From assembly GCA_003136575.1 (NCBI GenBank), contig PLEX01000214.1, positions 1 through 43,029 on the forward strand: 43,029 bases of DNA. The letters run 5' to 3'. The position numbers and the translations under genes are program-made. The notes beneath the pieces were generated by a model, which was not told where the DNA came from, did no database searches, and saw only the letters and a program-made list of their open reading frames with translations. Positions 1 through 43,029 of the stretch are shown here, one piece after another. Position 1 is the first letter of the stretch, and the number at the start of each line of letters is the position of its first letter. Source of the DNA: Bryobacterales bacterium. GTDB taxonomy: Bacteria; Acidobacteriota; Terriglobia; Bryobacterales; Bryobacteraceae.

Positions 1-609
1 TACAACATCGACAGCGGCGCCTTTACGGCCATCACGGCGGGTTCGGAGACGGACCTGTTTCAAAACGCGAGCGGAACGACGGCCGTGACGTTTACTACTG
101 CGGTCGGAAGCGGCGACACGCTGCCGGATGCGATTGCCACGGCGAACACCCAGCTTGCCGGGACGGGAATCACTGCGGTACTGGACGCCGCCGGAACGGG
201 TATCTCCTTCCAGAGCACCGGCGCTTTCAGCGTCAGCCAGACCACGGCTGCGGGGACCGGCTCGGTTTTCCCGGCCGGCGTGCTGACGGTGAACAAGCCG
301 ACCGCCGGTTCGACCCAAACGGGTAACGCGCTTGCCGCTCTTACCGCGCTGACACAAGCCATCGACAATCTCGGCCTCGTACAAGGCCAGGTCGGCGCGG
401 GCGAGAACAAGCTGCAATATGCCTCGAATCTGGCGCAGTCGCAGATCACCAACGTCTCGGCGGCCGAATCCGGCATTCGCGACGCCGATGTCGCGGCGGC
501 GGCGGCCAACCTGACCAAGGCGCAGGTGCTGCAACAGACGTCGCTGGCGGCGCTGTCTCAGGCTAACTCCGCCCCGCAGGCGGTATTGGCGCTTCTGAAG
601 AACTTCTAA
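1..609 (+). CDS. fliC: Flagellin, C-terminal part (5' truncated by window edge)
   Basis: Frame 1 is open from the first base, so the gene starts before the window. The last ~80 residues are a typical flagellin C-terminal D0/D1 helix: an asparagine/glutamine-rich amphipathic stretch with GAGENKLQYASN, SQITNVSAAESGIRDADVAAA and a QANSAPQAVLALLKNF-type end. The upstream ~120 residues are Thr/Ala/Gly-rich, as expected for the surface-exposed variable domain. The product polymerises into the flagellar filament after export through the flagellar type III system. It lies directly upstream of fliD, the filament cap gene, in the same direction. The family call is firm. The exact paralogue and the full length cannot be seen. 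Confidence 0.93.
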   Translation, partial: YNIDSGAFTAITAGSETDLFQNASGTTAVTFTTAVGSGDTLPDAIATANTQLAGTGITAVLDAAGTGISFQSTGAFSVSQTTAAGTGSVFPAGVLTVNKPTAGSTQTGNALAALTALTQAIDNLGLVQGQVGAGENKLQYASNLAQSQITNVSAAESGIRDADVAAAAANLTKAQVLQQTSLAALSQANSAPQAVLALLKNF

Positions 610-617
610 TGAGTGAG

Positions 618-656
618 ATTCCGGGCCGGAGCTGAAACGCAGTCCCGGCCCGGAAT
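618..656 (+). terminator. Perfect 12-bp inverted repeat between flagellin gene and fliD
   Basis: The arms at 618-629 (ATTCCGGGCCGG) and 645-656 (CCGGCCCGGAAT) are exact reverse complements separated by a 15-nt loop. It begins nine bases after the flagellin stop codon and ends ten bases before the fliD ATG. There is no U-tract, so it is not a textbook intrinsic terminator. It could cap and stabilise the abundant flagellin mRNA, attenuate read-through into fliD, or hide the fliD leader. Confidence 0.55.
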
Positions 657-666
657 ATGAAATCGA

Positions 667-2067
667 ATGTCGACATCCACCACTTCAGCCGCGACCGCAG
701 CCCAGACCTTCAGCGGGCAAAGCCAGTTTGCCGCCAGCCTTCAACAGGTGATTACCCGGGCGGTGGGCATCGCTTCTCTGCCGCTCGATTCGGATCAGGC
801 GACGCTGACCACTCTGAACGGTCAGCAGACCGCGCTTCAGGGGCTGGACACCGACTTCACCAGCCTTCAAACCTCGATTAACAACATTCAGACGGCACTG
901 ACCTCCAGTTCTCTTACCACGTCCGTTTCCAATGGATCCGTGGTCAGCGCCAGCCTCGGAGCCGGGGCGGCAGCGGGCGCTTATTCCATTGTGGTGGACG
1001 ATCTCGGAGCCTATTCGACGGCCCTTAGCAATGCAGGTTCGACGCCGGTGACCGATCCCACGTCGCAGGGAATCAGTTCGTCGACGACGCTGACTCTGAA
1101 TATTAACGGCAATCTCACAACCATTACCCCCGCCTCCACTTCGCTCGACGATCTTGCCAGCGCCATCAATTCCCAGGCGGCGGGACAGGTCCAGGCGACC
1201 GTGGTGAACGTAGGTTCTACCGCTTCGCCCGATTACCGGCTTTCTCTTACCGCGTCGCAACTGGGTCCGACAACCATCGACCTGACCGACTCAACGGATA
1301 CGAGCGTGATCAATGAGTCCGTCGCCGGTTCTCTCGCTACCTACCAGGTTGCGGGGCAGCCCGATGTCCTGAGCAGCGATTCCCGCACCGTCACGCTCGC
1401 TCCCGGGCTGGCCGTGAACCTGCTCAGCCAAAGTACTTCGGGCCAGGCCACGACCATTACGGTCGCCAACGATCCGACCGCCCTTTCGAGCGCGTTCAGT
1501 TCGTTTGCCCAGACGTATAACCAGGCGGTCACCGATCTGGCGCAGCACCACGGCCAGAGCGGCGGCGCGCTCGAGGGGGACAGCATCGTCAGCACGCTGA
1601 CCAATGTGCTGCAACAGCTCTCAAACTTCAGCAACGGCAGCCCGGAGACTTCCCTTGCCAATTTCGGCATCACAGTGAACGACACCGGGCAATTGTCAGT
1701 CGATGGGACTACATTCGCCAGCGCCGCCGACGCAAACTTTTCGACACTGGTCGCCACACTGGGGGGCACCAGCACGGGTGGCTTTCTGCAGGCGGCAACT
1801 AATGCCCTTAACAGCGTGGAAGACCCGACCCAGGGCGCGCTGAAGATTGAGGAAAACACGGTAACTAACGAGATCACGGCGCAGAATACCACGATCACGA
1901 ACGAACAAGCCAAGATCACTCAGCTACAGACCAATATCACGGCGCAGATGGTCCAGGCGGACGCCGCCATTTCCGCGCTCGAAAGCCAGCTCTCCTATGT
2001 CAACGGTCTCTTCTTCTCTATTACCGGCAACAACAATAATCCGACAGCGAGCACAACAGTGGGATGA
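667..2067 (+). CDS. fliD: Flagellar filament cap protein FliD (hook-associated protein 2)
   Basis: FliD caps the growing filament and guides flagellin folding at the tip. The 466-residue length is normal. The N-terminal region (about residues 15-110) carries the FliD_N pattern with a GIASLPLDSDQATLTTLNGQQTALQ helix leading to a helical coiled stretch. The C-terminal ~60 residues are a predicted coiled coil rich in Gln/Thr (ITAQNTTITNEQAKITQLQTNI), ending near QADAAISALESQLSYVNGLF, the usual FliD_C signature. I chose the ATG at 667; an ATG at 657 is in another frame. No clear Shine-Dalgarno is visible because the leader falls in the inverted repeat just upstream. The 3' end overlaps the next ORF by 71 bp. 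Confidence 0.93.
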   Translation: MSTSTTSAATAAQTFSGQSQFAASLQQVITRAVGIASLPLDSDQATLTTLNGQQTALQGLDTDFTSLQTSINNIQTALTSSSLTTSVSNGSVVSASLGAGAAAGAYSIVVDDLGAYSTALSNAGSTPVTDPTSQGISSSTTLTLNINGNLTTITPASTSLDDLASAINSQAAGQVQATVVNVGSTASPDYRLSLTASQLGPTTIDLTDSTDTSVINESVAGSLATYQVAGQPDVLSSDSRTVTLAPGLAVNLLSQSTSGQATTITVANDPTALSSAFSSFAQTYNQAVTDLAQHHGQSGGALEGDSIVSTLTNVLQQLSNFSNGSPETSLANFGITVNDTGQLSVDGTTFASAADANFSTLVATLGGTSTGGFLQAATNALNSVEDPTQGALKIEENTVTNEITAQNTTITNEQAKITQLQTNITAQMVQADAAISALESQLSYVNGLFFSITGNNNNPTASTTVG

Positions 2068-2341
2068 GGCCGACGTCCTGGGTTGCCTCGAGAAGTGCAT
2101 CCGGCAGGGCGACTGGAGTGCCGTCGCTGGCCTCACGGATCGAATCGGCAGCGACCGCCTTCCCGAAACACGCGACGAACTCGCCGAATGTATCCTGCAA
2201 CTCAAACGCGTTCTCATCGCCGCCCGCGTCGCCCGCGCCAACCTTGCCACATCCCTGTCCCGCGTAAGGGCCGCCGCCAGATTCTCAAGCTCCCTGCAGG
2301 TTCACGAGCGCCATAGATTTGCCGAGCCGACAGATTTTTGA
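1997..2341 (+). CDS. Small hypothetical protein in the fliS/fliT position
   Basis: I do not recognise the 114-residue product. It sits between fliD and flgB, where many bacteria place the export chaperones FliS and FliT. The core (about residues 22-100) is predicted helical with many charges (EADVLGCLEKCIRQ, ETRDELAECILQLKRVLIAARVARANLA), which fits a FliT/FlgN-like helical bundle, but no diagnostic motif supports that assignment. The only ATG in frame lies 71 bp inside fliD, an unusually long overlap; no ATG, GTG or TTG follows in the unique part. The true start may therefore be a non-standard codon, or translation may be coupled to fliD. Confidence 0.5.
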   Translation: MSTVSSSLLPATTIIRQRAQQWDEADVLGCLEKCIRQGDWSAVAGLTDRIGSDRLPETRDELAECILQLKRVLIAARVARANLATSLSRVRAAARFSSSLQVHERHRFAEPTDF

Positions 2342-2413
2342 CGCCGGAAGGACGATCCTCGTCAAGTGTTCTGAACCACTTACCCCTGGTGATCCGATTG
2401 CACCCCGCGAGGT

Positions 2414-2755
2414 ATGTCTCTGGCGAGTGGAGGTCTCGACCTCGGTTCCTATCTGACCTGGCTGGCAAGACGCCAGGAGGTCGTTGCCTCCAACATCGCC
2501 AATGCCGACACGCCAGGCTACAGAACCCGGGACGTCGGTATGCCGGGCGACTTCTCTTCGGTTTTTGCGCAATTCACGCCCGTGGTCGAAGAAGCCCAGG
2601 GCCTGGTAACGCGCAACGACGGCAATAATGTCAGTATCGACCGCGAATCCCGGCTGCTTGCCGAGAACGACATCCGCTTTAACCTCGCTACCCAGCTTCT
2701 GAAAGACAAGATCAAGGGCATTCGTTCAGCCATTGAAGAAGGCAGGTCGTCGTGA
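2414..2755 (+). CDS. flgB: Flagellar proximal rod protein FlgB
   Basis: FlgB is one of the proximal rod subunits connecting the MS ring to the distal rod. The 113 residues are near the usual ~130. The conserved rod motif near the N-terminus is present (ARRQEVVASNIANADTPGYR, about residues 18-37), as is the C-terminal amphipathic helix (RFNLATQLLKDKIKGIRSAIEEG). It opens the basal-body part of the locus. The start ATG follows GCGAGGT immediately, leaving poor Shine-Dalgarno spacing, but the N-terminus fits the family. The stop codon overlaps the GTG start of flgC (GTGA), indicating translational coupling. Confidence 0.95.
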   Translation: MSLASGGLDLGSYLTWLARRQEVVASNIANADTPGYRTRDVGMPGDFSSVFAQFTPVVEEAQGLVTRNDGNNVSIDRESRLLAENDIRFNLATQLLKDKIKGIRSAIEEGRSS

Positions 2756-3189
2756 GTCTGTTTGGCTCGATATCGGTGAGCGCTTCCGGCATGGAAGCGC
2801 AAAGGATTCGCGCCGAGCTGATCGCGGAGAATATGGCCAATGCCGACACCACGCGCACGCCGAACGGCGGTCCTTATCGCCGGAAAGATGCCGTCTTTAC
2901 CACCGCCCCGGTTCAGAATTCATTTGCGGGAACGCTTGCCGAATTTAACGCCGGCGGGACACAGGGTGTGACGGTGTCGAGCGTCACTGTGGACCAAAGC
3001 GATCCGGAACGGCGCTATCTGCCGGGCCATCCCGACGCGGATGCGGACGGATATGTCGCTTTTCCGAAAATCAATCCCGCGGAAGAAATGGTCGATCTTA
3101 TGGGCGCGTCGCGAGGTTACGAAGCCAATGTGGCGGCGATCTCCACCGTTAAAGACATGATCGGCCGGTCACTGGAACTGTTCAAGTAA
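2752..3189 (+). CDS. flgC: Flagellar proximal rod protein FlgC
   Basis: FlgC is a proximal rod subunit. The 145-residue length matches the family. The N-terminal rod motif is SASGMEAQRIRAELIAENMANADTTRT and the C-terminal part has the FlgC/FlgG end with VDLMGASRGYEANVAAISTVKDMI. Translation begins at GTG, whose last two bases enter the flgB stop codon. The order flgB-flgC-fliE-fliF is the classic arrangement in many phyla. Confidence 0.95.
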   Translation: MSLFGSISVSASGMEAQRIRAELIAENMANADTTRTPNGGPYRRKDAVFTTAPVQNSFAGTLAEFNAGGTQGVTVSSVTVDQSDPERRYLPGHPDADADGYVAFPKINPAEEMVDLMGASRGYEANVAAISTVKDMIGRSLELFK

Positions 3190-3214
3190 TGTCCGCCGTC
3201 TTCCGAGGTTAACA

Positions 3215-3508
3215 ATGAATATTTCATTCCAACCAATATCGATTTCTGAATCCGCGTCTCCGGCAACCACGAGGACGGGATCGTCGACCGGAGGCTTCGC
3301 CGGCGCCATCAGCGCCGCTATCGGAAACGTGGAAGCCGCGCAATCGCAGGCGCAGGTGGCGGCATCGGATTTCCTTGTGCACGGCAACGGCGACGTTCAT
3401 ACGGTGGCGCTCGCGGCTCAGAGCGCCGAGCTTTCGCTTGAGCTGTTTCAGCAGGTCCGGAATAAGTTTGTCTCGGCGTACCAGGAAATCATGAAAATGC
3501 CGATGTAG
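3215..3508 (+). CDS. fliE: MS-ring/rod junction protein FliE
   Basis: FliE joins the FliF ring to the FlgB rod and is exported early. The 97-residue length is standard. The C-terminal half carries the diagnostic pattern: a helix with the HGNGDVHTVALAAQSAELSLELFQQVRNK stretch, then SAYQEIMKMPM, matching the family-wide 'Y-x-E-I-x-x-M' ending. The N-terminal third is low-complexity Ser/Thr/Gly. The gap to flgC is 25 bp. Confidence 0.94.
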   Translation: MNISFQPISISESASPATTRTGSSTGGFAGAISAAIGNVEAAQSQAQVAASDFLVHGNGDVHTVALAAQSAELSLELFQQVRNKFVSAYQEIMKMPM

Positions 3509-3516
3509 CGGGGTCG

Positions 3517-3540
3517 TCCGCAACGAGCGGGAGTTGCGGA
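3517..3540 (+). other. Short hairpin between fliE and fliF
   Basis: TCCGCAAC and GTTGCGGA form an 8-bp perfect stem with an 8-nt loop in the 64-bp gap between fliE and fliF. There is no T-run. It could modulate relative expression of the two genes, or be chance. Confidence 0.3.
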
Positions 3541-3572
3541 AAGTTCGCGTGGCGAAAACTACACCCTGACAA

Positions 3573-5255
3573 ATGAACCAGATCATCCGGTTATGGAATT
3601 CCTTCAGCACGGCTCAGCGCATCTCGCTGGTTCTGGTGCCCGTCCTGCTGCTGGCGATAGGCGCCGGCGTCGCCAGGTGGAAGCACGATTCCGATTTCCG
3701 CATTTTAATGTCTTCTCTCGAAGTCGAAGACGCCTCGGCCGTGACCCAGAAGATTAAAGAGGCTGGCATCGAATATCGCCTCGACGAAACGGGTACCACC
3801 GTTATGGTTCCCTCCGAACGGCTGGCGGATGCCCGGCTTGCCCTCGCGGGAGCGGGTATGCCGCGCTCCGGGCGTATCGGCTTCGAGCTGTTCGACCACG
3901 CCAACCTCGGCGCCAGCGATTTCACCGAACAGGTCAACTATCAGCGAGCCCTCGAAGGCGAATTGGAACATACGGTTTCCACTCTCGCCGAAGTGCAACG
4001 GGCGAGAATACACATAACCGCGGGCAAAGAGTCGGTTTTTCTCGATTCGCGACAGCCGGCGAAGGCGACGGTCGTCCTCAAGCTGCGGACGCAGACGCGC
4101 ATCCGCCAATCTAGCGTTACCGCCATCGCCAACCTCGTGGCGAGCGCCGTCGACGGATTGACTCCGGAGGCGGTTTCCATCATTGACGACAGCGGGCGTC
4201 TGTTGAACCGGCCGCCGGCCGCCGACGTCGATACCAGGACGGCTGAAACGAACCTCGAGTTCCGCCAACGGCTCGAATCCGAATATCAGGCGAAGCTTGG
4301 AAGCGCGCTCGAGCCTCTGCTCGGCGAGGGCAAATTCAGAACCGGCGTCAGCGTCGACTGCGATTTTACGAACGTCGATCAGAGCGACGAGATTTACGAC
4401 TCCGCCAAATCCGCCACGCTTACCTCGCAGGTAACCGAGGAATCGACAGGCACGGGAATCGCCGGCGGAACGCCCGGCACAGCGTCCAATTTGCCCTCGC
4501 CTCCGGCCAGGGCTGCGGGAAGCGCGACCGGTATCGTGCGCAGGACCGAAAACCTCTCCTACCAGCCGAGCCGGACGGTACGCCACGTGGTGAATCCCCG
4601 GGGTGCGATACGAAAAATCTCGACGGTCGTTCTCGTAGACCATGTCATTCATTGGGACGGCACCGGCTCGAAGGCGAAAAAGACCATCGTCGCGCCGAGC
4701 GCAGACGTCCTGAAAGCGGTCCACGACGTTGTAGCGGGCATTATTGCCTTCGACGACAAACGGGGCGATCAGATAACGGTTGAGGCGTTGCCGTTCGAAA
4801 GTACGGTGGATGCGGAGCCGCCGTTGGGGCCGGCGCCCATCGGTGGACAAAAAGCCCCCGGAGCCGATAAGAAACAGCTGATGATCCTCGGGGGCGTGGC
4901 CCTGGCAGTGGTTATTCTGGTCGCCGGGGCCGTATTCATGATGATGCGCCGACGTCAAAAAGCCGCGATTGCGGCCGATACCGCTCAAACCGCCATCGAG
5001 GGTGAATTGGATCTTGCGGAGGCACTGCCGCCGCCTATCAGCGGCGCCGAAGAACTGGAACGCCAGATCAAGGAAGGTGAGGAGCAGCAGGCCAGACTGG
5101 AATCCGAGATCATGAAACGGATCAAGCTTCCGGCCGCGACCAAAGCCACCGAAGTTCTCATCCGCCATGTGCGCGAGGTGACACAGAAGGATCCCGCGAC
5201 GGCCGCTGCCGTGCTGCGAACCTGGTTGTCGGACACGGGAGGTAAACGATCATGA
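3573..5255 (+). CDS. fliF: Flagellar MS-ring protein FliF
   Basis: FliF forms the membrane MS ring that houses the export gate and carries FliG on its cytoplasmic face. The 560 residues are normal. There is a first membrane segment at about residues 17-35, a YscJ/FliF periplasmic ring-building domain (about 45-230, including LAGAGMPRSGRIGFELFD and the VNYQRALEGELEHTVSTLAEVQRARIHI stretch) and a second FliF C domain. A second membrane helix lies at about 436-457 and a cytoplasmic tail binds FliG. The stop overlaps the fliG start (ATGA). Confidence 0.96.
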   Translation: MNQIIRLWNSFSTAQRISLVLVPVLLLAIGAGVARWKHDSDFRILMSSLEVEDASAVTQKIKEAGIEYRLDETGTTVMVPSERLADARLALAGAGMPRSGRIGFELFDHANLGASDFTEQVNYQRALEGELEHTVSTLAEVQRARIHITAGKESVFLDSRQPAKATVVLKLRTQTRIRQSSVTAIANLVASAVDGLTPEAVSIIDDSGRLLNRPPAADVDTRTAETNLEFRQRLESEYQAKLGSALEPLLGEGKFRTGVSVDCDFTNVDQSDEIYDSAKSATLTSQVTEESTGTGIAGGTPGTASNLPSPPARAAGSATGIVRRTENLSYQPSRTVRHVVNPRGAIRKISTVVLVDHVIHWDGTGSKAKKTIVAPSADVLKAVHDVVAGIIAFDDKRGDQITVEALPFESTVDAEPPLGPAPIGGQKAPGADKKQLMILGGVALAVVILVAGAVFMMMRRRQKAAIAADTAQTAIEGELDLAEALPPPISGAEELERQIKEGEEQQARLESEIMKRIKLPAATKATEVLIRHVREVTQKDPATAAAVLRTWLSDTGGKRS

Positions 5256-6283
5256 CACCTGCGCCATCGGCCGAGCGGGTCGAGATGAACGGCGTGCGCA
5301 AAGCGGCAACGCTTATGCTCCTCATGGGTGAGGAGATCAGTGCGCTCGTTCTGCGCGAACTGAGCGAAGGTGAAGTGCAGGTAGTGGCGCGCGAGATCGC
5401 GCGCATCGAGTCGATGACTTCGGAGCAGGCCGAGGCGGCGCTCGAAGAGTTCTACCAGATGAACGTGGCGCACGATTTCGCGGTGCGCGGCGGCCTCGAT
5501 TACGCAAAGAAAATGCTGACAACGGCCTTCGGTCCGGACGCGGGGAAGAAGCTCGTCGATCGTCTGGTCATGATGATGGGCGGCGAGTACGCTCACCTGG
5601 ACGTCCTTCAGAAAGCCGATCCCCAGCAGCTTGCCCGCTTCATCCACAACGAGCATCCGCAGACCATCGCGCTCGTCCTGTCGCACCTGAGCTCGGCTTC
5701 GGCGGCAAGTCTGCTTTACTCCCTGCCACCGGAACTCAGGCCCGACGTCGCGCTCAGAATGGCGAATCTGGACCAGATTACGCCGGAAATCGTTAACAAG
5801 ATCGCCAAAGTTATCGGCGACAAACTTCAGTCGATCGGCCAGTTCAGCCGGGAATCTTACGGCGGCGTGCGCGCGGTGTCGGAAATATTTAATCAACTGG
5901 ATGCGGGCGCCAGCAAAGACATTCTCGACGTCATCGAGTCGCAGAATCCCAATCTGGTCGAGACGATCCGGCAACTGATGTTCGTATTCGAGGATCTGGT
6001 GAATATCGACGCCAACCAGCTGAAGGAAATCACGGCCCGGATCGACCGCAAAGTGCTCACCGTCGCGCTGAAAGGCACGAGTGGCAAGCTGAAAGAACAT
6101 TTCTTCTCCACCATGTCGGCTCGTGGCGTCGAAATGCTTAAGGAAGATATCGAATCCATGGGGCCCGTCAAGATCAAGGACGTGGAAGGGTCACAGCAGC
6201 AGATTATCGCTCTGGTTCGCCAACTCGACGCCGAAGGCGTCATCTCTCTGAAGGGCGGCGGGGCGGAACAATATGTTGTCTAA
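5252..6283 (+). CDS. fliG: Flagellar motor switch protein FliG
   Basis: FliG couples the stator ion flux to rotor torque and to direction switching. The 343 residues and three-domain layout are standard. The N-terminal domain binds FliF, the middle domain contains the hallmark EHPQTIALVLSHL (about residue 133 onward), and the C-terminal domain has the charged torque helix with DRKVLTVALKGTSGKLKEHFFSTMS. The start ATG overlaps the fliF stop by four bases. The 3' end overlaps fliH by 11 bases, so the three genes are probably made from one transcript with coupled translation. Confidence 0.97.
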   Translation: MTPAPSAERVEMNGVRKAATLMLLMGEEISALVLRELSEGEVQVVAREIARIESMTSEQAEAALEEFYQMNVAHDFAVRGGLDYAKKMLTTAFGPDAGKKLVDRLVMMMGGEYAHLDVLQKADPQQLARFIHNEHPQTIALVLSHLSSASAASLLYSLPPELRPDVALRMANLDQITPEIVNKIAKVIGDKLQSIGQFSRESYGGVRAVSEIFNQLDAGASKDILDVIESQNPNLVETIRQLMFVFEDLVNIDANQLKEITARIDRKVLTVALKGTSGKLKEHFFSTMSARGVEMLKEDIESMGPVKIKDVEGSQQQIIALVRQLDAEGVISLKGGGAEQYVV

Positions 6284-6950
6284 GGTGCATAAGGGCGAAA
6301 GCGCCCGCCATATTCAGGCGATGAGCTTTGGCGCAGCCGTTCCCGCGCTGAGTTCCGTTACCCCGGTTCCCGCGGCCAACGAGCCGGCGAAAACCCCGGA
6401 AAAGGCGGGCCCGAGTGAAGAGCATTCGATCTTGCTGGACAAAATAGCCGCCCTCGAAAACGAAGTGGTCACGGTCCGGCGGGAAGCATTTGAAGCGGGC
6501 CATAGTCAGGGTGAGCAAAAGGCGCGGGCGGCCGTTGCGCCCGTGATCGAGCGCATGAATGCAACGGTTGCCGAACTGGTCAATATGCGGCCCGATCTCC
6601 GGCGTCGCGCGGAGAAGGATGCGGTCGGACTCGCTTTGCAGATTGCCCGGCGTGTGCTCCACCGCGAGTTGAGCGTCGATTGCAATGCGCTGAACGCGTT
6701 GGCGAGGGTCGTTTTCGACCGCGTGGCGCGCGCTGAATCGTGGCAATTAACGGTACACCCTCAGTTCGCCGACGCGATTCGCGGTTCGCTTCCCGCGGCC
6801 AGTCTGAGCAAAGTGCGGGTCGAGGCCGACCCCTCCTGTGCGCCGGGTACTCTGGTCGCCCGCTGCGCCGAGGGTGTGATCGATGCTTCAGTCGATAGTC
6901 AGCTGTCCGAAATCACCCGCGGTCTGGCGGACAGGCTGACCAGAAAATGA
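6273..6950 (+). CDS. fliH: Flagellar export ATPase regulator FliH
   Basis: FliH is the peripheral stator that holds the FliI ATPase at the export gate and inhibits it in solution. The product has 225 residues: a disordered Ala/Pro N-terminus, a charged coiled segment (about 48-90, LLDKIAALENEVVTVRREAFEAG) and the globular C-terminal domain (about 105-222), with ALQIARRVLHRELSVD and SWQLTVHPQFADAI matching the FliH/HrpE/YscL family. The assignment also rests on position directly before fliI. The start overlaps the end of fliG. Confidence 0.88.
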   Translation: MLSKVHKGESARHIQAMSFGAAVPALSSVTPVPAANEPAKTPEKAGPSEEHSILLDKIAALENEVVTVRREAFEAGHSQGEQKARAAVAPVIERMNATVAELVNMRPDLRRRAEKDAVGLALQIARRVLHRELSVDCNALNALARVVFDRVARAESWQLTVHPQFADAIRGSLPAASLSKVRVEADPSCAPGTLVARCAEGVIDASVDSQLSEITRGLADRLTRK

Positions 6951-6960
6951 CCGCCGGAAA

Positions 6961-8331
6961 GTGACAATGCCGCAGGCCGCATCCCGTGATATTCCGCGTC
7001 CTCCCCGCTCCGTTGACGGCGACCTCGACTTCAGCCAGTTCACCGCCATTCTCGACAGGATCGATCCAATCTGCATGGCGGGGGAAGTCGTCGAACTGGT
7101 TGGCCTGCTGGTTGAATCCCGCGGACCATCGGTGGCAGTGGGCGATTTTTGCGAAATCCGTACGCGTTCCGGGAAAGGGATCCGTACCCAGGTTGTCGGC
7201 TTCCGCGACGGCAGGGTGTTGTCGATGCCGCTTGAGGAAACCGGCGGACTCAGCCTGGGCGACTCCATTGTGGCCCGGGGCGGGGAAGCCACCGTCGACG
7301 TCTCGCCGCAATTGCTTGGCCGGGTGCTCGATGGCTTCGGCGCGCCCATGGACGGGGGGCCGCATATCCCCGTGCTGGAAACCCGGCCGCTCCATTCCGC
7401 GCCGCCAAATCCGCTCGAGCGCGAACACATCAGCGAGAAGCTGATCACCGGCATTCGCGCCATTGACGGATTGCTTCCCTGCGGCAAAGGGCAGCGCATC
7501 GGCATTTTCGGAGGCAGCGGAGTGGGAAAAAGTACGTTGCTGGGTTCGATGGCGCGCTCCAGTTCGGCGGGCGTTAATGTCATCGCTCTGATCGGGGAAC
7601 GCAACCGTGAAGTTCGCGAGTTTCTGGAACACGATTTGGGTCCGGAGGGAATGCGCCGCTCGGTCGTTATTGTGGCGACATCCGACAGGCCCGCCCCCCT
7701 TCGCGTCCGGGCCTGCTTCGTCGCGCTCGCCATCGCCGAGTATTTTCGCGACCGCGGCGAAGATGTGCTTCTCGTGATGGATTCGATTACTCGTCTCGCG
7801 ATGGCGCAGCGGGAAATCGGTCTGGCGGCGGGCGAACCTCCCAGCCAGAAGGGCTACACGCCTTCCGTATTCAGCCTTCTGCCCAAAGTCTGCGAGCGGG
7901 CCGGCAACTTCAGCGTTGGTTCGATCACGGCATTCTTCACCGTCCTGGTCGAGGGCGACGACTTCAACGAGCCGATCTGCGACGCCGTGCGCGCGATTCT
8001 CGACGGCCATATTACTCTGTCGCCGGACCTCGGCTCGGCGGGGCACTACCCCGCAATACAGATACTCGACTCCGTTAGCCGTCTGCAGTCGAAGCTGGCG
8101 ACGCCGCAGGAGTCGGAATCGGCCCGCCGAATCCGCGAGGCGCTCTCGCTCTATCGCCAGTCCGAAGATCTTATCAACCTCGGAGCGTACGTTTCGGGTT
8201 CCAATGTACGGCTCGACTCAGCGATCCGTTCGCGCGAAGAGATCATGAAGTTTCTGCGGCAGAAACCCACAGAGATATCGACGGGCGCGGATACGGCGAA
8301 GCGCCTGGAAGCCCTGGCGGGCGGCGTCTAA
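6961..8331 (+). CDS. fliI: Flagellum-specific export ATPase FliI
   Basis: FliI hydrolyses ATP to help unfold and deliver flagellar substrates and is homologous to the F1 beta subunit. The 456 residues carry a Walker A motif GGSGVGKS at about 184-191, a Walker B region DVLLVMDSITR near 268 and the downstream GLAAGEPPSQKGYTPSVFS stretch typical of type III export ATPases. The start is GTG at 6961, with an in-frame ATG two codons later as the alternative. The gene lies 10 bp after fliH and 16 bp before fliJ. Confidence 0.97.
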   Translation: MTMPQAASRDIPRPPRSVDGDLDFSQFTAILDRIDPICMAGEVVELVGLLVESRGPSVAVGDFCEIRTRSGKGIRTQVVGFRDGRVLSMPLEETGGLSLGDSIVARGGEATVDVSPQLLGRVLDGFGAPMDGGPHIPVLETRPLHSAPPNPLEREHISEKLITGIRAIDGLLPCGKGQRIGIFGGSGVGKSTLLGSMARSSSAGVNVIALIGERNREVREFLEHDLGPEGMRRSVVIVATSDRPAPLRVRACFVALAIAEYFRDRGEDVLLVMDSITRLAMAQREIGLAAGEPPSQKGYTPSVFSLLPKVCERAGNFSVGSITAFFTVLVEGDDFNEPICDAVRAILDGHITLSPDLGSAGHYPAIQILDSVSRLQSKLATPQESESARRIREALSLYRQSEDLINLGAYVSGSNVRLDSAIRSREEIMKFLRQKPTEISTGADTAKRLEALAGGV

Positions 8332-8347
8332 GGCCAGGGCGCGCCAG

Positions 8348-8872
8348 ATGAGGGCCTTTCACTTCAAACTCGATCCGGCGCTCCGCTGGCGTGAAACCCA
8401 GCTCCGCCTCGAACGGGAGGCCGTCTCGCGAGCCGCGAATCAGGTTACGGCCGTTCAGTCGGAGTTGATAGCCAAACATAACGAACTCAGATCCGGTTCT
8501 TCGCAGTTGATAACGGCTGGCAGTACCGCATTCGGATCCTGGGCCGCCTACGTCGAACGCAGCCGCCGCAGGATCCGGCTCCTCGAAGAACAGTTGAAGC
8601 AGGCCAGAAAAGCGCTCGCGATCCAGACGCAGAAGATGGTTGACGCTCACCGGAAGCTGCGTATCCTTGAAAATCTGAAGCGGGAAAATCGCGCCCTTTG
8701 GGAGAAGGAACTGGATCGCGAAACCGAGGCGTTTGCCGCGGAGGCCTTCCTCGCCCGGCTGTCGCGCGACTCCGGAGCCCCGGAAGCGCGCGGCCGCCGC
8801 GCTTCATCCGATTCCGACACACATGGGACAGCCATCTCGCGCGCTACAATCGAGAAGCGGATGGGCGCGTAG
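8348..8872 (+). CDS. fliJ: Flagellar export protein FliJ
   Basis: FliJ is the coiled-coil stalk that enters the FliI hexamer, analogous to the gamma subunit of F1. The 174-residue product begins with the usual FHFKLDPALRWRE motif followed by a long Arg/Glu/Gln-rich coiled coil to about residue 140. The last ~35 residues (from about SRDSGAPEARGRR) are a disordered extension beyond the usual family length. The stop codon TAG lies inside the tRNA-Arg gene, so the two genes overlap by 10 bases. An earlier true end is not possible because the frame has no other stop. Confidence 0.88.
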   Translation: MRAFHFKLDPALRWRETQLRLEREAVSRAANQVTAVQSELIAKHNELRSGSSQLITAGSTAFGSWAAYVERSRRRIRLLEEQLKQARKALAIQTQKMVDAHRKLRILENLKRENRALWEKELDRETEAFAAEAFLARLSRDSGAPEARGRRASSDSDTHGTAISRATIEKRMGA

Positions 8873-8939
8873 CTCAGTTGGATAGAGCACCGGCCTTCTA
8901 AGCCGGTGGTCGCAGGTTCGAATCCTGCCGCGCCTACCA
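8863..8939 (+). tRNA. tRNA-Arg (anticodon TCT)
   Basis: The 77-nt sequence folds as a complete cloverleaf. The acceptor stem GGGCGCG pairs with CGCGCCT (first pair G-U). The D arm is GCTC/GAGC. The anticodon stem CCGGC/GCCGG encloses loop CTTCTAA with anticodon TCT. The T arm is GCAGG-TTCGAAT-CCTGC. The discriminator is A and CCA is encoded. It decodes AGA/AGG arginine codons. Its first ten bases are also the end of fliJ. Confidence 0.96.
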
Positions 8940-8989
8940 AACCTCAGCCCGGATACCCCGCACGAAGACTCGACGCAAGGTCTACCGTC

Positions 8990-9994
8990 TCAGGTCCAGT
9001 CGATTACGGCCTTGACAATCCCCGCTTCGCGGTGCAGCCACGCCGGAAAACGCTCGTGCATGATGCTGCGCGGGGCGCATTCCGTCGGCCACGGCGAAAC
9101 GTCGATCTTGCCGCTTTCCATCAGATCCAGCACGCGATGGTGCTCCGGCGGCGTACTGTTGCGGCTCGCCAGAATCGTTGCTTCGCGGCGATGAAGATCC
9201 GGATCGAACAACGATATATGGTCGTTAATCAGCCCGACAAAGATCAGCTTGCCACCCTGCTCGAGCAACTGAATCGATTGCTCCATCGACCCCCGATCTC
9301 CCGTGCAGTCGAACACGAGCATCGACGGCTCCTCCTGGCGCGCCTCGTTCTGCGAAGGATAGTACCGGGACAGCCGGTTATGCCGGGCCGCGAACTCCAG
9401 CCGCTCTGGCATTTTTTCCACGACTCCGATGTCGGCGCCGGCAAGCCTCAGAAACTCGATCACCGAAAGTCCGATCGGTCCCGCGCCGACAACGATGGCG
9501 CGGTCTCCGGCCATTGCCGCCGAGCGGCCGACCGCGTGGATACCGACTCCCAGCGTCTCCACCAGCGGAATCTGCACGGACGGCAGTTTCTCGCACTTGT
9601 ACATTTGTTTCGCCGGCAGTACGATGCGTTCTCTCATGCCGCCATCGGTGTGGACTCCGATCACGCACATTTTCGCGCAGCAGTTGGAGCGCCCGCGCGA
9701 ACAGGCCGCGCAAGAGCCGCACGTCATGTATGGATTCACAGCGCAGCGATCGCCCGACAGGAAGCCTTCAACGCCCTCTCTGGCCTCGATCACCTCGACC
9801 GCCAGCTCGTGGCCGAGAATGCGCGGATAACTGAAGAACGGCTGCGTCCCCTCAAACGCGTGAAGATCTGTCCCGCAGACTCCTACCATCAAAACGCGAA
9901 CCAGCACTTCGCCCGGGCCCGGAGCCTCCGGGGGCGTCGTTCCGGAATGGGCGAATCGGCCAGGCTGTTCGAGTGTGACTGTATCCATGGTCAT
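8990..9994 (-). CDS. Zinc-binding medium-chain alcohol/polyol dehydrogenase
   Basis: The 334-residue product is an NAD(P)-dependent medium-chain dehydrogenase. The GroES-like domain has the catalytic zinc ligands C40 (VGVCGTD) and H62-E63 (GHE) and a structural-zinc lobe with four to five cysteines (about 92-106). The Rossmann domain has VVGAGPIGLSV near residue 168. The pattern resembles L-galactonate, threonine or sorbitol-type dehydrogenases, but the substrate cannot be told from sequence. It is transcribed toward the tRNA gene and is followed upstream, on the same strand, by a secreted ThuA-like gene 150 bp away, so the two may be co-expressed. The start is ATG, with a second Met at codon 3. 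Confidence 0.88.
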   Translation of the reverse strand: MTMDTVTLEQPGRFAHSGTTPPEAPGPGEVLVRVLMVGVCGTDLHAFEGTQPFFSYPRILGHELAVEVIEAREGVEGFLSGDRCAVNPYMTCGSCAACSRGRSNCCAKMCVIGVHTDGGMRERIVLPAKQMYKCEKLPSVQIPLVETLGVGIHAVGRSAAMAGDRAIVVGAGPIGLSVIEFLRLAGADIGVVEKMPERLEFAARHNRLSRYYPSQNEARQEEPSMLVFDCTGDRGSMEQSIQLLEQGGKLIFVGLINDHISLFDPDLHRREATILASRNSTPPEHHRVLDLMESGKIDVSPWPTECAPRSIMHERFPAWLHREAGIVKAVIDWT

Positions 9995-10144
9995 TTGGAC
10001 AACTTACCAGACACGAAGCGGCCGCTGCGTACCTGCCCGTGTTCCGGCGCGAACTCATTGCGTCCTGACTGCGGAAGGATCCGTCGGACCGCGAGATACC
10101 CGCTCGTCGACGCGGCCACGGAAAGATTAAGCCGCTGGCCAGCT

Positions 10145-11128
10145 TTACTGCGCCCGGCCGGCTCCAATACCCATTCCGCCGCTTCCTCCGCGGCCACCCC
10201 GTCCACCGCTTCCTCCGCGGCCCCCGCGCCCGCCGGCGGGCGGCACGTAACTTACCAGTTCGTCAACCGGCTTCTTCGCCGCCCACGCTATTCCCCGAAG
10301 GAGTGTTTTCTGTATCTCGGGAAGGGCGAAGTCGGTGTACGTATGGCCCTGCATCCACACGAAAGCACGGGCGGGCTGGCCACCCGGAAGCGTGTGTTCG
10401 TACGTCCACATCTGCGGCACAATCTCGCCTTTATGCGTGCCAGCGCTGGGTGTCCCCGCGATCTCAGCATTGAGCAGAACGTGGATGCCGGGGTCTTTCG
10501 TCCATGTCATCAGGAAGAACGCTTCATCGTCGGGCAGCGTCATGTCGGTCATGTCCTTCATAATCGGATTGGCCTTGTCCACGACGGTGTACGGAATCGG
10601 CGCATCCAGCGTAAAATTGGTTTCACCGTGCTTCTTCGCGCCCCCCGTGAAAGTGGTGGCCCAATAGGCAGGGTCGGGTCCGCACAGGGAGTCATGAAAG
10701 CTGACGATTCCTCCGCCGCGCTTAACGTAGGCCTCCAGAACGGCCTTTTCGGCGTCGTCGATGTACGGCGCATCGCCCTTGTAAACGACTATAACGTCGG
10801 TATGCTCCAGATCCGCGGCGCTCGGCGCGTGCAGCGCGCCATCGACGACCGCCCCGTGTTCCGTGAGAACCTTGCTCCAGTCGGCGAGAAACTGGGGATA
10901 GTCGTGCTGGCCTGCGCCGTGCGACTTAAGCCCGCCCCAGATGTAGATGTGCATGCCGTTGACATTCTGTCCCGGCGTTGTCGGTACGCCTCCGCGCCCT
11001 CCCGCATTCTGAGCAATGGCGGATTGCGGCTGCGCTGCCATGCCCACGAACAAGATCGATAGAGTGCCGAGAGCGAAACCTATCCCCACTCGAACACCAC
11101 GGAAATTCTGTCTTTTTTTCACAATCAC
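10145..11128 (-). CDS. Secreted ThuA-domain protein with Gly/Arg-rich tail
   Basis: The 327-residue product starts with a basic stretch and a hydrophobic signal segment (about residues 14-38, ending near SAIAQ), so it is probably exported. The ThuA (trehalose-utilisation-like, glutamine amidotransferase-fold) domain spans about 55-285, with YIWGGLKSHGAGQHDYPQF, VYKGDAPYIDDAEKAVLEAYVKRGGGIVSFHDS and a YEHTLPGGQPARAFVWMQGH end. The biochemical function of this family is unsettled; roles in sugar catabolism have been proposed. The last ~30 residues are GGRGG/GGSGG repeats. It may share a transcript with the downstream dehydrogenase. Confidence 0.85.
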   Translation of the reverse strand: MIVKKRQNFRGVRVGIGFALGTLSILFVGMAAQPQSAIAQNAGGRGGVPTTPGQNVNGMHIYIWGGLKSHGAGQHDYPQFLADWSKVLTEHGAVVDGALHAPSAADLEHTDVIVVYKGDAPYIDDAEKAVLEAYVKRGGGIVSFHDSLCGPDPAYWATTFTGGAKKHGETNFTLDAPIPYTVVDKANPIMKDMTDMTLPDDEAFFLMTWTKDPGIHVLLNAEIAGTPSAGTHKGEIVPQMWTYEHTLPGGQPARAFVWMQGHTYTDFALPEIQKTLLRGIAWAAKKPVDELVSYVPPAGGRGGRGGSGGRGGRGGSGGMGIGAGRAQ

Positions 11129-11771
11129 CGCCTCTTTGCGTCTATGGAACCGACTCGGTCCACCATTGATCTTATCTCAAGCGACCCTGGCTCAAAACGG
11201 CGTGCCGCGCGACTACCGGCTACGCGCGGCGATTTGCCACCCGGTAATGCCTTCTGGTTTGCACAAACTGCTTTGTATCAGATGGCTTGTCGCAGGCGGC
11301 AGTTCGAGGCGAACGGATATCTGCGTCGTCGCCATCGCGCCATCTATCATGGCGCACACGCGCAGGGTCCACGCCGCACGGCGTTTCGCGCATTGTCATC
11401 ACTGCCTGCCTGGCGTCGCGGCGCCGGTGCGCTCCGGGCAGCATGCGTATCGGACTAGCGAGTCGCCGGGCAAACGAAGTCACGTGAGTTCAATGCCGCG
11501 ACAGCCGGATTTGGACTCCCGCTCGTTTCGACCTTCACATACTCGCCTCTTGTCCTCACGGCGACTATTGTGTCGGGCTGGTTACCGTAATGCCCTATAG
11601 TCTCAAACTGCCTGAAGGGGCCGCAGCTGGCTTCGGGCCGCGAGCCGGTTTCGATTCCGTGACGAAATCAAACCTCCCGGACTTGATTCTGATGTATGCG
11701 ATTGCATGCGCAGCAGGAGAGCGCACGTGTTACTAAGTATGTGTTACTATTTGTGCACCGTCAGTGATCCC
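11129..11771. other. Gene-free region upstream of the sigma factor operon
   Basis: No frame in these ~640 bases gives a recognisable product. The longest open frames are Arg/Ser/His-rich, lack family motifs and look like chance ORFs. The left side must hold the promoter of the divergent ThuA gene. The right side, with a direct repeat, must hold the promoter of the sigma-kinase operon. A degraded gene cannot be excluded. Confidence 0.5.
11727..11749 (+). promoter_or_regulatory. Direct repeat GTGTTACTA x2 before the sigma factor gene
   Basis: Two exact copies of GTGTTACTA begin 14 bases apart, at 11727 and 11741, 22 bases before the preferred ATG. The position suits an operator or an unusual promoter element for autoregulation. 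The regulatory role is inferred from position alone. Confidence 0.4.
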
Positions 11772-12356
11772 ATGGAGAATCCCGAGGGAGAAATCACGCT
11801 GCTTCTGCGCCAATGGCGGGATGGCAGCCGCGAAGCCGAGAACGAGCTGTTCGAGCGGGTAATGCCCAACCTGCTCCAGTTAGCTCATAGTCTGATGCGG
11901 CGCGAGCGGCAGGACCATTCCCTCCAGGCAACGGAACTCGTCGACCAGATTTATTTCCGCATGGTCGCCGCCAGGGATCGCGACTGGCAGAGCCGCAAGC
12001 ATTTCTTCGCCATAGCTGCGAGAGCCATGCGAAGGCATTTGATCGACCACGCGCGCGCCAGACCCGACGCGAAGTTCGTCGCGCTGGAAGACCTTGAAAA
12101 CGCTCTGCCGGCAGGCCGCGGCAAAGTCGAAGTAGCCGTCGCCGTGGACCGCTTGCTGGACGGTCTGTCGGAATCGCGCCCGGAGTGGTGCACTGTCGTG
12201 GAGATGAAGTTTTTTCTGGGCTTTACCGACGAAGAGACGGCTCAGGCGACCGGAGTGAAGGTCCGAACCGTGCAACGCAACTGGAGCGACGCGCGCCAAT
12301 GGTTGTTTACGCGCATCGCGTCCCCGGAGTCCGACGGTGTCCAAAGCCCAGGATGA
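11772..12356 (+). CDS. ECF-type RNA polymerase sigma factor (TIGR02999-like)
   Basis: The 194-residue product has a sigma-2 region (about residues 25-95) with LQATELVDQIYFRM and WQSRKHFFAIAARAMRRHLIDHARA, the signature of the TIGR02999/ECF-like family common in Acidobacteria and Planctomycetes. The sigma-4 region (about 118-178) has VVEMKFFLGFTDEETAQATGVKVRTVQRNW as its helix-turn-helix. The frame is open from 11706, but the ATG at 11772 gives an N-terminus that aligns with the family and leaves the direct repeat outside the gene. No anti-sigma gene is next to it. The downstream gene is a Ser/Thr kinase that overlaps it by 20 bases, which suggests control by phosphorylation. Confidence 0.9.
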   Translation: MENPEGEITLLLRQWRDGSREAENELFERVMPNLLQLAHSLMRRERQDHSLQATELVDQIYFRMVAARDRDWQSRKHFFAIAARAMRRHLIDHARARPDAKFVALEDLENALPAGRGKVEVAVAVDRLLDGLSESRPEWCTVVEMKFFLGFTDEETAQATGVKVRTVQRNWSDARQWLFTRIASPESDGVQSPG

Positions 12357-15096
12357 CGATTCCGTCATGAGTCTGGTGGAACTGGCGATGGGCCGGCCGC
12401 CGGAAGAACGCGAAGCTTTTCTGCGCGCCGCGAGCGCGGGCGACGAGGAGTTATTCCGAGTGGCTTGGGAGTATGTGCAATGGAACCACCGCATGGGGGA
12501 TTTCCTCGCAGTTCCGTTGTGCGAAGAATTGAGGGTTCGCCAGTCCCTTCCGGGCGAACCCATCGATGACCACGCCGCCGCCCCCGGGGAGTCTTTCTTC
12601 GATCCGGGTGATAAATTGTCGAGCCGTTTCCGGATAGTACGGGAGGTTGCGCGGGGCGGCATGGGGATCGTTTACGAAGCGCACGACGAAAAACTGGATC
12701 GCCGCATTGCGCTGAAGTGCGCAAGAAGCGGATTTCAGAAGCGTCTGCCGCCGGAGGTTCGCCACGCCAGCGAAATCACCCACCCGAACGTATGCCGTAT
12801 TTTCGAGATACACACTGCCACAACCCGCGGTGGTGAAGTGGATTTCTTCACCATGGAGCTTCTGCAGGGGGAGACCCTTCGCGTCCGGCTCGCCGAAGGT
12901 CCGCTGCCAGAGTCCGAAGCCGTTGCCATCGGCAGCCAGATCGTCGCTGGCGTGGCTGAAGCGCATCGCCGCGGCGTCGTGCATGGCGACCTGAAAAGCA
13001 ACAACGTGATTCTCGCGCGCAATCCGGATGGGAGTATCCGCGCCGTGGTTACCGATTTCGGGCTGGCGCGCGGCCCCGTCGGCCAGGTGGAAGCATCCGG
13101 GGGTCACTCCGGTAAAGGTCACGACGCGGCTGAACAAGCTAACGCTGTAGGCCTGACTCGGGCCAGCCAAGCCGGGGGAACGCCTGGTTATATGGCGCCC
13201 GAGCTATGGAAAGGCGAACGGCCCACTATCGCTTCGGACGTCTTCGCACTCGGGGTGATTCTGTATGAGTTAGTGGCGAATCGCCGGCCGTACCCGCCGG
13301 ATTTGTCGTGGGAGGACCGCATCAGACCGCCGGCCACGGTGAATCATCCGTGGAACCCGATTCTGCAGCGTTGTCTGCGTCCCGCACCCGAGGCGCGTTT
13401 CCGCAATGCGGGTGAAGTGGCTGCCGCGCTCGAACCATCGCATTCGCGGCGATGGTGGATCGGTGTGGCGGCGGCGATTGCCCTCTCTGCGGTTTCCGGT
13501 TGGGCGACCTATCAACGGGCGGTTGGCCCGAAAGAGACGATCCGGCTGGCGATGCTGGCGCTCCAGCCCGATCCTGGCGCGCCGGGAACATACGATGCGC
13601 ACCTCGCGGAAACGGTTTCCCGCGCCGCCGCGGCGCAATTCGCAAAATTGAACGGTGGCGAGCGAGCGCGATTCTCGGTTGTCCCGTGGAGCGATGTGAT
13701 CGGTCGGCGCATCGACAGTGTCGACAAGGCGCGTGCGAAACCGATTGGCGCCACTGACGTTGTACGTGGAAGCATAGCGTGGGTCAACGGCCAGGTGGAA
13801 TTGCATGCGTACGTGGCCGGCGAACATTCCGCCGAATGGTCCGCAACTTACAATCCGGGTGAAGCCGAGCGATATGCGCCGGCGGCAATCGGCGGCATGG
13901 TTACCTCCACCCTGCGTCTCGATCCTCTGCGGACTCCGCTGAACGCGCGGGCCGCTGGAGATTATGCCGAGGGGCTGCGCCTCGCGCAACGGGACTCCAC
14001 GTTTGCCGACGCGCTTCGGGCATTTGAAAGAGCCGTGAACGCCGATGCCGACTCACCATTGACGTGGGCTGGCCTGGCGGAAGCACAGTGGTACAGGTAC
14101 CACTCTATGAATGACGCAAAATGGCTGGAACGTAGTTCCGAGTCGCTTCGACAGGCGAGGAACCGCAACCTCGATCTGGCTGCCGTACATCGGGTGAACG
14201 GACTGCTGCTGAAAACCAGGGGCCTTTACGAGCAAGCCGAAACGGAGTACCTGAGAGCGATCGAACTGGAGCCGAAAAATGCCGACGCGTACCGCCGGCT
14301 TGGGCAGGCCTATCACGCGGCCGGCAAAAAAGAGAAGGCGCTCGAAGCGTTTACGGCCGCGGTCCGCATCGAACCGGGCGATTACAGGATCTACGAGGCC
14401 CTCGGCTATTACTACGACCAGCAGGGCGACTACGTCAACGCGCTTCCGGAGTATGTGAAGGGCGTGGAACTGGCTCCCGACGAGGCGGACGCGCATCGAT
14501 TTCTCGGCACGGCGTACCGGCATCTCGAACGATACGATGAAGCGGAGCGGGAACTGCGCAAGGCCGTCCAGCTGGCACCGACTCCCGCGACCCTCGGTGC
14601 TCTCGCGGGAACCCTCATGTATCTGAAGCGGGACACGGAAGCGATCGGTTACTACAGGCAGGCGGTGGGTCAATCGCCTGACGATAGTCTGTGGTGGATG
14701 CCCCTCGGAATCGCCTATGCGAGGACCGGCCAGCCGGATGAGGCGCGCCGGGCATTTTCAAAAGGCCTGACAGCGGCGCAGAAGGCGCGGGATCCGCGCG
14801 ATGCCGAGACTCTGTCGCGCGTGGCTTTCTTTTCCGCGCGTCTGCACGACCCCGGACCCGCGCTGTTCGAAATCCGGAGCGCCCTTCAGCTGTCGCCGGA
14901 ATCCACAGCAGTCCAGGAGACGGCCGTCTGGACCTACCATGCGCTGGGTCGGGACGACGAGGCGATTAGAATACTCGAAACATCCGATCCCGACGTGTTG
15001 CGCGATGTTGCCTCGTGGCCGGACTTGGCGGGCTTGTGTCGGGATCCTCGCTTTAACGCTTTGATGCAGTCTCGAAATATACACGTCGGGAAATGA
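12337..15096 (+). CDS. Membrane Ser/Thr protein kinase with TolB-like region and TPR repeats
   Basis: The 919-residue product has a cytoplasmic kinase domain (about 98-365): glycine loop ARGGMGIVY at 105-113, lysine K127 (RIALKC), catalytic loop HGDLKSNN at 216-223, DFG at 240-242 and APE at 287-289. The residue before the catalytic Asp is Gly rather than Arg, so it is a non-RD kinase. One transmembrane helix lies at about 374-390. The outer part begins with a TolB/FlgO-like alpha-beta region (about 400-520, ATDVVRGSIAWVNGQVELHAYV), followed by around eight TPR motifs (about 560-900, for example NADAYRRLGQAYHAAGKKEKALEAF). Translation starts at GTG inside the sigma gene. The layout suggests a receptor kinase acting on the sigma factor. 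Confidence 0.93.
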   Translation: MSKAQDDDSVMSLVELAMGRPPEEREAFLRAASAGDEELFRVAWEYVQWNHRMGDFLAVPLCEELRVRQSLPGEPIDDHAAAPGESFFDPGDKLSSRFRIVREVARGGMGIVYEAHDEKLDRRIALKCARSGFQKRLPPEVRHASEITHPNVCRIFEIHTATTRGGEVDFFTMELLQGETLRVRLAEGPLPESEAVAIGSQIVAGVAEAHRRGVVHGDLKSNNVILARNPDGSIRAVVTDFGLARGPVGQVEASGGHSGKGHDAAEQANAVGLTRASQAGGTPGYMAPELWKGERPTIASDVFALGVILYELVANRRPYPPDLSWEDRIRPPATVNHPWNPILQRCLRPAPEARFRNAGEVAAALEPSHSRRWWIGVAAAIALSAVSGWATYQRAVGPKETIRLAMLALQPDPGAPGTYDAHLAETVSRAAAAQFAKLNGGERARFSVVPWSDVIGRRIDSVDKARAKPIGATDVVRGSIAWVNGQVELHAYVAGEHSAEWSATYNPGEAERYAPAAIGGMVTSTLRLDPLRTPLNARAAGDYAEGLRLAQRDSTFADALRAFERAVNADADSPLTWAGLAEAQWYRYHSMNDAKWLERSSESLRQARNRNLDLAAVHRVNGLLLKTRGLYEQAETEYLRAIELEPKNADAYRRLGQAYHAAGKKEKALEAFTAAVRIEPGDYRIYEALGYYYDQQGDYVNALPEYVKGVELAPDEADAHRFLGTAYRHLERYDEAERELRKAVQLAPTPATLGALAGTLMYLKRDTEAIGYYRQAVGQSPDDSLWWMPLGIAYARTGQPDEARRAFSKGLTAAQKARDPRDAETLSRVAFFSARLHDPGPALFEIRSALQLSPESTAVQETAVWTYHALGRDDEAIRILETSDPDVLRDVASWPDLAGLCRDPRFNALMQSRNIHVGK

Positions 15097-15109
15097 AAGA
15101 GAAAACCAA

Positions 15110-16150
15110 ATGGCGATCGAACTGAGCATTCGGGTCGGGAACGGCGGAATCAGTATCGCGGTAGGCGACGGCCAGGCGCGTGCCACCGGTCAGGGCGGAA
15201 AAGGGCCGATTGATGGCCCCGGGCCCGGGAGTGGAGGCCCCGTCAGCGCGAGCGGAGATGGTTGCGGTTGCGGGACGACGGTCATTGGCCCGATTGTGGT
15301 CGACGGCTCCGCTATGCAGGCCGGATTTGGGCAGAGCGGGCAAGGCGGAAAAGGACCCATAGACGGTCCCGGACCGGGCGGATCGGGACCCATAGATGGT
15401 CCAGGGCCGGGCGGATCAGGTCCCATAGATGGTCCCGGGCCGGGAGGGGCCGGACCCGGCGGCGGACGCGGATCCTGCGGCGGTACGACGGTGATCGGCC
15501 CGATCGTGATTACGGGCTGCTGCCTGGGTTCCCGGTCTGCGTCAAACTCGGGAACGTCCGACTGCAACATAGGCTCCCAGGAAGTCGCGCTCGACCCGCC
15601 GCAAGATCAATTTGGAAGCAGCGCCGCAACAGCGCCGGCAAACTCCTTATTGCCCTTTGCGATGGAACCCCAACAGCAGAACAATTGGTGCTGGGCGGCG
15701 GTGGCAGTATCCGTTAATAATTTCCTCGATCCGCGGACGCCTCCCACGTGGAGCCAGGGCCGGCTCGCTGCCGATCTGCTGAAGAATCCGTCTTGTAGTC
15801 TGACGCCTCCTGCGACCGCCTGCAATGTGCCGGAAGATCTCCAGGGCGCGCTGGGGATCACGGGAAATCTGAGGCGGAACGGATATATGACAGAAACACA
15901 CCTCGCCTTTGACAGCATCTGCAATTGGGTGAACTCGCACCTCCCGGTGGGCGCAAGGATCAAGTGGCGGGGTCCCGGCGCGCACTTCATCGCCCTTGAT
16001 GGATACCGGGTCACGAGTTCCGGCCGCCGATTGGTTCATGTGCAGGACCCGGATGCCACCACTTCCCCGGGTTTCATCGATTACGAGGAGCTTGTGGAAA
16101 ATTACAGGAACGACGGGTCTTGGGTCGACACTTACCTGGTGATAGCTTAA
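15110..16150 (+). CDS. Papain-like (C70/C39-like) cysteine peptidase with Gly/Pro repeat N-terminus
   Basis: The 346-residue product has two parts. Residues 1-140 are low-complexity: GGKGPIDGPGP occurs at 29-39 and 79-89, the latter followed by two further GSGPIDGPGP units, and each block is followed by a TTVIGPIV motif (56-63 and 126-133) near a Cys/Gly cluster. Residues ~180-346 form a papain-fold peptidase similar to the AvrRpt2 (C70) and C39-like families: PQQQNNWCWAA with nucleophile C194 and oxyanion Gln just before it, H292 (GAHFIALDGY), and D313 (HVQDPD). All catalytic residues are present, so activity is likely. No signal peptide is evident. It lies 13 bp after the kinase gene with an AAAGAGAAA leader. 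Substrate unknown. Confidence 0.82.
   Translation: MAIELSIRVGNGGISIAVGDGQARATGQGGKGPIDGPGPGSGGPVSASGDGCGCGTTVIGPIVVDGSAMQAGFGQSGQGGKGPIDGPGPGGSGPIDGPGPGGSGPIDGPGPGGAGPGGGRGSCGGTTVIGPIVITGCCLGSRSASNSGTSDCNIGSQEVALDPPQDQFGSSAATAPANSLLPFAMEPQQQNNWCWAAVAVSVNNFLDPRTPPTWSQGRLAADLLKNPSCSLTPPATACNVPEDLQGALGITGNLRRNGYMTETHLAFDSICNWVNSHLPVGARIKWRGPGAHFIALDGYRVTSSGRRLVHVQDPDATTSPGFIDYEELVENYRNDGSWVDTYLVIA
15344..15442 (+). repeat. Three tandem 33-bp coding repeats in the peptidase gene
   Basis: Three consecutive in-frame 33-bp units (15344, 15377, 15410) encode GG(K/S)GPIDGPGP. A fourth, isolated copy sits at 15194-15226. The copies differ mostly at third codon positions, which points to an older expansion kept by selection on the peptide. 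Confidence 0.9.
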
Positions 16151-16185
16151 CGCCCGCTGGCAACGACGTCCACGGAGGGATAAAC

Positions 16186-17082
16186 ATGGCAAAGAGAAAA
16201 TCGGGGACAGCGCCGGGAGCGAAGCAAGGGTCGGCGCAGGCAGAAACAGTACCGGCGCCAGTGACAGCCTCGTCGGCGCACGCATCGGCATCCGCGGCTG
16301 CGCCAGCGATGGCGGCGTCAACACCTGCGCCACCAACGCCGCCGCCCGCGCCTTCGCCGACGCCGACATCTCCCACAGCCGCGCCGACAGGACGCCCGAC
16401 GAAAACGCTGATCAAACCCGCTGCCCCGGCTGCCTGTCTGGCGGCTTTTCGCAACGGACTACCTTGCTATCTGTCCGGTGGCGACGCCGGAACTGTGGCC
16501 CGCGAGGCCCATGTCGGCGGCACGCCGTCTATTCCGAGCCTGGCGGATATTGGCATAGTCGACGGCCCAAACCCCGGTTCTCCTCACTTTCTAATGACGC
16601 TGCAGGCATTTGCGCTGAGTCTTGCGGATGCGGCCAACGGTACCCGAGTCGTATCCCCGGTGAGCGTCGGCTGGAAGTTTTTCGCGGGCAATGCGCAGCG
16701 CTCGAGCGCGATCGTGGGTAGGCTAGTCCAGCGTCCGCCCGCCCAGGTCTGGAAGCTGGTTGCCGTGCATTACGGCGATCTGGTCGCGGAAACGTTGAAC
16801 GCGATCGTTACATCGCCCAATCTGAACGCGCCGCCGCCGCAGGTTCAGGGGGAGGACTACGAATTACGCATGCTGGCGATCCACGGCATGAACACGGAAG
16901 TATTCTGGCTGATGGCTCACAAAGCAGGCCTGCCCGACTTCGTTATTCCGGTTTCCTCTGCGCCTCTTCAGCCCGGCATTTCGAGCGCCTCCACCGAGCC
17001 GGTGGAGATGGCGAATTATCTGGCGTCGATTCAGGCGCAGGCCACCAGTCTGCTAACGATGAATCCCACGCACGGAGCGTAG
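16186..17082 (+). CDS. Hypothetical protein with Ala/Pro-rich linker, partner of the peptidase
   Basis: I do not recognise the family. The 298-residue product starts with a basic MAKRKSG segment and a disordered Ala/Pro/Thr/Ser linker to about residue 72. A folded domain follows (about 80-285), with CLAAFRNGLPCYLSGGDAG, PNPGSPHFLMTLQAFALSLADAANG, AQVWKLVAVHYGDLVAETLNAIV and YELRMLAIHGMNTEVFWLMAHKAG. No signal peptide or membrane helix is evident. I chose the ATG at 16186 because GGAGGGA lies six bases upstream; the frame extends to 16120 but would overlap the peptidase gene. It is the last gene of the four-gene unit. The linker architecture is like that of its neighbour, so the two products may work together as partner, substrate or inhibitor. 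Confidence 0.75.
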   Translation: MAKRKSGTAPGAKQGSAQAETVPAPVTASSAHASASAAAPAMAASTPAPPTPPPAPSPTPTSPTAAPTGRPTKTLIKPAAPAACLAAFRNGLPCYLSGGDAGTVAREAHVGGTPSIPSLADIGIVDGPNPGSPHFLMTLQAFALSLADAANGTRVVSPVSVGWKFFAGNAQRSSAIVGRLVQRPPAQVWKLVAVHYGDLVAETLNAIVTSPNLNAPPPQVQGEDYELRMLAIHGMNTEVFWLMAHKAGLPDFVIPVSSAPLQPGISSASTEPVEMANYLASIQAQATSLLTMNPTHGA

Positions 17083-17097
17083 GCTCGGATCCGAGCC
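17082..17097. terminator. 16-bp perfect palindrome between convergent genes
   Basis: GGCTCGGATCCGAGCC is fully self-complementary and begins at the last base of the preceding stop codon. It lies between two converging operons, where a bidirectional terminator would be expected. There is no T-run on either side, so the call rests on position and symmetry. Confidence 0.35.
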
Positions 17098-17151
17098 GCC
17101 GACCGGTCAACCACACACGGCGCACCGGCTCCGATCCGCGCTTCGTAGCGG

Positions 17152-18483
17152 CTATCTCAGCAGCCCGGCGGCATATTGAAGCGCCGAGTACAAGGTCTGA
17201 TAGTCGTACTTCGCATTAAGATTCTCAATCTCGGCTTCGGTCAGATTCAGCTGCGCCTGGGTCAGTTCAACGATCGACGACAAGCCCAGTCCGTAGCGCC
17301 CCTGGGCCAGATCCAGCGCCAGTGCCGCCTGACGGAGAAACTGCGCGGTCACATCCATTCGCTGGTACGCGTCGTTGGCATCGGCCCACGCGACGCGAAC
17401 ATCCCGGAGAATTTGCTGTTGCTCGGCGCGAAGGCGCTGATCCGACTCAAGCGCTTTTTCGTTCGCGGCCTCGCGCCGCGCCGAGTAAAGGTGCCCGTTG
17501 AAAACCGGGATGCTGACGTTTGCCGCGATCCCTTCGTATTCGATTGGGATCGGTGCCGACGCCGGCGTGTGGATGTACGGAATCAAGCCGGCTACCGCTT
17601 CGGCGGTCACGGTCGGCCTCGACAGATCTTTCTCCGCTTCCGCAAACCGGTAGGCCGCGTCGCGAGAAAGCCGTAACCCGGCAAGCTCGGGCCGATTGTC
17701 GAGTGCCTGGGCGACGAGCTCTTCCGCACCGCCGGGCGGTCCGGCGGGAAGCGGCTCATCGGACAGCCTGTAGCTCGCAGGCTGGTCCGAACCAATTGCC
17801 CTTCCCAGTTCTGCTAGTCCCTGCTGCACGGCACTTTGAGCGCGAAGCAAAAGCAGCTTCGCTTCGGACACGTTCACTTCGGCAAAGCTGACGTCCAGCT
17901 GCGACTTCAACTGGTTCCTGGCCAGCTCCGTAACCTGATCGCTCAGCAACTGGCGCGCTCCGACCGTTTCCTGCGCGACCTTCACAACTGCCTGGGCGTT
18001 GAGAACGCCGAAATACGCGCGATTGACCTGAAGCAGCACGTCGTAACGGGTAGCCACGGAATTCTGCGCCGCGGCTTGCGCCTCCAGCCGCGAACTCGCG
18101 ACCAGATTCCGGGTGCGGCCGTAATCGGTAATCAATTGACGCGCAACGACGCCTTGCCCGATCCGGTCGTAAAGCCGGGAATCGGTCAGATCTCCCGCAC
18201 CTATACGCGCCAGATTGTTCGCCTGTGAGGCGGTCACATCTCCATTCACGAGCGGATAAAGCGCCGAGCGGCTTTCGACGATCTGCTGATTGGCGTAGTT
18301 GACTTCGTGCTGTGCGGCCTGGATCTGCGGATGATTCTGAATCGCCAGGCTTTCGGCTTGCTGGAGCGTGAGCACGGGGGGGGCGGCTGCGGGCGTCTGC
18401 GCGGACCCGAGGCGCAGTCCAACGGCGGCCAGCGTCACGAACCGGACGTACTTACGAAACCTGAGGCTGTTGAACCAGATCAC
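17152..18483 (-). CDS. Outer membrane efflux protein (TolC/OMF family)
   Basis: The 443-residue product forms the outer-membrane channel of a tripartite efflux pump. There is an N-terminal export signal (about residues 1-28, ending near LRLGSAQ). The duplicated TolC-family helical repeats contain LTLQQAESLAIQNHPQIQAAQHEV near the start and LDLAQGRYGLGLSSIVELTQAQLNLTEAEI in the second repeat. It is the last gene of a minus-strand operon. Its start overlaps the end of the permease gene by 32 bp, indicating coupled translation. The family call is firm; the exported substrate is unknown. Confidence 0.93.
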   Translation of the reverse strand: MIWFNSLRFRKYVRFVTLAAVGLRLGSAQTPAAAPPVLTLQQAESLAIQNHPQIQAAQHEVNYANQQIVESRSALYPLVNGDVTASQANNLARIGAGDLTDSRLYDRIGQGVVARQLITDYGRTRNLVASSRLEAQAAAQNSVATRYDVLLQVNRAYFGVLNAQAVVKVAQETVGARQLLSDQVTELARNQLKSQLDVSFAEVNVSEAKLLLLRAQSAVQQGLAELGRAIGSDQPASYRLSDEPLPAGPPGGAEELVAQALDNRPELAGLRLSRDAAYRFAEAEKDLSRPTVTAEAVAGLIPYIHTPASAPIPIEYEGIAANVSIPVFNGHLYSARREAANEKALESDQRLRAEQQQILRDVRVAWADANDAYQRMDVTAQFLRQAALALDLAQGRYGLGLSSIVELTQAQLNLTEAEIENLNAKYDYQTLYSALQYAAGLLR

Positions 18484-21400
18484 TCTTTCTCTCCTTCCTG
18501 CCGTAAACGAGCAGATACGCGGCCGGGACGATAAAGACCGTCAGCAGCACGGACGAAGTCAGGCCCCCGATAATCGCCCGGGCCATCGGCGTATACTGTT
18601 CCCCGCCTTCCCCGAGCTTCATCGCCATCGGAACCATACCGATGATCGTCGCGAGCGAAGTCATCAGAATCGGCCGCAGCCGCACCCGGCAAGCTGTAAC
18701 CACCGCATCGGTAACCGACATGCCCTGTTCCCTCAGCTTATGGGCAAAATCCACGATCAGAATACTGTTGGAATCGGCGATGCCTATCAGCATGAGAACT
18801 CCCATGAGCGACATCACATTCAGAGTCGTGTGAGTCAGCGGCAGAATGATGAAGACGCCGACGAAGCCCATCGGGATCGCCAGCATGATCAGGAACGGGT
18901 CCACGAACGATTTGAACTGGGCGACCAGGATCAGGAACAGCAGAATAAACGAAATGCCGAAGCCGAGTCCGAAGCTCTTAAACGATTCATCCATGCTGTT
19001 GACCATGCCCCGAAGCGTGACGCGAATGTTGGGGGGAAGCCTGGCATCCGAGATGGTCTTCAGAATTCCATCGCGGAGCTTGCCCAGATCCTCGCCTTTG
19101 GGAGTGACGTAAATATCGACGACACGCTGGATCTGATAGTGATCGACCTCAGTGGGCGAGGTCAGGTTCACCAGCTTCACCACGGAATCAAGCGTCGTCG
19201 GCTGCTTCAAATTCGACGCCCGCAACGGGATCTGCTTCAGGTCGATCAGATTATGAATTGCGTTTTTCCCGTGTTCCTCATACTGCACGCTGAGGAAATA
19301 GTCGTTGCCCGTTTTGTAATCCACCCAGTAGTTGGGCGCGATCATGATGTTGGAATTCAGCGCCGTGATGACGTTGTCGACGACGTCCTTCTGCGTCAGG
19401 CCGAGTTCCGCGGCATGGACGCGATCGATGTCCATGCGGATGGAGGGATAGTTCATATCCTGCGGGATATAGATCTGGTCGGCGCCGGGAAGACGGCGAA
19501 TGCTGTCGGCGAGTTTCTGAGCGGTCGAATAAGTCAGATCGAGATCGCGCGTGTTGACCTGTACATCGATGGGAGCGGGTTGGCCCTGGTTGAGTATCGC
19601 GTCCTGCATGGAACCCGTCTGAAAAAACGTACGGACATCGGGGAAATCCGCCCTCATCTTCGCCTTCACGCGGTCCATGTAGTCGAAACTGCTGCCTGCG
19701 TGGCCTTGCTTCAGCGCCACTTGTATGGTGGCGGTATACATGCCGGAATTGGTTGTGTACAGCGCGGAAATATCGTTGACGACGCCGATATTCGAGAGAA
19801 TCATCTTCAGATCTCCCGGGGACACGATGCCGCGGATCAGGGTTTCGATCTTCGCTACGTAATCGTTGGTGACTTCAATCCGCGTGCCGGTCGGAACTTT
19901 CAGGATTACGGTGAACTGGCCGGCATCGGTGCGAGGAAAAAACGCCAGCCCGAGCAGGGGATAGATCAGAATGCTGGCGGCGAAAACTCCCAACAGCGCC
20001 ACGAGCGTGAGAGCGGGAACCTTCAGCGCGCGGCGCACGGCCGCTTCGTAAACATTGAGAAGCTTATTGAACTGCCGGTTGAACCAGGCGTTGAAACCTT
20101 TGGCATCGTGCTGCTGTTCGGCATGGCCGGCCGGCATCGTCTTCAGGAATCTGGAGCAGAAGAGCGGAATCACAGTCATCGCCACAACAAAAGACGCCAT
20201 CAGCGACAGGCAGAAAGCCAGAGCGAGCGCGGAGAAAAGAAACTTACTCACGCCATAAAGGAGCGTGACGGGGAAGAAATCGACCACGTCCACCAATGTC
20301 GCGGCCAGCACCGCGAGGTTCACTTCGGCGCCGCCCCGCTCGGCCGCGACAGCCGCCGCGGTGCCCATTTCCAGATGCCGATAGATGTTCTCGAGCGAGA
20401 TGACGGAGTTGTCGATGACCCGGGACAAAGCCAGCGCGACGCCGCCCAGGATCATCGTGTTGATCGTGCTGTTCATCATGTAAAGAACGACGAGAGCGGC
20501 CAGGATCGAAATCGGAATAGACAGCAGGACCGCGCCGGTAGCCCTCACGCTTCCGAGAAACAGCAGGATCATGAGGCTCGTCAGGCCTAATCCAATAGCG
20601 CCTTCATGAAGGACTGTGCTCAGGGCGTTCTTGACGAAAATCGATTGATCGAAGACGACGTCGGTCTTCAACTGGGCGGGCATATCGAACAAATTCGCCA
20701 CCAGTTTTCGCACGTCCGCAACCACCTGAATCGTATTACTGTCGCCGCCCGATTTCATGATGGGAATATCTGCGGACTTCTGGCCGTCGATGCGCACGAT
20801 ATTGTATTGCAGTTGACTCGCGTCTTTCGCTTCGCCGATGTCGCCGATCGTGACCCAACTCGAACCGACGGTCTTGATCGGCACGCTGTTTAGGTCCTCG
20901 ACGTTCTTTACCAGGCTGTTCGAATACACGTAATAGTCGCCGGAACCAATCCTGACGTCGCCCGCGGGCAGGATCAGATTGCTGTTATTGAGCGCATCCA
21001 CCACGTCCATCGGGCTGAGCTGTCTGGAGAACAGTTTGTAAGGGTCGACATAGACCATCGCCTGGCGGTATTTTCCACCGAAGACCGCTGGAATTTCGGA
21101 ACCCTTCACGACCGCGATCTGGTTGCGGATCTGGAACTGGGCAAGATCGTGGAGCTGCGTCTCCGTCAGACCCTGGCCCGCGACCGTGACGAGGCACACG
21201 GGCAAACTGGATGCGTCGGACTTCAAAACGAGCGGAGGCAGCGTGCCAGGCGGCAGGCGTTTGAGATCGGCAAGGGCGAGATTCGACAACTGCGTGACGT
21301 CGGCATCCGAACTGGTTCCCGCCTGAAAATAAGCCTTGATGATGCTGACGCCCAGCAGAGAGCGGGACTCCATGTGATCGAGACCGCTGGCCTGAGTGAA

Positions 21401-21604
21401 GAAACGTTCGAGCGGGTTGGTGATGTCCACTTCGATGTCGCCCGGCGGCATGCCGCTGTAAAACGTCGCCACGACGACAACTGGCAGGTTGATCGGCGGA
21501 AACAAATCCACCGGCATTCGCGTGTAAGCGTTTATGCCAATCACGGCGAGAGCCAGGCAAATGACGACGATGAAATACGGATTGCGGATGGAAAATCGTG
21601 GCAT
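18452..21604 (-). CDS. RND efflux permease (inner membrane pump)
   Basis: The 1050-residue product has the full RND layout: TM1 at about 10-27, a first large periplasmic loop, helices TM2-TM6, the central duplication with a second loop, and TM7-TM12. The TM4 proton-relay region reads ALSRVIDNSVISLEN, so the position of AcrB Asp407 is D398 while that of Asp408 is N399; E405 is kept. A single-Asp relay is also known in CusA-type pumps. It is therefore probably active but not a plain AcrB copy. Drug, metal or lipid substrates cannot be distinguished. It lies 12 bp after the adaptor gene and overlaps the outer-membrane gene. Confidence 0.93.
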   Translation of the reverse strand: MPRFSIRNPYFIVVICLALAVIGINAYTRMPVDLFPPINLPVVVVATFYSGMPPGDIEVDITNPLERFFTQASGLDHMESRSLLGVSIIKAYFQAGTSSDADVTQLSNLALADLKRLPPGTLPPLVLKSDASSLPVCLVTVAGQGLTETQLHDLAQFQIRNQIAVVKGSEIPAVFGGKYRQAMVYVDPYKLFSRQLSPMDVVDALNNSNLILPAGDVRIGSGDYYVYSNSLVKNVEDLNSVPIKTVGSSWVTIGDIGEAKDASQLQYNIVRIDGQKSADIPIMKSGGDSNTIQVVADVRKLVANLFDMPAQLKTDVVFDQSIFVKNALSTVLHEGAIGLGLTSLMILLFLGSVRATGAVLLSIPISILAALVVLYMMNSTINTMILGGVALALSRVIDNSVISLENIYRHLEMGTAAAVAAERGGAEVNLAVLAATLVDVVDFFPVTLLYGVSKFLFSALALAFCLSLMASFVVAMTVIPLFCSRFLKTMPAGHAEQQHDAKGFNAWFNRQFNKLLNVYEAAVRRALKVPALTLVALLGVFAASILIYPLLGLAFFPRTDAGQFTVILKVPTGTRIEVTNDYVAKIETLIRGIVSPGDLKMILSNIGVVNDISALYTTNSGMYTATIQVALKQGHAGSSFDYMDRVKAKMRADFPDVRTFFQTGSMQDAILNQGQPAPIDVQVNTRDLDLTYSTAQKLADSIRRLPGADQIYIPQDMNYPSIRMDIDRVHAAELGLTQKDVVDNVITALNSNIMIAPNYWVDYKTGNDYFLSVQYEEHGKNAIHNLIDLKQIPLRASNLKQPTTLDSVVKLVNLTSPTEVDHYQIQRVVDIYVTPKGEDLGKLRDGILKTISDARLPPNIRVTLRGMVNSMDESFKSFGLGFGISFILLFLILVAQFKSFVDPFLIMLAIPMGFVGVFIILPLTHTTLNVMSLMGVLMLIGIADSNSILIVDFAHKLREQGMSVTDAVVTACRVRLRPILMTSLATIIGMVPMAMKLGEGGEQYTPMARAIIGGLTSSVLLTVFIVPAAYLLVYGRKERKSDLVQQPQVS

Positions 21605-21616
21605 GGTCTCGCCTGC

Positions 21617-22870
21617 TTACTGGTCGTCCTGCCCCTGGTACTGCATCGGTTTGGCGATCTGAGGCCGCACGATCTGGCCCGCTCTCAGGCCGCTGCGGTC
21701 GCTGATGACAACCATCTCGCCCTCCGCAAGGCCGGAGACGATCTCCGCGTCGTCCGGCGTCTGAATGCCCGGTTCCACGCGGCGGACTTCGATTTTGCCA
21801 GCCGCATCGACAACATCCACCGTCGACACGTTGTTCTGCCGGCTCAACGCCTGAATCGGCACGAAAACAACGTTGTCTTTGTGTTCGAGCGTGATGGTTG
21901 CCTGCGCGTACAGCCCGGGGAGCAGAAGCCGATTCGGATTCAGCACATCGACTTCTGTGTGCATCGTGCGCGTGTCCTGCGATACATCTACAGAGAAACG
22001 CGCCACGGTCCCCGGGAAGGTTCGGTTCAGCGACGGCACCATCACGCCGACCGGATCGCCAACGTGAATATAACGGACATCGGATTCCGGCACGGGAATC
22101 ACCAGACGGAATTTGTCGTCCTCCGATAAACGCACAAGCGGCATCGCCTGCGTGCTGGAATTGGTGCCCGCCTGCAGCAGCGTTCCCAGATTCGCGTAGC
22201 GTTGCGTGACGATGCCCGCGAATGGCGCGGTGATTTTTGTGTAATCGAACAAAACCTGATCGTGTTCGCGTTTTGCCTGCGCGGCGGCCAGCAGGCTCTG
22301 CGCGGATTGCCGATTCGATTTCGCGGATTCGACCTGAGCGGCCGACTCAAGTGCCTTGCCCTCGGAATCGTCTACTTCCTGCTGCGCGACCAGGGCCGGT
22401 TTGGACTTGGCGACGCCGCTCAGCCGCTCGAACTGCAGCTGCATAACCCTGTGCTGAGCTTCGACCCGGCTCAGTTCGTCTTCGGCGTGCGCAATCTGAT
22501 CGGCGGCGTTCCTGATCGCCGCATCGTCCTGCTTCAGCTGGGATTGCAACTCGGGGATTTCCAGCGTGGCGAGCGTTTGGTTTGCCTGCACGCGGCTCCC
22601 GTAGTCCACGTTCAGTTCTTTCACATAACCGGACTCTTTCGCGTAGACCTCGATTTCCTGAAACGGAACCAATTCGGATGAGATCGTCATGGTTCGCCCC
22701 AGACTCTTTCGGCCCGTTTTGATTACGCCAACGGCGACATCGGCGGGTGCCGTGCTGTCGGCCGCGGGTGCCGGAGTTCTTGCGCCGCATGACGACAGCA
22801 GGATCGCGGCCAGAAGCAGGATCGAGGCCGCGAGCCAATACCGGCTGAGGGGAATCTTCACATCTCTCAT
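21617..22870 (-). CDS. RND efflux periplasmic adaptor lipoprotein
   Basis: The 417-residue membrane-fusion protein bridges the permease and the outer-membrane channel. It has a lipoprotein signal with lipobox LLSSC (Cys28), a biotinyl-lipoyl half-motif (SGYVKELNVDYGSRVQANQTLATLEIPELQSQL), a long alpha-hairpin (about 115-205) with Gln/Ala-rich coiled coil, then a beta-barrel domain (ITAPFAGIVTQRYANLGTLLQAG) and a C-terminal domain with VVISDRSGLRAGQIV. Its ATG lies in the stop codon of the upstream RraA-like gene (ATGA overlap). Confidence 0.93.
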   Translation of the reverse strand: MRDVKIPLSRYWLAASILLLAAILLSSCGARTPAPAADSTAPADVAVGVIKTGRKSLGRTMTISSELVPFQEIEVYAKESGYVKELNVDYGSRVQANQTLATLEIPELQSQLKQDDAAIRNAADQIAHAEDELSRVEAQHRVMQLQFERLSGVAKSKPALVAQQEVDDSEGKALESAAQVESAKSNRQSAQSLLAAAQAKREHDQVLFDYTKITAPFAGIVTQRYANLGTLLQAGTNSSTQAMPLVRLSEDDKFRLVIPVPESDVRYIHVGDPVGVMVPSLNRTFPGTVARFSVDVSQDTRTMHTEVDVLNPNRLLLPGLYAQATITLEHKDNVVFVPIQALSRQNNVSTVDVVDAAGKIEVRRVEPGIQTPDDAEIVSGLAEGEMVVISDRSGLRAGQIVRPQIAKPMQYQGQDDQ

Positions 22871-23598
22871 CGGCCTTCCCGAGGGAGATCGCAGATCTCC
22901 GAATTTCTCCGCAGACGGATGGCGAGTCCTTCGAGCGAAAAACGCGGCGAATTACAAAAGTCCATCAGTTCCTTTTCCTCGATCGACAGCCGCGCGGCTT
23001 CCGCGGGCACCTCGGCGGCAATACCCAGTGGGATCTTATGAACGCCATGGCGATCGCCGTGAAGCAGGTCTCCGGACTGGATCGTAAGCCCGCCAATTTC
23101 GACCGGCGCGCCGAACTCGATGATGTGTGCATACGCGTGGGAGAGGGCGACATTTCCGGCGAAAAGATGGAATCCGCGCGCCTTTACCCCCGGAATATCG
23201 CGAACGCCGCCGTTGGTGACGCATCCGATACAATGGAGCGCCTCACCGATGGTTGCATGTATTTCCCCGACAAATGCGCCGAATCCGGGCCGTTCATCGA
23301 CATCCTGAAATACCATGACTCGCGGGCCTGGAACGGTGGCGACGTACCCCCACCAATCCATGCGATCGTAATAGCACCGCCTTCCGGCCATCGGCTGTTC
23401 GGTGGTGCGAATTCGGGCGGTGGCCGCATAGCCCACCATGGGTTGCATGCTAGGAAACTGGCACCACGCCGTGCCGGTCACAAAGCCTTCGTTGCGTGGC
23501 CGGACCCTGAGCCGCTCGATGGCGTTGGATGCGGTGCAGGTGTCGAGCGCGGCCAGCTTCTCGATGTCCACGGCCGAGAGAGTTCGTTGTTGGGTCAT
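22867..23598 (-). CDS. RraA-family protein (HMG/CHA aldolase-like)
   Basis: The 243-residue product belongs to the RraA/4-hydroxy-4-methyl-2-oxoglutarate aldolase family, divalent-metal enzymes that cleave or decarboxylate pyruvate-type substrates; some members instead regulate RNase E. The signature TNGGVRDIPG places the catalytic Arg-Asp at 133-134, preceded by EIHATIGEALHCIGCVTNGG. A second family motif appears as SGDLLHGDRHGVHKIP. Enzymatic activity is more likely than RNase E control. It is the first gene of the efflux operon and shares an ATGA overlap with the adaptor gene, which is unexpected for a catabolic enzyme. Confidence 0.86.
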   Translation of the reverse strand: MTQQRTLSAVDIEKLAALDTCTASNAIERLRVRPRNEGFVTGTAWCQFPSMQPMVGYAATARIRTTEQPMAGRRCYYDRMDWWGYVATVPGPRVMVFQDVDERPGFGAFVGEIHATIGEALHCIGCVTNGGVRDIPGVKARGFHLFAGNVALSHAYAHIIEFGAPVEIGGLTIQSGDLLHGDRHGVHKIPLGIAAEVPAEAARLSIEEKELMDFCNSPRFSLEGLAIRLRRNSEICDLPREGR

Positions 23599-23716
23599 TT
23601 ATCGGCCGCGGTGGCTTCTGCCGAACCGGCCATAATTCGACTCTACGCATTTGCGGGAGCGGACGCCATACCAGATGGTTGGTATTCTTATTTTTCCATG
23701 CGATTCCCATGTGGGT

Positions 23717-23754
23717 ACAGGCTTCAGCCTGTAAGCGCCGGGCGCAGCCCGGCG
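23717..23754. repeat. REP-like pair of palindromes
   Basis: ACAGGCT-TC-AGCCTGT (7-bp stem) is followed after three bases by CGCCGGGC-GCA-GCCCGGCG (8-bp stem). Two adjacent GC-rich hairpins in an intergenic region are the usual form of REP-type dispersed elements. The copy number elsewhere in the genome cannot be seen from one window. A terminator role is less likely as no T-run follows. Confidence 0.55.
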
Positions 23755-24162
23755 TTCCTTTGCATTTCGTCGTACGGCAGGACACTTTCCTCTTCCAGCT
23801 GGCAGTTCGACCTCGGCACCGGATCGTGATCCTCCACGCCGTCATACCTCTCTCCAGCTCCGCACGCCCGCCACAACGAACCTCGCGCAACGCACTTGCC
23901 GCCAGCCGTTCTTCCGCTCTCAACTCAGAGACATCCGCGCCTATCCTCGCGCACCCCGCGCCGCTCACCGACATTTTCGTTCCCCCCAGTTCCCGTAACA
24001 GCCGCCCGCCTTCCCGCACTTTCCCGATCTTCAACTTCCCGCCCTCAGCCTGCACTTCCGCTATCAGATCGCGCTTCGGCACGGACCCGCTCGTCGCCGG
24101 CCAGCTTCGCGTACCCCGGCGCCCCCGGTTATCGTCACCGGTGTCAGTTCGAACCCGAGACG
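23755..24162. other. Decayed region without recognisable gene
   Basis: The minus strand keeps an open frame through here (PKRDLIAEVQAEGGKLKIG and LRAEERLAASALREV are the most protein-like parts), but no family is recognised and no start or stop fits a gene. It may be a remnant of another gene next to the two pseudogenes downstream. Confidence 0.3.
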
Positions 24163-24626
24163 CGCCGCACGCAGCACAAGCCATCGTCGCTACGAATCTG
24201 CCCGGCCCCATCAGGCTCACTGCCGCGCTGCTGCCGCCGCTGCAAAAGCAGACTTATTCGGCGATCATGAACGTTTCCTCCGGCCTCGCGTTCGTGCCGC
24301 TCTCGCCGACTCCCACTCACTGCGCCACGAAGGCTGCGTCCACTCTTACACGCAATCTCTGCGATATCAGTTGCGTTGAACCGCGGTCGAAGTTCTGGAA
24401 CTCGTTGCACCGTATGTCGCAACGCACCTGATGAGTGGCGCGTCCGAACCCGCGCCATGCCGGTCGACGCATTCATCGCCGAGGTCATGGAAATCCTGCA
24501 AACACAGCCTGCGGTAACGGAGATTTGTGTCGAGCGCGTGAAGGCCTGTATCTGGCACCCGCGAGAGGCAATCACCATGCCGTCTTCAAGGGGCTGAACG
24601 CCGCCGTGACCGTCGACAATCTTTGA
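24163..24626 (+). pseudogene. Remnant of short-chain dehydrogenase (DltE-like)
   Basis: Fragments in three frames line up with the C-terminal half of DltE-like short-chain dehydrogenases: NLPGPIRLTAALLPPLQ, AIMNVSSGLAFVPLSPTPTHCATKAA (catalytic Ser region and a His where the catalytic Tyr is expected), then in a second frame HSYTQSLRYQLR and TAVEVLELVAPYVATHLM, then in a third MPVDAFIAEVMEILQTQPAVTEICVERVK, and finally NHHAVFKGLNAAVTV. At least three frameshifts and one nonsense change (a TGA between LR and TAVE) break it. The cofactor-binding N-terminal half is missing. It cannot make a working enzyme. Confidence 0.8.
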
Positions 24627-24628
24627 TA

Positions 24629-25294
24629 CCTTCCTCCAATCCCGAGCTCTCTTGCGGCCTGGAGCGCACTGAGGCTACGCCTGCCTCCGATTTGCCGAAG
24701 CCCGTGGGCGCGTGCTTCCAGAGAGTGGAGCCGAGTGGTTGGAATTCGCCGGAGCGCACGCGGTCTTCAACGGCGTCGATTCGCCGGTGACGAAGAGTTT
24801 CGGCCTCGGCCTGTTCGAAGAGCTGAGTGCGGGCAACGCACGACTCCATCGAAGTTTTCTTCTTCGATCGCGGGACGGCGGCGGTGCATGAGGTCAGTCC
24901 GTTGGCCGGCGTAGCCGCGCTCAATCTGCTTTGCTAACGCGGCTACAGACCAGTTGAGATTTCGAGAGTGATGTACCGGGGCGCGGCGGAGACCTCGCCT
25001 GCACGCGCCAGCGTGGAGGCAAAGGTCGCGCGGCCGGCGGAAGACGCGATCTGGACCGATGTTCTCTGCCGCGGATGGCTCCACGAATTCCCCGGTCCGG
25101 CCGGCTTTATTCGCGATAGCGGAGCGATTTCGGCGGCACGGTCACTCTGCCGGAAATGCGTCGTCAAGCACTCCAGACGGCGCTGACCGAAGCGCGAACG
25201 CGGTACGCCCGTCGAGGCTGGATGCGACCAGCTGATGCTGGTTGCGGAGGCGGGCAGTAACGGTTTTCAAGTCACCTACACACGCATGAAGTGA
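24629..25294 (+). pseudogene. Remnant of GNAT-family acetyltransferase
   Basis: Pieces in shifting frames read as a single GNAT-like protein: FAEARGRVLPESGAEWLEFAGAHAVFNGVDSPVTKSFGLGLFEEL, then DSIEVFFFDRGTAAVHEVSPLAGVAALNLLC with a TAA in frame, RGYRPVEISRVMYRG, DVLCRGWLHEFPG, then TLPEMRRQALQTALTEARTRYA (acetyl-CoA-binding helix region) and GFQVTYTRMK before the final stop. There are at least three frame changes and one in-frame stop. It follows the dehydrogenase remnant at once, so the pair probably decayed together. The boundaries are approximate. Confidence 0.75.
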
Positions 25295-25319
25295 CGCAAA
25301 CCTTTACCCTGAGCAAACC

Positions 25320-26564
25320 TCACGCCAGTTTAAGGCTCGTCGCCTTCTTCAGGAAATCCGGATCGAACTCCAGTCCCATACCCGGCCCGGTCGGCACCTG
25401 AATCGTTCCGTTCTTAATTTCAAAATTTGGCGAATACCAGGATTCCTTCTTCGCGGGCGCGCGCCACACGTACTCCATGAATGGCCCGATGTTCGGCGTC
25501 GTCGATGCAAAATGCAGAATGTTCACCGACGCGGCGCCGGTCTGGGTATTGTGCGGGCAGATCCACATGTCGGCCTTCCGCGCCATGCGAGCCACGCGTG
25601 CGGCACGAATAAAGCCGCCGTTGTAATTCAGATCGGGCTGCACTACCGACATCACCTTGTTATCGATCATCCACTGGAATTGCCACAGGCTTGAATTCTG
25701 CTCGCCGAAAGCGATCTTCATCTCCAGCGCGTCGGCCACCTTCTTCGTCTCGCTCAGTTCCTCCCACGGGCATGGCTCTTCAAACCAGAGATACTTCATC
25801 TCCTGAAGCCGCTTGCCAATGGCGATGGCGTTCTTCGCGTCGTACGAACCGTTCGCGTCGGCCATCAGCGTGACCCTGCTCGCCAGCTTCTGTTGCGCGA
25901 GTTCGAAGATCCTGTCGGTGCGCCCCGGCATCGCATCCTGGTTATCGCTCATGCGGCCGCCAATCTTGAACTTGACGGCCTTCGCGCCGGTGTACTCGAC
26001 GCCGCGCACATAGACATCTACCTCATCTTCCGCCGGAAGTTCTCGCGCCGAACCGGAAAGATAAACGGGGATCTCTTTGCGCAACACCCCGCCCATCAGT
26101 TCGCCCGCGGATTTCTTCAGAGCCTTGCCCATCAGATCGAACAGGCTCTGTTCGACGTACGCGACAGGACACCAGAACTCCTGGCCGGCCAGCTTGTAGT
26201 TGGAATTGGTGATGTAAACTTCGTCGACAAGGCGTTCCAGGTCGCGCGCATCCTGATTGAGGAAGTGAGGCATGACGCGGTGGGCGAGGATCGGAATGTA
26301 GTCGGCAATATCTTTGCACTGGACGATGCCCTCCGCGCCGTCGGCCGATCGGGTACGGAGGAAATATTCTTTCCCCGACTGCAGCAGTTCGATGGACGCG
26401 ATCTTCACCGGGGAAGAAAAAAACCTGTGGAGATCAAAGACCGGCTTCCCGTAGTCCACAATCTCGCCGGACATGTCGTGCATGGCCTGTGCCCTGGACG
26501 CGCCTGAGGCGAACAAACCAGCGCCACCGAGCGATGCGGCCTGGAGAAAACTGCGTCGGTTCAT
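25320..26564 (-). CDS. Enolase-superfamily enzyme (mandelate racemase/muconate lactonizing type) with Tat signal
   Basis: The 414-residue product starts with a twin-arginine signal (MNRRSFLQAASLGGAGLFASGASRAQA), so it is exported folded. The barrel holds the superfamily residues: K198 and K200 in the KFK motif, metal ligands D236 (LMADANG), E262 (WFEEP) and E288 (GEQN), and H338 in CPHNTQTG. This resembles the sugar-acid dehydratase branch; the substrate is unknown. I chose the ATG at 26564; the frame extends 48 bases further, but only this start gives a proper Tat signal. It is divergent from the MetE-like gene, with a 68-bp shared promoter region. Confidence 0.88.
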   Translation of the reverse strand: MNRRSFLQAASLGGAGLFASGASRAQAMHDMSGEIVDYGKPVFDLHRFFSSPVKIASIELLQSGKEYFLRTRSADGAEGIVQCKDIADYIPILAHRVMPHFLNQDARDLERLVDEVYITNSNYKLAGQEFWCPVAYVEQSLFDLMGKALKKSAGELMGGVLRKEIPVYLSGSARELPAEDEVDVYVRGVEYTGAKAVKFKIGGRMSDNQDAMPGRTDRIFELAQQKLASRVTLMADANGSYDAKNAIAIGKRLQEMKYLWFEEPCPWEELSETKKVADALEMKIAFGEQNSSLWQFQWMIDNKVMSVVQPDLNYNGGFIRAARVARMARKADMWICPHNTQTGAASVNILHFASTTPNIGPFMEYVWRAPAKKESWYSPNFEIKNGTIQVPTGPGMGLEFDPDFLKKATSLKLA

Positions 26565-26601
26565 GTTCTTCAAGATATAACGCGCAGACCCGCGTCGGCG
26601 A

Positions 26602-26614
26602 CGGTTATACAATG
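26602..26614. promoter_or_regulatory. Shared AT-rich core of divergent promoters
   Basis: GGTTATACAAT lies in the middle of the 68-bp gap between the divergent enolase-like and MetE-like genes. TATACA on the + strand and TATAAC on the - strand both resemble -10 boxes. No good -35 boxes are visible. Confidence 0.3.
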
Positions 26615-26632
26615 CCCCATGGAGGAAGCGCC

Positions 26633-27835
26633 ATGTTCACGGCCACCAAAGATCTGATTCTGCCCAGTACCACTACCGGGTCGTTCCCGCGCCCGCGCTG
26701 GTTCGACGTCAGCATGTGGGGCCGTCCGCTCGATACCTGCATGCTCGACGTGCGCTTCCGCGAAAAACTGCAGGACGCTCTCGCGGTCGTGATCAGCGAC
26801 CAGGAACGCGCCGGACTAGACGTCCTCACCCATGGCGACTTTCACGTCGATGAAGACATGGCCGGGCGCGCATGGCATCACTATCCCCTGCAGCGCTGGG
26901 CCGGATTCGAGGGCGATTACCTCCAGCCCGAAGAAACCACCGCGCCCTGGCTTCACTATCCTCCAGGCACGCTGCTCAACGAGATTTACACGGGCTGGCG
27001 CTGGCCGCATGTGGTGGATAAGATCGAACACCGCCCGCTCGATTACGCGAAGTTCTGGAGAATGGCGCAGGCGAAAACCCGCAAGCCGATAAAATTCGGA
27101 ACTTGTTGCTCGCAGGTGATGGCCCTGTTCCTCGACATCCACACGCCGAAGTACACTGACAAGCGGCAGGTGATCTGGGACATGGCCGAGGCGATGAACA
27201 AAGAGCTTCTCGCGTTGCGTGACGCCGGTTGCCGCTGCATTCAGATCGAAGAACCGACCTTCCACTTTATGGCCAACCAGTACGGTAAGGACCACGACGA
27301 AGTGAAGTTCATGATCGACGCGTTCAATCGCGAAGTGCAGGGGCTCGACGACGTCGAAATCTGGATTCACACCTGCTGGGGCAATCCAAACATGCAGCGC
27401 GTGATGGAAGATACCAGCTACGCAAACTCCATCGAAATCTATCTGGAGCGGTGCCGAGGCGACGTTTGGACTGTTGAGATGAAAGACCGCAACCAGAAGG
27501 ACATCGAACTCTTCGCACCGTTTAAGAACGACCTGAAGAAGAAGGTCGCGATCGGCGCCGTGAGCCACCGCCAATTGCAGGCCGATACGCCGCAGGAAGT
27601 TGCGGCCGAGATCCGCAAGGCACTGAAATACATTCCGGTCGAAAAACTCATAGTCTCCAGCGATTGCGGCTTTGGCCGCCAGGGCTGCACGCGCGAAATC
27701 TCGTTCTACAAAGCGAGCGCCATCGCACAGGCCTGCAACATCGTTCGCGGTGAGCTGGGGTTTGCTTCCACCTACGTCCCGGCTACCGACCCGCAGTTGC
27801 AGATCGACGTAGTCCCAGGCCGCAAAGGCGTATGA
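26633..27835 (+). CDS. Core MetE-like (cobalamin-independent methionine synthase family) protein
   Basis: The 400-residue product has only the zinc-binding catalytic barrel of MetE, without the N-terminal folate half of the ~750-residue enzyme. The N-terminal LPSTTTGSFPRP motif is typical. Zinc ligands appear as H246 and C248 (WIHTCWGN) and C345 (VSSDCGFGRQG), with a Glu between them (probably E282). Such short forms include core-MetE methyltransferases and epoxyalkane:CoM-like transferases, so the methyl donor and acceptor are uncertain. The ATG at 26633 has GGAGGAAG seven bases upstream. Its TGA overlaps the DUF1697 start (ATGA). Confidence 0.85.
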   Translation: MFTATKDLILPSTTTGSFPRPRWFDVSMWGRPLDTCMLDVRFREKLQDALAVVISDQERAGLDVLTHGDFHVDEDMAGRAWHHYPLQRWAGFEGDYLQPEETTAPWLHYPPGTLLNEIYTGWRWPHVVDKIEHRPLDYAKFWRMAQAKTRKPIKFGTCCSQVMALFLDIHTPKYTDKRQVIWDMAEAMNKELLALRDAGCRCIQIEEPTFHFMANQYGKDHDEVKFMIDAFNREVQGLDDVEIWIHTCWGNPNMQRVMEDTSYANSIEIYLERCRGDVWTVEMKDRNQKDIELFAPFKNDLKKKVAIGAVSHRQLQADTPQEVAAEIRKALKYIPVEKLIVSSDCGFGRQGCTREISFYKASAIAQACNIVRGELGFASTYVPATDPQLQIDVVPGRKGV

Positions 27836-28368
27836 AACACGTTGCGCTGCTTCGCGGGATCAACGTCGGCGGCAAGAATATCCTGCCGATGAAAGATCTC
27901 GCCGCGATGTTCGTTGCCGCCGGATGCCGCGACGTGACCACTTACATCCAAAGCGGAAACGTGGTGTTCAGCGCGGCGGCCGGTACGTTGAAGAAAATGC
28001 CTGCTACGATTGCGGCGAAGATCGCGGACGATTTCGGCTATCGCGTGCCGGTGATCGTTCGGTCGCACGAGGAACTTTCCATCGTGATTCGCCGCAATCC
28101 GTTCCTCAATCCAGAGGCCTACCAGAAGATATTGCACGTGGCCTTCCTTGCCGACGCGCCCGGCGCCGAAGCAATTTCGAAGCTGGATCCGGACCGCTCG
28201 CCGCCGGATCGTTTCGCCGTAATTGGCAGGGATGTCTTTCTGCACCTCCCCAACGGCGGCGGCAACACGAAACTGACTAACGCGTGGCTGGATTCGAAAT
28301 TGTCGACGGTCAGCACGGTGCGCAATTGGGCGACTATCCTGAAGCTGCACGAGATGACGCAGGTTTGA
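27832..28368 (+). CDS. DUF1697 family protein
   Basis: The 178-residue product matches DUF1697 throughout: the N-terminal HVALLRGINVGGKNILPMKDLAAMFVAAG, then DVTTYIQSGNVVFSA, and the C-terminal KLTNAWLDSKLSTVSTVRNWATILKLHEM. The family is small, cytoplasmic and without a known function. Its ATG overlaps the MetE-like stop by four bases, so it is probably translated from the same mRNA. Confidence 0.9.
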   Translation: MKHVALLRGINVGGKNILPMKDLAAMFVAAGCRDVTTYIQSGNVVFSAAAGTLKKMPATIAAKIADDFGYRVPVIVRSHEELSIVIRRNPFLNPEAYQKILHVAFLADAPGAEAISKLDPDRSPPDRFAVIGRDVFLHLPNGGGNTKLTNAWLDSKLSTVSTVRNWATILKLHEMTQV

Positions 28369-28371
28369 CCT

Positions 28372-28788
28372 ATGAATGCGAGCCGCGCTGAGTTCCTTGT
28401 AGCCCTGCGCTGGTTTGCGCTGAGCGGCGCGATTGCAGGAGCGGTGGGTGCGCTCGTTTTCATGCGCCGTGCGGGTCGTCATAGTCCCGCAATCCTGCTG
28501 GCCATGTTCGCGATCTGGGTAACTTCGCCGTACCTCGGTCTCATTTGGGGCTGCACCGTCTCGAAGCGTTGGTCGGTTCCCGCCAGAGCGATGCTTTATG
28601 GTTTGGCCCTGATCGTCGCATTGGCATCGCTGGTCGCGTATGGCACCGATGTCTGGAGGCCACCCACAGCGAAGGCTGCGTCTGTATTTCTCGTCGTTCC
28701 GTTCGTGTCATGGCTGCTCATCGGCATCTCTGCGCTCATATCCGTGCGGCTGTCACGTGGAAAAGCTTCTGACCCACGCGGAACATAA
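28372..28788 (+). CDS. Small hypothetical membrane protein
   Basis: The 138-residue product has four predicted membrane helices (about 8-30, 38-58, 68-88 and 100-122), separated by short charged loops such as MRRAGRHSP and SRGKASDP. I do not recognise a family. It starts three bases after the DUF1697 stop and probably ends this three-gene unit. Confidence 0.7.
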   Translation: MNASRAEFLVALRWFALSGAIAGAVGALVFMRRAGRHSPAILLAMFAIWVTSPYLGLIWGCTVSKRWSVPARAMLYGLALIVALASLVAYGTDVWRPPTAKAASVFLVVPFVSWLLIGISALISVRLSRGKASDPRGT

Positions 28789-28796
28789 CAAGGGGG

Positions 28797-29181
28797 ATGG
28801 AAAAAATAGCTGTGATCGACGACGTATCCTGCAGCAGATTGTTGGCCCATGCGCTGCCAAGGGTGATCGAAAACGACGAAGAGAATGAGCGCGCCATCGC
28901 AGTGCTTGAGCGGCTGGACTCCCAGCCCACCATGACGGAGGACTGGCGGACCTGCTGACCCTTCTGGTGGAGCGCTACGAACGGCGATACGAACTCGGTC
29001 ACGCGGAGCCGCTCGAAGCCCTTCGATCCCTGATGGAAGATCGCGGACTGAGGTAACGCGATCTCACAGGGTATCGAGCAGCGTCGCTTCGGACGTGTTG
29101 AACGGCAAGCGCGGGATCAGCAAACCGCACGCGCGAAAGCTTGCGGAGTTTTTCGGTGTTCCCGTCAGTCCGTTCATCTGA
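28797..29181 (+). pseudogene. Broken HigA-type antitoxin/HTH regulator
   Basis: Three frames joined read as a HigA-like protein: an N-terminal ENDEENERAIAVLERLDS segment, then ADLLTLLVERYERRYELGHAEPLEALRSLMEDRGLR, then SVASDVLNGKRGISKPHARKLAEFFGVPVSPF, which is the XRE helix-turn-helix. There are two frame changes (near 28945 and 29075), and the codon after GLR is TAA where family members often have CAA (Gln). No HigB toxin gene lies alongside. It reads as an inactivated antitoxin relic. Confidence 0.78.
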
Positions 29182-29199
29182 GACGCCAGCGGAGTTCCT

Positions 29200-30012
29200 T
29201 CAATTTTCGGTCGGTATCCGTTCCAGGTGATCCACTACAAGCATCCGGACTGAAAGCGTTTTGAGCGACGCCTTCAGCCCCAGTTGCTTATCGAGCGCGC
29301 CGAGCAATTCGCTCGCGGCCGGCCTATTATCGGGTACCTCCGCGGGCGCGGTCAGGTCGATATCGTAATACCCCTGAATTCCCGACGCATCCACCAGCGG
29401 CAGATCCAGAACGCGCGTGGCATTGATGGCTTCGAGGAAGCCGCCGACAGTTAGCCCGGATGGGGCACCCCCGAGTTGACTGCTGAAATGCCACAAGCCG
29501 TTCTCGGTCTTGGTGGAGTACTTCGGGTAGTCGGTCGGCGGGGCGGGGTTCGCAGCTTCCCGCAGCCTTGGTCCCCGTTCTGACGCCCGCACTTCGAAAG
29601 CTTTCACGTTGCGCGTTTCCCAGTGCATCATCATCCCGAAACGCGTCGCGAGCAAGTCCTGAAACATGAGTTGCAGATTCTCCGCGCTGGTATCGGCGGG
29701 AAACGTGACGGAAACGTCATATCCGAGCGGACTGCTCCTGCCGACCCATTCAGGCCAGACAACCTGATAGTCGGGCACCGGCCAAGCTCTGCGCACGAGG
29801 TGTTTGATGCTGGCCCTATGCAGATCGACGCGGACCGGATCATAGCGCGTAGAAGGCCGGTCTGACGACTGGCTGATTCTGATGGATGCAGCGTCGAATT
29901 GCGGCCGTTCCGCCTGGCTTTGGCTGGCACCCGGCGCAGACAATAAGGCGAGCCCCGCGAACGCGAACCAGACCGGCGCCGATGTGAAGAGAACGAAAAA
30001 CTTGCCGTACAT
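29200..30012 (-). CDS. TIGR03435 (Solibacter-type) protein
   Basis: The 270-residue product has a hydrophobic signal (about 5-26), then the TIGR03435 pattern: FDAASIRIS near the mature N-terminus, LQLMFQDLLATRFGMMMHWETRNVKAFEVRAS in the middle, and a closing AASELLGALDKQLGLKASLKTLSVRMLVVDHLERIPTEN. The function is unknown. The family is heavily paralogous in Solibacter relatives and some members sit near BlaR1-type proteases, but none is visible here. The ATG at 30012 gives a clean signal; the frame runs 48 bases further upstream. Confidence 0.9.
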   Translation of the reverse strand: MYGKFFVLFTSAPVWFAFAGLALLSAPGASQSQAERPQFDAASIRISQSSDRPSTRYDPVRVDLHRASIKHLVRRAWPVPDYQVVWPEWVGRSSPLGYDVSVTFPADTSAENLQLMFQDLLATRFGMMMHWETRNVKAFEVRASERGPRLREAANPAPPTDYPKYSTKTENGLWHFSSQLGGAPSGLTVGGFLEAINATRVLDLPLVDASGIQGYYDIDLTAPAEVPDNRPAASELLGALDKQLGLKASLKTLSVRMLVVDHLERIPTEN

Positions 30013-30125
30013 CGCCTGAAACCTGAGGATTGCACACGTGACCGCATCATCACCGGCCATGCCACGAGTTGCGGGAATACCATCACGGGAAAACTATGGG
30101 TTCTACAATCGAAGATTACCCCTCT

Positions 30126-30980
30126 ATGAAACTCATTCGTTTTGGCGAGCCTGGCCGCGAGAAGCCCGGCGTACTCCTGGAAGACGGCAAGCGGCTCGAT
30201 GTCAGCGCAGCGGTTGCCGATTATGACGAAGCGTACTTCGGCGGCGGCGGCATCGATCGCCTGCGTGAATGGCTCGGCGCGAACGCCGCCCGGTGTTCGG
30301 TCGTGCCGGACGACACCCGGCTCGGCCCCTGCGTGGCGAGGCCGTCCAAGCTGATCTGCATCGGCCTCAACTACGCGAAGCACGCAGCGGAAAGCAACAT
30401 GGCCGCGCCGAAGGAGCCGGTCGTTTTCTTCAAGGCGACGTCGTCGATCATCGGCCCGAACGACACCGTGATCATTCCGAAGAATTCGAAGAAGAGCGAT
30501 TGGGAAGTCGAACTGGCGGTCGTGATCGGCAAGCGTGCGTTATATGTCAGCGAGGCCGACGCAATGGATTACATTGCCGGCTACTGCCTGCACAACGACT
30601 ACAGCGAACGCGAATGGCAACTGGAGCGCGGCGGCCAGTGGGTCAAGGGCAAGAGCTGCGATACGTTCGCGCCCCTCGGGCCATTCATGGCGACGCGCGA
30701 CGAGATCAAGGATCCCCACAACCTGAAGCTCTGGCTAATTCGCAATGGAGTGACACGCCAGAATTCCAACACGTCGGACCTCATTTTCAACGTGCCAACC
30801 CTGGTCAGCTATTTGAGCCAGTTCATGAGCCTGCTGCCGGGTGACGTGATCTCAACGGGTACGCCGGAGGGCGTCGGCCATGGCTGCAAGCCGCCGGAGT
30901 ATATGGCCGATGGCGACGTGATCGAACTCGGCGTCGAGGGCCTGGGCATGTCGAAACAGCACGTCGTCAGCTACCGCTGA
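30126..30980 (+). CDS. Fumarylacetoacetate hydrolase-family enzyme
   Basis: The 284-residue product belongs to the FAH/ureidoglycolate lyase-like superfamily, which cleaves carbon-carbon bonds or decarboxylates keto acids with Mg or Mn. The metal ligands are visible: E127 and E129 in DWEVELAVVIG, and D158 in HNDYSEREWQ. LICIGLNYAKHAAESNM and the C-terminal LLPGDVISTGTPEGVGHG are family signatures. I chose the ATG at 30126 (MKLIRFGEPG), the usual N-terminus; the frame runs on to 30069. The substrate is unknown. Confidence 0.9.
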   Translation: MKLIRFGEPGREKPGVLLEDGKRLDVSAAVADYDEAYFGGGGIDRLREWLGANAARCSVVPDDTRLGPCVARPSKLICIGLNYAKHAAESNMAAPKEPVVFFKATSSIIGPNDTVIIPKNSKKSDWEVELAVVIGKRALYVSEADAMDYIAGYCLHNDYSEREWQLERGGQWVKGKSCDTFAPLGPFMATRDEIKDPHNLKLWLIRNGVTRQNSNTSDLIFNVPTLVSYLSQFMSLLPGDVISTGTPEGVGHGCKPPEYMADGDVIELGVEGLGMSKQHVVSYR

Positions 30981-30992
30981 GCGCCTTGGTAT

Positions 30993-31634
30993 TTAAATCA
31001 GGAGCCGGATCACTTCCGCGACGACAGCTTCAGTATCAAGCGCCGGCCTGCGCAGATCGTGCCCCGATCCTTCGATGAACTGAACTTCGTGCCTTCCGGG
31101 AATCAGCGCAAGCGCCTTGCGCATTTCATCGGGCGTGCCGAACGGGTCCTTCGTTCCATGCACGAAAAGCGCGGGAGTGCGCAGGCGCGGAAAATGCTCG
31201 GTTCGCAGTTGCTCCGGTCTATCGGGCACATGCAGTGGATATGAAAGCAGCAGAAGCGCGTCGGCGACGCCGAATTCCTCCGCCGCCAGCATCGTGGCCT
31301 GTCTGCCTCCGTAGGAGTGACCTCCGATGACGATCGGGCCATCCACAATCGTCCGCAGATACGCCGCGGCCTCGCGCAGTCCGGCGCGGTCTTCCGTCGC
31401 CCTGGAGCGCGTCGGCGGGCCCGCAGGCTTCCGCTGCCGAAACGGCAAATCGCAGCGCAGCACTGCGAATCCGTTTGCCGCGAAAACCTCCGCCACAGAA
31501 ACGATCAACGGCGCGCGACAATTGGCGCCGGCGCCGTGGGTGATCACCAGCCCCGCTTGCACATGGCCTGCCGGGTCATGAAGAAAACCCTGGATGCCGT
31601 CCTTCGCGATGGATTCGGTCGATGCGTTAGTCAA
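30993..31634 (-). CDS. Alpha/beta hydrolase
   Basis: The 213-residue product is a compact alpha/beta hydrolase of the KANL3/TEX30 dienelactone-hydrolase-like group. The triad is visible: S107 in GGHSYGG, D163 in HGTKDPFG and H192 in GSGHDLRR, with oxyanion-hole candidate THGAGA near the N-terminus. No signal peptide. It is divergent from the next gene with only 24 bp between starts. Confidence 0.85.
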   Translation of the reverse strand: MTNASTESIAKDGIQGFLHDPAGHVQAGLVITHGAGANCRAPLIVSVAEVFAANGFAVLRCDLPFRQRKPAGPPTRSRATEDRAGLREAAAYLRTIVDGPIVIGGHSYGGRQATMLAAEEFGVADALLLLSYPLHVPDRPEQLRTEHFPRLRTPALFVHGTKDPFGTPDEMRKALALIPGRHEVQFIEGSGHDLRRPALDTEAVVAEVIRLLI

Positions 31635-31658
31635 TAAGGTGATAATAACGGTTTCCCC

Positions 31659-32396
31659 ATGACCATCACTGAAGAGACCGTCTCACTCCCCACCCCAACC
31701 GGCGAAATGCGTACGCTGGTGTCGCGGCCGGCCTCCGTCGGCAACCGCCCCGGCATCGTGTTGTTTTCCGAAATCTTTCAGATCACCGGCCCGATTCGCC
31801 GAACCGCCGCATGGCTCGCCGGACACGGCTACACGGTCGTAACTCCCGAAATCTACCACGAACTGGAGCCGGCCGGAGCGGTTCTGCCCTACGATCAGGC
31901 CGGCGCGGAAAAAGGCAACGCCGATAAAGTCGCTAAGGAAATCTCTTCGTACGACGCCGACGCCCGTGCCGCGCTCGACTATCTCTCAGCGCGCCCGGAC
32001 GCCAGCGGCCGGCTCGGCGTGATGGGTATCTGCATCGGCGGACATCTGGCGTTTCGCGCGGCGATGAATCCCGATGTCCGCGCGGCGGTCTGCTTCTACG
32101 CCACCGACATCCACAAGGGTAGTCTCGGCAAGGGCATGAACGATGGCTCGCTGGCCCGTACGGGAGAGATCCGAGGTGAACTCCTGCACATCTGGGGCAG
32201 GCAGGACCCGCACGTCCCGCTCGATGGACGCAACCTGATTCACGCGAAGCTCGAAGAGGTGGGCGCGAATTTCCAGTGGGTGGAAGTCAACGCTCAACAC
32301 GCGTTTCTGCGCGATGAAGGCCCGCGCTACGATCCGGAACTGGCGAGGGCATGCTTGGGTTTCGCCTTGGACCTCTTCCACAGAACTCTCTCTTAA
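31659..32396 (+). CDS. Dienelactone hydrolase-family protein
   Basis: The 245-residue product has the Cys-type triad of dienelactone hydrolases: C125 in GICIGGH, D183 in GRQDPHVPLDG and H214 in NAQHAFLRDEG, plus E39 in FSEIF at the position that polarises the nucleophile. The family acts on lactones in aromatic breakdown but is broad. A GATAAT hexamer lies just before the start. The gene ends five bases from the converging M50-like gene. Confidence 0.88.
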   Translation: MTITEETVSLPTPTGEMRTLVSRPASVGNRPGIVLFSEIFQITGPIRRTAAWLAGHGYTVVTPEIYHELEPAGAVLPYDQAGAEKGNADKVAKEISSYDADARAALDYLSARPDASGRLGVMGICIGGHLAFRAAMNPDVRAAVCFYATDIHKGSLGKGMNDGSLARTGEIRGELLHIWGRQDPHVPLDGRNLIHAKLEEVGANFQWVEVNAQHAFLRDEGPRYDPELARACLGFALDLFHRTLS

Positions 32397-32401
32397 GTCC
32401 G

Positions 32402-33550
32402 CTATCCATCGCGGCGAATGCCCGGTTGGGCGTGAGCCTCTGCAAGCATCGCATTCCGGCACACACTCTCCCGCTCGTCCAGCCAATCGTGAGAAAACCG
32501 GGCCAGTCCTGAATCCAGTTTCCGCTTCAGAAGGAATGCGCGAGTCGCTGCAATATGCTTCAAGGCGTCGTCGTAGCGGCCCTCACACATCGCAATCGCG
32601 CTATCCGTGCAGGTGCGGGATTCGGGTTTGCGCAGTTTCAGCGCCCGATCCAGCCACGTTCGCGCAGCCTCGGCGTTGTTCTTCAGCAGAGCGTTGACTT
32701 CCGCCGCCTGAAGATACAGGGTTTGCCGAACGGCCTTGCCCGATCGTCCCGATGCGGCAAGAGCCTTCTCGAGATGCTCGCTGGCCAGCGATTCATTGCG
32801 CTCGTCCAAACACCGGAGAAACGCCATTAAATGCGGGAACAATTGTTCGCTGCCGGATCCTGGCGCGGCCAGCATTTGTTCCACCAGCGCGGCATCCCAG
32901 TCGCGCGGCCGTACTCCGCGGGCGTTTTCGGCCTGCACTGTCACGGCGGCCATCCACGAACGAGACTGATCTGGCCTCGTCAGGAGTATCCAAAGCCGCG
33001 CGGCGTCCGACTTGTGAATGCCGGAGGACATCGGGATCAAAGACGCCAGCCCGATCGCCGAAGCCCAGACAGACGAACCGATCCAACCCCCTGCTCCATC
33101 GCCAAACCTCCGGAAGGCCAGCCAGCAAACGTACGTTGTTGCGATGCTCGCGATGGGTCCGGCGGCTACCATCCAGGCAAATCTTCCTGCCTCAAAACCG
33201 TCCTTCCCCGGCAACGGTATCGCCATTCCGCTGCCGAAGATACGCCGGGGGTCGAAGCGAACGGTCCAGTGGTCGCCGGATTTCATCGCCACAAATCCAC
33301 CCACCACGATGCCACCGGAGGCCATGCAGGTCATTTTCCCTGCCAGGAGATGGCCCAATTCATGGATCGATATTGCGATGTAGAGCAATGGAATCCACAC
33401 GAGAAAATTCAGTTGTGGCAGCTTTACTCCGAGCGAGTCGGCCCCAATACCGATAGCCGATCCGATGACAAGGTAAATCAACACCGTCCACTTGCCTGAA
33501 CCTGGCGCGGGAGGGTCTTGCTCAAGATCCAGGATCGGCGTTGCGGACAC
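32402..33550 (-). CDS. M50-like membrane metallopeptidase with helical C-terminal region
   Basis: The product (382 residues from the preferred start) has a zinc motif HELGH within ISIHELGHLLAG on a membrane helix, preceded by two hydrophobic segments and followed by further membrane helices (AGPIASIATTYVCWLAF, GLASLIPMSSG). A KSDAARLW motif probably supplies the third ligand, like the DG motif of site-2 proteases. The C-terminal ~180 residues are TPR-like helices (AEVNALLKNNAEAARTWLDRAL). Site-2 proteases cut membrane proteins, for instance anti-sigma factors; no target is visible. The frame is open further upstream into the next gene; I use the GTG at 33550, downstream of a TATACT box, so the start is uncertain. 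Confidence 0.75.
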   Translation of the reverse strand: MSATPILDLEQDPPAPGSGKWTVLIYLVIGSAIGIGADSLGVKLPQLNFLVWIPLLYIAISIHELGHLLAGKMTCMASGGIVVGGFVAMKSGDHWTVRFDPRRIFGSGMAIPLPGKDGFEAGRFAWMVAAGPIASIATTYVCWLAFRRFGDGAGGWIGSSVWASAIGLASLIPMSSGIHKSDAARLWILLTRPDQSRSWMAAVTVQAENARGVRPRDWDAALVEQMLAAPGSGSEQLFPHLMAFLRCLDERNESLASEHLEKALAASGRSGKAVRQTLYLQAAEVNALLKNNAEAARTWLDRALKLRKPESRTCTDSAIAMCEGRYDDALKHIAATRAFLLKRKLDSGLARFSHDWLDERESVCRNAMLAEAHAQPGIRRDG

Positions 33551-33583
33551 AGTGAGTACAGGATATCCAATTCTGAGCGGCCT

Positions 33584-33613
33584 AGTATACAGCCGCCAGA
33601 AATGATGTATGAT
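33584..33613. promoter_or_regulatory. Overlapping divergent promoter elements
   Basis: On the + strand TATACA (33586-33591) and TATGAT (33608-33613) are spaced 16 bases apart and could serve as -35 and -10 boxes for the EF-hand/ThuA gene. On the - strand TATACT (33584-33589) is a possible -10 box for the M50-like gene. No -35 box is obvious on that strand. Confidence 0.35.
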
Positions 33614-33707
33614 GTTCAGGTTTGGGGAAGCGGGTCCGTGGCGCCGTGGGATTTCCGGTGGGCCAGCGATTTCCGGGATAACGAGTTCAAGAAAGGTGAG
33701 ACGCATT

Positions 33708-35072
33708 ATGAAATTTGAAGACAAGACGCTTGTTTGGGTGTTCACGGCGGCCGACATTAATAAAGACGGCTTCGTCACGCACGACGAACTGAGGACGACA
33801 TTCTCGAAATGGTTCTCCGACGCCGACACCGGCAAGACCGGATCGATCACGCAGGAACAGCTGACGACCGTCGTGAATGCCGCGATGCCTGCGCCCGCGG
33901 GCTTCGGCGGCGGTGGTGGCCGCGGCGCAGCTGGGCAGAACCAGACGCCGAAACCGGAAGACGTGGCGAAGATGATGGCCGCGTTGCCCGACTCCGCTCC
34001 GGCAAAACCCCTGAAGCCGCGCAAAGTGCTTGTGCTCTGCAAGGCGAATGGCTTCGTTCACTCGTCGATTCCGCTTGCCGCGAAGACCATTGAGGCCATG
34101 GGTACAAAGACCGGCGCATGGACGACTACGATTACTTACGATTCCGCCGACATCAATACGACGAATTTGCAACAGTATGACGTCCTGTTCCTCGACAGCA
34201 CGACCGGCGCTTTTCTCGACGATCCGAACGACTCTGGAACAACGGCGGCCCGCAAGGCGGCGCTGCTGGCATTTGTGCGGGGAGGCAAGGGAATCGCCGG
34301 TATTCACGCCGCATCCGATTCCTATCATGCGGCCGCTCCCACGCCCGGCGCAGCCCCTGGCGCCGCCCGCGGCGGTGGTGGACGCGGCGGCGTTGGCGGA
34401 CAGTTGGTCGCGTTTATGTTCACTTCGGGCGACAAGAACAACGATCAGAAGCTGAGCGGCGCGGAGATGACGTCGCTGGCCGACGCGTGGTACGACAAGC
34501 TGGATCCGGATAAGGCGGGCAAGGTTAGTCAGGCCGACTTCAACACGCGGTTCGCGGCACTGATGCCGGCGGCCGCTCCTGGCGGAGGTCGTGGAGCGGG
34601 CGCGGTTCCGCAGGGTCCCGACAACCAGGTGGGCACCTGGCCCGATTTCAACAATCTGATCGCCGGCTTCTTCAAATTCCACTGGGTTTACCCGCAGGAG
34701 ATTACGGTGAAGATCGACGATCCGAAGAGTCCGTTGACGGCTATGTTCCACGGGAAGGAATTCGTGATTCACGACGAGACCTATACGCAGAGCATCAACA
34801 GCAGTTGGTCGCGCAAGAACGTCCATGTTCTTACGAGCATCGATTACGACAAGATGAGCCCGGAGGACAAGGCGAAGGAGTCCAATCCGCGGGCGGATCA
34901 CGACTACGGTCTGAGCTGGATTCGGCGCGAAGGCCAGGGCCGCGTGTTCTACGAAGCCCACGGACACGACGAGAGCATTTACGCGATGACGCCGATGCTG
35001 GAGCATGTGCTGGCCGGAGTGCAGTACGCGGCGGGGGATTTGAAGGCGGACGATAGTCCGAGCATGAAGTAG
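33708..35072 (+). CDS. ThuA-domain protein with EF-hand pairs inserted
   Basis: The 454-residue product begins with an EF-hand pair: a canonical loop at residues 16-27 (DINKDGFVTHDE) and a weaker one at 40-51 (DTGKTGSITQEQ). A Gly-rich linker leads into a ThuA-fold domain that starts near residue 105 (RKVLVLCKANGF). After GIAGIHAASDSYH there is a second Gly/Ala-rich linker and a second EF-hand pair (242-253, DKNNDQKLSGAE; 266-277, DPDKAGKVSQAD). The ThuA fold then resumes at about 302 (TWPDFNNLIAGFFKFHWV). A calcium-responsive role is inferred. No signal peptide is visible. The ATG at 33708 has AAGGTGAG upstream. Confidence 0.88.
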   Translation: MKFEDKTLVWVFTAADINKDGFVTHDELRTTFSKWFSDADTGKTGSITQEQLTTVVNAAMPAPAGFGGGGGRGAAGQNQTPKPEDVAKMMAALPDSAPAKPLKPRKVLVLCKANGFVHSSIPLAAKTIEAMGTKTGAWTTTITYDSADINTTNLQQYDVLFLDSTTGAFLDDPNDSGTTAARKAALLAFVRGGKGIAGIHAASDSYHAAAPTPGAAPGAARGGGGRGGVGGQLVAFMFTSGDKNNDQKLSGAEMTSLADAWYDKLDPDKAGKVSQADFNTRFAALMPAAAPGGGRGAGAVPQGPDNQVGTWPDFNNLIAGFFKFHWVYPQEITVKIDDPKSPLTAMFHGKEFVIHDETYTQSINSSWSRKNVHVLTSIDYDKMSPEDKAKESNPRADHDYGLSWIRREGQGRVFYEAHGHDESIYAMTPMLEHVLAGVQYAAGDLKADDSPSMK

Positions 35073-35086
35073 TTGCGGAAAACAAC

Positions 35087-35122
35087 GCGGGGCAGTCGCC
35101 GGATTGCCCCCGCAATGTTTTT
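35087..35122 (+). terminator. Probable intrinsic terminator
   Basis: GCGGGGCA and TGCCCCCGC form a stem with one bulged base and a 10-nt loop, followed within four bases by TTTTT. It lies 15 bases after the stop codon of the EF-hand/ThuA gene, as expected for a terminator. Confidence 0.55.
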
Positions 35123-35384
35123 GGGGACAGGGCGGCGTAATGGGCCAGCGCCGCATTCATCCAGCGCGTGCGCTGCGGGTAGTTCCAGAGCACACGTGTC
35201 GATCAGCGACAGGGTAGGGGTGCTTCAACCTTATAAAGTGAAGTTGCCGGAAAACTCGCCGCTACGGAACCGCTTACTTACGTGCGCGGCTCGGAACGTC
35301 CGTGGAATCAGCCGCAACTGCCCTTCGGGGACCAGTCCCGGTTGAAACACGTTCACATGTTCGAGCTGTGAGAAAATCGGAGCC
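35123..35384. other. Gap before the cytochrome gene
   Basis: No gene is seen. A TATAAA hexamer at 35232-35237 could be a -10 box for the cytochrome gene, but no clear -35 box precedes it. A GGAG sequence lies three bases before the start codon. Confidence 0.3.
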
Positions 35385-37703
35385 ATGTCAGGTGTCGGGC
35401 GTCCGCCGAAATCCGGAATCGCGCTGGCGGTGTTGGGGATTGCGGTTGCAGCCGCGCTCTCTCAGGTCAAGCCAGCGCAGTCTCCAGCGGATGCGTCGCC
35501 ACGCATATTGACCGCCGCGGACGCCAACAGCTACGTGGATCCCGCATTGTGCGCCGCGTGCCATCAGGCGATTGCCGACAGTTTTGCGAAGACTGGCATG
35601 GGCCGGTCGTTCTACCGGCCTAAGCCGCAAAACGCCGTCGAAACCTTCGGGAAACCCTACTATCACGCCGCCTCCGACACTTATCTTGAGATGATCGAAC
35701 GCGGCGGCAAATATTTCCAGCGCCGATGGCAAATCGGTTTCGACGGGCGCGAAACCAATATCGACGAAAAACAGGTCGATTATGTCCTCGGTTCCGGCAA
35801 CCACAACCGAAGTTACATTCATCGGACTGAGCGGAATACCCTGCAACAACTGCCCCTTGGCTGGTATTCCGAAAAAGGTGGTTTTTGGGCTATGTCGCCC
35901 GGCTACGACCGCGCGGATTACCAAGGGTCGACGCGCGCGGTGAACTACCCGTGCATGTTCTGTCACAACGCCTACCCGAAGATTCCGAAGGCCAACGAGG
36001 AGGCCGACGCGATCCCTGAATTCCTGGAGCCGCTGCCGGAAGGGATCGATTGCCAGCGAGGCCATGGTCCGGGGAAAAAGCACGTGGAAGCCGCGGGCCG
36101 GGCGGGCGCGAAGGTGGAGGAGATTCGGGCGGCGATCGTGAACCCGAAACGCCTCAGCCCCGAGCGAGAACTCGAAGTCTGCATGCAGTGCCACCTGCAG
36201 ACGACCGCGTTCTCGCTGCCGCACTCCATCCAGCGGTTCGGCAGCGGTCCGTTCTCCTACGTGCCGGGCGAGCCGATGGGCAGCTTTCGTTTTACCTTCG
36301 ACCGTGCGGGGGGCATGGGGGACAAGTTCGAGATCGCGCACACGGCGTATCGGATGCGCGAATCGCAATGTTTCCTGCAAAGCGCGGGCAAGCTGCGCTG
36401 CACCACTTGTCACGATCCGCATAGCATTCCGCCCGCGGGAACTGCATCGGCGCGCTACAACGGCATTTGCCGCGATTGCCATGGGGCTGCGGAACTGGCT
36501 CGCGCGGCGCCCGCGGCCGTGCACGGTTCGGGCGGCGCCGACTGCATCGGCTGCCACATGCCGAAGCGCAGAACAGACGATGTGGTGCACGTCGTCATGA
36601 CCGACCATCTGATCCAGAGGCGTCCGCCCGCGGGCGATTTGCTCGCTGAGAAAGCCGAGATACACGAGACGCCAGCTACCGTGTACCACGGCGAAGTGGT
36701 ACCGTACTATCCGCCGGTGCCGGGTGCGAACGAGGCGGAGGCGGCGCTTTATTCCGCTGTCGCGCAGATCCACGACGGCAGCAATCTTCAGAACGGACTT
36801 ACTCGGCTTGAGAGCCTGATCGAAAAATACCGGCCAGCGGAAGCGGGATTTTACACGGCGCTCGGCAACGGGTTGCGAAGCGCGGGCCAGCTTCCGAGAG
36901 CGCTTCCTTATTTGGAAGAGGCCGTGAGGCGCGCGCCCGGGGCGACGATCGTGTTGCGAAATCTGGGAAGTGCGCAGATGGAGTCGGGGCAGTTGCCGCA
37001 GGCCGAGGCAACTTTGCGGCGAGTTACCGCGCAGATACCCGGCGATGCGCAGGCGTGGGGAATGCTGGGCCAGGTGTCGTATATGGAAGGCAAGAGCCAG
37101 GAAGGAAAGGCGGCGTTTACTAAGGCGATCGGACTCGAGCCGGAAGAACCCGATGTGCGCAGTTCGTTCGCGACGTTCCTGCTGAAGGAAGGCGATGCCG
37201 CGGAGGCCGAGAAGCAGGTCCGCGAGGCGGTGCGGATTCGGCCGGGCAGCGCGCCATCTCGCGCGAACCTGGCGAGTTTGCTGGCGTCGCGCGACGCGAC
37301 GGTGGAAGCGAGATATGAGTTCAAACAGAGTATCCGGCTGAATCCGGATTTCGCCGAGGCGCGGCTCAACTACGCGCGGCTACTGGCAAGTTTGGGCGAG
37401 ACGGAGGAAGCGCAGAATCAGGCGGACGCGGCGGTTAAGGCGGACGCGAAGCTTGCGGACGCGCACCGGCTGCTTGGTTCTTTGCTGGGGAGAAAAGGCG
37501 ATGTTGATGGAGCGCTTCGGGAGTTGCAGACCGCGGTGCAGTTGCAGCCGGATTCAGGTCGGGCGCAGTATGAACTGGCGGTGGCGCTGGGGCTGAAGCG
37601 AGACATTCCGGCGGCGATCGAACATCTGAAGCTCGCGGCCGGCGGGACGGACCCGGAAGCGAAGGAACAAGCGCTGGAATTGCTGCGGAGACTCGGGCAA
37701 TGA
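35385..37703 (+). CDS. Multihaem c-type cytochrome fused to TPR repeats
   Basis: The 772-residue product has a short N-terminal hydrophobic segment (about 10-26) for export. The first half holds six CXXCH haem motifs: CAACH (56), CMFCH (190), CMQCH (266), CTTCH (339), CRDCH (362) and CIGCH (387). A seventh, at 223, reads CQRGH, with the second Cys replaced by Gly. The arrangement resembles cytochrome c554/NrfA-like electron carriers. Residues ~440-770 form about nine TPR units (for example AEAGFYTALGNGLRSAGQLPRALPYLEEAV). It is probably a periplasmic electron carrier docked by its TPRs. The partner is unknown. Confidence 0.88.
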   Translation: MSGVGRPPKSGIALAVLGIAVAAALSQVKPAQSPADASPRILTAADANSYVDPALCAACHQAIADSFAKTGMGRSFYRPKPQNAVETFGKPYYHAASDTYLEMIERGGKYFQRRWQIGFDGRETNIDEKQVDYVLGSGNHNRSYIHRTERNTLQQLPLGWYSEKGGFWAMSPGYDRADYQGSTRAVNYPCMFCHNAYPKIPKANEEADAIPEFLEPLPEGIDCQRGHGPGKKHVEAAGRAGAKVEEIRAAIVNPKRLSPERELEVCMQCHLQTTAFSLPHSIQRFGSGPFSYVPGEPMGSFRFTFDRAGGMGDKFEIAHTAYRMRESQCFLQSAGKLRCTTCHDPHSIPPAGTASARYNGICRDCHGAAELARAAPAAVHGSGGADCIGCHMPKRRTDDVVHVVMTDHLIQRRPPAGDLLAEKAEIHETPATVYHGEVVPYYPPVPGANEAEAALYSAVAQIHDGSNLQNGLTRLESLIEKYRPAEAGFYTALGNGLRSAGQLPRALPYLEEAVRRAPGATIVLRNLGSAQMESGQLPQAEATLRRVTAQIPGDAQAWGMLGQVSYMEGKSQEGKAAFTKAIGLEPEEPDVRSSFATFLLKEGDAAEAEKQVREAVRIRPGSAPSRANLASLLASRDATVEARYEFKQSIRLNPDFAEARLNYARLLASLGETEEAQNQADAAVKADAKLADAHRLLGSLLGRKGDVDGALRELQTAVQLQPDSGRAQYELAVALGLKRDIPAAIEHLKLAAGGTDPEAKEQALELLRRLGQ

Positions 37704-37983
37704 GATCTGCAGCGGATTCGTTCCACCAGAACCAGTGTTCCCCGCCCAGTCTTATTCCGGTCCTTCTTTCCAGCCGACTCCCGACACCCACCGCACCGGT
37801 TTGCCCCGACTGACGTCGATGAGACCCCCGGCCCCTTCGATCGGCAGGGCATTCGCCCATTCCCCGATTCCGTCGTCCGACAACGAGGCGCTATCCGGGT
37901 GCGGGCGGCTGAGCGAGCGGCGCAGAACGGCGAAAATCCAACTCGCGCCACCTTGATACGTTCGACATTCGGTATTTCATACC

Positions 37984-38589
37984 TTACCCAGCGAACGCGA
38001 GCCGCACCGCAAGACTCGCCTCGGGTGCCGCGAGCGGCGACACAGTCTCCAGTTCGCCGTACGCGATAACGGACAAATAGCGCCCTTCGTGCGGATCGCG
38101 GTGCACGATCATCTGGCGGCTGCCTATATCGAGGATCCAGTAGTCGGCGATGCCCGCACGGGCGTAAAGGCGCGCCTTCACCGAGCTGTCAAACGCGATA
38201 GTACTGTCGGCGATTTCCACTACCAGCCGCAAGTCCCGAGGCTGCGGATTGTCCGTTTGGAATACGGTGAAGGGCCGCGTCAGTACAATTAAATCCGGCT
38301 CCGGCTCGTTGGACTCGTTGTCGCGGGCGGCGATGTCGATCGGCGTTTCCTGCTGGACGAACAGGTGGCCGAATATTTCAGTCAGCCATATGCGGAGCAG
38401 GGACACTGAATTGGAATGCGGCCGGTTCTTGCCCATGCGGCTGATCAGTTCCCCTTCGACTAATTCGAGTTTTGCGCAATCCAGTATCCCGGCCGCCTGA
38501 AGTCTTGCGCATTCGGCACGGGTCCAGAGTTTGCGGGGAGGACCCGGAGACGCGGGAATGGGCGGAACTTCCGCAATTGCGACCGGCAT
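37984..38589 (-). CDS. Uma2-family (DUF820) putative endonuclease
   Basis: The 201-residue product has the Uma2 PD-(D/E)XK-like core: EPEPDLIVL (D99), LVVEIADST (E125) and SVKARLYARAGIADYWILDI (K138), preceded by KLELVEGELISRMG. Uma2 proteins are very common in cyanobacteria and some soil bacteria. A nuclease role is predicted from the fold, but the biology is unproven. It is a single gene on the minus strand. Confidence 0.85.
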   Translation of the reverse strand: MPVAIAEVPPIPASPGPPRKLWTRAECARLQAAGILDCAKLELVEGELISRMGKNRPHSNSVSLLRIWLTEIFGHLFVQQETPIDIAARDNESNEPEPDLIVLTRPFTVFQTDNPQPRDLRLVVEIADSTIAFDSSVKARLYARAGIADYWILDIGSRQMIVHRDPHEGRYLSVIAYGELETVSPLAAPEASLAVRLAFAG

Positions 38590-38684
38590 AGTTTCCTCAC
38601 CCGTATTCTACCCCGCGGGCCTTCGGGTTAGCATAGGACGTGACTGGACGCCTCGGCGATGACAGGTTATATGGAAAACATTTG

Positions 38685-39888
38685 ATGAAACCTCGGACCA
38701 GCGGCTCACGGCGGCAGTTTCTCTCGGCCTTCGCCACGACAGCGGGGGCCGCAACCATGCTTCGTCCGCGCCTGGGCTGGGCGGCGGAAACATCGATCCG
38801 CGCGTGGCCGGCATCGTGGCCACGACGATCGGGATCGACACCCATAATCATGTCGACGTTCCCCTCACCGAAGCCGAAATGCCTGGCCCGGACATCGATC
38901 TGGCCGCCGAAATGAAGCGTTCCGGCCTCTCGGCCATCTGCATGACGTTTGCCACCGACTACCAGCAAGGCGACGCGTATGACCGCTTTCTCAAAGGGAT
39001 GGCGTCGATGGATCGTCAACAGGTTGGCAACCACATGAAGCGTTCCTTGACCCCGGCCGATGTCCGGACCGCCCATGACAATCGCCAGCCGACGGTTATA
39101 CAGGCGATCGAAGGCGGCCACTTCCTCCAAGGCCGGCTTGAGCGAGTGGAAGAAGCGTATAAGCGGGGATTGCGGCACTTTGGGCTGCTTCACGACAGCG
39201 ACGCCTCCGAGCCACTGGGCGACGTTTACACCAACCCTCGCGCTATGGCGGGCTGACCTCATTCGGGGCAGCCGTCATTAAGGAGTGCAATCGGCTCGGC
39301 ATGCTCGTCGACCTTGCACATGCCAACGTGCAAACCGCCGAAGCCGCGCTTAAGGTCACTACGCGGCCGGTTATCATCTCCCATACCGGCCTCGATACGC
39401 AGTTGGGGCGCAATCCGAATATGGCGGGGATGATGCGGCCAAGGCTCATTGGCAAAGAGCAGGCTAAAACAGTCGCCAATGCAGGGGGTGCCGTCGGTGT
39501 CTGGACGCATCTGGCCGACACGCCGCTCGAATACCCGCAGAATATCCGGGCTCTGGTGGATGTGATCGGGGTCGAACATGTGTGCATCGGCACGGATACC
39601 AAGCTCACCCAGCCGGGCGGTGGATTTGGACGCGGACCTGGCGGACCCGGCGGGCCTGGCAGCGGTCGAGGTCCCGATGGCGGATTTGGTCGCGGACCGG
39701 GCGGTGGTCCCGGTGGCGGACCCGGTCGCGCGGGGGAACGCACTAACCGGGCATGGCAGGATCAAACGGCAAGGTTCTACTACGTCGTTGTCGATGCGAT
39801 GCTGAAGACCGGATTTGCCCCGGATGAGATCGGAAAGATCGGTGGCGGAAACTATCTAAGGCTATTTGGCGAGGCAGTTAAGAAATAG
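38685..39888 (+). pseudogene. M19 membrane dipeptidase-like gene with two frameshifts
   Basis: The gene reads as one M19 (renal dipeptidase-like) protein across three frames. First comes a Tat signal MKPRTSGSRRQFLSAFATTAGAA. After a shift at about 38790 comes GIDTHNHVDVP (zinc-binding HNH), then ATDYQQGDAYDRFLKGM, IQAIEGGHFL (bridging Glu) and GLRHFGLLHDSDASEPLGDVYTNP. After a second shift near 39245 come LVDLAHANVQTAEAAL, PVIISHTGLDTQ and VCIGTDTK. The C-terminus has a Gly-rich insert and a conserved GKIGGGNYLRLFGE end. Each shift is by one base in the same sense, and the active-site residues remain, so decay is recent or these are sequence errors. Confidence 0.82.
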
Positions 39889-39903
39889 GCCGGTCTCGAA
39901 ACA

Positions 39904-40530
39904 TCAACTCAGAATCTTCGCCAGCCAGTTTTTCCCGACAGAAAAATCCTGCGGCGTCAACCCGTGATCCGCATCGATCATCGCCATGTCAACCGCCGCT
40001 CCAGCCCGTCCCAGGAGCCGCGCCAGATGCTCACTCGCGCCTTCAGGCATTTTGTCGTCGCGCTGTCCTGCGATCACCAGGACCGGAGCCCCGCTCAGGT
40101 CCGGCAAATTCTCCGGTTCGAAGATCGTCCTCGGGCGTAGCAGCAGCCCTCCGGCCAGGATTCCAGGATGCAGCAACATCGTCGAGGCCGCGATGCTCGC
40201 GCCGTTGGAGAAGCCGAGCGCGAAAACCTTCGTCGCGTCCAACCGGTACTGCACTACTGCCGCCGTCACCCAGTCGGCGAGTTCGGCGGTGCGCGAGCGC
40301 ACTTCGGCTACGTCGAAAACGTCGGGAGAAACTCGCGCGAAGAAGCGAGCCGCGCCATTTTCCAACGCTTTGCCGCGCGGGCTCAGGAACGCTGCGCCCG
40401 GAGCCAATGCGCGGGCTACCGGAAGCAGGTCGTTCTCATCGCCACCCTGGCCATGCAAGACCAAAATCGTAGACGCCAGCTTACCCGGCACGAAGTTGTG
40501 AATGAACGCGGATTGCGTTGCGTCAGACAT
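39904..40530 (-). CDS. Carboxylesterase/phospholipase-like alpha/beta hydrolase
   Basis: The 208-residue product has the serine hydrolase pattern: LVLHGQGGDENDL (oxyanion hole), S108 in LGFSNGASIA, D158 in IAGQRDDKMP and H189 in DADHGLTP. This is the phospholipase/carboxylesterase (predicted esterase) type. The ATG at 40530 is preferred; the frame runs further upstream into the glycosyltransferase gene. It lies 14 bp downstream of that gene and may be co-transcribed. Confidence 0.87.
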   Translation of the reverse strand: MSDATQSAFIHNFVPGKLASTILVLHGQGGDENDLLPVARALAPGAAFLSPRGKALENGAARFFARVSPDVFDVAEVRSRTAELADWVTAAVVQYRLDATKVFALGFSNGASIAASTMLLHPGILAGGLLLRPRTIFEPENLPDLSGAPVLVIAGQRDDKMPEGASEHLARLLGRAGAAVDMAMIDADHGLTPQDFSVGKNWLAKILS

Positions 40531-40544
40531 GGCGGTTCGCGCGG

Positions 40545-41312
40545 CTACCGGTACTTCCCCCGCAGATCGTTCCATCGCACCGCGGCAAGCTCGGAGAAAG
40601 CGTGAAGCCCCGTCATCATGCCCACTTTGCTCCCTTCCACATGGTTCCATCGCACGGGAACTTCAGAAATCCGGAAGCCGTGTTTCTTCGCGATGAAGAG
40701 GATCTCCACGTCGAAGCCGAACCGCTCCTGCGTCTGCCGCGAAAAGACATCTTGCGCCGCGGAAGAGTGAAAAAGCTTGAATCCGCATTGAGTGTCGGCG
40801 ATCGGCAACCCAACCACTGTCCGCATCACGGTATTGAATACACGGCCCGCGCCCTCCCGGATTCCCGGCTGGTGGACTCCGATCAGAGACCGGTCGAGAG
40901 CCCGCGATCCGATGGCAACCTGCGAGCCATCGCGTTCAATGGCCGCCCAAAGCTTGTCCAGTTCTTCAATGGGCGCGGAAAGATCGGCATCGGTAAACAA
41001 ACGCCATTCGCAGCGCGCCTCCGACATGCCGTGGCGAACCGAGTAGCCCTTCCCCCGATTTCCCGGATTTCGCAGGACGCGGACGTTCGGATTATCTCCG
41101 CCGAAAGAGGTGGCCACTTCCACCGTGCCATCCGTCGAGCCGTCGTCCACAACGACGATTTCGTGAAAAGTCCATGCCGAGCCGGCAAGATATTCCTCAA
41201 TACGCCGGAGCGTTTCCGGCAGCCTTGTCTGCTCGTTATACGCCGGAACGACAATGGAAAGGGAACGAATCAAAATCGGTCTTCGGGGCGGTGTTGGACG
41301 GCGAATTTTCAT
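40545..41312 (-). CDS. Family 2 glycosyltransferase (dolichyl-phosphate glucosyltransferase-like)
   Basis: The 255-residue product has the GT2 nucleotide-sugar site: IVVPAYNEQTRL near 20, VVVDDGSTDGT near 55-63, and the metal-binding TDADLSAP near 108-114, with the downstream GSRALD and GLPIADTQCGFKLF of the polyprenyl-phosphate sugar-transferase group. No C-terminal membrane helices are seen, so it is probably a peripheral enzyme loading glucose or mannose onto a lipid carrier. Confidence 0.9.
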   Translation of the reverse strand: MKIRRPTPPRRPILIRSLSIVVPAYNEQTRLPETLRRIEEYLAGSAWTFHEIVVVDDGSTDGTVEVATSFGGDNPNVRVLRNPGNRGKGYSVRHGMSEARCEWRLFTDADLSAPIEELDKLWAAIERDGSQVAIGSRALDRSLIGVHQPGIREGAGRVFNTVMRTVVGLPIADTQCGFKLFHSSAAQDVFSRQTQERFGFDVEILFIAKKHGFRISEVPVRWNHVEGSKVGMMTGLHAFSELAAVRWNDLRGKYR

Positions 41313-41419
41313 GATAACCGATGGGCTGAGGCTGGCCTTGCGGCGCGGGTCGGAGATAATGGAAAATTGACTCCGGCCGTAGCCGGAGATATCGTTTCGG
41401 AAACCGGGGAGATACTTTT

Positions 41420-42922
41420 TTGTCGCTGGAAGACGGATTATTTGAGCAGCGCGTGGCGCGCATCAGTGAGATTGAAGCACTTGGCTACCTGCCGTTCGGC
41501 AAGCGCTTCGATTTCACGCACACCGTTCCGGAAATCCTGAGCGATTACTCGGAAAAGACCGCCGAACAACTGGTCCCCGAGATCCGCGTCACGGTCGCCG
41601 GCCGTGTGCAAACGAAACGGCCTATGGGCAAGGCCGGCTTTATGCACATCCAGCAGAATGGCGGTAAGCTGCAGCTCTATATCCGCAAGGACGGCGTGCC
41701 GGAACGCGACTACGCGCTGTTCGGGCTGCTCGATCTCGGCGATATCGTCGGCGCGGAAGGCTATCTGTTCCGCACGCGCACCGGCGAACTGAGCCTGCAT
41801 GTGGAGAAGCTCGAATTCCTTTCGAAAACCCTGCTTGCTATGCCGGAAAAATTCCACGGCCTCGAAGACGTGGAGACGCGTTATCGACAGCGCTATCTCG
41901 ATCTGATTGCCAACCAGGAAGTCCGCGGCGTGTTCGTAACGCGCGCGAAGATCATCGCCTCGATCCGCAGGCAACTGGAATCGCGCGGTTTCATCGAAGT
42001 GGAAACGCCGATGCTGCAGGCGATCTACGGCGGCGCGGCGGCGCGGCCGTTCGTCACGCATCACAATACGCTCGATATCGACCTTTACATGCGCATCGCG
42101 CCGGAGTTGTACCTGAAGCGGCTGATCGTCGGCGGATTCGATCGCGTTTACGAAATCAACCGCAACTTCCGCAACGAAGGCATCTCGACGCGGCACAACC
42201 CGGAGTTCACCATGGTTGAGTTCTACCAGGCCTACACCGACTACAAAGGCCTGATGGATTTCAGCGAGGAACTGCTGCGGCAACTGGCCATTGATGCGAC
42301 CGGCGGCACATCCGTCCCCTTTGGCGACCAGACGCTCGATTTCAGCGTGCTTCGGCGCATTACGATGCGTCAGGCGGTAGTCGAATACTGGGACGGCGAC
42401 GGGGGCCCGACTATGGATAACGTCCGCGATCCGGAATGGCTGATTTCCGCAACGGGCAAGGCCACGGCTGGTGAAGCGCTGGCGCATTTATTCGAAGTAC
42501 ACGCCGAGCGGAAGCTGATCCAGCCTACGGTGGTCTACGAATTTCCCATCGAGATTTCGCCGCTTGCCAACAACAATCCCGACGACCCGGCCATGGTGGA
42601 TCGCTTCGAAATCTTTATCGCCGGCATGGAAATCGGCAACGCGTTTACGGAGCTGAATAACCCCATCGAGCAGCGCCGCCGTTTCGACGCGCAACTCGAC
42701 ATGCGCGAACGCGGCGACGACGAAGCGCACCAGATGGACGAAGACTATCTTCGCGCCATGTCGTATGGGATGCCGCCGACCGCGGGCGAAGGGCTCGGCA
42801 TCGATCGGCTCACCATGTTGCTGACCAATTCTCAGTCGATCCGCGACGTGATTCTGTTCCCGCTGCTGCGGCCCGAAGGCGAAATCGGCATGGCGGACAA
42901 ACTGCGCCGCCTGGGCGGGTGA
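41420..42922 (+). CDS. lysS: Class II lysyl-tRNA synthetase
   Basis: The enzyme charges tRNA-Lys. The 500 residues hold an N-terminal OB-fold anticodon-binding domain (about 55-150, [20 protein letters not shown]) and the class II core: motif 1 near [13 protein letters not shown], motif 2 [18 protein letters not shown], and motif 3 [12 protein letters not shown]. Translation starts at TTG, with GGGGAG about nine bases upstream, since no ATG or GTG precedes [14 protein letters not shown]. It is a single-copy core gene, intact here. Confidence 0.97.
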
Positions 42923-42925
42923 TCG

Positions 42926-43029
42926 GTGGGAACCGCGGGCTTTGAATGGTTCGTGGCCGGACGCTATCTCCGCGCCAGACGGAAGGAAAAAGTGGTCTCC
43001 GTCGTCACCGTCATTTCCGTGATCGGCGT
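42926..43029 (+). CDS. lolC: LolC/LolE-type lipoprotein-release permease, N-terminal fragment
   Basis: Only 34 codons lie in the window. They read FEWFVAGRYLRARRKEKVVSVVTVISVIG after a GTG start, the typical N-terminus and first membrane helix of LolC/LolE permeases that extract lipoproteins for sorting to the outer membrane. It lies three bases after lysS, as in several other genomes. LolC versus LolE cannot be decided. Confidence 0.72.
   Translation, partial: MGTAGFEWFVAGRYLRARRKEKVVSVVTVISVIG

What the first reader, a model, noticed from the sequence alone, without database searches (positions are those of the whole stretch)
11772..17082. Four-gene sigma-kinase-peptidase-unknown module as a candidate new system
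Sequence shows four co-directional genes with a 20-bp overlap and gaps of 13 and 35 bp: ECF sigma, TPR receptor kinase, C70/C39-like cysteine peptidase with full catalytic triad, and an unknown protein with a disordered linker. Sigma/kinase pairs are known, for instance EcfP/PknT in Vibrio parahaemolyticus. Adding a papain-like peptidase and an unknown partner to that pair is not something I know as described. Inference: kinase senses a signal through its outer TPR/TolB part, switches on the sigma factor, and the operon supplies a peptidase effector plus its substrate, inhibitor or delivery partner.
Basis: partly seen in the sequence, partly recalled or inferred. Interest (0 to 1): 0.8.

Follow-up and report, generated by a model that had tools for sequence, protein, structure and literature searches.

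The report
Kinase-controlled protease with conserved partner
A soil bacterium keeps a protein-cutting enzyme together with a partner protein of no described family and a glycine-rich repeat protein behind a kinase-and-sigma gene switch, and the enzyme-partner pair itself is a two-gene unit found in several bacterial phyla.

Summary
The four genes are real, at the stated coordinates.

(1) Peptidase and 'unknown' are a near-inseparable pair: in 78 of 80 loci from a named-genome scan the unknown is the next gene; in 257 genomes of the window's order all 25 partner places adjoin a peptidase; one genome fuses the two. 69 of the 80 show no kinase upstream, so the pair, not the four-gene set, is the basic unit.

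(2) In the window's order 19 of 27 strong peptidase places follow a related kinase; 8 also have the sigma.

(3) A third element was missed: a small Gly-rich ORF between kinase and peptidase in 19 of 19 kinase-linked loci, fused to the peptidase in the window. In 11 of these, repeat copies keep their amino acids while synonymous sites have diverged far.

The peptidase model resembles staphopain; the partner model has no significant PDB or viral match. Best reading: a phospho-switched sigma drives a cytosolic cysteine protease held by a dedicated partner, with the Gly-Gly repeat protein as likely substrate. The switch rests on family knowledge; inhibition and cleavage are inferred.

The parts
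11772..12356 (+). ECF sigma factor (194 aa); QATE motif at residues 52-55, Thr54 = the candidate phosphosite (11931-11933)
   Evidence: TIGR02999 E 6.6e-46; motif aligned over relatives; EcfK QATE from passages of PMC13147305
12337..15096 (+). Ser/Thr kinase (919 aa; HGDLKSNN catalytic loop and DFG by eye), hydrophobic segment by eye, TPR part
   Evidence: Pkinase E 2.6e-30, TPR_2 E 1.2e-30; 17 cassette-linked kinases on one side of one weakly supported branch
15110..15604 (+). Gly-rich repeat element fused to the peptidase N-terminus: N-terminal part MAIELSIRVG, two VIGPIV elements, four G(K/S)GPIDGPGPG units (first 15197-15229, the other three 15347-15445)
   Evidence: separate ORF in 17 of 19 kinase-linked loci; unit codons; motif counts
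15605..16150 (+). papain-like (C39/C70-type) cysteine peptidase domain; Cys194 15689-15691, His292 15983-15985, Asp313 16046-16048, Gln188 15671-15673
   Evidence: alignment A4; AlphaFold2 pLDDT 93.9; Foldseek top hit staphopain 1cv8 E 3.6e-6
16186..17082 (+). partner protein of no described family: Ala/Pro-rich linker 16186-16401, folded domain 16402-17079
   Evidence: no Pfam, NCBIfam or PHROGs match (of 43 members each Pfam row is matched by one member only); model pLDDT 83.1, pTM 0.81; no PDB or BFVD match at E <= 0.001

Best explanation
The peptidase and the downstream protein form a dedicated two-protein unit: a cytosolic papain-like cysteine protease and a partner that binds it and most likely keeps it in check (or holds it in an active form). 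In Bryobacterales this unit has been placed behind one lineage of receptor-type kinase, in 8 loci with an ECF sigma. The kinase is expected to phosphorylate the sigma at the Thr of the QATE motif and so switch on expression. Between kinase and peptidase the same operon supplies a Gly-Gly-rich repeat protein (fused to the peptidase here) that is the likely substrate or pro-region, since C39-type proteases of this fold cut after Gly-Gly. Shown: gene set, recurrence, conserved catalytic residues, predicted fold, conservation of repeat units, natural fusions. From knowledge of the families: sigma activation by phosphorylation. Inferred: partner as inhibitor, cleavage of the repeat protein, and any output.
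For: Partner is the next gene in 78 of 80 loci; with starts chosen nearest +8 bp the gap is -23 to +30 bp, median 12. 25 of 25 partner places in 257 genomes adjoin a peptidase. One in-frame peptidase-partner fusion. Partner and peptidase distances correlate, r 0.55 over 47 representatives, 0 of 2000 permutations as high. Peptidase model: staphopain entries rank 1-4, two of them staphostatin complexes. Catalytic columns invariant in 38 rows. A simple hydrophobicity scan flags 3 of 91 peptidase N-termini and 0 of 78 partners. Kinase-linked peptidases cluster (3 changes against 16.6 shuffled); 17 cassette-linked kinases fall on one side of one branch (support only 38). Thr kept in the sigma motif in 8 of 8 cassette-linked sigmas. 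Gly-rich small ORF in 19 of 19 kinase-linked loci; in 11 of them repeat copies differ by 93.8 synonymous and 22.2 amino-acid-changing substitutions, pS 0.62, pN 0.055.
Against: Nothing shows that the partner inhibits; its model matches no known inhibitor (a cystatin row at E 0.48 is not significant). The L281 fusion fits a structural subunit as well as an inhibitor. In the stand-alone pairs read outside Bryobacterales I noticed no Gly-rich small gene before the peptidase (output partly cut, not searched for), so it is unlikely to be the general substrate. The repeat units were chosen by amino-acid pattern, which lowers pN by construction; 8 of 19 regions were not analysed for this. GG dipeptides do not exceed composition shuffles in 4 of 17 regions, the window among them (10 against 16.3). 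The Gly-rich ORF was picked by eye from the forward frames, and its codon signal is weak or negative in some loci (L028 -0.10, L241 -0.09, L044 -0.02). Seven kinase-linked loci show no sigma of this type although the contig reaches further upstream. L284, outside the order, has a more distant sigma and kinase upstream, so linkage may have arisen more than once.
Confidence: 0.42

Rival explanations
1. A toxin-immunity pair: the peptidase is an antibacterial effector that cuts an essential protein in rivals, the partner is its immunity protein, as for Cpe1/Cpi1; the kinase/sigma times its release.
For: Same gene order and protease fold as Cpe1/Cpi1 (9l5u, E 1.8e-3, TMt 0.60; PMC12136450 abstract, section 6 and passages). 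EcfK/PknS, whose sigma has the same motif, controls a T6SS. One Burkholderia plasmid locus lies near DUF2169 and polymorphic-toxin genes. Patchy distribution: 30 of 257 genomes of the order.
Against: No PAAR, VgrG, Rhs or CdiA carrier was noticed in the neighbourhoods read (by eye on the ends of proteins, partly cut; not searched with models). The partner is one family conserved across phyla, not the highly divergent immunity proteins described for Cpe1. No partner place without a peptidase in 257 genomes, whereas orphan immunity genes are common (recalled).
Confidence: 0.2
2. A stress or death switch: the protease acts inside the producing cell, as CHAT proteases are thought to do, and the partner is its regulator or subunit.
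For: In three other Acidobacteriota the pair follows a CHAT protease in the same order (Pfam CHAT E 9e-38, 4e-37, 5e-48), and the next gene is related to the partner (hhalign 95.5%, E 1.5e-8). L283 has TPR-CHAT downstream, but its peptidase has no partner hit. Few export signals.
Against: CHAT linkage was not noticed in the kinase-linked loci (by eye; not searched). No PADLOC match at E <= 0.01 for sigma, peptidase or partner (the kinase matches kinase models of defence systems).
Confidence: 0.2
3. The partner is an obligate structural subunit or folding chaperone, and the Gly-rich protein is only a flexible linker or coat element.
For: Natural fusion in one ORF (L281); fusion of the repeat to the peptidase in the window and L038.
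Against: Conservation of repeat units at the amino-acid level is hard to square with a mere linker, though a structural repeat would also be conserved.
Confidence: 0.25

Closest known systems
Cpe1/Cpi1 papain-like protease toxin and immunity protein (PMC12136450)
   Same: Papain-like protease followed by its binding partner gene; similar fold (9l5u); Cpe1 cuts at a double glycine
   Different: Cpe1 is tied to T6SS/CDI carriers and its immunity proteins diverge strongly; no Cpe1 entry among the two PDB sequences matched by profile A4 at E <= 1
Staphopain/staphostatin
   Same: Best fold match of the peptidase; inhibitor gene next to protease gene (recalled)
   Different: Staphopains are secreted with a propeptide (recalled); no staphostatin among the 50 matches listed for the partner model
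EcfP/PknT and EcfK/PknS (ECF43 sigma and kinase)
   Same: Adjacent sigma and kinase; sigma2.2 lacks DAED and carries the phosphorylated Thr; QATE identical to EcfK
   Different: No T6SS genes in the window operon; it carries a protease, a partner and a repeat element instead
C39 double-glycine peptidases (LahT, ComA)
   Same: Catalytic Cys-His-Asp plus Gln; weak profile match to 6mpz, E 0.019; C39_2 matched by 35 of 38 members at E <= 0.1
   Different: No ABC transporter fused or next door in the window
AvrRpt2 (Peptidase_C70)
   Same: All 38 members of A4 match PF12385 at E <= 0.1, best 7e-12; a passage of PMC10318531 puts one further family close to both C39 and C70
   Different: Window protein is below Pfam's cut-off; no type III genes noticed beside it

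Membership tests
ECF43-type phospho-activated sigma | kinase gene next to the sigma gene | tested here: met
   20 bp overlap in the window; 8 cassette loci with both
ECF43-type phospho-activated sigma | no DAED in sigma2.2, Thr at the phosphosite | tested here: met
   QATE in the window; Thr in 8 of 8 cassette-linked sigmas; motif
ECF43-type phospho-activated sigma | placement in the ECF43 clade | not tested
   no ECF group models at hand; TIGR02999 match only
ECF43-type phospho-activated sigma | activation by the partner kinase | not testable with these tools
   needs biochemistry
Peptidase_C70 (PF12385) | gathering score reached | tested here: not met
   window 14.6 and 16.9 bits against 19; some relatives reach it, e.g. 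L094 38.9, L121 37.1
Papain-like cysteine peptidase (clan) | Cys-His-Asp/Asn triad and fold | tested here: met
   (fold from a predicted model)
C39 double-glycine peptidase | linked ABC transporter | tested here: not met
   none among the four operon genes; the RND genes 17152-22870 are on the other strand
C39 double-glycine peptidase | cuts after Gly-Gly | not testable with these tools
   inferred from fold and the Gly-rich neighbour only
Staphopain/staphostatin | partner with the staphostatin fold | tested here: not met
   none among the 50 listed matches of 493, and no match at E <= 0.001
Cpe1/Cpi1 | T6SS or CDI delivery genes | tested here: inconclusive
   none noticed by eye in neighbourhoods read; one Burkholderia plasmid locus is near DUF2169 and polymorphic toxin genes
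Multi-core ribosomal peptide precursor | repeated short units between protease sites | tested here: inconclusive
   GG-flanked or GG-bearing units in 11 of 19 small regions, e.g. GGGGNPSTR three times; cleavage unknown
Multi-core ribosomal peptide precursor | export or modification genes in the cluster | tested here: not met
   none between sigma and partner in the window

The most novel reading that the evidence does not exclude
The Gly-rich proteins are multi-copy peptide precursors: a kinase/sigma switch makes the precursor, the C39-type protease cuts at the Gly-Gly borders and frees identical short peptides (for example NPSTR, GDPGGPNGS or GPIDGPGPG units) whose sequence differs between lineages, and the partner guards the protease; a new kind of bacterial peptide system without its own transporter.
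Probability: 0.18. Interest if true: 0.87.

Novelty: new variant of a known kind. Interest (0 to 1): 0.68.

Why it matters
A protease-partner pair present in Pseudomonas, Streptomyces, Methylobacterium, Anabaena, Acidobacteriota and others has no described function that I found: in the three annotated plasmid records that I opened and that hold both genes (Nocardia, Rhizobium, Burkholderia) they are called 'papain-like cysteine protease family protein' and 'hypothetical protein'. The partner gives a fairly confident model without a known fold. In Bryobacterales the operon ties the pair to a kinase-sigma switch and a candidate substrate, so switch, inhibition and substrate can be tested with proteins from one operon. 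It also offers a handle on what some of the many sigma/kinase genes of these soil bacteria control (7 sigma matches in the window's own genome).

Tried and rejected
Partner as a known fold: Foldseek against PDB and BFVD gave nothing at E <= 0.001; a weak cystatin row (E 0.48) was not used. Streptomyces clavuligerus secreted relative: peptidase related (99.3%) but its neighbour is not recognisably the partner (0.2%). Lipoprotein-type pairs L269/L286: neighbours give 40.9%, E 2.8e-4 (the single sequence 2.6%), left open. Partner hits that looked like orphans: G146 (a stop inside, matching partly the low-complexity linker) did not reappear with the profile; G130 lies at a contig end with a cut peptidase. 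A common promoter upstream of the sigma was looked for by eye only; the consensus scan found 0 promoter-like (1.4 by chance) and 4 terminator-like sites (6.8 by chance) in 11000-18600, so nothing is claimed. A sigma exclusive to the cassette was rejected: G051 (62% identity) has kinase and small gene but no peptidase. Phages: 0 records for one Pseudomonas peptidase query at E <= 1e-3; PHROGs 0 of 43 partners. Plasmids: 9 records for the same peptidase query at E <= 1e-8; 0 for one Rhizobium partner query at E <= 1e-3, although partners are present beside three of those peptidases, so one search is a limit of sensitivity. E. coli genomes: 0 for one partner gene at DNA level. The p_rep column is meaningless for the 6 of 17 rows with no repeat, and its last line counts cassette regions at 2 or more GG but controls at 3 or more, so that pair of numbers is not used. 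For the peptidase tree 91 sequences were reduced to 67: one short row and 23 Pseudomonas rows were dropped. The kinase tree used 17 of 19 cassette loci; the two with partial kinases (L026, L027) were left out.

Papers: 9 of 10 searches used; no title or abstract beginning in their listings described this module or partner. The library is open-licence PMC only. Seen: PMC12136450 outline, abstract, section 6 and passages; PMC8999054, PMC13147305 and PMC10318531 passages; all others only as search listings.

Full report
What is there. Searches confirm four co-directional genes: sigma 11772-12356, kinase 12337-15096, peptidase 15110-16150, unknown 16186-17082. The sigma matches TIGR02999 (E 6.6e-46) and the kinase has Pkinase and TPR domains. 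The window peptidase is below Pfam's cut-off for C70 but aligns with 37 relatives in which Cys194, His292 and Asp313 are invariant. The unknown has no Pfam or NCBIfam match; of 43 family members, each Pfam row at E <= 1 is matched by one member only, and none matches PHROGs.

The pair. A scan of named genomes with the peptidase alignment found 141 relatives, of which the best 80 were kept, from Acidobacteriota, Pseudomonas, Methylobacterium, Rhizobium, Streptomyces, Mycobacterium, Anabaena, Xenorhabdus, Bacteroidota and others. With a profile of the unknown, 78 of 80 have it as the next gene. Choosing for each the start codon nearest +8 bp, ATG preferred, it starts -23 to +30 bp from the peptidase stop, median 12 bp. 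The two misses are L076 (contig ends) and L045 (Flavobacterium). Of 91 distinct peptidases compiled later at E <= 1e-12 (the 80 plus other loci in hand, duplicates removed), 87 have the partner; misses are L076, L045, L037 and L269, and L037's next gene is weakly related (75.7%, E 2.4e-5). In the 257 held genomes of the window's order, 27 places match the peptidase profile at E < 1e-17 and 6 more weakly; the partner profile gives 25 places, each beside one of the 27. In L281 (G452) peptidase and partner are one open frame of 432 aa. Distances of peptidase and partner correlate over 47 representatives (r 0.55, 0 of 2000 permutations as high); the partner is the more variable (mean identity 22% against 36%). 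This shows co-inheritance, not contact.

Structure. AlphaFold2 gives pLDDT 93.9 for the peptidase domain and 83.1, pTM 0.81, for the partner. Foldseek ranks staphopains first for the peptidase, two of the first four entries being staphostatin complexes (1cv8 E 3.6e-6), and the Cpe1/Cpi1 entry 9l5u at E 1.8e-3. The partner has no match at E <= 0.001 among solved structures or viral models. A simple hydrophobicity scan over possible starts flags 3 of 91 peptidase N-termini (L269, L062 and the window, where it is the internal VIGPIVITGCCLG stretch) and 0 of 78 partners, so most pairs look cytosolic. Some stand-alone peptidases carry extra repeats: BTRD1, described in Pfam as polyglycine hydrolase-like structural repeat, in L095 and L107; lectin-like repeats by eye in L042, L121 and L122, for which Pfam gave no lectin name.

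The switch. Of the 27 strong peptidase places in the order, 19 have a kinase just upstream (18 plus the partial kinase of L026), 5 have another gene there (G092, G141:C113, G132, G112, G228) and 3 cannot be judged because the contig ends (G118, G130, G205:C596); a sigma is also present in 8. Among the 80 named loci a kinase similar to the window's lies directly upstream only in 11, titled Acidobacteria, Terriglobia, Bryobacterales, Bryobacteraceae, Solibacteraceae or Candidatus Sulfopaludibacter; 3 of the others hold under 1500 bp before the peptidase. On the peptidase tree the kinase label needs 3 changes against 16.6 in shuffles, 16 of 19 rows falling in one group of support 88; on a kinase tree 17 cassette-linked kinases lie on one side of one branch, support only 38. 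The pair is therefore wider than the switch, and the kinase-linked form is compatible with one capture in Bryobacterales. Near relatives of the sigma also occur without the pair: G051 has sigma (62%), kinase and a different small gene, and five other loci with kinases behave alike. One other Acidobacteriota genome (L284) has a more distant sigma and kinase about 380 bp upstream of its pair. The window sigma's sigma2.2 motif is QATE. Passages of PMC8999054 and PMC13147305 state that ECF43 sigmas lack DAED, carry a Thr that the adjacent kinase phosphorylates, and that the EcfK motif is QATE; the second paper also reports that a Thr51Ala EcfK still works and that a second site, Thr106, matters. 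All 8 cassette-linked sigmas keep the motif's Thr. I did not place the sigma in the ECF classification.

The missed element. Between kinase and peptidase lies a small Gly-rich ORF in 19 of 19 kinase-linked loci (26-143 aa as a separate ORF in 17; fused to the peptidase in the window and L038), picked by eye from the forward frames. Its codon signal is weak or negative in some, for example L028, L241 and L044, so translation is not shown for each. The 17 regions have 6.1 GG per 100 residues against 0.9 in 101 other small predicted proteins of the same loci; all 19 have at least 2. In 4 of 17, the window included, GG is no more frequent than composition predicts. By pattern, 8 of 19 carry a hydrophobic GPIVI-like element (0 of 586 control proteins), 8 others have at least 15% Lys, and 3 have neither. 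An identical 7-residue repeat within 60 residues occurs in 10 of 19 against 6 of 446 controls. The unit differs by locus: NPSTR, GDPGGPNGS, TQGDPF, SGDKLDT, GPIDGPGPG and others. In the 11 regions analysed (three of them close relatives), adjacent copies differ by 93.8 synonymous and 22.2 amino-acid-changing substitutions, pS 0.62, pN 0.055; five regions have 31 synonymous and no amino-acid change. Units were picked by amino-acid pattern, which lowers pN by construction; the high pS shows that the copies are old and not fresh DNA slippage.

How it most likely works. Shown: the set of genes, their recurrence, the conserved triad, the predicted fold and the conserved repeat units. From family knowledge: the kinase phosphorylates the sigma at Thr54 and turns it on. 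Inferred: the protease is made together with a protein that holds it, as staphostatin and Cpi1 do for proteases of this fold, and acts on the Gly-Gly-rich protein encoded just before it. The precedent for Gly-Gly specificity is C39 peptidases (recalled) and Cpe1, which cuts at a double glycine. The fusion of repeat and protease in the window and L038 suggests that the two belong together. What the cut product does is unknown.

Alternatives. A toxin-immunity pair is possible; no secretion carrier was noticed by eye in the neighbourhoods read apart from one Burkholderia plasmid locus near DUF2169 and polymorphic toxin genes, and the partner is a single conserved family. A stress or death switch is possible: in three other Acidobacteriota the pair follows a CHAT protease, with a related partner (95.5%, E 1.5e-8). 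A purely structural partner is possible and is favoured as much as inhibition by the L281 fusion.

Novelty. None of nine literature searches showed this module, the partner family or the repeat protein in the titles and abstract beginnings listed; passages of a classification of papain-like proteinases (PMC10318531) mention C70 and C39 but, in what I saw, no such partner. The library holds open-licence PMC papers only, so this is not proof. Each part works like something known; the combination, the partner family and the repeat protein appear undescribed.

Noticed in passing
L289 (G622), L290 (G493), L291 (G514): Same order in three Acidobacteriota genomes: CHAT protease, ~300 aa unknown, C39/C70-like peptidase, ~200 aa relative of the partner.
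   Followed up: partly
L283 7436-10501; L052 5216-6692; L284 7876-10501: TPR-CHAT (L283) or TPR proteins cut by the end of the stretch lie downstream of the peptidase.
   Followed up: partly
L033 111-851, L036 3393-5009, L267 reverse complement 1261-2952: In three kinase-less loci of the order the gene just before the peptidase looks by eye like an outer-membrane type protein; no Pfam match at E <= 0.05.
   Followed up: partly
L269 5535-6813, L286 reverse complement 5462-6883: Lipoprotein-type peptidases followed by lipoprotein-type second genes, 44% alike; relation to the partner unresolved.
   Followed up: partly
L239, L252, L255, L262, L263, L270: Sigma/kinase relatives without the peptidase are followed by another 92-132 aa protein, two of them with a Gly-rich tail.
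   Followed up: partly
L121 (Nocardia plasmid) 1-587: A Pycsar effector family gene is annotated on the same small plasmid as the pair.
   Followed up: no
window 11727-11749: Direct repeat GTGTTACTA twice, 5 bp apart, upstream of the sigma start; not seen by eye in the other sigma loci.
   Followed up: no
window 17152-22870, - strand: An RND efflux set (OEP, ACR_tran, HlyD) converges on the operon and bounds it.
   Followed up: no
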